DNA from: Catenulispora sp.
Lineage (GTDB): Bacteria; Actinomycetota; Actinomycetes; Streptomycetales; Catenulisporaceae
Assembly (NCBI GenBank): GCA_013361685.1
Contig: JABFXP010000642.1
Location: forward strand, 1 to 36,530
DNA length: 36,530 bases
Direction: 5' to 3'
This document shows positions 1 through 36,530 of the stretch, piece after piece. The notes under the pieces were generated by a model, which did no database searches, was not told the DNA's origin, and saw nothing but the letters and a program-made list of their open reading frames with translations. Position 1 is the first letter of the stretch, and each line of letters opens with the position of its first letter. The position numbers and the translations under genes were made by a program.

Positions 1-150
1 CCAGCCAGGACGGTTCGAAGATGATGTCCTCGTCGCGCATCCCGGGCCGATAGGGCTGGAACCGCTCGTTGTGGGGAAAGCGAGTGGCCAGGAAGCCAGG
101 TCGGCGTTCCTCCGGGATCCGGGCGATTTCATTCGGCGCCCGTCTTGGCC
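1..150 (-). CDS. Possible partial coding region running off the left edge
   Basis: A minus-strand frame stays open to the window edge and its part nearest the edge reads like protein, for example FLATRFPHNERFQPYRPGM followed by an acidic RDEDIIFEP. I do not recognise the family. No convincing ATG or GTG start with a ribosome binding site is visible, and the frame runs antisense into the nucleotidyltransferase remnant, so its beginning cannot be placed. It could be the end of a real gene mostly outside the window or a chance open frame. Confidence 0.25.
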
Positions 151-163
151 ACGACCAGCCGAA

Positions 164-550
164 CCCTGGTACGCGCTCAACTCGGACATCCGGAGGAGAT
201 TCCGGCGCCGCAAGATGGCCGCCCTCCACCACGGACAGAACGCCACGGCAACGTGGCGCTGGCCCGTCCACATATCCAGTGGGGGTGCCCTCGACCTGAA
301 CACCGGCGGTCGTATCGCCAGCTTCGTCGAAGCACCCACGACGCCGTGGCCGGTCAATGCCGGCGTCTACGTTCTTCCTCCTAATTCGCCGCCCTGTTTG
401 CTCGCCGCAGGGCGACCGCGAGGTCACCACATTCCGAAGGTGGCTCGGGCAGGACGCTTGTCTGGGTTCGCGACTCCCGAAGGGGTCTCCTGGCGGGCGA
501 TCGACACCGCAATGGACCTGGCGACCGCAGCCAAGGAACTCGCCGCGTTA
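164..550 (+). pseudogene. Frameshifted sugar-1-phosphate nucleotidyltransferase remnant
   Basis: Pieces of an NTP_transferase-type sugar nucleotidyltransferase appear in order but in different frames. An ALNSDI-like stretch near 180 and MAALHH near 214 are in one frame. ERHGNVALARPHIQWG (235-285) is in a second. GGRIASFVEAPTTPWPVNAG (from 305) returns to the first, GDREVTTF (411-434) is in a third, and GRLSGFATPEG plus WRAIDTAMDLATAAKELA (to 550) are back in the first. The order matches the C-terminal half of the family: the F-V-E-x-P sugar-binding segment, VNAGVYVL, then W-R-A-I-D-T near the end. At least four frame changes mean no working enzyme. An intact member would make an NDP-sugar for glycan synthesis. 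A long hairpin follows directly. Confidence 0.6.
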
Positions 551-558
551 TCGTGGAA

Positions 559-611
559 GCATCAGACTTCTGCCGGTCGGAACGGCGTTCCGACCGGCAG
601 AAGTCTGATGC
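559..611. terminator. 25-bp perfect hairpin, probable terminator
   Basis: Positions 559-583 and 587-611 are perfect reverse complements with a 3-base loop (584-586). The hairpin starts 9 bases after the last recognisable codon of the nucleotidyltransferase remnant, where a transcription terminator would sit. There is no T-run on either side, which is common for terminators in high-GC actinobacteria. Its perfection, beside a decayed gene, also allows a mobile-element end or a protein-binding site. Confidence 0.5.
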
Positions 612-904
612 AAGCCCTCGCTACCACAGCCGTGACCTGCCTCGACGGGTTCAGTCATGCGCACTGACGCACAAGGCATCTGACCAGCCGGCTCAGGATA
701 GTGGATCTTCATTGGTAGTCAGGCAGGGCTCCGTAGGCGAAATGGTCTCCGACAGGACCGACCCTCATCGCAGGGCTCTGTGCGACCACGGCTGTCACGA
801 ACGTCCGGCCGGCTGGATGCGCCACGTCCGCCTGTCCGGATCACCCCGCCCGGCACGGATGAATCGGTTTGGATCAGCGCCGGAGCGGCTTCGCCAGGCC
901 ACCA
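612..904. other. No recognisable gene
   Basis: Every frame here is short or lacks protein-like composition. I see no motif, repeat or RNA gene. It lies between the hairpin and the 3' end of the secreted trefoil-like protein gene. Confidence 0.4.
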
Positions 905-1441
905 CTACAGCCCGGTGAAGTCCTGGTTCTGATTGCCCTGTATCCGCGTCCACAGCTGGAGCCCGCGGTTGTTCGTGGAGATGTCGTAGTCCAACGTCAG
1001 CCCGCTTGCGTTGTTGGTGAAGGTATAGAAGGGGCCACCAAGGCAACAGATGGTCTCGGCCTTCATGGTCCAATAGGCGTCCGACTGGTCGCACACCGCC
1101 CCGTTGTTCCCGTTGGTGACCACCACCGGCGACGTTGCTTTGTCCCAGTTGGGAATGAGACAGGCGCCGTGGTTGGCGCCGGAGCCCATCCACACGATCC
1201 GCACGACGTAATTGGTGTTGCTGTAAAGCATCTCCCACCCGTTGGCGTTGCCGTCGCAGGAGTACCAGTGCACTTCCGAGCCCAGGTTGCTGTTGTCCGG
1301 CCGCAGGCACACACTCGTGTTGTATGACGTTTGCCAGTATTCATATCCGGCGGCGTGGGCCGGGGTGGCTGCCAAGGTGCTGGCAACGGACAGTCCGCCG
1401 GCCGCGGCAGCGATACCCAGCGTCTTTCTGATCTTCCTCAT
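905..1441 (-). CDS. Secreted ricin-type beta-trefoil-like protein
   Basis: The 178-residue product has a clear Sec signal peptide: MRKIRKT, a hydrophobic stretch at about 8-26, and an A-x-A site ending near residue 30 (TPAHAAG). The exported part has features of a ricin B-type beta-trefoil: an early VCLRPDNSN segment, several W/C pairs, and a final GLQLWTRIQGNQNQDF that resembles the QxW repeat. It probably binds carbohydrate outside the cell. No catalytic domain is attached, so it is a lone lectin-like module. The ATG at 1441 was chosen because a GGGGAG ribosome binding site lies just upstream and because it begins the signal peptide; an upstream in-frame ATG would add 27 unlikely residues. 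It stands alone among decayed sequences. Confidence 0.8.
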   Translation of the reverse strand: MRKIRKTLGIAAAAGGLSVASTLAATPAHAAGYEYWQTSYNTSVCLRPDNSNLGSEVHWYSCDGNANGWEMLYSNTNYVVRIVWMGSGANHGACLIPNWDKATSPVVVTNGNNGAVCDQSDAYWTMKAETICCLGGPFYTFTNNASGLTLDYDISTNNRGLQLWTRIQGNQNQDFTGL

Positions 1442-1779
1442 GTGAGTCTCCCCATTCGGACCGCGCGGCCTTGCGCCGCGGCTGGCGAGCTGGATGAACG
1501 GCCTGTTCCTGAGCTGGATCAAGGGGGCCGTCCCCTCGGTTGGCTGTACTGGATCCGATCGTCACGGCGGCCACACCGGGGAGCAAACAACCCGCGCAAG
1601 TCCGCACACTCGCTCGGCAGCATCCGACCGGACGAACGAAGCTGCAGCACCGCAATGGGCTCGCGCCTCAGTACCGCCGCCGACGACAACACGCCACCGC
1701 ACGCAGGACAGAAACACAGACCATCAGCGCCCGGCTCCACGACCGGACCATCGAGCCGCGACTCCCAGACCACAGCGCA

Positions 1780-1911
1780 CGGCCACACCGACGTCAAAGC
1801 CTTGGCCACCGCCCGCCAGCCGACCCCGTACTTACGCTGCAACGCCCGGCCGGACAGGCTCGCGTGGGAATCGCGGCGGATCGCCGTATACAACTCCAGC
1901 TTTGTGTTCAC
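1780..1911 (-). pseudogene. N-terminal remnant of an IS21-like transposase
   Basis: From a GTG at 1911 the reading VNTKLELYTAIRRD, then GRALQRKYGVGWRAVAKAL and SVWP, matches the N-terminal helix-turn-helix region of actinobacterial IS21/IstA-type transposases. After SVWP the frame continues without the expected proline/arginine linker or the DDE catalytic core, so only about 44 recognisable residues remain. No partner IstB ATPase and no clear terminal inverted repeats are visible. It is evidence of past transposition into this zone. Confidence 0.5.
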
Positions 1912-2176
1912 CGGAATTGCAGGCCCTGATATCCCAGAGCGCTTTGATGGTCCTGCCGTGAGAAGCCCAGCGACGCCAAAACTCACCGATCCGGACACAC
2001 CGCATGACAGAGCGACGTCAACACTCGGCTCTGCCCCACACGCCGTAAAGCCATCGTGTAGCTGACCTGCTCAGCAGCAGCCTTCGTCATCAGACTGTCG
2101 GCCGATGACAGCCCTTTCACGGAAGATGGACGACCCCCATCGACACCTACAGGGCCAATCGATGGCGCCTATGGGT
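1912..2176. other. No recognisable gene
   Basis: This stretch lies between the IS21-like remnant and the small hypothetical gene. I see no protein-like frame and no strong structure. Confidence 0.4.
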
Positions 2177-2452
2177 TCAGATGTCGACGAAGCCTCTGGC
2201 CGCGAGGGCCGCAACGGCGGCCTCGATGTTCTCGGGCGTGACTGCCGACACGACAACCAAGCTCCTCTCCGCGAAGTATCCGGTCCTCGCCATCTCGTGG
2301 CCGATGGTCTGCATGAGCCTGGTCTGGTCGTAGAAACTCAGGAGCCGCTCCTCGCCGTCCCAGCAGACCGTGACATCCACCCAGCCCTTGGCCTCTTGAA
2401 CCGCCCAGTCGCCGTCGTCCATACCCTCTGGAAACGCGATCCGATAGTCCAT
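2177..2452 (-). CDS. Small conserved-looking hypothetical protein
   Basis: The 91-residue product begins MDYRIAFPEGMDDGDWAVQE. It contains VDVTVCWDGEERLLSFYD, a central predicted helix (TRLMQTIGHEMARTG), and a C-terminal strand-helix pattern ending AALAARGFVDI. The composition is that of a small soluble alpha/beta protein with no signal peptide or membrane segment. The ATG at 2452 is supported by a GGGGAAG site about 8 bases upstream; a longer version from 2506 is possible. I do not recognise a function. It is the only intact small gene inside the transposase-remnant zone, which suggests it is kept by selection or arrived recently. Confidence 0.7.
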   Translation of the reverse strand: MDYRIAFPEGMDDGDWAVQEAKGWVDVTVCWDGEERLLSFYDQTRLMQTIGHEMARTGYFAERSLVVVSAVTPENIEAAVAALAARGFVDI

Positions 2453-2829
2453 GACGCCATCTTCCCCGCTCACGCAGCGCATGCCGGCACCGCACGGTTC
2501 GGCCACCGTTCCTGCAGGTCAGCTCCCCTGCGGCCCAGCGACATAGGGGCCGCCCGGGCGACGGCCAGCCTGGACCTTTCGGTCTCGGCGGCGACCATTG
2601 GCCAGGCAGGTTGGCGATCCCGGCCGTAGTTCCTCGGCGATACGCGAGGTCCATTTCCGTCCGGCACTTCATCGCGAACAGCGAGTTCATCACAGGGTTC
2701 TCTGACGCAGCCCGCGCCAGGTCGGCCTGGCTGTCCCCGGCCAAGCGCCTGGACGTGATGTAGGGCGAGGCCTGAGCGTTGTCGCGAAACTGCGGATGAC
2801 GGCGGCCTGGGGTGGCCGCCGGTTCCGTG
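2453..2829. other. Mostly unassigned; short coding-like fragment on the minus strand
   Basis: Between about 2640 and 2790 a minus-strand frame has strongly G/C-ending codons and reads SPYITSRRLAGDSQADLAR then MNSLFAMKCRTEMDLAYRR. It has no clear start and breaks down afterwards. It may be the end of an unidentified decayed gene. The rest shows nothing recognisable. Confidence 0.3.
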
Positions 2830-3485
2830 ACGTTCACGGACGGCCTGGACGGCGGTGCGTATCGCGTCGCCCTGGCACCGGCAGTCGCGCAGGTCATCCG
2901 GGCGAACGTGTGCTCCACGCGTGAGCGGACCCTTCGATGCTCGGCGTTGTCCCTCTTGGATCGGCAGCGGCGGTCGGCTGGGGTGTCTGCGGTGGCGGCA
3001 CGATCAGGCCAGCGCCCCAGCACGCGCCGTGAGCCAGCACCGCCCGCCCGACGCAGACCTCGTCGATCCCGGAGGGGCGCAGCGCCTGGGCGTCGCCGTC
3101 GTTGCTGGGTGCCGGCCGGCCGGTGGCGACCACCAAGCGAGTACCGGCGTCGATGACGACCTGCACGTTCGCCGAGAACCGATAGTTCCGCGAAGGCGTG
3201 GCCACCCTCCGGTCCCGCACCGGGCCATCGTGTCGTCCACGATCCACAGCCGATCGGTCTGCTCCGCACCCGGCCGGCGTCGGCGCAGGCTCCATGACCG
3301 GGCCGACCAGCTGCGCGGTGCGGCACACCCTCCCGGCCCAGATCCCCATCAGGGCCGCGAGCCGCCGCATCGCCAGGTTGGTGCGGTGGCACGCCGTGAG
3401 CCGCCGCATTGCCAGGTTGGTGCGGTGGCACGCCGCGACCAGCAGCACGCGTTCGTCCAGTGTCAGTGCCCACGGCCGACCGTTG
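2830..3485 (-). pseudogene. Decayed IS5-family (DDE_Tnp_4-like) transposase
   Basis: On the minus strand the order of a DDE_Tnp_4-type IS5-family transposase can be followed across several frames. LTLDERVLLVAACHRTNLAM (near 3470) is the N-terminal helical region. SRNYRFSANVQVVIDAGTRL and VVATGRPAP follow. A damaged LAHGACWGAGLIVPP stands where DGGYxGTGLxxPH is usual, then DNAEHRRVRSRVEHTFARM and, in another frame, LRDCRCQGDAIRTAVQAV near the C-terminus. The first catalytic Asp region is readable only in a shifted frame. Frame changes plus an internal 39-bp duplication show it is dead. No terminal inverted repeats were identified. Confidence 0.75.
3359..3436. repeat. 39-bp tandem duplication inside the transposase remnant
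   Basis: Positions 3359-3397 and 3398-3436 are near-identical copies with a single visible substitution in the core. The unit is 13 codons, so the duplication is in frame and repeats the peptide ACHRTNLAMRRL. It probably arose by replication slippage after or during decay of the transposase. Confidence 0.85.
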
Positions 3486-3608
3486 GCCGGGTGGTCGCCG
3501 CCACGTTTGCGTACGACCTTGGGCCAACGCCCCGAGCTGCCGCATCCACAAACCGGTGAACAGCCCGATCCACGCTGGCTCAGCGCACCCAGACACGATT
3601 GATGCTCG

Positions 3609-3627
3609 GCGTAACCCGCGGTTACGC
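3609..3627. repeat. Short inverted repeat at the edge of a transposase remnant
   Basis: Eight-base arms (3609-3616 and 3620-3627) flank a 3-base centre. The repeat sits at the 3' end of the second IS5-like remnant. It may be a leftover element end or terminator. The evidence is structural only. Confidence 0.4.
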
Positions 3628-3835
3628 AACTTTCTTTGGGGGAGCATCGCCGACGGTCCGGGTAGTCGCGGACCAGGCGGCGCTGCCGTACCAACGTGGT
3701 GTTGAGCTGCTTGGCCACCGACCGGAGCGGCGGTGGTCGGAACCCAGTCTCGCCGTCGGCCCGGGCGACCGTTGGGTCCACGCCTGGTGGCACCGCATGA
3801 TCGCGACGTCGTCCTTGAAGCCGGTGTCCACCCGG
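3620..3835 (-). pseudogene. C-terminal remnant of a second IS5-like transposase
   Basis: A minus-strand frame starting near 3831 reads VDTGFKDDVAIMRCHQ. An adjacent frame continues DGETGFRPPPLRSVAKQL then RQRRLVRDYPDRRRCSP. This matches the end of DDE_Tnp_1/IS5-type transposases, where a DTGYK segment precedes F-x-x-x-x-R-W-V-V-E-Q and RRLxRDYE. The usual W-V-V-E is degraded to S-V-A-K, so the last catalytic Glu is gone, and the two parts are in different frames. It belongs to a different subgroup from the neighbour at 2830-3485, so two separate insertions decayed here. Confidence 0.6.
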
Positions 3836-4341
3836 CGATTTGGCCACCGTCGGAGCCGTCACCGCGACCCGGCCCAGCGGTTTCGCGCCGATGGCGTCGT
3901 CTGCCTCCTCCGTCGTCGTGTGGGCGTGGTGGTGTGCCGGAGGGCGCGTGCGCTTCCGGTGTCCCGCCGGGAGGGGCGGGTGGGTTGCCCTTCCCGGGCC
4001 GGCGCGCCGGCCCGGGACTGCTCGGTGGTGGGGGAGCCCCCGCCCTGGACACTGGCCGGTGTCCGGGGCAATTTTTCTCCCCTTTTCACCGAGCGTGCGG
4101 GCGTCGTGGTGACCGCCCGAGGGCACGGTTCCCTGGTGCGTTCGGTTGGCGGGGTGAGCTCTGTCCCCGTTGGCCGGTTGCGTTTGGGTGCCGACTCCCG
4201 TCGGTTGTTGGTGTGGTGTCGGCGGGAGTGAGTCCATACTTCGCTATTCGGGCATTTGGTGCATCGGGTGTTGTGCGTATTGGGGGTACGTTGAATTGAC
4301 TAGGCCGAGTGGGTGGGTGGTTGGGGTGGTGGATGGGTCGC
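3836..4341. other. Palindrome-rich non-coding stretch
   Basis: No frame here reads as a protein. The stretch is dense in foldable sequence: a perfect 26-bp palindrome (3992-4017), a short hairpin of the form GGACAC/GTGTCC near 4050, and then a T/C-rich run (CAATTTTTCTCCCCTTTTC) near 4070. This could terminate transcription coming from either side. Positions 4244-4341 are less GC-rich and lie behind the FUSC gene's stop. Confidence 0.5.
3992..4017. repeat. Perfect 26-bp palindrome
   Basis: The two 13-base halves are exact reverse complements with no spacer, all G/C except the outer T/A pair. It could form a cruciform or RNA hairpin. A T/C-rich run follows about 55 bases later. Confidence 0.8.
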
Positions 4342-5445
4342 TTAGTCGAGTGCTTGGCGGGCCTCCTCTGGGGTGGCTCCGGCGAATACGGCGAGGTCGT
4401 GGACGACCCAGCGGAGGCTTTCCCAGGCGGCTTTGAGGCGGCCGGGTCCCTCTTCGGGTGCTTGGTGGGCCACGGCCAGGGCGTTGGAGATGGTTAGTTG
4501 GCGGAGGGTGGGGTCGGCTGGGTCGGTGGCGAGCATTTGCATCAGGGCTGCGGCTTCGTTGATTGCTGGGGCGAAGTCGCGGCGGTGCTCGGTGGGGACT
4601 GATTGTGATTCGCGGGAGAGTGACAGGCAGCTGTTGCTGAGCAGGGTGACGTGGGCGACGGCTACCAGTTCGGTGCGCAGGGGGATGCGTTGGGCGCGGC
4701 GGAGGGGGGTGCGGCGGGCTGAGGTGAGCATGGTGTCGCAGGCTTTGCTGAGTTCTGCGGCGGATGCGTAGAGGGGGCGGAGGCGCTGCCAGAGGTTGAG
4801 GGTGGTGGAGCGGTCGTCGTGGCGGAGGGAGTGGGAGGTGACGTCGAGGGCTCGGGCCAGGTTGAGGAGGAGGTCGGATTCGGCGCGGCGGAGGAGGGTC
4901 AGGGGGTCGGCGGGGAAGAGGAGTTGGCTGAAGACCAGGGCTACGGCGCCGCCGAAGATGGCGTCGGCGACGCGGGTGAGGCTGGCGTCGCTGCCCATTG
5001 CTACGGCGATCACCGCGCTTACCGCTGCTTGGGCCATGGTGGTGCGGGCGCTTCCGACTGCTGCGGTGAGGAGCAGGCTGAAGAAGATGGCGGCTGCGAC
5101 GCCGGTGTAGTTGCGGCCCAGGAGGGTGCTGGCGGCTTGGCCGACCAGGACGCCGGTGACCACGCCGGCGACTACGCGGACGGCGTTGGTGCCGCGTTCG
5201 CCGTGAGGGGTGTTCAGGGCGACGATGGCTGCCATCGGGGCGAAGAGGGGGTCGTCGTGTTCGAAGACGTGGCGGGCGACCCACCAGGCCAGGGCTGCCG
5301 CTACTGCTTGCTGCAGGACCGGCCACCAGGCGACGGCCACGCGGGCCAGTGCGGCGCGGCCTTCGCGGTCGATGGCGGCGCGGGCCTCGTGCAGGACGAT
5401 GCGGGGCGTGCGGGGGGCCGGTTCCGCCCTTGAGCCAGCCGTCAC
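4342..5445 (-). CDS. FUSC-family (aromatic acid exporter-like) membrane protein
   Basis: The 367-residue product has an N-terminal block of about six membrane segments. Examples are WPVLQQAVAAALAWWVA, DPLFAPMAAIVAL, VVAGVVTGVLVGQAA, TGVAAAIFFSLLLTAAVG and GGAVALVFSQLLFPADPL. A long helical cytoplasmic C-terminal half follows. This layout, and the phrase on hydrophobic loops near FAPMAAIVALNTPHG, fit the fusaric acid resistance/aromatic acid exporter family. It probably exports small aromatic or amphipathic compounds, substrate unknown. I chose the GTG at 5445 because GGAGG lies 8 bases upstream; an upstream TTG at 5487 lacks this. It is divergent from the aldose epimerase gene with 175 bp between. 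Confidence 0.8.
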   Translation of the reverse strand: MTAGSRAEPAPRTPRIVLHEARAAIDREGRAALARVAVAWWPVLQQAVAAALAWWVARHVFEHDDPLFAPMAAIVALNTPHGERGTNAVRVVAGVVTGVLVGQAASTLLGRNYTGVAAAIFFSLLLTAAVGSARTTMAQAAVSAVIAVAMGSDASLTRVADAIFGGAVALVFSQLLFPADPLTLLRRAESDLLLNLARALDVTSHSLRHDDRSTTLNLWQRLRPLYASAAELSKACDTMLTSARRTPLRRAQRIPLRTELVAVAHVTLLSNSCLSLSRESQSVPTEHRRDFAPAINEAAALMQMLATDPADPTLRQLTISNALAVAHQAPEEGPGRLKAAWESLRWVVHDLAVFAGATPEEARQALD

Positions 5446-5620
5446 GCCAGGCGCCTCCAATCCGGAACGAACCGGTGCACAGCGCAATGACTCTTCCTGG
5501 GGGCGGGGTTCGGCAAACGCGCGGGGGCGGGTGTCAGCCGGATGGCGTAACGCCCCCGGATGGCGGCAGTGGGGGTGCTCTCCGGGGGCGCCGGTTTCGG
5601 GGGGCGGTTACCAATGGGGC

Positions 5621-6532
5621 ATGGCGGACTTCGTGACTGGTGAGCAGTACGAGATTGGTGCGGGGCCGTATCACGCGGTGATCACTGAGGCGGGTGCGGG
5701 TCTGCGGGAACTGACGTATGAGGGTGAGCATTTGATCCTCACCTATGGTCCTGACGAGCTGGCCCCGGCTGCGTTCGGTCAGCTTCTGATCCCGTGGCCG
5801 AACCGGGTGGATCGGGGGCGGTATGAGTTCGACGGGCACCGGTACCAGTTGGACCTGTCCGAGCCGGAGCTTGAGAACGCCATTCACGGGTTGATGCGGT
5901 GGGCGACCTGGACGCCGCAGGAGCAGAGCTCCGATGCTGTGGCTCTGAGCTGCGCGTTGCACGGGTCGAACGGGTATCCGTTCCGGCTGGATGTGCGGGT
6001 CGAATACCGTTTGGACGCTGCGACCGGGCTCAGCGTCACGGTGATCGCGTCCAACGCCGGTACTCGGGCGCTGCCCTACGCGCACGGGATGCACCCGTAC
6101 ATCACCGTCGGCCAGCCGCTGGATTCCTGCATGGTCCAGCTGCCGGGGGCGCTTTATCAGCCGGTGGATGACCGGATGATCCCGCTCGGGCCGCCGAAGG
6201 ATGTCGCGGGCAGCGAGTATGACCTGCGGGAGCCCCGGTTGCTCGGCGAGCAGGAGATCGACATCGCCTTCACCGGCTTGGAACGCGGTGCGGACGGCAT
6301 GGCACGGGTCCGGTTGTCGGGCGGTGGGCGCAGCACCGCGTTCTGGCTGGACCAGGCGCACCCGTGGCTGGAGGTGTACACCGCCGACCAGGTGCCGGAG
6401 GCGAGCCGGCGGCGCGGTCTGGGCTGCGAACCGATGACCGGCCCGCCGAACGCGCTGGCCAGCGGGATCGACCTCATCCGGCTGGAGCCCGGGGCCGAGT
6501 ATCGCGGCTCGTGGGGCATCGCGGTCGGCTGA
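5621..6532 (+). CDS. Aldose 1-epimerase family protein
   Basis: The 303-residue product fits the galactose mutarotase-like fold and probably interconverts alpha and beta forms of a hexose or its phosphate in the cytoplasm. Family marks are LLIPWPNRVDRG (about 55-66), NAIHG with the first active-site His at 89, PYAHGMHPYI with His158, and the probable catalytic Glu270 in CEPMTGPPNA. Length is normal. The ATG at 5621 starts the conserved MADFVTGEQYEIGAG; only a weak GGGGC lies upstream. The glucose-6-phosphate dehydrogenase gene follows after 72 bp on the same strand, which suggests shared expression for glucose entry into the pentose phosphate pathway. Confidence 0.85.
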   Translation: MADFVTGEQYEIGAGPYHAVITEAGAGLRELTYEGEHLILTYGPDELAPAAFGQLLIPWPNRVDRGRYEFDGHRYQLDLSEPELENAIHGLMRWATWTPQEQSSDAVALSCALHGSNGYPFRLDVRVEYRLDAATGLSVTVIASNAGTRALPYAHGMHPYITVGQPLDSCMVQLPGALYQPVDDRMIPLGPPKDVAGSEYDLREPRLLGEQEIDIAFTGLERGADGMARVRLSGGGRSTAFWLDQAHPWLEVYTADQVPEASRRRGLGCEPMTGPPNALASGIDLIRLEPGAEYRGSWGIAVG

Positions 6533-6604
6533 CATGGCTGCGCCCGCCTAAGCCCCGTCCATCGTCCCCACTGGACCCCGCACACCTACTCAAGGGAGCC
6601 CCTC

Positions 6605-8077
6605 ATGCCTCTGAGCCCCGCGATCACCAGCATCCAGTCCTACGACATGGAGAGCGCCGACGTCCTGGTCCTCTACGGCATCACCGGCGACTTGGCGAAG
6701 AAGATGCTGCTGCCGGCGCTGTACAAGCTCACTGAGCGGAGTCTGCTCAAGGTGCCGGTGGTCGGGGTCGCGGCGTCGGATTGGGATGATGCGAAGCTGC
6801 GTGAGCATGCGCGGCAGGCGGTTGTCGATGCCGGGTACGAGATCGACGAGAAGGTCTTCGAGCAGTTCGCCGGGGGACTGAGCCTGGTCAATGGTGATTT
6901 CACCAAGGAGCAGGTCTATGGGGACATCGGTGAGGCGATTGAGGGGATGGGGTTCGCGGCGCACTACTTGGCGATTCCGCCGGTGCTGTTCGACAAGGTG
7001 GCTGCGGGGTTGGCGCGGGCGGGGTTGAACAAGAATGCGCGGCTGGTGGTGGAGAAGCCGTTCGGGGAGGATCTTGCTTCGGCGCGGCAGTTGGAAGTTG
7101 AGCTGGAGCGGTACTTCGATCGGGATCATTTGCTGCGGGTCGATCACTTCTTGGGTGATGAGTCGGTTGAGGGGCTGGGGACTTTCCGCTTCGCCAATAC
7201 GCTGCTGGCGCCTGTGTGGAACCGGTCGTACATCGACAACGTGCAGATCACGCTTGCCGAGGACTTCGACGTCGCCGATCGTGGTTCCTTCTACGATGCG
7301 GTGGGCTGTCTGCGGGACGTGGTGCAGAACCACCTGATCCAGGTGATGACGCTGCTGGCGATGGACCCGCCGAACGTCGCCGACCCGCAGGCGCAGGCGT
7401 TGGAGAAGTGGCGGCTGCTGCATGCGGTGCGGACCATTGAGCCTGAGGACACCGTGCGGGGGCAGTACCAGGGCTACCAGGACGTGCCGGGCGTGAAGCC
7501 GGGGTCCACGACGGAGACGTACATCGCGCTGAAGGTGTTCATCGACAACTGGCGGTGGGCCGGTGTGCCGTTCTACATCCGCAGTGGCAAGGCGATGGCG
7601 GTGACGGCGACTGAGGTGTGCGTGCAGCTGCGGCGGCCGCCCGCCGAGCTGTTCCGGGGGCTGGGGCACGACATCCCGCCGAACCTGATCCGGATCCGGC
7701 TGGAGCCCGGGGCCGGTATCGGGCTGGAGTTGATGGCGCGGAAGTCGGAGCCGGGGCAGCTGCCGGTGCCGTTTCCGATGGGGATCGACTTCGAGCGGGT
7801 GCTCGGCGGGCAGGCGAAGCCGTACGAGAACATCCTCAACGCGGCGATCGTCGGTGACTCCAGCGGATTCGCGTTCTTCCCCGCGATCGAGGAGTCGTGG
7901 CGCATCGTGAGCAAGATCCTCAAGCCGGACACGGCCCCGATCGAGTACCAGCAGGGGAGTTGGGGACCGGAAGAGGCGGCCACGATGGCCGGTGAGGACG
8001 GCTGGCATGCGCCTGCGAAGCGGCTGTTCGCCGACGAGGAGATCCAGTCCGGCGCGCCTACGAATCCGGCGCGTTGA
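6605..8077 (+). CDS. zwf: Glucose-6-phosphate 1-dehydrogenase
   Basis: The 490-residue enzyme would oxidise glucose 6-phosphate to 6-phosphogluconolactone with NAD(P)+. The dinucleotide fingerprint GITGDLAKK is at 25-33, EKPFGED at 150-156, RVDHFLGDE at 178-186, the QNHLIQ helix follows, and FYIRSGKAM lies in the second half. The His of the R-x-D-H motif is present, but the next Lys of the usual HYLGKE is an Asp here, and the following VQNL is VEGL, so substrate binding may differ from the main housekeeping enzyme. An AAGGGA site lies about 10 bases before the ATG. The gene is convergent with the sugar porter, 16 bp apart. No opcA gene is adjacent, as might be expected for a main zwf in this phylum. 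Confidence 0.9.
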   Translation: MPLSPAITSIQSYDMESADVLVLYGITGDLAKKMLLPALYKLTERSLLKVPVVGVAASDWDDAKLREHARQAVVDAGYEIDEKVFEQFAGGLSLVNGDFTKEQVYGDIGEAIEGMGFAAHYLAIPPVLFDKVAAGLARAGLNKNARLVVEKPFGEDLASARQLEVELERYFDRDHLLRVDHFLGDESVEGLGTFRFANTLLAPVWNRSYIDNVQITLAEDFDVADRGSFYDAVGCLRDVVQNHLIQVMTLLAMDPPNVADPQAQALEKWRLLHAVRTIEPEDTVRGQYQGYQDVPGVKPGSTTETYIALKVFIDNWRWAGVPFYIRSGKAMAVTATEVCVQLRRPPAELFRGLGHDIPPNLIRIRLEPGAGIGLELMARKSEPGQLPVPFPMGIDFERVLGGQAKPYENILNAAIVGDSSGFAFFPAIEESWRIVSKILKPDTAPIEYQQGSWGPEEAATMAGEDGWHAPAKRLFADEEIQSGAPTNPAR

Positions 8078-8093
8078 GGGATTCCCCGTCGCC

Positions 8094-9656
8094 TCAGTTC
8101 ACCGGCGTGTCGTCCGACTGATTGCCGCCAGAGACTGAGGGCTTCTGCCCTACAGGCCGCTCTCCCACCGCCGGCCCCGCGTCAGCGCGCCCGGCCTCAT
8201 ACGCCGCCCCCTCACTCCGCGCCTCCGGCACCGGCTTCTTCCCGAACCGCTTGAACAGCGCTTCCTGCACCTCGGTGGTGTCGCGATTCTTCGTCTCCGG
8301 CACGAAGCGGCCGACGAACAAGAAGCCCAGGACGCAGACCCCGGCGAAGATCAGGAACGTCTGGCCCTGGCCGATGCCGTTGGCGACGGTCAGGAAGGAC
8401 TGGCTGACGATGAAGTTCGACATCCAGTTGACCGTGGTGGCCGCGCTGGAGCCGTCGGCTTTGGCCTTGGTGGGGAAGATCTCGCCGACCAGGACCCAGA
8501 ACACCGGGCCCAGGCCGCCGGCGAAGGCGGCGATGTAGGCCACCATGAACAGCAGCGTCAGGTTGCTGTTCCAGTGCCAGATGAAGCTGAAGCCCAGCAG
8601 GGCCACGAAGCCGGCCATGAAGCCCAGCGAGATCAGCAGGAGCTGGCGGCGGCCCAGGCGGTCGATGGTGTTGATGGCGACGACCGTCATCACGAAGTTG
8701 ATGATGCCGATGTAGACCGAGTAGATGATCGAGTTGCTGGCGCTGCGGCCGGTCTGCTCGATGATCGTCGGCGCGTAATAGATGATGGTGTTGATGCCGC
8801 CGAACTGCTGGAGTGCGGCCATGGTGAGGCCGACGACCAGGGCCGGGCGTACCGCCGGCGTCAGAAGGACGCGCCAGCCCTTCTCGTCCTTGCCGCGGGC
8901 CGCTTCCTGGCGGGCGGCCTGGGCGGCGCGCTGCCGGTAGACCTCGATGATCTCGTCGGCCTGCTTGTCGTCGGTGACCTTCCGCAGCCCCTTGCGCAGG
9001 TCTTCCGTGCGGCCTTGAGTGAACAGCCAGGCGGGGGACTCCGGGACGATGAACCACACGCCCAGGCTCAGCACCAGGGCGGGGATCGCGCCGAAGGCGA
9101 ACATCGCGCGCCAGTTGCCGCTGTGTGAGAACGCCAGGTCGATCAGGTAGGAGCACAGGATGCCGACCGTGATCAGCAGCTGGTTCAAGGACAGGATGCG
9201 GCCGCGGATGTTCGACGGGGAGATCTCGCCGAGGTAGACCGGGACCGAGGCGGAGGCGGAGCCGACGGCCAGGCCCAGAATGAACCGGGCGACCAGCAGC
9301 GTCCCGTAGTTGTGCGACACCACCGCGACCAGGGTGCCGAGGGCGAACACCAGGCCGAAGATGGTGACCGCCTTCTTGCGGCCCAGGTCGTCGCAGATCT
9401 TGCCGGCCACCAGGGCGCCGATCATGGCGCCGATCAGCAGGACGCTGACCACGCTGCCCTGTTCGGAGCTGGAGAGGCTGAAGTCCTTGGTGATGTAAAG
9501 CAGTGCCCCGGAGACCACGCCGGTGTCGAAGCCGAACAGGAAGCCGCCGACGGCGATCAGGACCGCCCACAGCCAGATCCGCCGCTCGCCCTGCTTGGGC
9601 AGCGTGATGGCGGTGATCGGCCCGGTGGTGCCGGGTTCCCGGGAGAAACCTTGCAT
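8094..9656 (-). CDS. MFS sugar porter family transporter
   Basis: The 520-residue protein is a 12-helix sugar:proton symporter or facilitator of the sugar porter family. Diagnostic marks occur in order: GFDTGVVSGALLYI in helix 1, DLGRKKAV, PVYLGEISPSNIRGR, PESPAWLF, a cytoplasmic central loop, QQFGGINTIIYYAPTI in helix 7, DRLGRR, and VPETKNRDTTE at the end of helix 12. The C-terminal 60 residues are a disordered, charged tail. The ATG at 9656 begins MQGFSREPG just before the first helix, although its ribosome binding site is weak. Together with the convergent zwf and aldose epimerase it suggests uptake and oxidation of a hexose. Confidence 0.9.
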   Translation of the reverse strand: MQGFSREPGTTGPITAITLPKQGERRIWLWAVLIAVGGFLFGFDTGVVSGALLYITKDFSLSSSEQGSVVSVLLIGAMIGALVAGKICDDLGRKKAVTIFGLVFALGTLVAVVSHNYGTLLVARFILGLAVGSASASVPVYLGEISPSNIRGRILSLNQLLITVGILCSYLIDLAFSHSGNWRAMFAFGAIPALVLSLGVWFIVPESPAWLFTQGRTEDLRKGLRKVTDDKQADEIIEVYRQRAAQAARQEAARGKDEKGWRVLLTPAVRPALVVGLTMAALQQFGGINTIIYYAPTIIEQTGRSASNSIIYSVYIGIINFVMTVVAINTIDRLGRRQLLLISLGFMAGFVALLGFSFIWHWNSNLTLLFMVAYIAAFAGGLGPVFWVLVGEIFPTKAKADGSSAATTVNWMSNFIVSQSFLTVANGIGQGQTFLIFAGVCVLGFLFVGRFVPETKNRDTTEVQEALFKRFGKKPVPEARSEGAAYEAGRADAGPAVGERPVGQKPSVSGGNQSDDTPVN

Positions 9657-9808
9657 CGCATCGCTCGCATTTCTCGGCAACAGTCGCGGTCCGGCGCCGC
9701 CCACTCGTGCCGAGACAAGGTCCAGACCTGGGCTGACGTCGCCTCTGTCTTTCCTGACCAGGGCCGGGGATGCCGACACCCGCGGTGCTCCGAATGGTGT
9801 GCCGGGCG

Positions 9809-10663
9809 CTACGTCCCCAGCGCGAGCAGCGGCGGCTCTCCGCGTTCGGCGGCCAGCCGGTCCCGTTCGGCGAGGAGCGCGGTGGTGGCGGCGTCGGCGG
9901 GCAGGAACGACTCCAGCATCACTTCGGCCACCGTGACGTCGACCGCCGTGGCGAACGTCGACAGCGCGGTCAGCAGCCGCAGCTCGCCTTCGGGCGCGGT
10001 CAGGCGCAGCGGCACCGCGAAACCGAGGTGGTCGGTCCCGGCGGGAGCCGCGGGCACGTAGCCCGCCAACTCGTCCACCAGGGCGTTGAGCTCCCGGTCC
10101 GGACTCTGCGACGCCATCGCGCTCAAGTTCTCCACGACGTGCCGCCCCCACTGCGCCAGGTTGGCCACGCGCGGCGCCATGCCGTCGGGGTGCAGCATGA
10201 TCCGGAAGACGTTGACCGGCGGCTTGAGCAGCTCCGGGGAGCAGCCCTCCAGGAACACCGCGATCGCCCGGTTCGCCGCGAGCAGCCGTCCCGGCCGCCG
10301 CACGATCAGCGCCGGATACGGCAGGTGCCCCTGGATCACCTGCGCCAGTGCCTCCCGGACCGGCGCCAGGGCCGGGCCGTCGAAGCTGGTCTCTTCGAAC
10401 GCGGGCGCGTATCCGGCTGAGAACAACAGGGCATTGCGTTCACGCAGCGTGAGCCGCAGCGACTCGGCCAGCCGCAGCACGATCGCCCGTCCCGGATGCG
10501 ACCGGCCCTGCTCCATGAAGCTGAGGTGCCGTTGCGTGGTGCCGGCCTGGTTGGCCAGCTCCAGCTGGCTCACGCGGCGCAGGGTGCGCCACCGTCGCAG
10601 CTCGACGCCGAACGCCGGCGGCTTCTTGGAGATCACGGTGCCCACAAGGGAAGTCTTCGCCAC
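9809..10663 (-). CDS. XRE-family regulator with MmyB-like ligand domain
   Basis: The 284-residue product has an N-terminal helix-turn-helix (about 18-75; ELRRWRTLRRVSQLELANQA, then TTQRHLSFMEQGRSHPGR), and a C-terminal domain of the MmyB type (LLAANRAIAVFLEG, NVFRIMLHPDG, VENLSA). Such proteins repress or activate neighbouring oxidoreductase genes, often in response to a small lipid-like ligand. It is divergent from the quinone oxidoreductase-like gene with only 67 bp between the starts, and that gap holds a palindrome. The start is uncertain: GTG at 10663 gives the longest version and GTG codons at about residues 7 and 10 are alternatives. No strong ribosome binding site is visible. Confidence 0.85.
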   Translation of the reverse strand: MAKTSLVGTVISKKPPAFGVELRRWRTLRRVSQLELANQAGTTQRHLSFMEQGRSHPGRAIVLRLAESLRLTLRERNALLFSAGYAPAFEETSFDGPALAPVREALAQVIQGHLPYPALIVRRPGRLLAANRAIAVFLEGCSPELLKPPVNVFRIMLHPDGMAPRVANLAQWGRHVVENLSAMASQSPDRELNALVDELAGYVPAAPAGTDHLGFAVPLRLTAPEGELRLLTALSTFATAVDVTVAEVMLESFLPADAATTALLAERDRLAAERGEPPLLALGT

Positions 10664-10680
10664 CGCCCGGTCTGAGGTCT

Positions 10681-10696
10681 ATTCCCTGCCGGGAAT
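10681..10696. promoter_or_regulatory. Candidate operator between divergent genes
   Basis: Six-base inverted arms (ATTCCC and GGGAAT) flank TGCC in the 67-bp gap between the XRE regulator and the oxidoreductase. Position and symmetry suit the regulator's own binding site controlling both genes. This is inference from structure only. Confidence 0.4.
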
Positions 10697-10730
10697 TGGA
10701 ACGCCTCATGTCGCCCCGCAGCCTTGCTTC

Positions 10731-11744
10731 ATGCGTACTTACCGTCTCGCCAAGCCAGGCTCCGGGGACCTCGTCGAGCTCGAGACCGCCGACCGGCCAG
10801 CCCCGGGCCGTACCCAGCTCCTGGTCAGGACCCGCGCCGCGGCGCTCAACCGGCGCGACTTGTTCATCACGTCCGGTCGCTACCCGCTGCCGGCGCGGCC
10901 CGGTGTCGTGCCGCTCAGCGACGGCGCCGGGGAGGTGGTCGCGGTCGGTGCGGACGTCGCCCGCTTCGCCGTCGGCGACCGGGTCACCGCCTCCTACTGG
11001 CCGCGCTGGATCAGCGGACCGCTGCGGCCCGAGGTGGTGGATCAGCTCGGCTGCACCGTCGATGGCTGGCTGGCCGAGTACGTGCTGCTGGAGGAGACCG
11101 CGGCGGTCGCCGTGCCCGAGCACCTGACGTGGGCCGAGGCCGCGGCGCTGCCCTGCGCGGGGCTGACCGCCTGGAACGCCCTGACCAGGCCCGGCACGCT
11201 CGTCCCCGGCGCGACGGTGCTGACGCTCGGCACCGGCGACGTGTCCCTGTTCGCGGTCCAGCTCGCCAAGCAGATGGGCTGCCGCGTCATCGCCACCACC
11301 TCCAGCGCGGCGAAGGCCGAACGGCTGCGGGCGCTGGGCGCGGACGACGTCGTCGACTATCTCGCCCACCCGGAGTGGTCCGGCGAGGTCCGCCGCCTCA
11401 CCGGCGGCGCCGGCGCGGACCTGGTCGTGGAGACCCGCGGCCCGGCCACCTTCGGCCAGTCGCTGCGCGCCGCGGCGACCTACGCGCAGATCTGTCTGCT
11501 GTGGGTGGTCTCGGAGCCGCCGGAGGTCCTGACCGTCACCGAGAGCGACCTCCGCGGCTCGCTGGCCACCATCCGCCGCGAGTTCGTCGGGAACCGCACC
11601 GAGCTTGAAGCGCTGTGCCGGGCGGTCGCGGTGAGCGAGCTGCGGCCGGTGGTGGACCGGACTTTCGGCTTCGACGATGCTGTGCGGGCCTACGGCTCCT
11701 ACCGCGACCAGGACAGCTTCGGGAAGGTCGTCATCGAGTTCTAG
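10731..11744 (+). CDS. Zinc-independent quinone oxidoreductase-like MDR alcohol dehydrogenase
   Basis: The 337-residue product belongs to the medium-chain dehydrogenase/reductase superfamily. The N-terminal GroES-like domain includes AAALNRRDLFITSGRYPLP and PLSDGAGEVVAVG, and the Rossmann domain begins near LTLGTGDVSLFAVQLAKQMG with AKAERLRALGADDVVDY after it. The structural-zinc cysteines are absent, as in the quinone oxidoreductase/enoyl reductase branch. It probably reduces an unsaturated carbonyl or quinone with NADPH. The ATG at 10731 starts the conserved MRTYRL; the ribosome binding site is weak. It is likely controlled by the divergent XRE regulator, and the downstream ECF41 sigma factor is also typically found beside oxidoreductases. 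Confidence 0.85.
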   Translation: MRTYRLAKPGSGDLVELETADRPAPGRTQLLVRTRAAALNRRDLFITSGRYPLPARPGVVPLSDGAGEVVAVGADVARFAVGDRVTASYWPRWISGPLRPEVVDQLGCTVDGWLAEYVLLEETAAVAVPEHLTWAEAAALPCAGLTAWNALTRPGTLVPGATVLTLGTGDVSLFAVQLAKQMGCRVIATTSSAAKAERLRALGADDVVDYLAHPEWSGEVRRLTGGAGADLVVETRGPATFGQSLRAAATYAQICLLWVVSEPPEVLTVTESDLRGSLATIRREFVGNRTELEALCRAVAVSELRPVVDRTFGFDDAVRAYGSYRDQDSFGKVVIEF

Positions 11745-11815
11745 ACGGCTCAACCCCTAAATAGATGGAACTGGATGCCGAGGCAGCCGAGGCTGTAGCG
11801 CCCCGTAGCGGCCGA

Positions 11816-11842
11816 TGTCACAAACGATCACCCCGCCTCGTC
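11816..11842 (+). promoter_or_regulatory. ECF41-type sigma-factor promoter
   Basis: TGTCACA at 11816-11822 and CGTC at 11839-11842 are separated by 16 bases. These are the -35 and -10 elements described for ECF41 sigma factors, which regulate their own transcription. The gene starting at 11913 encodes an ECF41 protein, so autoregulation is expected. Confidence 0.8.
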
Positions 11843-11912
11843 CTGTGCGGTGAGGTCGCGGTTCGATGGGAACGGACGGCCCGGCCGCACACGGCACCAA
11901 GGAGGCACTGGT

Positions 11913-12851
11913 ATGTCCGGCAACGGTATGACCCGCGCGCAGGAGTTCGAGGAACTGCGCCCGCTGCTGTTCTCGATCGCGTACCGGATCCTGGGCAGCG
12001 TCGCCGAGGCGGAGGACGCCGTCCAGGAGACGTGGGTGCGGTGGCAGGTGTCGGACACCGAGCCGGCCTCCACCAAGTCGTTCCTGTCGGCGGTGGTCAC
12101 TCGGGTTTCGATCGATGTGCTGCGGTCGGCGCGGGTGCGGCGGGAGGAGTACGTCGGGCCGTGGATGCCCGAACCGCTGCTCTCCGACCCGTATGAGGAC
12201 CCTGAGCGGGCGGCCGAGCTGGCCGATTCGGTGTCGATGGCGGCGTTGCTGTTGCTGGAGCGGCTCAGCCCGCTGGAGCGTGCGGTGTTCGTGCTGCGCG
12301 AGGTGTTCGGGTTCGGGTTCGCTGAGGTCGCCGCGGCGGTCGGCCGCTCCGAGGGCGCGTGCCGCCAGCTCGCGCATCGGGCGCGGCAGCACATGGATGC
12401 CGGCCGGCCGCGGTTCGAGGCTGACCGCAAGGAACGGGAGGAACTGGCCGGGCGCTTCTTCGACGCCTTCCGTGAGGGCGACGTCGACGGTCTGCGTGAA
12501 CTGCTCGCCGCGGATGTGGTCTTGGTCGGCGATGCCGGCGGCAAGGCGCCGCTGCTGACCAGCCACCTGGTGGGCGTGGCCAACGTCAGCATGCTGATGG
12601 GCGAGCTGATCCGCTACTTCCGTCTGCTCGGTGTGGTCTTCGAGACCCACGACCTCAACGGTCAGCCCGGCGCCATCTTCCGCGATGCCGACGGCAAGGT
12701 GCTCAGCACCCTGACCCTGGATGTGCTCGACGGCCGGATCACCACCGTCCGCGGGCTGGTCAACCCGGACAAGCTCGGCCACCTGGGCCCGGTCGCCGAC
12801 GCCTACGCACTGCGTCGTTCAGCTGAGCAGACACCGCCCGGCCCGGAGTGA
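11913..12851 (+). CDS. ECF41-family RNA polymerase sigma factor with SnoaL-like extension
   Basis: The 312-residue protein has sigma region 2 (FEELRPLLFSIAYRILGS with EDAVQETWVRW, about 11-45), region 4 (LERLSPLERAVFVLREVFGF to RQLAHRARQHM, about 115-161), and a C-terminal SnoaL-like domain (about 175-300). All three ECF41 hallmarks are seen: a W-M-P-E-P linker (usual WLPEP), a GDAGGKAP motif (usual DGGGK), and NPDKL near the end. The extension is known to regulate the sigma factor in place of an anti-sigma. AAGGAGG lies 7 bases before the ATG. The upstream oxidoreductase is a likely target or partner, since ECF41 genes usually neighbour oxidoreductases, epimerases or carboxymuconolactone decarboxylases. 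Confidence 0.92.
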   Translation: MSGNGMTRAQEFEELRPLLFSIAYRILGSVAEAEDAVQETWVRWQVSDTEPASTKSFLSAVVTRVSIDVLRSARVRREEYVGPWMPEPLLSDPYEDPERAAELADSVSMAALLLLERLSPLERAVFVLREVFGFGFAEVAAAVGRSEGACRQLAHRARQHMDAGRPRFEADRKEREELAGRFFDAFREGDVDGLRELLAADVVLVGDAGGKAPLLTSHLVGVANVSMLMGELIRYFRLLGVVFETHDLNGQPGAIFRDADGKVLSTLTLDVLDGRITTVRGLVNPDKLGHLGPVADAYALRRSAEQTPPGPE

Positions 12852-12860
12852 GCCGGGCCG
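12839..12860. terminator. Hairpin over the ECF41 stop codon
   Basis: Eight-base G/C arms (12839-12846 and 12853-12860) flank a 6-base loop that contains the stop codon. The gap to the convergent ABC permease gene is only 31 bp, so the hairpin may serve both directions. There is no T-run. Confidence 0.45.
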
Positions 12861-12882
12861 TCAGCCCGTCGACCCCGCTCAC

Positions 12883-13671
12883 TCACACATCGCGCCACCG
12901 GATGGCGAGCAGCGCGACCACCACCGCCAGCAGCGGCCAGAGCAGGTAGACGAGCCAGCATCCGCCGACCGTCGGGTTCGCGAAGCCCGTGATGTCCGGC
13001 GGGGGCGACAGATACACCCGGTGGATCAGCGTCAGCCCCTGCCACGCGGCGAACGGCGTCGCGTTGTGGAGGTCGTTGACCCAGGCATGCTTCTCCGACG
13101 TGACGAACGTCGGCAGCAGCACCAGCAGCACGCTGACCGTGACGATCGTGGTCGCGGTGTGCCGGATGAGCACGCCGATGCTCAGCCCGACCAGGGCGCT
13201 CAACGGAAAGAGCAGCACCGAGGAGGCCATCGCGCGCTGGAAGTCCGGATTGCTGAGCAGCGCCGACGGGAAACGGTGCTGCCCGGCCAGAATCATCGTG
13301 ACCACGAACGACAGCACGTACGTCACCAGGCCCGCGATCGCGGTGACCGCCGTGACCACGATCGACTTCGCGGCGATCACCTCGGTGCGCGCGGGTACGG
13401 CGGCGAACGTCGACCGAATCAGGCCACTGCTGTATTCGCTGACGACGACCATCGCCCCGATGCAGCCGAATATATAGAGGACGACGATGTGGGCGTTGTT
13501 CGTGAACACACCACCTCCGACGCGCACGCGGGCCCCGCGCGCCACGCGTCCGTCGGCGAGCACCGCGTTCACGTTGCAATACAGCACTCCGAGCGCTCCG
13601 AGGACCAGCCCGGCGACGAAGGATCGCAGAGAGCGGATTTTGACCCACTCGGCCCGCAGCAGATCCGTCAT
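12883..13671 (-). CDS. ABC-2 type transporter permease
   Basis: The 262-residue product begins MTDLLRAEWVKIRSLRSF, the usual start of ABC-2 permeases, and has about six membrane segments including FVAGLVLGALGVLYC, IVVLYIFGCIGAMVVV, SIVVTAVTAIAGLVTYVLSF, SVLLFPLSALVGLSIGVLI and a final LVYLLWPLLAVVVALLAI. YSSGLIRSTFAAVPAR lies between the second and third segments. Its ATG overlaps the ATPase stop as ATGA, so the two are translated together as one transporter. The substrate is unknown; with the divergent kinase/regulator pair, export of or defence against a membrane-active compound is plausible. Confidence 0.88.
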   Translation of the reverse strand: MTDLLRAEWVKIRSLRSFVAGLVLGALGVLYCNVNAVLADGRVARGARVRVGGGVFTNNAHIVVLYIFGCIGAMVVVSEYSSGLIRSTFAAVPARTEVIAAKSIVVTAVTAIAGLVTYVLSFVVTMILAGQHRFPSALLSNPDFQRAMASSVLLFPLSALVGLSIGVLIRHTATTIVTVSVLLVLLPTFVTSEKHAWVNDLHNATPFAAWQGLTLIHRVYLSPPPDITGFANPTVGGCWLVYLLWPLLAVVVALLAIRWRDV

Positions 13672-14405
13672 GGCGTGCCTCCGGCGAGGTAGTCGAGACG
13701 GTCGGCGGTCAGCTCCATGAACACGTCCTCCAACGAGGCCGACGGCGCCGCACCACGAGCCGCGAACTCCTCCACGCTCTCGTCGGCGAGCAGCGTGCCG
13801 CGCCCGATGACGACCAGCCGGTCGGCCGACTGCGCCATCTCGCTCATGAGGTGGCTGGAGACGAACACCGTCCGTCCCTCGCCGGCCAGACGCCGGAACA
13901 GCCCCCGGACCCAGGCGATGCCCGCGACGTCCAGCCCGTTGAACGGCTCGTCGAACACCAGCACCGGCGGGTCGCCGAGCAGCGCGGCGGCGATCCCGAG
14001 CCGCTGTTTCATGCCGAGCGAGAAACCGCCGATGCGGCGGCGCGCGACGTTGTCCAGCCCGACTTCTCCGAGCACCTCGGGGACCCGGCCGCGCGGCAGG
14101 CCGTTGCTCCAGGCGAGGGCGGCGAGGTGGTCCCGGGCCGTCCGTCCGCCGTGCACGTCCGTCGCGTCGAGCAGCGCGCCGACGTGGCGCAGACCCCTGC
14201 GATGCGTGCGGAAGACCTGGCCGCCGACCGTCACCCGGCCGCCGTCCGGTGCGTGCAGGCCGAGGATCAGGCGCAGCGTGGTCGACTTCCCGGAGCCGTT
14301 CGGCCCGAGGAAGCCGGTGACGTGGCCGGGGCGGACCGTGAAGGTGAGACGGTCCACGGCGGTGGTGCGGCCGTAGTGCTTGGTCAGTTCCTGGGCTTCG
14401 ATCAC
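13668..14405 (-). CDS. ABC transporter ATP-binding protein
   Basis: The 245-residue ATPase has Walker A GPNGSGKST (34-42), a signature FSLGMKQR (128-135), and Walker B VLVFDEP (148-154) followed by the D-loop FNGLD. The switch His is in VSSHLMSE. The GTG at 14405 starts VIEAQELTKHYG; a CAGG sequence lies about 8 bases upstream and longer forms would add an arginine/proline-rich tail of no use. It is the first gene of the two-gene transporter operon and faces the histidine kinase gene across 133 bp. Confidence 0.9.
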   Translation of the reverse strand: MIEAQELTKHYGRTTAVDRLTFTVRPGHVTGFLGPNGSGKSTTLRLILGLHAPDGGRVTVGGQVFRTHRRGLRHVGALLDATDVHGGRTARDHLAALAWSNGLPRGRVPEVLGEVGLDNVARRRIGGFSLGMKQRLGIAAALLGDPPVLVFDEPFNGLDVAGIAWVRGLFRRLAGEGRTVFVSSHLMSEMAQSADRLVVIGRGTLLADESVEEFAARGAAPSASLEDVFMELTADRLDYLAGGTP

Positions 14406-14525
14406 CCTTCGAGCCTGCCGCCGGGCCGGGAGGCCGGTCGTCGGAGCGGGGCAGGCAATCGCGCGCGCCGGTGTCTGCGGTGGTTGTACACCCGGCGGCG
14501 GATGCCACCGGGACCGGCGCGCGGT

Positions 14526-14531
14526 TAGCAT
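14526..14531 (+). promoter_or_regulatory. Candidate -10 box of a leaderless transcript
   Basis: TAGCAT fits the actinobacterial TANNNT -10 element and ends 7 bases before the kinase ATG at 14539. There is no ribosome binding site in between, so transcription would start at or next to the start codon, giving a leaderless mRNA. Confidence 0.45.
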
Positions 14532-14538
14532 CGGCCCC

Positions 14539-15825
14539 ATGGTCGGGGTACCGCGGTTCGCGCAGCTGAGGCGGGTGCCGCCGGGGGCGTGGGCGGTGGC
14601 GGCGTGGGCGGTGGCGACCGGCTACGCGCTGACTTTCACCCGGGAGTCGTACGTGTCCGTGCCCGCGCCGGGCAACGCGATGCTGCCGGTTCCTAGATCC
14701 GGCCCCGAACCCGGCCTCGAACCCGGCCTCGGTGCGGGACCGGGGTTCCGCTCGGTCGCGCCGGGGACCGTGCTGACGATCGCAGCCCTCGGGGCGCTCG
14801 CCACGCTCGTCGGCAGCGCTCTGCTACGCCGGTTTCCGCAGGCCGCACTGGGGTGCCTGCTCCTCGGGTCGGCGGTCGCTTCGGCGGCCTTGCACACCCC
14901 GGTGACGGTGATCCTCGAGTTCCTCCCCGCGGACATCGGCTTGTGGTACCTCGCCGATCGCGGCCCCCGGCGGGCATCGGCGACGGCGCTGGCGACGTCC
15001 GCCGCAGGATGGGTGCTTTACGCGGTGGGCCTTCGGACGCTGGCCGACTCCGGCGTGCTCGGCCCGCTCCTCAGAACCGGGCCGTATCAAGACTTCTTCA
15101 GCCTGGACGCCGTGATGGTCCTGTCCGGCTTGGTGTTCTGGCTCGTAGGGGAGTCCGGACGGCAGGCGCGGGCGCACGCCCGGAGCCGCGCCGCCGAGGC
15201 CGCGACCGCCGACCGTCTCCGGCTGTCGCGCGATCTGCACGACAGCGTCGCCCACGACATGGGCATCATCGCCGTGCTCGCCGGCGCGGCCGCGCGGGTC
15301 CTGGACACCCGGCCCGAGGCGGCGCGCGAGGCGCTGGCCGGCATCGAGACCACCAGCCGCGACACGCTGACCGGCCTGCAACGGATGCTGCGTACGCTGC
15401 GGCAGGACGAGCCGTGCGGCGACCCGGGCCTGCTCGACGTCGAGCAACTGGCGGCGCGTGCCTCGGGGGCGGGTGTGCGGGTCGAGCTGACCTGGAGCGG
15501 TGAACGCAGAACCCTGGCGCCGGAGATCGACCGGTCGGCCTACCGGATCATCCAGGAGGCGGTGACGAACGTGGTCCGGCACTCCGGCACCACCGCCTGC
15601 CGCGTCGCGGTCGGTTTCGAAGCGGACGCGCTGGCGATCGAGATCACCGATGACGGCCGCGGTGCGGCGGGTGCCGAGGACTTCGTTCGAAGTGCGGCTT
15701 CGGCATCCCAGAACGGTTTCGGGCTGCTGGGCATGCGCGAGCGCGTCAGCATGCTCAGCGGCCAGTTCAGCGCCGGGCCGCGTCCCGAGGGCGGCTTCCG
15801 GGTCGCCGCCCGGTTGCCGGCGTGA
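14539..15825 (+). CDS. NarL-type sensor histidine kinase
   Basis: The 428-residue protein has several N-terminal membrane segments (for example about 17-33, 76-96, 103-128, 150-170 and 190-205), then a HisKA_3 dimerisation domain with the phospho-acceptor His234 in LSRDLHDSVAHD, and an HATPase domain with the N-box EAVTNVVRHSG (Asn344), a DDGRG G1 box and GFGLLGMRERV. It would sense a membrane or extracellular signal and phosphorylate the next gene's product. A 12-bp in-frame duplication (14707-14730) gives GLEPGLGAGP in the first outer loop. The start follows a possible leaderless promoter. It is divergent from the ABC transporter, which it may control. Confidence 0.9.
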   Translation: MVGVPRFAQLRRVPPGAWAVAAWAVATGYALTFTRESYVSVPAPGNAMLPVPRSGPEPGLEPGLGAGPGFRSVAPGTVLTIAALGALATLVGSALLRRFPQAALGCLLLGSAVASAALHTPVTVILEFLPADIGLWYLADRGPRRASATALATSAAGWVLYAVGLRTLADSGVLGPLLRTGPYQDFFSLDAVMVLSGLVFWLVGESGRQARAHARSRAAEAATADRLRLSRDLHDSVAHDMGIIAVLAGAAARVLDTRPEAAREALAGIETTSRDTLTGLQRMLRTLRQDEPCGDPGLLDVEQLAARASGAGVRVELTWSGERRTLAPEIDRSAYRIIQEAVTNVVRHSGTTACRVAVGFEADALAIEITDDGRGAAGAEDFVRSAASASQNGFGLLGMRERVSMLSGQFSAGPRPEGGFRVAARLPA

Positions 15826-15982
15826 GCGGGCGGGGCCCGGTGGCGGCCGACTGTTCGCAGACGTTCGACGGCGAGCGCGTCGCCGTGCGCTGCGGCACGC
15901 CGGCGGCCGCCTCCGCTGTCGCCTCCGTCCCCGCTGCCGCCTCCGCCGCCTCCGCCGCCGCCCCGAACCGCAGGCAGCCGTC

Positions 15983-16636
15983 ATGACCATCCGCGTCCTC
16001 CTCGTCGACGACCAGCCGCTGATGCTCGTCGGCCTGCGCATGGTCATCAGCGAGACGCCGGACCTGGAGGTGGCCGGCACCGCCGCCGACGGCCGGGAGG
16101 CGGTGCGGCAGGCCCGCCAGCTGCGGCCGGACGTCGTGCTGATGGACATCCGGATGCCCGGCATGGACGGGATCGAGGCCACCGGGCTGGTGACCTACGG
16201 GCCGGACGCGCCGAAGGTCGCCGTGCTCACCACGTTCGACGACGACGAGTACGTCTACGCCGCGCTGCGGGCCGGGGCCAGCGGGTTCCTGGTGAAGAAC
16301 ATGGCGCTGGACGACATCCTCGCCGCGGTCCGCGTCGTCGCCGCCGGGGACGCGCTGCTCGCACCCGGCGTCACGCGCCGCCTGATCGAGCGGTTCACGG
16401 CCCGGCCCGCGCCCTCGGCGGCGGCGCGGCGGCTGGAGGCGATCACCGGCCGGGAACGGGAGGTGCTGGCGCTGATCGGCCGCGGCCTGACCAACGGGGA
16501 GATCGCCGACCGGCTGGCCATCACCGGCGCCACCGTCAAGACCTACATCACCCGGCTGCTCGCCAAGCTCGACGCCCGGGACCGGGTGCAGCTGGTCATC
16601 ATCGCCTACGAGACGGGGCTGGTGTCCGTGCCCTGA
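15983..16636 (+). CDS. NarL/LuxR-family response regulator
   Basis: The 217-residue protein has a receiver domain with the acidic pair DD near 9-10, the phospho-acceptor Asp55 in VVLMDIRMPG, the Thr in VLTTFDDDEY and the Lys of GFLVKN, and a C-terminal LuxR-type helix-turn-helix (about 155-215; ITGREREVLALIGRG and NGEIADRLAITGATVKTYI). It is the partner of the histidine kinase just upstream, from which it is separated by 157 bp of C-rich, repetitive sequence, so it may be cotranscribed. Its last 38 bases overlap the convergent RNA ligase gene. No strong ribosome binding site precedes the ATG. Confidence 0.9.
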   Translation: MTIRVLLVDDQPLMLVGLRMVISETPDLEVAGTAADGREAVRQARQLRPDVVLMDIRMPGMDGIEATGLVTYGPDAPKVAVLTTFDDDEYVYAALRAGASGFLVKNMALDDILAAVRVVAAGDALLAPGVTRRLIERFTARPAPSAAARRLEAITGREREVLALIGRGLTNGEIADRLAITGATVKTYITRLLAKLDARDRVQLVIIAYETGLVSVP

Positions 16637-17645
16637 CGCGGTCCTCGGCGTCGAACGCCGCCAGCGTCCGGGCGCCCGGCACCAGGGCGGCGGCGAGACC
16701 GCGCGCCTGCGCCTCGTCCAGACCGCCGACGTCTTCGCCGACTTCCTCCACCGCGTCCCGGACGATCTCCGCGGCCACCGCCTCGCTGCCGGCCTCAGGC
16801 CCGAGCTTGCTCACGGCAGCGGCGGCGCGCGCCGGTGTCAGCAGCGCGGCGGCCTGCACCACCAGCCAAGCCGGAACCCCGGCGGCGCCCTCGGGCGGGG
16901 CCAGATACGGACGCGCCCCGGCGAACCGCTCGTCCTCAGCGAACGCCTTCTGCTTCACCTTCAGCAACGGACGAGCGTCTTCGCCGCTCTCCTCCCACTC
17001 CACGGCCGGCTTCAGCACGTATCCCTCGGCGAGGTTGTCCTCGAGGTCGGGCAGTCCGAACAACGCCGGCACCCGGCTGGGAAACGCCGCCGGAAGTCCC
17101 TGCAAACGGCTCAGCGGTCCGCGAGCGAGCACCGGCACGCACGTCAGCCCGGCCGCCTCGGCAGCGGCGCGCAGCTCCCGCTCGGCGACCCACCAGCGCC
17201 GGTCGCCGACTACGACGTGGGCGTCGAACAGCAGCCAGAACAGGTCCGGCGCGTACCAAACCCCGGTCTGCACCGGCTGGGCGAGTTCCACGGAGCTCAC
17301 ATCAGCATGCGGATAACCGCCGCCCGCCAGCTCGCCGTAGAGCGTCACTTCGACACCGGCAGCAGCGCCCGGAGCATCCCGCGTCCTCGCAGCCTCTCGC
17401 ACCGCCGCGGCGCACCGTGCCGCCGCGACCGCCAGCGTCGGCCAAATCCGGCTCACCCCGAAGAACGCGTCCAAACCGTCCTCGTCGAGCACCTCCCGCC
17501 GCTTCGCCGGCCGCACCCCCGCCGCGTCGCAGACCACCGCGAAGTGCGCGCCGTGCACCTTCTCCGTGGCGACCCATTCCCGCGCCGCCGGAGTGTCGCC
17601 CTTCCCCTTCGACGCCATCTTCGGATAGGGACGCAACGCAGACAT
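16599..17645 (-). CDS. Rnl2-type RNA ligase
   Basis: The 348-residue protein has the ordered motifs of the T4 Rnl2 RNA ligase family: motif I TEKVHGAHFAV with the AMP-accepting Lys29, motif III YGELAGGGYP (about 103-112), motif IIIa FWLLFDAH (136-143), motif IV EGYVLKP (207-213) and motif V LLKVKQKAF (Lys229, Lys231). It should seal 3'-OH/5'-phosphate nicks in RNA or RNA duplexes. The C-terminal part (about 245-348) is alanine-rich and helical. The ATG at 17645 has GAGG 9 bases upstream. No kinase/phosphatase, Hen1 or other RNA-repair partner is adjacent; the neighbours are a two-component system (38-bp convergent overlap) and a surface lectin. Its cellular substrate is unknown. Confidence 0.9.
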   Translation of the reverse strand: MSALRPYPKMASKGKGDTPAAREWVATEKVHGAHFAVVCDAAGVRPAKRREVLDEDGLDAFFGVSRIWPTLAVAAARCAAAVREAARTRDAPGAAAGVEVTLYGELAGGGYPHADVSSVELAQPVQTGVWYAPDLFWLLFDAHVVVGDRRWWVAERELRAAAEAAGLTCVPVLARGPLSRLQGLPAAFPSRVPALFGLPDLEDNLAEGYVLKPAVEWEESGEDARPLLKVKQKAFAEDERFAGARPYLAPPEGAAGVPAWLVVQAAALLTPARAAAAVSKLGPEAGSEAVAAEIVRDAVEEVGEDVGGLDEAQARGLAAALVPGARTLAAFDAEDRVRARTPAPSRRR

Positions 17646-17784
17646 GCGCGCGATCCTCGCCGAGCTCCCGGTCACCGGCAACCGAAAAAGCGGCACCACT
17701 CTTCTGGCGGTACGTCGACGCGCGGCGAGCGAAACGCCACGCCGCAATGGCGACAATAGCCACGATACACACCGATATGCCCTA

Positions 17785-17790
17785 TAACGT
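17785..17790 (+). promoter_or_regulatory. Candidate -10 box of the lectin-like gene
   Basis: TAACGT within TATAACGT fits the TANNNT pattern and ends 8 bases before the GTG at 17799. No ribosome binding site precedes that GTG, so a leaderless transcript is possible. Confidence 0.4.
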
Positions 17791-17798
17791 TTTGAACC

Positions 17799-19724
17799 GT
17801 GAAGGTACTGAGTTCCCATCGCAGCGGCCCCCTGATCGTTGCCGCCGGGCTCACCGGCGCGCTGTGTCTGACCCCGGCGATGGCCGCCGCCGGGCCCCCG
17901 CACGCGCTGGCTTCGCCGCGGACGCAGATCGGCAACTCCGGAGGTACCGTCCTGGTCCAGGAGTCCTTCACCGGAGCCACCGCCGACTCCCGTTTCCACG
18001 GCTACGGCCCCGCCTGTCTCACCGGCGCCGCGCTCAACGGCGCCCCCGCCGGCGGGCCGCTCGGCGGCTGCGCCACCGCGGGCCAGGGGCCGGTGCCCCC
18101 GCCGGCCGCCGCGCCGCACGGCTACCTGCGCCTCACCGACGCCTCCAACGATCAGAGCGCGGCGGTGCTGTTCAACCAGCCGCTGCCGGCCACCGAGGGC
18201 GTGAAGGTCGCCTTCGACCAGTGGCAGTACGGCGGCAGCCCGGAGAGCCCCACTTCCAGTCCGGCCGACGGCATCTCGTTCTTCCTGGTCGACGGTGCCG
18301 CGCAGCTCACTCAGCCCGGCGCGTTCGGGGGCAGCCTCGGCTACGCGCAGAAGCTCCCGGACGACGTGCCGAGCAACCCGTTCATCCCCGGTGTCGAACA
18401 CGGTTACGTCGGCGTCGGCCTGGACGCGCTCGGCAACTACTTCGGCGACTGGGAGCGCCGCGGCTACAACTGCCCGGCGGGCCAGCGCTCGCCGTCCGGC
18501 ACCGCCTTCTACATCCCCGCGCCGGGCCACAACATGGTGACGGTGCGCGGGCCCGGCGAGGGCACCAACGGGTACTGCTTCCTGACCGCCACCGCCGACC
18601 ACTTCGGCACCACCGGGCCGTGGCGCACCACGCTGCCCGGCGCCCTGCACGGCCCCACCACCCTGGCCGAACTGCCCCCGGGCACGTCACCGGCGCAGGC
18701 CGAGACCGTGCTGAAGGCGTCGCAGCGCTCGTTCACCGTGGAGGTGACACCGGCCCCGAACCCGCAGATCGAAGTGTTCGCGGACTTCCACGACGGCGCC
18801 GGACCCCGGCAGGTGCTGTCCGCGCCGGCGCCGCAGCCGGTGCCGGTGACGTACAAGTTCGGCTTCGCCTCCTCCACCGGCCTGTTCACGGACGTGCACC
18901 TGGTCCGCACCGCGACGGTGTCGACGATCAACGCACTGCCGCAGCTGGAGCTGGAGAAGCAGGTCGACGAGTCCCACCCGCTGCCCGCCGAACTCGTCGC
19001 CGGCGACAAGGTGCCCTACCAGTTCGTCGTCACCAACAGCGGCGGCAGCTCGGTGGACAGCCTGCGGGTCGCGGACCCGACCGTCGGACCGGTGCACTGC
19101 CCGGTCCAGACGCTGCACGCCGGGCAGACGGTGGTGTGCACCGCGACCTACACGGTCACCGCCGAGGACGTCGAGCGCGGTTACATCGCGAACACCGCGG
19201 TGGCGCACGGCTCGGACTCCTCCGGCAGCGCCATCGAGTCGCCCGAGTCCAGTTACACGCTGCCGCTCGGCGGGAAGGTCGCGCTGGCACTGGAGAAGCA
19301 GGTCGACGACTCGCGCCTGTACGCGGTCGGCCAGGAGGCGGAGTACAGCTACGTCGTCACCAACCACAGCACCAAGCCGGTGGAGCACCTGCACGTGACC
19401 GACGACCGGGTGGCCTCGATCAGCTGCCCGGTGACCACGCTGGCCGCGCGGGACATGCCCGGCAGCAGCACGGTGTGCACCGGCCGGTACAAGGTGACCC
19501 AGCAGGACGCTGAGGCCGGGCACGTGGTCAACACCGCGGTCGCGCACGCCGGGCCGGTGAGCTCGCCGCCGGCGAGGGCCCGGATCCGGGTCCGGGCGCA
19601 GCTGCCCGCCACCGGCGCGGACCTCGTGCTGCCCGCCGTCATCGGCGCCGGGGCGCTGGCGATCGGCGGCGCGCTGATGGTACGGACCGCTCGGCGGCGG
19701 CGGGGCGCTACCGCAGGACGCTGA
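17799..19724 (+). CDS. Cell-wall-anchored L-type lectin-like protein with two DUF11-like repeats
   Basis: The 641-residue product has a signal peptide (hydrophobic 12-30, LIVAAGLTGALCL, then A-x-A) and an L-type lectin-like domain at about 50-340 (VQESFTGATADSRFHGYG, ADGISFFLVDGA, GVGLDALGNYFGDW). Two DUF11-like beta-sandwich repeats follow (about 380-490 and 495-600), each starting LEKQVD and containing YxxVVTN and TYTVT/RYKVT segments. The end is a sortase-type tail: LPATG at 602-606, a hydrophobic helix, and RTARRRRG. It should be linked to the cell wall and present a carbohydrate-binding head on a stalk. The GTG start lacks a ribosome binding site. Ligand unknown; adhesion to plant or fungal polymers is a guess. 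Confidence 0.85.
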   Translation: MKVLSSHRSGPLIVAAGLTGALCLTPAMAAAGPPHALASPRTQIGNSGGTVLVQESFTGATADSRFHGYGPACLTGAALNGAPAGGPLGGCATAGQGPVPPPAAAPHGYLRLTDASNDQSAAVLFNQPLPATEGVKVAFDQWQYGGSPESPTSSPADGISFFLVDGAAQLTQPGAFGGSLGYAQKLPDDVPSNPFIPGVEHGYVGVGLDALGNYFGDWERRGYNCPAGQRSPSGTAFYIPAPGHNMVTVRGPGEGTNGYCFLTATADHFGTTGPWRTTLPGALHGPTTLAELPPGTSPAQAETVLKASQRSFTVEVTPAPNPQIEVFADFHDGAGPRQVLSAPAPQPVPVTYKFGFASSTGLFTDVHLVRTATVSTINALPQLELEKQVDESHPLPAELVAGDKVPYQFVVTNSGGSSVDSLRVADPTVGPVHCPVQTLHAGQTVVCTATYTVTAEDVERGYIANTAVAHGSDSSGSAIESPESSYTLPLGGKVALALEKQVDDSRLYAVGQEAEYSYVVTNHSTKPVEHLHVTDDRVASISCPVTTLAARDMPGSSTVCTGRYKVTQQDAEAGHVVNTAVAHAGPVSSPPARARIRVRAQLPATGADLVLPAVIGAGALAIGGALMVRTARRRRGATAGR

Positions 19725-19754
19725 CGGCGGCCGATCCTCCTCGGCGCCGAACGG

Positions 19755-19780
19755 CCGGACCCGTCACCTGACGGGTCCGG
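19755..19780 (+). terminator. Terminator-like 12-bp hairpin after the lectin gene
   Basis: Twelve-base perfect arms (19755-19766 and 19769-19780) with a minimal loop lie 30 bases after the stop codon. No T-run follows, as is usual here. Confidence 0.65.
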
Positions 19781-20096
19781 TCCTGTGGAGGAAAGCCCTA
19801 ATTGACGCGTACCGGCGCGGGTGCTCCGGGCCGCCGGATCCGGCCGGCGCCGGGCTTGGAAGGGCTCGGCGAATCTCGGCGGTGACCTGTGGGTGTCGGG
19901 ATGATCACGATGGGTATTGACTTCGTAAAATTCTGATCAACTCCAGGGCGGCCGATCAAAGTCTCGTACTTTCTACCCTTGTTTTCGCCTTGCGGCGTCT
20001 ATAGAAATGACCGACGCGGGCTCGTATCCCCTGCCCGGCACTCGTCCATTTTCGGGTAATGGATACCTTCGTCCCTCTTTTCGGGAAGGGAAGATT
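19781..20096 (+). promoter_or_regulatory. Upstream and leader region of the S53 peptidase gene
   Basis: No gene is seen. The part from 19900 is the least GC-rich in the window. It has two TGATCA sites about 30 bases apart near 19902-19940, and a possible promoter with TTGTTT (19979-19984), 15 bases, then TATAGA (20000-20005). Two small RNA hairpins follow: TCCATT/AATGGA (20045-20063), and an imperfect one (20067-20093) whose 3' arm contains the ribosome binding site. None is proven. Confidence 0.35.
20067..20093 (+). promoter_or_regulatory. Imperfect hairpin masking the peptidase ribosome binding site
   Basis: CTTC (20067-20070) can pair with GAAG (20090-20093) and TCCC (20072-20075) with GGGA (20083-20086), around a TCTTTTC loop. 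The 3' arm is the GGGAAGGGAAG Shine-Dalgarno itself. The pairing is short and bulged, so control of translation is only a possibility. Confidence 0.3.
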
Positions 20097-22118
20097 ATGA
20101 CCAAAGCCGTACCCCGGCACCGCAGGCGAATAGCTTCGGCCACCACCCTCACGGCCGTAGCCGCGTTCGTGACCGCCGGTGTGGCCTTCGCCGCGCCGTC
20201 GAACGCCGACAGCGGCGGCACCGCCACGCTGTCCGGCACCACTCCGGGCTACGCCACCGCCTCGGCCGACCAGGGCCAGACGGCCGGTGCCGCGCAGCTG
20301 ACGGTGCGCGTGTACCTCGCCGGTCAGGACGCCGCCGGCCTGGACGCCTACGCCAAGGCCGTGTCGGACCCCAACAGCGCCAGCTACCGGCACTTCCTGA
20401 GCGCCGCCGAGGTCCGCAACCGGTTCGGCGCCTCGCAGGCCCAGACCGAGGCCGTCACCAAGTGGCTGACCGGGGCCGGGCTCACCGTCACCGGCACCAC
20501 CACGCACTGGGTGGACGTCAAGGGCAGCGTGGACGCCGCGCAGAAGGCCTTCGGCACCCGGCTGCACAACTTCAGCACCCCGGCCGGCACGCTGCGCAGC
20601 AACGCCAGCGACGTGAAGGTCCCGGCGGACGTGGCCGCGGCGATCCTCGGCGTGGCGGGCCTGGCGCAGAGCACGCAGCACGCGGTGACCAACCACCAGA
20701 AGATCGACAACACCGCGCGCGGCCCGGTCCAGAACAACGACCCGTCGTGCTCTGACTACTACGGCCAGAAGCTCGCGCCGTCCTCGGCCCCGGCCGTGCC
20801 CTCGGGCTACACCACGCCGGCCACGCTGGCGCAGTGCTCGTTGGTGCCCTCGGAGCTGCGGGACGCCTACGGCGTGACCAAGACCGGCCTGACCGGCAAG
20901 GGCGCCACGATCGCGATCGTGAACTGGTACGGCTCCCCGACCATGGAGGCCGACGCCAACAAGTACTCGATCGCCCACGGCGACAAGCCGTTCGCCCCCG
21001 GGCAGTACTCCGAGGTGAACGACCCGTCGCAGTGGACGCACCAGGACCTGTGCGGCGGCGGCGACTTCGGCGAGGAGTCGCTCGACGTGGAGATGGCGCA
21101 CGGCCTGGCGCCGGACGCCAAGGTGATCACCGTCGCGGCGAACTCCTGCTTCGACAGCGACCTGCTGGCCGCCGAGGCGACCATCGTCGACAACCACCTG
21201 GCCGACATCGTGTCGAACAGCTGGGGCGAGATCATGTACTCCACCGCCGGCGACATCGACCCGGCGGCGATGAAGGCGTACGACCAGATCTTCAAGCAGG
21301 GCGCGGTGGAGGGCATCGCCTTCGACTTCTCCAGCGGCGACTGCATGAACGGCGACGCCTACTCCACCGCCACCGGCCTGAACTGCGACCCGACCGCCTC
21401 GCGCGCGCAGGTCCAGTGGCCGACCAGCTCGGCGTGGGTGACCTCGGTCGGCGGCACCGCTCTGGGGCTGAACAAGAACGGCTACAGCTTCGAGGCTCCG
21501 ATGGCCGACACCCGCAGCGGTCGCACCGCTCCGGGCGCCACCGCGTGGGCCCCGGGCGGCCAGACCTTCGGCGCCGGCGGCGGCGTGAGCGAGACCATCG
21601 CCCAGCCGTGGTACCAGAGCTGGACCGTGCCGCACAGCATGGCCACCACTCTGATGGACGGGACCAAGACCGCGCAGCCCAAGCGCACCATCCCGGACAT
21701 CTCGCTGAACGGTGACCTGTACTTCAGCAGCACCCTGGTGGGCCAGACCGACCAGGCGTCGGGCACCTACTCCGAGGGCGGCTACGGCGGCACCTCGGTG
21801 TCGGCTCCGGCCTGGGCGGGCGTTCTGGCCTCCGCGCAGCAGGCGCAGTGGGGCATCCCGGTCGGCTTCGCCAACCCGGCGATCTACGCCCGCGGCTGGC
21901 TGACCAACGACGTGGTGCAGACGCCGCGCCAGATCGCCGGCTCGGCGGTGCACTCGGTGGTGTTCCAGTACCCGGCCAGCAGCCCGGTGGCCGGCATGTA
22001 CCGGCTCATCTCCTACGGCGTGGACGAGGGCCTGCCCGCCGCCCGCGGGTACGACCTGGCCACCGGCGTCGGTTCGCCGAACGCCGTGTTCCTGCGGTCG
22101 TTCGGGTTCGGCCGCTGA
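20097..22118 (+). CDS. Secreted S53 (sedolisin/kumamolisin) serine-carboxyl peptidase
   Basis: The 673-residue protein has a signal peptide (positively charged 1-11, hydrophobic 12-31, A-F-A site near 32), a pro-kumamolisin activation domain (about 65-200, with YRHFLSAAEVRNRFG), and the S53 catalytic domain. The Glu and Asp of the triad lie in EESLD (326-330), the oxyanion Asp in FSSGD (415), and the nucleophile Ser567 in GGTSVSAPAWAG. The C-terminal GYDLATGVGSPN is the calcium-site region. It would digest proteins outside the cell, with the best activity at acid pH for this family. A strong GGGAAGGGAAG site sits before the ATG. The gene is flanked by clear hairpin terminators and is transcribed alone. 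Confidence 0.95.
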   Translation: MTKAVPRHRRRIASATTLTAVAAFVTAGVAFAAPSNADSGGTATLSGTTPGYATASADQGQTAGAAQLTVRVYLAGQDAAGLDAYAKAVSDPNSASYRHFLSAAEVRNRFGASQAQTEAVTKWLTGAGLTVTGTTTHWVDVKGSVDAAQKAFGTRLHNFSTPAGTLRSNASDVKVPADVAAAILGVAGLAQSTQHAVTNHQKIDNTARGPVQNNDPSCSDYYGQKLAPSSAPAVPSGYTTPATLAQCSLVPSELRDAYGVTKTGLTGKGATIAIVNWYGSPTMEADANKYSIAHGDKPFAPGQYSEVNDPSQWTHQDLCGGGDFGEESLDVEMAHGLAPDAKVITVAANSCFDSDLLAAEATIVDNHLADIVSNSWGEIMYSTAGDIDPAAMKAYDQIFKQGAVEGIAFDFSSGDCMNGDAYSTATGLNCDPTASRAQVQWPTSSAWVTSVGGTALGLNKNGYSFEAPMADTRSGRTAPGATAWAPGGQTFGAGGGVSETIAQPWYQSWTVPHSMATTLMDGTKTAQPKRTIPDISLNGDLYFSSTLVGQTDQASGTYSEGGYGGTSVSAPAWAGVLASAQQAQWGIPVGFANPAIYARGWLTNDVVQTPRQIAGSAVHSVVFQYPASSPVAGMYRLISYGVDEGLPAARGYDLATGVGSPNAVFLRSFGFGR

Positions 22119-22186
22119 GCCGGACGTGAGTCCGGCGCGGTGCGCTATGTGGTACCGCGCTGTGCTGTGAACTGAGCAAGACACAG

Positions 22187-22224
22187 GCCGGCCGTTCCGC
22201 CTCTTCGGAGGCGGGGCGGCCGGC
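22187..22224 (+). terminator. Strong hairpin terminator with TTCG loop
   Basis: The arms 22187-22203 and 22208-22224 pair over 17 positions, including two T-G wobbles, and close on a TTCG tetraloop inside a C-G pair, the most stable RNA loop known. A T-rich TTCCTTGTT follows. It lies 69 bases after the S53 peptidase stop. Confidence 0.85.
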
Positions 22225-22344
22225 TTCCTTGTTGCGCGACACCGGGGCGCGGGTGCATCATCGGTGACTGTCCATCGTCCCCGATGACCACAAACGAAGC
22301 ATGCTGATGAACAGATCGGAGGCCGTCGACACCGCCGTGACCCG

Positions 22345-23874
22345 ATGACGGGAACGGAGCCGGTGCGAACGGCGATCCTGACTGACACCCGAGCCTCGGC
22401 GGCCATAGCGGCCCGGCGCTACGGGGTCCCCCCGACGATGATCGCGGCCGCTGCCCGGCGGCGTGCGGTCGGTGACTGGCGCGGCGCCTGTGCGGCGGCC
22501 GATGTCGATGTGTATGTGAACCCTGATGCGGTCCGGCGGCGGTATGGCGCCGAGACGGCGGGCCGGCTGCTCACGGGTCTGCGTGAGCTCTCCCCGGATC
22601 TGCTGCGGTGGCATCTGCCGCGGCGGGCGCACGGTGCGGGGGAGCTGCTGGCCGGGCTTTTCGTGCCGATCGCGGAGTTCGACGCTGACGGACGGGTGCT
22701 GTCGCTGGTCGCGATGACGCCGCGGTCGGCGCTGGAGGCCGGGCAGCGCATCGTGCTGACGGTGCTGGAGAACGGCGTGCGGCCGCGGCCGGTGGTGGCC
22801 GGCGATCCGGTGGTGCGTGCGCTGCTGGAGAGCCTGCACCTGAAGCACGCGGCCCGGCACAGTCTGGTGCGGCATCCGATGTTCTGGAGTGCGGAACGGG
22901 CTTCGGACCTGGCGGTGACGCGTGACGTCAGCGCTGAGGCGCAGGAGATCGTGCGGCTGCAGGACGCGGGCTCGTTCGCGGCGGCCTGGCAGCTGGCAGG
23001 GTTCTCATTCGCCGTCGATGACACACTGCCGAGCCGGGCACGGTGGCTGGCCGGACTGCCGGTGCGGCTGCCGGGGCTCGCGGACCGGATCCGGGCCGCG
23101 GTGCCGGGCGTGGACGCGGCGGTTCTGCGTTCGGGGCCGGGCGCGCTCGTGCTCTCCGGCCTGACGTCGGCCGCCGGGTCGGTCGTCGTCTCGGACGCGG
23201 ACGGCCGCGGGCTGGCCGCCGTTCCCACCGCCGTTTGGGCGCGGCCGGTGGACGTCGACCTCCTGCGCTGCGGCCTGCTCGGCGGCCACGAACTGCATCC
23301 CCTGATCGCGTCGGCCTTCGGGGAGCCGGAACCGGCCGCGGACGAGTCCGACGAGTCGGATGATTGGCTCTACCGCGAAGTCCCGTTCATCGCGGGCCGC
23401 CGAGCCGGCGGCGGTATCCCCACCCTGTGGATCCAGTGCGGCGCGGCCACCCACCGCGTGGTCCACCACAAGGGGACCTGGCGCTCGATCGACCATCTCG
23501 GCGCCGCCCACCGGGAATCCGTGCTGCGCCGGCTCGGCGGCCCGGGAAACCCCTGCCGCCAGGCCGCCGACTACCTCGCGTCGGGCCGGCACGTCATCGA
23601 CCTCGCCGAAAGCCTGCTCCAGCACGGCCGGGCCGACGACGTCCGCCACCTCCTGCACACCCACGCCGGTGCCCAAGCCGCGCTGGACGAGATCGACCTC
23701 CCCGCGGGCGGCACGGTCGGCGAAGCCCTGGCGACCCTCCGGGAGAACACCCTCCGGCTCCGGATGCTCCTGGCCGGTGCTGTCCGGCCTCGCGACACCC
23801 GCAGTTCCCTGGCCCTACCCACCATTGGCAGCCGTCGGACCCGATTGGAGGTCCCGGCCCGAACACACAGGTGA
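22345..23874 (+). CDS. Unrecognised first component of the MoxR/VWA gene set
   Basis: The 509-residue product has no domain I can name with certainty. The first 130 residues contain ARRYGVPPTMIAAAARRRAV, GDWRGACAAADVDVYVNPDA and LSPDLLRWHLPRRAHG, a combination I associate with proteins found beside MoxR ATPases in Streptomyces. The middle is alpha/beta. An acidic ADESDESDDW linker near residue 333 leads to a C-terminal part with IQCGAATHRVVHHKGTW and GGPGNPCRQA, where Cys and His could bind a metal. There is no signal peptide or membrane segment. The start is unsure: ATG at 22345, or GTG at 22363 with GGAG upstream. Its stop is 2 bases before the ATPase ATG (and overlaps a GTG in the same frame), so the three genes are translated together. 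It may be the substrate adaptor or effector. Confidence 0.8.
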   Translation: MTGTEPVRTAILTDTRASAAIAARRYGVPPTMIAAAARRRAVGDWRGACAAADVDVYVNPDAVRRRYGAETAGRLLTGLRELSPDLLRWHLPRRAHGAGELLAGLFVPIAEFDADGRVLSLVAMTPRSALEAGQRIVLTVLENGVRPRPVVAGDPVVRALLESLHLKHAARHSLVRHPMFWSAERASDLAVTRDVSAEAQEIVRLQDAGSFAAAWQLAGFSFAVDDTLPSRARWLAGLPVRLPGLADRIRAAVPGVDAAVLRSGPGALVLSGLTSAAGSVVVSDADGRGLAAVPTAVWARPVDVDLLRCGLLGGHELHPLIASAFGEPEPAADESDESDDWLYREVPFIAGRRAGGGIPTLWIQCGAATHRVVHHKGTWRSIDHLGAAHRESVLRRLGGPGNPCRQAADYLASGRHVIDLAESLLQHGRADDVRHLLHTHAGAQAALDEIDLPAGGTVGEALATLRENTLRLRMLLAGAVRPRDTRSSLALPTIGSRRTRLEVPARTHR

Positions 23875-23876
23875 CC

Positions 23877-25151
23877 ATGACACTGACTTCAGACATTCAG
23901 GCTTCTGCGATCCACGAGCTCGACGAGCTCAGTGATCTCGACGAGATCGCCAACACCGGCGACCCCGCCGGCCTCACCGCCGAGCGCCGCCAGCTCCTGG
24001 CCGCCGACCAGCTCATAGCCCTGACCCGCGCCTCCGTCACCGAGCCCGGGTCCGATCCCACCGTGCAGGCGCTGGCGCTCGCCGCCGCGGCCAACCTGCC
24101 GGTCCTGCTCTGGGGCCAGCCGGGCATCGGCAAGTCCTCGACCCTCGTGCAGCTGGCGCGCGGCCTGGACCTGCCGTTGGAGACGGTGATCGCGAGCGTG
24201 CACGATCCGTCGGACTTCGCCGGCCTGCCGGTCGTCGGAGCCGATCCGGCGGTGCGCGGGGTGGCGATGGCGCCGCCGGACTGGGCGGTGCGGCTGAGCC
24301 GGGCCGGGCACGGACTGCTGTTCCTGGACGAGATCTCCTCCGCGCCGCCGGCGGTGCAGGCCGCTTTGCTGCGGGTCGTGCTGGAACGGCATGTCGGGAG
24401 CCTGGCGCTGCCCGCGGGCGTGCGCATCGTCGCCGCCGCGAACCCGGCGGGCAGCGCCGCCGACGGGTGGCAGCTCGCGCCGCCGCTGGCCAACCGCTTC
24501 GTGCACCTGGCGTGGACGCACGATCCCGACGTCGTGGTCCGCGGCCTCGGCGGCACGTGGCCGCACATCCCGTTGCCCCGCCTGGATCCCGCGCGGCTGG
24601 GGTCGTCGGTGGCGCGGGCCCGGGCCGCGGTCTGCGCGTTCCTGACCGTGCGGCCCGACTACACGCACCGGATGCCGAAGTCGGCCGCCGACCGCGCCGG
24701 GGCCTGGCCGTCCCCGCGCACCTGGGAGATGGCGATGCGGCTGCTGGCCTTCGGCTACGCCGCCGACGCCGACATGGAGGCCGTCGCCATCGCGATCCGC
24801 GGGTCGGTGGGGGACGGCGCCGGGCTGGAGCTGATGGCGTTCCTGGAGCGGCGCGACCTGCCGGACCCCGAGGCGGTGCTCGCCGACCCGGAGTCCGCCG
24901 AACTGCCCGAGCGCGGCGACCTCGTGCACGCGACGCTCGCGGCGGTCGTCGACGCGGTCGCGCGCGACACCGCCCGCGTCCGCTGGGAGGCGGCGTGGCG
25001 GCTGGTGGCGCGGCTGGCCGTCACGGTGCCGGTGGATCTGCTCGCGGCACCTGCCATGCAGCTCGCGGCGCTGCGGCGTCCGGAGTGGGAGCTGCCCGAG
25101 CAACTCGACAACCTGAGGGGGCTGGAGGCGATGATGGCGTGGGGCGAGTGA
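23877..25151 (+). CDS. MoxR-type AAA+ ATPase
   Basis: The 424-residue ATPase has Walker A GQPGIGKSS (80-88), Walker B LLFLDEIS (147-154), a sensor-1 AAANP (187-190), and DFAGLPV between them as in MoxR ATPases, where it reaches the substrate. An arginine-finger candidate follows in PPLANRFVHL. MoxR proteins form hexamers that act as chaperones or activators together with VWA proteins, as in RavA-ViaA. Its stop overlaps the VWA start as GTGA, a strong sign that the two are a functional pair. The ATG at 23877 or the in-frame GTG at 23871 could start it; neither has a clear ribosome binding site, so translation is probably coupled to the gene before. Confidence 0.92.
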   Translation: MTLTSDIQASAIHELDELSDLDEIANTGDPAGLTAERRQLLAADQLIALTRASVTEPGSDPTVQALALAAAANLPVLLWGQPGIGKSSTLVQLARGLDLPLETVIASVHDPSDFAGLPVVGADPAVRGVAMAPPDWAVRLSRAGHGLLFLDEISSAPPAVQAALLRVVLERHVGSLALPAGVRIVAAANPAGSAADGWQLAPPLANRFVHLAWTHDPDVVVRGLGGTWPHIPLPRLDPARLGSSVARARAAVCAFLTVRPDYTHRMPKSAADRAGAWPSPRTWEMAMRLLAFGYAADADMEAVAIAIRGSVGDGAGLELMAFLERRDLPDPEAVLADPESAELPERGDLVHATLAAVVDAVARDTARVRWEAAWRLVARLAVTVPVDLLAAPAMQLAALRRPEWELPEQLDNLRGLEAMMAWGE

Positions 25152-26668
25152 AGGCGCCGGAGAGCGCGCCGGAGAAGGGCCGGACTGCGGAAAGCCGGAC
25201 CAGCGCGCAGCAAGGACGGACCCTGAGGATCCCGACCCCGGCCGTCCTGGCCGGACCGAGCCGGCTCACCGCGCGGCCGCTCACCTTTCCGCTCACGGGC
25301 GCCGGGGCCGGACCCGTCCGCATCGCAGCACCCATCCATCGCCCGGCCGTCGTCCGCGAACCGGCGGCCACCGCACTGGACACGGCCAAGCTCCTCGCCG
25401 CCCGCCGGCTCGCGGTGACCACCTGCCCCTACCTCGCGGTGGCGCTGCACGCTCTGACCATCGTCCCGACCTACACGGTGCGCACGATGGCCGTCGATGC
25501 TTTCTGGCGCTGCTACGTCAACCCGGAGTTCGTCGACAGCCTGCTGCTGCGCGAACTCGCCGCCATCTGGCTGCACGAGGTGTCGCACCTCATCCGCGAC
25601 CACCACAGCCGCGCCGACAAGCTGCGGGAGGACAGCGTCCGGCACGGCGCCGCGGGCCGGCCCGGCACCGCCGCGCTCGATCCCGAGCAGCCCGCCCGGG
25701 AGAAGGTGCGACTGAACATCGCCATGGACTTGGAGATCAACGACGACCTTCTGCAAGGGCTGGTGGGCGACTCCGACCCCGAAACGTGTCCGCGGCTGCC
25801 CGCCGGCGCCCTGACGCCGCAGAGTCTCCGACTCGTCGAACGCGATCTGTTCGAGGAGTATCTCCGAGACCTGACGCCGAGCATCGTGAGCCGGTTCGAG
25901 CACCTCATCGACTGCGGTTCGGGCGCTCACAGCGGGCGCGTGCCCTGGGACGCCGACGGCGAGGGCGCGCACCCGCTCGGCCGCCGCGAGGCCGAGGCCA
26001 TCCGGATCAGCGTCCGCGACGCGGTGAACGCCGGGCGCGGCACCGCTCCCGAAGGCTGGCAGCGCTGGGCCGAGCGTTACGGCAAGGCGCCGCAGGACTG
26101 GCGCCAACTGCTCGGCGCGGCGTTCCGCACCAGCCTCGGAGTGGCCGGCGGCGCGGGCGACTACACCTATCGGCGCCCGAGCCGCCGCAGCCAGAGCCTG
26201 GGCGGCGGCCTGGTGCTGCCGAGCCTGCGGCGGCCGCTGCCGCACGTGGCGGTGGTCATCGACACTTCCGGTTCGGTGTCCGACGTGGACCTCGGCAGCG
26301 CCCTGACCGAGCTGGCGGCGATCACCCGCGCCACCGGAGTGAGCGGCGACCACGTGTCCGTCTACAGCTGCGACGCCGCCGTCCACACCGCGCAACAGGT
26401 CTGCTGGGCTGAGGACATCGCGCTGGTCGGCGGCGGCGGGACCGACCTGCGCCAAGGCATCCGCCGCGCGGTGGCGCGGGCGCCGCGGCCCGACGTCGTG
26501 GTGGTGCTCACGGACGGGTTCACGCCCTGGCCCGAAGCCGAGATCGGGTGCCGCGTCATCGCCGGCATCTTCGAGTCCGCACGCCGCCGCGACTACACCT
26601 ACGACGGGCACGGGAACCTCATCGACCTGCGGCCGCCGGGATGGGTCGAGACGGTGCGCCTGGAGTGA
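25148..26668 (+). CDS. Metallopeptidase-like/VWA fusion protein (DUF2201 type)
   Basis: The 506-residue product has a disordered N-terminus (1-70), a metallopeptidase-like domain with HEVSH (143-147, an HExxH zinc motif) followed by a helix with NIAMDLEINDDLL (190-202) that could give the third ligand, and a C-terminal VWA-like domain. That domain has a complete MIDAS: DTSGS (372-376), GGGGTDLRQG with Thr432, and VLTDGFTP (455-457 Asp). This matches the DUF2201_N plus DUF2201 pattern. The MIDAS would bind the MoxR ATPase or a substrate by a metal, and the HExxH would cleave or only bind. The GTG overlaps the ATPase stop by 4 bases. Its 3' end overlaps the convergent HEAT-like gene by 50 bases. 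Confidence 0.9.
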   Translation: MKAPESAPEKGRTAESRTSAQQGRTLRIPTPAVLAGPSRLTARPLTFPLTGAGAGPVRIAAPIHRPAVVREPAATALDTAKLLAARRLAVTTCPYLAVALHALTIVPTYTVRTMAVDAFWRCYVNPEFVDSLLLRELAAIWLHEVSHLIRDHHSRADKLREDSVRHGAAGRPGTAALDPEQPAREKVRLNIAMDLEINDDLLQGLVGDSDPETCPRLPAGALTPQSLRLVERDLFEEYLRDLTPSIVSRFEHLIDCGSGAHSGRVPWDADGEGAHPLGRREAEAIRISVRDAVNAGRGTAPEGWQRWAERYGKAPQDWRQLLGAAFRTSLGVAGGAGDYTYRRPSRRSQSLGGGLVLPSLRRPLPHVAVVIDTSGSVSDVDLGSALTELAAITRATGVSGDHVSVYSCDAAVHTAQQVCWAEDIALVGGGGTDLRQGIRRAVARAPRPDVVVVLTDGFTPWPEAEIGCRVIAGIFESARRRDYTYDGHGNLIDLRPPGWVETVRLE

Positions 26669-28925
26669 GCACGTCTTCGATCAGTACGCGTAGTTGTTCG
26701 TCCTCGGAGATCGTCGAGGCTGACATGCCGCGCGTGACGAGGCGTTCATCGCGGTCCGCCAGGTCTTGCAAGGCTTGGCGGACCGTGCCGGTGATCGCCT
26801 CCGGAGCCAACCGGGCGAGGGCTTCGACCGGAGGGTACTGATGCATGAAGAAGCTGCCCGCGCTGATCGCTGCGACCAGTTTCTCGGCGAGGTCGCGATG
26901 ACCGGACAGGGTGTCGAACACGTCTGGCTGAACGGCTCGCAGGGCTTCTGCTGAGGGGGCACAGTAATCGGGCATGTCGAGGAGGCGTATCAGTGCTGGA
27001 ACGAGTGGCTGACCGGCGGTGCCCGTCTCGGCGGCGGCTTTGATCGCCGAGATGACAGCCCAGGTGGCGCCTCTGAACGTGCGGTCGGCCCACGTCAGGG
27101 CTTCGGCGTAGACGTCGACGACGGCTTCGGGCGCGCCGCCGTGACGCCACAGAGCTCGGGCCACACTGACTCGGGCCTTCAGATCCGGCACAGTTTTGGA
27201 CGGTGTTGTGGTTGCGCGCGCCAGCGCCTCGGCTGATGCGGAGGCGAGCTGTTCGTTGTGGCCGGTCAACTCGGCGGCGGCTTTGGCGGCTGTCTCGAGT
27301 TCTGATCCGGTGAGCGTCAGACCGTGCGTCACGGCGTCGAGCAGCGGGTCGGCGTCGCCGGTGAGCGTATGGAGGGCCTGGGCGGCGACGACGCGCGTGG
27401 AGAAGGCGTCGGACTGCATGGCTTGCTTGAGCGCTTCGACGACCTCCGATGTCGCCACGCCCAGGGCGGCGAGCGTCGGTGCCGCTGCCAGCGGGAACAG
27501 GTGCAGGCCGGCGGCGACGTCGGGAGCGGCGTCAGCAGCCTGCTCGCCCCACGCTTTGAGCACGGTGCAGAGGTGGATGGGCTCGTTCTTCTGCTGCAAG
27601 GAGATCACGAAACTCGGCCAGTTCGGCGTGCCCGCCGGGTGGGGTGCGGTGCTGCCGGGCAGGGCTTGCAGGCGACTGCGGATCGCGGTGAAAAGCCCGG
27701 CGTGGAAGGGGAATCGGTCTGGCTGCTCCGTGCTCGCCTTCGCTGCGGCTTCGAGCGCTCGGGGCCGGTGCGGCAGGTCGCGGGCCAGGAGGTCGGTTGC
27801 TGCGGGCACGCCCCATTCGAAGAGGGTGGACAGGGCGGAATCCGCTTCGGTGGTTGTGTCGGTGTCGGTGTCGGTGTCGGTGTCCGCGTTCGTGTTCGCG
27901 TCCTGTCCGGAACGCGGGCGATCGGCGATCGCGAGCATCGTCTCCGCTGCCGATGGCGCCGCGGACGGGCCGATGAGGCGCAGCACGGCCAGCGCCGCAT
28001 CGCTGACCTCGGCGGACGCATGGACCAGGGACGCCAGCGACGGAAGCAGCAACCGGGCGGCGCCGCGGGACCGCATGACAAGGGTCTGGGCTGAGCCGAC
28101 GCCGCGCAGCAGGATCTCGTCGGATGCGGCCCTGTCGGCGTCGAGTGCGGGGGCCACGAGGGAGACGGCGACCTCGGCGCCGTGGGTGCGCAGCACGACG
28201 GGCACGAGATGCTGGAAGCGGACGTGCCACGGCTGTCCTCGGTAATCGTCCGTCTTGGCGGTCATCCACGCGCTGGCTGCCTCGGCCATTTCCGCATCCC
28301 ACGGTGCGCCGGCGCTCGAAGCCAGGACGTAGACGGCGGTCGTTCGGACCTGGGCAGGCTCGTCGGCGCCGAGCAACCGGCGCGCGCGGACGTCTGTGAT
28401 CACGGGATCGACGAGGTGCAGCGCGTGGAGCAGGCCGCCCCGGACGTCGGCGTTCGTTTCGACCTGCCAGCGTTCGGCCAGCGGGGCGATGTAGCGGTCG
28501 GCGTCGCGGGTCTGGGCCAGTACCCAGGCGGTCAGTGCCCGTGTTCCGGGGTCGGCGTCGGAGAGCAGGGGCAGCAGGGCTGCGCCGTGCTCCGCGACCG
28601 CTTGCCGCGCGGCGTCGGGCGATGGCAGCGCGCGGGTGTCGGAGCTTTCGGTGATGACGCACAGCAGCTCCAGTACGGGGAGCCGCTGGATGCCGGAGAC
28701 GGCGAGCCGTACCAGGAACGGCACGGTGGCGACCGTCGCGGGATAGACAGAACCCTGATGCGCGAGACTGCTTACGAGCTCGTAGTGGGCGTCCGCCACC
28801 GCCTCGGCGTCGTTCGAAGCCAGCCTGCGCAGCAGATCAGGCGTGTCGCCGGCAGGACCGTAGGCGTGGGTGAGGGCGGACCACTCGACCGAGTCCATGC
28901 CGTGGAGCGGATCGTCTGCGCGCAT
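26619..28925 (-). CDS. Large HEAT-like repeat protein
   Basis: The 768-residue product is almost entirely alpha-helical with repeated helix pairs, such as TVPFLVRLAVSGIQRLPVLELL, ALLPLLSDADPGTRALTAWVL and ARLLLPSLASLVHASAEVSDA, and more toward the C-terminus. This is the pattern of HEAT/armadillo solenoids, which act as protein-binding scaffolds. A TDTDTDTD linker near residue 345 splits two solenoid halves. No enzyme domain or signal peptide is seen. The ATG at 28925 is preceded by a weak GAG; ATG at 28898 is an alternative. It runs toward the MoxR/VWA genes and overlaps the VWA gene by 50 bases, so the two units may influence each other by antisense transcription or work together. Confidence 0.8.
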   Translation of the reverse strand: MRADDPLHGMDSVEWSALTHAYGPAGDTPDLLRRLASNDAEAVADAHYELVSSLAHQGSVYPATVATVPFLVRLAVSGIQRLPVLELLCVITESSDTRALPSPDAARQAVAEHGAALLPLLSDADPGTRALTAWVLAQTRDADRYIAPLAERWQVETNADVRGGLLHALHLVDPVITDVRARRLLGADEPAQVRTTAVYVLASSAGAPWDAEMAEAASAWMTAKTDDYRGQPWHVRFQHLVPVVLRTHGAEVAVSLVAPALDADRAASDEILLRGVGSAQTLVMRSRGAARLLLPSLASLVHASAEVSDAALAVLRLIGPSAAPSAAETMLAIADRPRSGQDANTNADTDTDTDTDTTTEADSALSTLFEWGVPAATDLLARDLPHRPRALEAAAKASTEQPDRFPFHAGLFTAIRSRLQALPGSTAPHPAGTPNWPSFVISLQQKNEPIHLCTVLKAWGEQAADAAPDVAAGLHLFPLAAAPTLAALGVATSEVVEALKQAMQSDAFSTRVVAAQALHTLTGDADPLLDAVTHGLTLTGSELETAAKAAAELTGHNEQLASASAEALARATTTPSKTVPDLKARVSVARALWRHGGAPEAVVDVYAEALTWADRTFRGATWAVISAIKAAAETGTAGQPLVPALIRLLDMPDYCAPSAEALRAVQPDVFDTLSGHRDLAEKLVAAISAGSFFMHQYPPVEALARLAPEAITGTVRQALQDLADRDERLVTRGMSASTISEDEQLRVLIEDVLTPGAPSRPIPAAAGR
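27856..27885. repeat. Hexanucleotide repeat coding for a Thr-Asp linker
   Basis: Four exact copies of GTGTCG (27856-27879) and a partial fifth. On the minus strand they encode alternating Thr and Asp in the linker of the HEAT-like protein. Units of 6 keep the frame when their number changes. Confidence 0.85.
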
Positions 28926-29106
28926 GGTCTCGCATCATGGCACGGACCGCCGACGGCGGGAGGAGGAACTGTTGCCGGGGCAGTGCTGAGATGTTCAGGA
29001 GGCTGATTCGGGTGCTGGGAGAATCGCCGCGTCGCCCCGGCCGGAGCGGCGCGGATCATCGGCAGCTGATGTCAGCTGATGTCGGGCGGCCACATCGTGC
29101 AGGTGG

Positions 29107-29532
29107 TCAAAGCGTGCCGGCGTTGACGACGACCGGGATGTTGCCGCGCGTCGACTTGGAGTACGGACAGATCTGGTGGGCGGCCGCGGCCAGTTCCTCG
29201 GCGGTCTGCTGGTCCACCCCGCCGAGGCGCGGGGTCAGCACCACCGAGAGCGAGTACTCGCCGTCGTCGCCGTGGGTGATGGTGACCTCCACGGTGATCT
29301 CGGTCTCGGTCGGCCGGATGCGGCGTTCGGCGGCGGCGGTGCGCAGGGCGCTCAGGAAACAGGCGCCCCACGCCGCCGCGAACAGCTGCTCCGGATTCGT
29401 GGCCCCGCCGACGCCGCCCAGCTCCTTCGGGACGGCGACGCGGTGCTCCAGCTGGCCGTCCATCGCGCGAACGACGCCGCCGTTGCGACCCTCCCCGGTG
29501 ACCTCGACGGTGGCGGTGTAGCGGGCGGCCAT
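29107..29532 (-). CDS. Ohr/OsmC-family organic hydroperoxide reductase
   Basis: The 141-residue protein has the two redox Cys of the Ohr branch: Cys58 in AAWGACFLSAL and Cys122 in ICPYSKSTRGNIPV. It would reduce organic peroxides using dithiol cofactors. Residues GEGRNGGVVRAMDG and NPEQLFAAAW are family marks. The ATG at 29532 follows GAAAGAGAG by about 8 bases. It is the last gene of the minus-strand set with SRPBCC and the Wbl-tailed protein, 64 bp behind the latter. No OhrR repressor gene is adjacent. Confidence 0.92.
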   Translation of the reverse strand: MAARYTATVEVTGEGRNGGVVRAMDGQLEHRVAVPKELGGVGGATNPEQLFAAAWGACFLSALRTAAAERRIRPTETEITVEVTITHGDDGEYSLSVVLTPRLGGVDQQTAEELAAAAHQICPYSKSTRGNIPVVVNAGTL

Positions 29533-29596
29533 GATGGGTCTCTCTTTCGTTGTGAATGCTCGATGCAACGGAAAGAACAAGTCGGTTCCGTACCGG

Positions 29597-29986
29597 TCAG
29601 ATCCAGGGATCGAGGGCCGCGCACGCTCCGTGCCGCCAGTTCCGCTCGGCGTAGTACTCCTCGCCGGTCGGGTTCACGGGCTCGGACGGCTGCTCCGCGA
29701 TCAGGTCGGAGAAGGGGACGTGGGCGGGCAGCGTTCCGAAGCGCGCCTCCCGGACTTGCGCGGCCGGGGTGGGGGCCGCGGTCTTGTCGGGCGTTCGGAT
29801 GGTGCTGGCTGCTCTGTCGGCCGTCTCGGGCCTCGCTGGGGTGTCGGCTGCCGTTTTCGAGGTGGCGGTCGCATCGGTCGGCTCGACCGCCGCAGTTCCG
29901 TCGGCGATGACACTTTCGGCGAAGAGCGGCACAGCGGGCACACCCAGTTCGGTCACGCGCACCGTCGTGACAGTCATGGCGCCCAT
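29597..29986 (-). CDS. Unknown Ala/Thr-rich protein ending in a Wbl-like N-terminal motif
   Basis: The 129-residue product (MGAMTVTTVRVTELG) starts with a short beta-like part, has a low-complexity Ala/Thr/Pro middle (about 30-75) and a more ordered tail. The last 14 residues, NWRHGACAALDPWI, resemble the start of a WhiB-like (Wbl) protein: W-R-H, A-C, then D-P. The rest of the Wbl iron-sulfur domain is missing, and the +1 frame just past the stop reads TDLFFPL, close to the Wbl D-P-E-L-F-F-P. So the gene may have lost its Wbl end by a frameshift and deletion, or the tail may be chance. Its ATG overlaps the SRPBCC stop by one base (TGATG), so they are translated together. An alternative ATG lies 9 bases further in. 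Confidence 0.6.
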   Translation of the reverse strand: MGAMTVTTVRVTELGVPAVPLFAESVIADGTAAVEPTDATATSKTAADTPARPETADRAASTIRTPDKTAAPTPAAQVREARFGTLPAHVPFSDLIAEQPSEPVNPTGEEYYAERNWRHGACAALDPWI

Positions 29987-30441
29987 CAGGACCGCACCAG
30001 CTGGTTGCGCTCTTCGACGGCCTTGATCGTCTGCTTCAGCGCCTTCTCCAGCACGCCCTTGCCGACACTGCCCAGCAGCGCCCCGGTGAGCTTGCCCTTC
30101 AGGTTCTTGCCCTCGCGCACCACCACCACGTCCAGCTGCGTCTTGCCGTTCGGCAGCGTCGTGAAGGTGTAGGTGTGGCCGGAGTTGCCGCCCCAGATGT
30201 TGGAGTCGGTGGTCTTCATGGTCACGCGGCGCGGGTCCGACCAGTCGTAGGACAGCCGCTCCCAGATCCCGCCGGCGCCCTCGGTGACGTCCGCGTGGTC
30301 GACGCCGCTGGAGTGCACCTTCAGGTAGTCGTCGGCGCTGTTCTTGAACAGCTCCTGCCGGCCCGGGCCGAAGTCGGTGAGGCTCGCCACGAACTGCTCC
30401 GGGGTCGCGGCGGTCTGCTCGGTGAAGTGGATGGTCGCCAT
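29986..30441 (-). CDS. SRPBCC (START/Bet v1-like) domain protein
   Basis: The 151-residue product has the helix-grip pattern of the SRPBCC superfamily: MATIHFTEQTAATPEQFVASL at the start, beta strands with IWERLSYDWSDPRRVTM and HTYTFTTLPNGKTQLDVVVV, and a long C-terminal helix (GSVGKGVLEKALKQTIKAVE). Such proteins bind hydrophobic ligands or act in lipid and polyketide chemistry. AGGAG lies 8 bases before the ATG at 30441. It is the first gene of the SRPBCC/unknown/Ohr set. The upstream gap of 253 bp to the divergent VOC gene holds a GC-rich hairpin. Confidence 0.85.
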   Translation of the reverse strand: MATIHFTEQTAATPEQFVASLTDFGPGRQELFKNSADDYLKVHSSGVDHADVTEGAGGIWERLSYDWSDPRRVTMKTTDSNIWGGNSGHTYTFTTLPNGKTQLDVVVVREGKNLKGKLTGALLGSVGKGVLEKALKQTIKAVEERNQLVRS

Positions 30442-30554
30442 CGGGATCACTCCTGGTGTTCGTCGTGTGGTGTTCGTCGTTCTCGGTGCCCTCAGCTTCG
30501 CCCCGCACCGCACCGCGCCGAGCCGGTGCCGGACCCTGGTCGCCGCCACCCGTG

Positions 30555-30591
30555 ACCCCGGGCCCGATCCCCGGGACCCGGGGCCCGGGGT
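30555..30591. repeat. GC-rich hairpin between divergent genes
   Basis: Arms 30555-30565 and 30581-30591 pair over 11 positions with a 15-base loop. The loop itself contains CCCGGG. It lies between the SRPBCC and VOC genes, where promoters for both should be. It could be a regulator site or an obstacle to transcription. Confidence 0.6.
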
Positions 30592-30694
30592 ACGGGCCAG
30601 GGTTCGCCCCTGGGGCGACGGGCCCGGGGACAGGGAGATGGTGATGGTGGGTCGGCGAGTGCCGGCCGCCAGCACACGGGCTAAGGAGCTGACA

Positions 30695-31300
30695 ATGGTG
30701 GACTTCAAGATCGAAGTCGTGGTCCTGCCGGTCTCGGACGTGGACAAGGCCAAGGACTTCTACAAGCGCATCGGGTTCCGTGAGGACGTCGACTACTCCG
30801 GGCCGAACGACTTCCGCGTGGTCCACCTGACGCCGCCCGGCTCCGCGGCCTCGATCATCATCGGCAGCGGCATCACCGACGCCGCCCCCGGCTCCGAGCG
30901 CGGCGTGCACATGATCGTCGACGACGTCGTTGCTGCGCGTGCCGCTCTGGAGGCGGCCGGTGTCGAGGTCAGCGAGGTGTTCCACGACGCCGGCGGTGTC
31001 TTCCACCACGCCGGCACGACTGACCGGGTCGCCGGGCCGCACCCCGCGCGCCAGTCCTACGGATCCTTCGCCTCCTTCGCCGACCCCGATGGCAACACCT
31101 TCGTGTTGCAGGAGGTCACCACCCGTCGTCCGGGCCGGATCAGCCAGGTGGTCTACCGCTCGGTCGCCGAGCTTGAGCAGGCGCTGCGCGCGACTGCCCA
31201 GGCGCACCAGGAGCACGAGAAGCAGCTCGGGCACCAGGACGCGGACTGGCCGGCCTGGTACGCCGAGCACATGGCGCGCGCTGCCGGTCTCGGCAGCTGA
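30695..31300 (+). CDS. VOC/glyoxalase-fold protein
   Basis: The 201-residue protein starts MVDFKIEVVVLPVSDVDKAKDFYKR, the first beta-alpha-beta of the vicinal oxygen chelate fold, then RVVHLTPPGSAASIIIG. A second half has GVHMIVDDVVAARAALEAAG and SYGSFASFADPDGNTFVLQEV. The C-terminal 40 residues are an extra charged helix (AQAHQEHEKQLGHQDADWPAW). Family members include glyoxalases, dioxygenases and resistance proteins; the ligand here is unknown. AAGGAG lies 6 bases before the ATG. It is immediately followed by the truncated AAA-LuxR gene, 6 bp apart if the longest start is used. Confidence 0.88.
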   Translation: MVDFKIEVVVLPVSDVDKAKDFYKRIGFREDVDYSGPNDFRVVHLTPPGSAASIIIGSGITDAAPGSERGVHMIVDDVVAARAALEAAGVEVSEVFHDAGGVFHHAGTTDRVAGPHPARQSYGSFASFADPDGNTFVLQEVTTRRPGRISQVVYRSVAELEQALRATAQAHQEHEKQLGHQDADWPAWYAEHMARAAGLGS

Positions 31301-31306
31301 CCGGCG

Positions 31307-32170
31307 GTGACCGGATCCGGGCGCGAGCCGGACGGCGAGTCGGACGAGTCGGACGAGTCGGACGAGTCGGACGAGTCGGACGACGAAGAAATCGAGCAAG
31401 CCGCTGCCGCTGCTTTCGCGCGGACAGCCCACGAAGAAGGCCGAGAAGACGTGACGAACGACCCGCTCCCGCAGCCGCTGTGCGGCCGCGCCCGGGAGCA
31501 GGAGGTCCTGGACCGCCTGCTGCTCGAGCTGCGTGAAGGACGCAGCCGCGCGCTGGTTCTGCGCGGCGAGTCCGGCGTCGGCAAGACCGCGCTGCTGGCG
31601 TACCTGGCCGGGCACGGCCTGGCCGGCCGCGTGGTCCGCACCGCCGGTGTCGAGACTGATGCTGAGCTGGCGTACTCGAACCTGCACGAGCTGTGCGCCC
31701 CGCTCATGGACCACTTCGACCGGCTGTCACCGGCCCAGCAGGAGGCCCTGAGCACGGCCCTGGGGCTCGGCGGCGGGTCCGCCGGACATCTGCTGGTCGG
31801 GCTGGCGGTGCTGGACCTGCTCGCCGAGGCCGCGGTCGACGAACCGCTGGTCTGCGTGGTCGACGACGTGCAGTGGCTGGACGGGATGTCGGCGGCGATC
31901 CTCGCCTTCGTCGCACGCCGGCTCGATGCCGAGGCTGTGGCGCTGGTCTTCGCTGTGAACACCACCGCCTCGGCGCTGCGCCCGGCCAACGCCCGGCTGC
32001 TGGCCGGTCTGCCGGAGCTGCGGGTCGAGGGCCTGGCCGATGAGGACGCCCGGGCTTTGCTCGCGGCGGTGCTGCCCGAACCGGCCGATCCCGAGGTTCT
32101 GGACCGGATCGTTGCCGACTCCCAGGGGAACCCGCTGGCGCTCCTGGAGCTCCACCGAAACCACGGCTAA
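31307..32170 (+). CDS. AAA ATPase part of a LuxR (LAL)-type regulator, lacking the rest
   Basis: The 287-residue product has the N-terminal AAA ATPase of a MalT/LAL-type regulator: Walker A LRGESGVGKTALL (about 85-97) and Walker B VCVVDDVQWLD near 186-196, then QGNPLALLEL, where it stops. Normal members run to about 900 residues with a TPR-like region and a C-terminal LuxR helix-turn-helix, which are missing. The neighbouring gene has the same ATPase and all the rest, so this may be a partial duplicate. The start is doubtful: GTG at 31307 includes an ESD repeat, while GTG at 31451 starts the ATPase proper. It might act as a stand-alone ATP-binding regulator of its neighbour. Confidence 0.75.
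   Translation: MTGSGREPDGESDESDESDESDESDDEEIEQAAAAAFARTAHEEGREDVTNDPLPQPLCGRAREQEVLDRLLLELREGRSRALVLRGESGVGKTALLAYLAGHGLAGRVVRTAGVETDAELAYSNLHELCAPLMDHFDRLSPAQQEALSTALGLGGGSAGHLLVGLAVLDLLAEAAVDEPLVCVVDDVQWLDGMSAAILAFVARRLDAEAVALVFAVNTTASALRPANARLLAGLPELRVEGLADEDARALLAAVLPEPADPEVLDRIVADSQGNPLALLELHRNHG
31337..31381 (+). repeat. Five 9-bp repeats coding for Glu-Ser-Asp
   Basis: Five exact copies of GAGTCGGAC run from 31337 to 31381. If the long start is used they encode an acidic (ESD)5 tract before the ATPase. If translation begins at 31451 they lie in the leader. Confidence 0.9.
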
Positions 32171-32197
32171 ACGGATAGAAGGAAAGAAGTAGGCGGC

Positions 32198-35071
32198 ATG
32201 GAAACCATGATCACGACGTTGACGGGTCGGGACGGCGCGCGGGCGGAGCTCGCGGCGTTCGTGGCGTCCACCGCTGGTCGGGCGCTCGTCCTGCGCGGCG
32301 AGACCGGTGTCGGTAAGAGCGCGCTGTTGGAGGACGCCGCCGAGTCGGCGGAGCGCGAAGGGCACCTGGTGATTCGCGCTGCTGGGGTGGAGGCTGAGGC
32401 CGGGCTGCCGTATGCCGGCTTGCACCAGGTGCTCTATCCGCTGTTCGGTGATGTCGAGCGGCTTGATGCTGGGACGCGGGCGATGCTCGGGGGCGTGTTT
32501 GGCGGCGTGTTTGGCGGTGAGTTCGGGGGTGAGTTCGGCCGCGAAGAAGGCGGACCGGTATCGGTCATGGCGATCGGTATCGCTGTGCTCAACCTGCTGG
32601 CCCGCGCTGGAGCCCGGCAGCCGCTGTTCATTGCGCTGGACGACGGGCAGTGGCTCGACGACGCCAGCGCCGACGTCTGCGGCTTCGTCGGGCGGCGGCT
32701 GGCCGGGACTCCGGTGAAGCTGTTGGTCGCGGCTCGGTCCGACGTCGCGTCCCGGTTCGACACGGCGGCGCTGCCGGAGTTGCCGGTCGCTCCGCTGTCG
32801 GCGGAGGACGCGGCTGCGTTGCTGGATCTGCGGTATCCGGGGTTGGCGTCGCAGGTGCGGCGGCTGGTGCTGGAGCAGGCGCAGGGGAACCCGTTGGCGT
32901 TGTTGGAGCTGCCGGCGCACTTCGTCGGGCGGGAGCGGGGACTGGAACTCGCCGACGACTTGTTCGGGCCGCACGGGCTGCCGCTGCCGCGGCGGTTGCA
33001 GCACCTGTATGGGACGCGGATCGCAGGGCTCGGCGAGGCCGTTCGGGCGGAGATGTTGAAGAGCGCGCTCGATGGGGGTGGGGTGCGGCGCGCGGATGGC
33101 TTTGGCGGATCGTCCGAGGCCGCTTTCAGTCTTAATGCGCGCTATCGCATGCGGAATGCTGATGAAGCTGTGGCCGCCGGGCTGCTCGACGTCGATGCAG
33201 ACACGGGAGACTTCACGTTCCGGCATCCGCTGGTGCGCTCGGCGGTCGTGCAGCTGGCGACGCCGAACCAGCGCCGTGCGGCACACCGGGAGCTGGCGCA
33301 GGTGCACCGGGAGCACTTGGAGCGGCGCGCGACGCATCTGGCGGCGGCGACTGTTGATCCGGACGAGGACGTCGCTGATGTGTTGGAGGCGGCGGCCGAG
33401 TCGGCGACGCGGCGTGGCGGTGCGCTGGCGGCGGTGTCGTGGCTGACGCGTGCCGCTGAGCTCAGTGCGGATCATGCGGGGCGGTCTCGGCGGTTGGCGG
33501 ATGCGGCGTTCGTCGCGAGTCACGCGGGGCGGCTTGGGCAGGCGCATCGGTTGGTGCTGGCGGATGTCGCGGCTAGGGGGACGGAGACGCCGGCTGCGGT
33601 GATTGCTGACGGTTATCGGGCTTTGTATCAGGACGGGGATGTGCGGTCGACGCATCGGTTGGTTATGGGGGCTTTGGAGAAGGTGCGGGGGAGTGGCGCT
33701 GTGCGGGGGAGTGGCGCGGTGGGGGCGGAGGGGCTGGTGGGGGTGGTCGAGGCGAGTGACGTTGTGACGCGGCTGGTCAACTTGCTGGTGGGGCTTAGTG
33801 CGTATGGCGGTGAGGAGGGGGCTTGGGAGCGTACTCGGGCTCTGCTTGCTTCCATGGGTGATGCGGTTCCCGAGAGTGCGCGCTTGTTCAGCGATGTCTG
33901 GGGAGACGTTGTGCGGCATGGCGCTGGGCGGGCGGAGGTGGTCGAGGATGCGATCGTGCGTCTGCCCGAGCTGGAGCCGTGGGATGTCACGCGGCTGGGG
34001 GTGGCGGCGTACCACCTCGACATTTTGAGTCAGTACCGGCCGCATTTGCAGCGCGTCGTGGATCGTGAGCTGGAGACCGGCGCGGTGGCCAGTGGGTTGG
34101 TCATGCTGTTGTTGATCATGCTGGACCAGATGGCCGCCGGGGAGTGGGATGACGCCGAGCGGAGCGGGGAGCGGGTGGTGGAGCTGGCCGGCGAGCACGG
34201 GCTTGAGCTGTTCGTAACGCAGGCGCGGGGGTACTTGGCGCAGCTGGCGGGGATGCGCGGGCAGGTGGCGCGGGCTCGGGATTTGCAGGCTGAGGTGGAG
34301 ATCTGGGCTCGGCCGCGTGGGCTGGGGATGCTGACGCAGATCGCTGATGCGGCTGGGGCTGCGGCGGCTTTGAGTGCGGGTGATTATGAGGCGGCGTATC
34401 TGTTCGCGGTCGGGGTGACGCAGCCGGGGACGTTCCAGGCTTACGCGCATCAGGCTTCGCGGATGCTGCTGGATTTGGTCGAGTCGGCGCTGCACACCGG
34501 GCGGGCTGAGGAGGCGCGGCAGCATGCGGTCGCGGCGCGGGATGCCGGGCTGGCGGAGGTGTCGCCGCGGTTGGCGCTGGTGACGTACGGGGCGTTGGCG
34601 ATGACGGCGGAGACGGAGCGGGAGGCGGTCGCGATGTTCGAGATGGTGGAGAGCCATCCGGAGGTGGCGCGGTTCCCGTTCGAGGTGGCGCGGATTCGGT
34701 TGGCGCATGGGACGCGGGTGCGGCATGTGGAGGGGCGGGGTGCGGCGCGGCGGTATTTGGGGTTGGCGGCGGAGGCGTTTGAGCGGTTGGGGGCTGGGGG
34801 GTGGGGGGAGCGGGCGCAGGCGGAGTTGCGGGCCACGGGGGCGGCGCCGCGGGCTTCGGTGATGCATTTGGCGACGTTGACGTGGCAGGAGCGGCGGATT
34901 GCGGATTTGGCGGCTAGTGGGTTGACGAATAAGGAGATTGGGACGCGGATGCATTTGTCGCCGCGGACGGTTAGTTCGCATTTGTATCGGATTTTTCCGA
35001 AGTTGAATATTACGACGCGGGCTGCTTTGCGGGATGCTTTGAGTCGGTCGGAGGAGTTGGTTTTGGTGTGA
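32198..35071 (+). CDS. Large AAA-TPR-LuxR (LAL/MalT-type) transcriptional regulator
   Basis: The 957-residue protein has an N-terminal ATPase (LRGETGVGKSALL at 33-44, then LFIALDDGQWLDDAS), a long helical region with TPR-like character (about 370-850), and a C-terminal LuxR helix-turn-helix (about 895-950; TWQERRIADLAASGLTNKEI, then MHLSPRTVSSHLYRIFPKL). LAL regulators use ATP and a ligand bound by the repeat region to activate transcription. The next gene, an exported hydrolase, is a candidate target. Short tandem repeats (32492-32539, 33683-33718) lie in surface loops. The ATG is preceded by GGAAAG. From about 33.4 kb codons change to mostly G or T in third position, unlike most other genes in the window. 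Confidence 0.9.
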   Translation: METMITTLTGRDGARAELAAFVASTAGRALVLRGETGVGKSALLEDAAESAEREGHLVIRAAGVEAEAGLPYAGLHQVLYPLFGDVERLDAGTRAMLGGVFGGVFGGEFGGEFGREEGGPVSVMAIGIAVLNLLARAGARQPLFIALDDGQWLDDASADVCGFVGRRLAGTPVKLLVAARSDVASRFDTAALPELPVAPLSAEDAAALLDLRYPGLASQVRRLVLEQAQGNPLALLELPAHFVGRERGLELADDLFGPHGLPLPRRLQHLYGTRIAGLGEAVRAEMLKSALDGGGVRRADGFGGSSEAAFSLNARYRMRNADEAVAAGLLDVDADTGDFTFRHPLVRSAVVQLATPNQRRAAHRELAQVHREHLERRATHLAAATVDPDEDVADVLEAAAESATRRGGALAAVSWLTRAAELSADHAGRSRRLADAAFVASHAGRLGQAHRLVLADVAARGTETPAAVIADGYRALYQDGDVRSTHRLVMGALEKVRGSGAVRGSGAVGAEGLVGVVEASDVVTRLVNLLVGLSAYGGEEGAWERTRALLASMGDAVPESARLFSDVWGDVVRHGAGRAEVVEDAIVRLPELEPWDVTRLGVAAYHLDILSQYRPHLQRVVDRELETGAVASGLVMLLLIMLDQMAAGEWDDAERSGERVVELAGEHGLELFVTQARGYLAQLAGMRGQVARARDLQAEVEIWARPRGLGMLTQIADAAGAAAALSAGDYEAAYLFAVGVTQPGTFQAYAHQASRMLLDLVESALHTGRAEEARQHAVAARDAGLAEVSPRLALVTYGALAMTAETEREAVAMFEMVESHPEVARFPFEVARIRLAHGTRVRHVEGRGAARRYLGLAAEAFERLGAGGWGERAQAELRATGAAPRASVMHLATLTWQERRIADLAASGLTNKEIGTRMHLSPRTVSSHLYRIFPKLNITTRAALRDALSRSEELVLV
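32492..32539 (+). repeat. Four 12-bp repeats coding for GVFG/GEFG
   Basis: Two copies of a 12-bp unit (32492-32515) are followed by two copies of a related one (32516-32539, one mismatch). They encode GVFGGVFGGEFGGEFG in the ATPase domain, between the first helices and Walker B. Confidence 0.85.
33683..33718 (+). repeat. 18-bp tandem duplication in the regulator gene
   Basis: Positions 33683-33700 and 33701-33718 differ by one base and encode VRGSGA twice in the repeat region of the regulator. The unit keeps the frame. Confidence 0.85.
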
Positions 35072-35188
35072 GGTGGGGGTGGGGCGGAACACGTCGGGGG
35101 AGTGTCTTGGCGTCATGTGACTGATGCGGGTGGGGGGCTGTGCGGATGACAGTGGGTACGCCAGAAGACTCGTGGGAAAGGTTCAGTC

Positions 35189-36277
35189 ATGATCAACAGG
35201 CGTACGTTCACGAAGGCGGTGGGTGTCGGTGTGGGGGCCACCGCGGCGTCGGTGGGAGGTGTGGGTGTGCAGGCGGCGTCTGCCGCTGCTGACGGGAGCG
35301 GTGGCGGTGGAGGTGTTGCGCGGCATCCGGGGCCGAAGCCGTCGATTCCGATGATCGCGCCTGGGACGCACACGGAGTTTCCGGAGATCAAGCAGGTGCG
35401 GGCTGGGTTGCTGGATGTCGGGTACGCCGAGCTCGGGCCGAAGCATGGGCCTGTGGTGATCTGTCTGCATGGGTGGCCGTATGACATCCACAGCTATGTG
35501 GATGTGGCGCCGCTGCTGGCGGGGGCGGGGTACCGGGTGATCGTGCCGTATCTGCGGGGGCACGGGAGTACGACGTTCCTGTCGGGGGCTACGTTCCGGA
35601 ACGCTCAGCAGTCTGCGATCGCTGTGGACATCATCGCGCTGATGGATGCGCTGAAGATTCGGCAGGCGGTGCTGGCTGGGTTCGACTGGGGGTCTCGTAC
35701 TGCGGATATCATCGCGGCGCTGTGGCCGGAGCGGGTTAAGGCGCTGGTGTCGGTGAGCGGGTACCTGATCACTAATGTGGAGGCGCAGAAGATGCCGCTT
35801 CCGCCGAAGGCTGAGCAGGTGTGGTGGTATCAGTACTACTTCGCGACTGACCGGGGGCGGACGGCGATGCAGACGCCGACGCTGCGGGATGAGCTGTGCC
35901 GGTTGGTGTGGGATGACGTGTCGCCGACGTGGGCGTTTGATGACGCGACGTTTGCGAGGACGGCGCAGGCTTTTGCGAATCCGGACTACGCCGCGATCGT
36001 TATTCATAACTATCGGTGGCGGTTGGGGCTCGCTGATGGGGAGCGGCGGTATGACGCGCTCGAGGCGAAGTTGGCGGGGCGGCCGACGATTGGGGTGCCG
36101 ACGATCACGATTGATCCGGATCGGGATCCGTTTATTGCTTCGACGGATGGGACGGGGTATCGGCAGTTCTTTACGGGGAAGTATGAGCATCGGGTGCTGA
36201 CGGGGATCGGGCACGATACGCCGCAGGAGGCGCCGAGTATTTTTGCTCAGGCTGTTGTGGATGCTGATTATTTGTAG
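35189..36277 (+). CDS. Tat-exported alpha/beta-hydrolase of epoxide hydrolase type
   Basis: The 362-residue protein has a Tat signal (NRRTFTKAVGVGVGATAAS, then an A-x-A near 33) and the alpha/beta-hydrolase fold: oxyanion HGWPYD (94-99), nucleophile GFDWGS with Asp166, and the catalytic His342 in GIGHDTPQE. An Asp nucleophile in G-x-D-W-G points to the epoxide hydrolase/haloalkane dehalogenase branch, not esterases. A cap region follows VSVSGYL. GGAAAGG lies 7 bases before the ATG. It is 117 bp behind the LuxR-type regulator and uses the same G/T-ending codons, so the two may have arrived together. Substrate unknown. Confidence 0.88.
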   Translation: MINRRTFTKAVGVGVGATAASVGGVGVQAASAAADGSGGGGGVARHPGPKPSIPMIAPGTHTEFPEIKQVRAGLLDVGYAELGPKHGPVVICLHGWPYDIHSYVDVAPLLAGAGYRVIVPYLRGHGSTTFLSGATFRNAQQSAIAVDIIALMDALKIRQAVLAGFDWGSRTADIIAALWPERVKALVSVSGYLITNVEAQKMPLPPKAEQVWWYQYYFATDRGRTAMQTPTLRDELCRLVWDDVSPTWAFDDATFARTAQAFANPDYAAIVIHNYRWRLGLADGERRYDALEAKLAGRPTIGVPTITIDPDRDPFIASTDGTGYRQFFTGKYEHRVLTGIGHDTPQEAPSIFAQAVVDADYL

Positions 36278-36315
36278 GTCGGGGGTGGGGGTGTAGGTGC
36301 AGGTGTAGGTGGATG

Positions 36316-36363
36316 GCCGTCTGGCGTCGCTCTCGGGGGAGGGCGGCGGCAGGCGGCTTTTTT
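36316..36363 (+). terminator. Intrinsic terminator after the hydrolase gene
   Basis: A two-part stem, GCCGTCTG/CAGGCGGC outside and CGCTCTC/GAGGGCG inside (with T-G wobbles), is followed immediately by TTTTTT at 36358-36363. This is the most conventional terminator in the window. Confidence 0.8.
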
Positions 36364-36367
36364 GTGT

Positions 36368-36382
36368 GGGTGGGTGGGTGGG
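36368..36382 (+). other. Ideal G-quadruplex motif
   Basis: Four GGG runs separated by single T bases, the pattern that gives the most stable parallel quadruplex in known work. It begins 5 bases after the T-run of the terminator. Confidence 0.75.
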
Positions 36383-36530
36383 TGTGGTGGTGGTGTGCGG
36401 CGGGCGGCGGGCGGTGGGTGGGGGGTGCGGTTCGTTTCGGGGTGGGCGACTGCGTCGCGTTCGTGGGGGAAAGTCAAAGGCAAGATCAAAAGCGCCTCCG
36501 GCGGGCCTCCGCTCCGGGAGGGGGGCCGCC
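36383..36530. other. Non-coding, GC-rich end of window
   Basis: No gene is recognisable. GTGG and CGGG runs continue, then the less GC-rich AGTCAAAGGCAAGATCAAAA appears near 36472. It is followed by a GC-rich segment that can fold (GGCGG at 36500 with CCGCC at 36526) and reaches the window edge, where it may continue. Confidence 0.4.

Follow-up and report, generated by a model that had tools for sequence, protein, structure and literature searches.

We identified a fixed three-gene set, common to many soil actinomycetes, that probably encodes an ATP-driven machine processing some client protein. In the window (the whole 36,530-nucleotide stretch of Catenulispora DNA that was analyzed), the set consists of a gene of an undescribed family (gene 1), a gene for a MoxR-type AAA+ ATPase (gene 2), and a gene fusing a predicted metallopeptidase domain to a VWA domain (gene 3). 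Our preferred reading, for and against which we judge the chances to be about even, is that the operon encodes an adaptor-gated metallopeptidase or peptidase-type maturase driven by the MoxR ATPase.

A conserved three-gene unit

22345..23874, forward strand: gene 1, 509 amino acids; AlphaFold2 model with pLDDT 75.6 and pTM 0.74
23877..25151, forward strand: gene 2, MoxR-type AAA+ ATPase, ATG start at 23877
25148..26668, forward strand: gene 3, fusion of a DUF2201_N metallopeptidase domain and a VWA domain (DUF2201), 506 amino acids, from Pfam and PDB profile matches

Genes 1 and 2 are separated by 2 nt in the window, and the GTG start of gene 3 (25148) lies within the 3' end of gene 2 with an overlap of 4 nt; the reading frames and their spacing confirmed the original prediction that the three genes are coupled in this way. 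The order gene 1-gene 2-gene 3 was complete in 74 of the 80 named loci, so the association goes beyond chance, and the genes do not lie apart in most relatives; five of the other loci are interrupted by a contig end and one lacks genes 2 and 3. The tight junction of genes 1 and 2 was found in Catenulispora loci. In many Streptomyces loci gene 2 could begin, at the earliest, tens to more than 100 nt past gene 1, and the distance is 127 and 132 nt in two annotated plasmids. The trio also occurs on nine records of a plasmid collection (seven Streptomyces and two Embleya).

The MoxR/DUF2201 pair is broader than the trio: it was found without gene 1 in other actinobacteria and in phages, with both core proteins as in the trio, and strain SirexAA-E carries gene 1 without gene 3. 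These cases would suit a gene 1 that merely adjoins an independent pair, for example as an unrelated gene cotranscribed with it. We consider this very improbable, since the order is kept over many families despite changing outer neighbors and a single clade of gene 3 accompanies gene 1 (formed by the gene-1-bearing copies in the gene 3 tree, with support of 98/99).

The ATPase and the metallopeptidase-VWA fusion

Gene 2 matched the Pfam families AAA_5 (2.1e-6, 28.2 bits, above the cut-off of 22) and AAA_3 (5.8e-6, 26.7 bits, just below the cut-off of 27). The core residues of its Walker A (GQPGIGKS) and Walker B (LLFLDE) motifs are kept in at least 97% of 76 aligned rows, and its relatives on two plasmids are annotated by NCBI as MoxR family ATPase. 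The Walker core, the MoxR-like Pfam families, and the adjoining VWA gene together mark gene 2 as a MoxR AAA+ protein.

Gene 3 matched DUF2201_N (PF13203; 9.6e-18, 65.2 bits against a cut-off of 23.2) and the VWA-like DUF2201 (PF09967; 1.7e-14, 54.5 bits against a cut-off of 26.4), and its profile matches in the PDB were to an M48 peptidase and to the VWA domain of Mg-chelatase. Three motifs were located:

25574..25588, forward strand: HEVSH zinc-binding/catalytic motif, gene 3 residues 143-147; HExxH in 74 of 75 rows, a gap in the other
25715..25747, forward strand: NIAMDLEINDD, gene 3 residues 190-200; probable region of the third metal ligand, on the next helix
26261..26275, forward strand: MIDAS motif DTSGS, gene 3 residues 372-376, completed by T432 (26441-26443) and D456 (26513-26515)

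Of 75 rows, 74 have the full set of MIDAS residues (DxSxS, T, and D) and one is a gap. Pfam and the aligned rows therefore agree with the earlier claim that a peptidase-type site and a complete MIDAS VWA domain reside within one protein. The protein ends 44 residues past the Pfam VWA match with no more Pfam domains, and a single architecture was seen across the loci read.

The HExxH of the N-terminal domain lies on a helix and the predicted model resembles zincins; by motif and predicted fold, this domain is a gluzincin-like metallopeptidase with predicted activity. The helix and predicted fold are shared with M48 peptidases and minigluzincins (BepA, selecase, and abylysin), but gene 3 differs from these in being fused to a VWA domain and coupled to a MoxR ATPase. 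The third metal ligand of M48 peptidases is provided by a Glu motif, whereas the region likely to serve this role in gene 3 reads NxxxDxEIN. N190, D194, E196, I197, and N198 are kept in 74 of 75 rows, and the N and D of this motif are also kept in the aligned gene-1-free copies and in three phage proteins. Acinetobacter phage At2 and Synechococcus phage MinM2 combine the HExxH and N-D motifs with a MoxR-type neighbor, as the trio does; in MinM2, unlike in the trio, a DUF3150 gene sits between the MoxR and DUF2201 genes. In an N4-like phage, pfam13203 is reported for the homologue of N4 gp25 (PMC6992544).

Gene 1 is coupled to the peptidase-intact clade of gene 3. HExxH was read in 96 of the 99 distinct gene 3 copies with gene 1; two others were unreadable, and one lacks HExxH and has only a gene 1 fragment nearby. 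Most of the close actinobacterial copies without gene 1, unlike those of the trio, have no catalytic Glu (lost in 14 of 18, kept in 2, unreadable in 2), an association that is essentially a single evolutionary contrast. The His, Asn, and Asp residues are retained in this sister clade, so in at least some proteins this fold serves a purpose other than catalysis.

This pattern favors a non-proteolytic maturation chaperone, in which cofactor insertion or assembly of one target enzyme, as in RavA-ViaA, NorQ-NorD, and CoxD-CoxE, would use the zincin fold to bind metal or client without cutting, with gene 1 as a client-specific scaffold. RavA-ViaA and other MoxR/VWA chaperones also couple, within a single operon, an AAA+ MoxR protein to a VWA partner with a MIDAS; ViaA is not known to carry a zincin domain, and no counterpart of gene 1 is known there. 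Mg-chelatase was the sole VWA profile match of gene 3 in the PDB at E<=0.01, and maturation of dedicated complexes is the role proposed for MoxR/VWA pairs (PMC3893208). We nevertheless regard such a chaperone as rather unlikely, given the near-constant HExxH of gene-1-bearing copies and the lack of any recurrent adjoining enzyme fit to be the client.

Gene 1 and its possible role in target recognition

Gene 1 gave no match to Pfam, NCBIfam, PADLOC, or PDB sequence families. The window's protein matched no Pfam family at E<=1, and the sole match of 76 members against Pfam at 0.01 was SelB-wing_2, at chance level. The first gene thus belongs to an unrecognised family, as originally predicted, and matched no plain housekeeping family. 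We propose that this undescribed family acts as an adaptor or target selector. Three regions were distinguished:

22381..22794, forward strand: conserved N-terminal region, gene 1 residues 13-150, with motifs GDWxGAC and LxPDLLRWHxPR, from alignments
23416..23580, forward strand: small C/H domain, gene 1 residues 358-412; C365, H370, H384, and C404 invariant in 76 of 76 rows
23581..23784, forward strand: C-terminal helical region, gene 1 residues 413-480, from profile alignments with the first ankyrin repeats of longer paralogues

Mean pairwise identity over residues 13-150 is 69.6%. The C/H domain stands alone in a 171-amino acid protein upstream of a MoxR-DUF2201 pair (L173) and in a 343-amino acid protein (L159). 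Pfam ankyrin matches were confined to the longer paralogues; none was obtained for the window's gene 1 or the 76 short-form members. One paralogue group combines ankyrin repeats with an upstream LRR gene, which points to target recognition, and gene 1 evolves fastest among the three genes. On these two grounds the earlier suggestion that gene 1 selects targets stands as plausible.

Forms of gene 1 of ∼900-1030 amino acids with a 330-450-residue N-terminal extension were rejected. The extension is a wrong-frame ORF across the upstream LRR gene, so the long paralogues are really ∼550-625 amino acids. L044 (1359 amino acids) is a distinct, partial relative of gene 1.

A MoxR ATPase, a VWA protein, and a faster-evolving third protein also make up the MoxR-vWA-centric ternary systems, which are described with VMAP, iSTAND, FtsH, and beta-propeller classes and with rare metallopeptidase effectors (PMC7159879). 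The trio could be a fifth class of such conflict or immunity systems, in which gene 1 would sense an invader and gene 3 would be the effector peptidase. The LRR and ankyrin modules of the paralogous type of gene 1 and the plasmid records would fit this idea, as would hosts that we take to be mostly mycelial. We consider it improbable, and the link to conflict systems raised in the original prediction was not borne out. The third protein of the trio, unlike that of the ternary systems, matches no Pfam family; Pfam includes VMAP models, and no VMAP domain was found in gene 1 at E<=1. The peptidase is constant and N-terminal to the VWA domain, whereas the ternary systems, as far as that source describes them, swap a C-terminal effector (PMC7159879); Pfam found no VMAP-type variable effector C-terminal to the VWA domain of the window's gene 3. 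The bpMoxR model, which comes from the same study as the VMAP ternary systems and was present in the Pfam search, scored 17.4 bits against gene 2, below its cut-off of 27, and no propeller family was found in genes 1 and 3 by Pfam, arguing against a beta-propeller (bpX) system.

At E<=1, neither gene 1 nor gene 3 matched a PADLOC model, and gene 2 gave only weak matches to general ATPase models. Among 92 neighbor proteins of 26 loci, 14 PADLOC models had one member each, ten of them Cas12-type; by these counts, made without a background set, there was no obvious association with defense genes and the neighbors were mostly ordinary genes. Catenulispora loci retain the same upstream neighbor.

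The leader region and a proposed mechanism

22185..22226, forward strand: 19-bp hairpin lacking a T tail, in the stretch that separates the trio from the kumamolisin-like gene upstream
22284..22307, forward strand: short ORF MTTNEAC followed by a stop, read by eye from upstream sequences and partly by script (MTTNEEC in L079 and L080)
22301..22348, forward strand: second short ORF, MLMNRSEAVDTAVTR followed by a stop, read by eye; its TGA overlaps the gene 1 ATG (ATGA)

The fold of 22178-22250 has an energy of -49 kcal/mol (z -5.47), with none of 200 shuffles equally good. A scan for T-tract terminators did not pick up the hairpin, which is likely a transcription boundary.

Of 78 relatives, 77 have a conserved and apparently leaderless uORF ahead of gene 1, with in-frame lengths of 18 codons in 59 loci, 17 in 15, and 15 in 3. 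MTTNEAC is possibly its Catenulispora counterpart; against this, no canonical TANNNT lies ahead of it and the same frame stops earlier in a genus mate (L002). The arrangement of the second ORF is shared with five genus mates (L002, L003, L004, L006, and L007) and, with altered sequence, occurs in two sister-genus loci (L008 and L009).

A conserved leader peptide was rejected, as third codon positions are no less conserved than the others. The start codon of gene 1 and its Shine-Dalgarno sequence largely account for the uORF ending QGEC, and at two loci (L084 and L116) the uORF ends in GER. Cysteine-responsive attenuation was considered as a candidate mechanism. For 75 distinct leaders, RNAalifold returned an energy of -1.6 kcal/mol and an unfavorable covariation term, arguing against a structured leader RNA, and Rfam gave no matches over the gathering score in the window, L097, or L088. 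The leader pattern occurred once per genome, and in 29 of 60 genomes this single occurrence was the one at gene 1 (positions compared by eye); it thus looks specific to this operon, which speaks against a regulon.

For the adaptor-gated metallopeptidase or maturase that we prefer, we infer the following course. In gene 1, the fast-evolving middle part and the ankyrin-like C-terminal part would recognize the client and the conserved N-terminal and C/H domains would dock it; the MoxR ring of gene 2 would remodel it. The VWA domain of gene 3 would bind the ring through its MIDAS, as is thought for the VWA partners of MoxR proteins, and bring the client within reach of the gluzincin-type active site of the same polypeptide, where proteolysis may occur. 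Production of the machine may be tied to translation of the short, apparently leaderless uORF, whose stop overlaps the gene 1 start.

A bolder version is offered tentatively, as a possibility that we lean against. Gene 1 would found a new class of AAA+ adaptors. With MoxR and the gluzincin-VWA protein it would form a split protease that resembles FtsH and depends on ATP, its metallopeptidase being fed by a ring of MoxR instead of Clp, Lon, or FtsH. Gene 1 would license the peptidase domain for catalysis, a use that decayed in the gene-1-free sister clade, and synthesis would be gated by a leaderless leader ORF reading out the cell's translation.

MoxR ATPases are widespread, and their mode of action and targets are largely open. 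With a peptidase-type domain built into the VWA partner and a putative adaptor of its own, the trio would allow the idea of a MoxR-driven protease to be tested in Streptomyces, which is genetically tractable. The contrast between clades, with HExxH kept where gene 1 is present and the Glu mostly lost where it is absent, makes a direct prediction on the role of gene 1, and the leader may provide a handle on the timing of the machine's production.

Organization and conservation of the trio

Genes 1, 2 and 3 (the trio; genes 2 and 3 form the core) lie in the window with these neighbors:

20007-22118: kumamolisin-type S53 peptidase precursor gene (Pfam Pro-kuma_activ), upstream of the trio
22345-23874, plus strand: gene 1, 509 aa, proposed adaptor
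23877-25151, plus strand: gene 2, MoxR-type AAA+ ATPase
25148-26668, plus strand: gene 3, DUF2201_N metallopeptidase-like and VWA domains
26619-28925, minus strand: HEAT-repeat-like gene by a weak Pfam match, convergent with gene 3, whose final 50 nt it overlaps

The original prediction of three ORFs joined by a 2-nt gap and a 4-nt overlap was borne out, the overlap being GTGA. In Pfam, gene 2 matched AAA_5, AAA_3 and related AAA+ families, and gene 3 scored far over the cut-offs for DUF2201_N (putative metallopeptidase) and DUF2201 (VWA-like); the trio is a member of the MoxR and DUF2201 families. Gene 1, present once in this genome, gave no match at E<=1 in Pfam, NCBIfam, PADLOC or PDB sequences, and its full-length model (pLDDT 75.6) matched nothing in the PDB.

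A scan of genome_contigs with an alignment of 23 gene 1 family members returned at least 595 matching stretches, 514 of those listed encoding a relative. From the matches listed, 80 named loci were retained, with hosts including Streptomyces, Kitasatospora, Nocardia, Micromonospora, Frankia, Amycolatopsis and Kribbella. The co-occurrence count that had been called for gave all three genes, ordered 1-2-3 on the same strand, in 74 of these 80 loci; a contig end interrupts five (L082, L104, L126, L129 and L146), and in L136 (Streptomyces sp. SirexAA-E) gene 1 stands by itself. This natural gene-1-alone case has an intact gene 1 ORF and a leader, and its genome gave no gene 3 match at E<=0.001. 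On two Streptomyces plasmids, the NCBI annotation reads hypothetical protein, MoxR family ATPase and VWA-like domain-containing protein.

Gene 1 matches occurred in 41 of 60 genomes, including that of the window. Among ten same-genus genomes, G003 had no match, and the one in G001 was distant and partial. G001 encodes a 1359-aa protein (L044 4590-8669, minus strand) related to the N-terminal two thirds of gene 1; genes 2 and 3 were absent from the 16 kb read there. In a class sample of 296 genomes, 43 held gene 3 relatives at E<=1e-15 and 31 a close one (E<=1e-95). By coordinates, gene 1 lay within about 4 kb of the close gene 3 in 30 of the 31 (as a reduced form in G113); in G016 the two were on different contigs.

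A 19-bp hairpin separates the kumamolisin-type gene from the trio in the window, and this gene occupied the same place, at 75-82% identity, in the five same-genus loci compared (L031-L034 and L037). Outside the genus, the trio flanks differ between loci. A link to conflict systems and nearby defense genes had been suggested, and no obvious signal of it emerged from raw counts, which are not a statistical test: for 92 neighbors of 26 loci, PADLOC returned 14 models with one member matching each, and the Pfam families (25 of 92 listed) were mainly metabolic enzymes and regulators.

Gene 1 and the HExxH motif of gene 3

Other actinobacteria, and phages too, carry MoxR/DUF2201 pairs without gene 1. 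We compared the peptidase-type HExxH motif, whose Glu would be the catalytic residue, in gene 3 copies with a profile score over 200, from loci that were selected for resembling gene 1 or gene 3 and not at random. A gene 1 signal lay near 104 copies; 99 of them were distinct, and 96 of these carried HExxH. Split frames made the site unreadable in two (L085 and L127); the last, L159, reads HLTSH and is accompanied only by a divergent protein with a small C/H domain. The Glu was lost in 14 of the 18 copies without gene 1, kept in two (L160 and L164) and unreadable in two. Below the score cut, the gene-1-free copies in L220, L221, L225 and L226 kept HExxH and that in L217 did not. L118 has the trio plus an adjoining second, distant gene 3 copy reading HEMLH.

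A tree was built from 53 chosen gene 3 proteins, some of them on long branches flagged by the tree tool. In it, the 33 proteins with gene 1 formed a single clade (support 98/99), and 15 close gene-1-free rows formed its sister group with lower support (93/90). The HExxH contrast between copies with and without gene 1 therefore amounts, in essence, to a single divergence of close sister clades.

In L159 (9451-11765) and L161-L163, a conserved 430-540-aa ORF is divergent to the gene-1-free pair; after it, in L159, comes a 343-aa protein that contains the C/H domain and a long stretch of prolines. Gene 3 was also matched by 83 phage records. HExxH was intact in all three phage relatives examined, two of which had a MoxR-type gene nearby. 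Synechococcus phage MinM2 (L232) has the order MoxR, DUF3150, DUF2201: the core is the same, the accompanying gene is not. Among 14 control genomes, PF13203 was present in Deinobacterium chartae and Thermotoga maritima.

Layout and variants of gene 1

An alignment of 76 gene 1 proteins revealed a conserved N-terminal region, a variable middle, a small C/H domain and a helical C terminus. C365, H370, H384 and C404 of the C/H domain were invariant (76/76), a possible zinc site. Mean pairwise identity over 71 loci was 58.7% (gene 1), 78.8% (gene 2) and 69.8% (gene 3), and gene 1 identity was below that of gene 3 in 2480 of 2485 locus pairs.

In L173 (9148-9663, minus strand), gene 1 is reduced to 171 aa comprising only the C/H domain, upstream of MoxR-DUF2201, with a normal gene 3 and leader. 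Because this domain stands alone there and is also part of the 343-aa protein adjoining the L159 pair, it is the best candidate for the part of gene 1 that would touch the core.

Paralogues in L045-L048, L174 and L177 align with gene 1 over nearly its whole length and have Pfam ankyrin matches; four genomes (G020, G026, G044 and G052) hold both the short and the ankyrin type. An LRR gene lies immediately upstream of the ankyrin type in three loci (Pfam LRR_6) and, by reading frames, upstream in L174 and L177:

L045 7745-8944, minus strand: LRR gene
L046 8045-9184, minus strand: LRR gene
L047 5373-6641, plus strand: LRR gene

L045, L046 and L047 thus show a four-gene set of LRR, ankyrin-type gene 1, MoxR and DUF2201.

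The leader ORF and likeness to known systems

A leader, defined in our script by TANNNT and an in-frame start, preceded gene 1 in 77 of 78 loci (L081-L158, except L155). The -10-like TANNNT is followed 5-9 nt on by ATG (one GTG) and a short ORF of 18 (59 loci), 17 (15) or 15 codons (3). The stop of this ORF and the start of gene 1 share bases: TGATG in 76 loci, TAGTG in the remaining one, with both codons altered together. Of 60 order genomes, 29 had the pattern, each a single time and at gene 1, and a reversed control pattern matched in none of the 60. Two forms are:

L097 6921-6977: leader MTTHSVDRLGAPSAQGEC*, joined to gene 1 by the TGATG overlap
Window 22284-22307 and 22301-22348: divergent Catenulispora form, coupled to gene 1 by ATGA

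The Streptomyces-type pattern had no match in Catenulispora, and searches with the regular expression used, at loci of the ankyrin type and at pairs without gene 1, turned up no such leader. Mean leader identity was 76.7% (59 loci, 1711 pairs), compared with 30.6% in the 60 nt further upstream; within gene 1, the first 60 nt averaged 53.2% and the best-conserved 150 nt 73.2%. Nucleotides in the leader are constrained as much as codons are, and no RNA fold was supported there. The simplest reading of these sequences is a leaderless ORF that would pass ribosomes on to gene 1 by termination-reinitiation.

By the features tested, the trio lies outside both the VMAP and the beta-propeller ternary systems. 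It would work most like a machine of adaptor, AAA+ ring and peptidase, or like a MoxR/VWA maturase that includes a peptidase step. What is new here is a first component of an undescribed family, the tie of this component to the peptidase-intact clade, and the leader.
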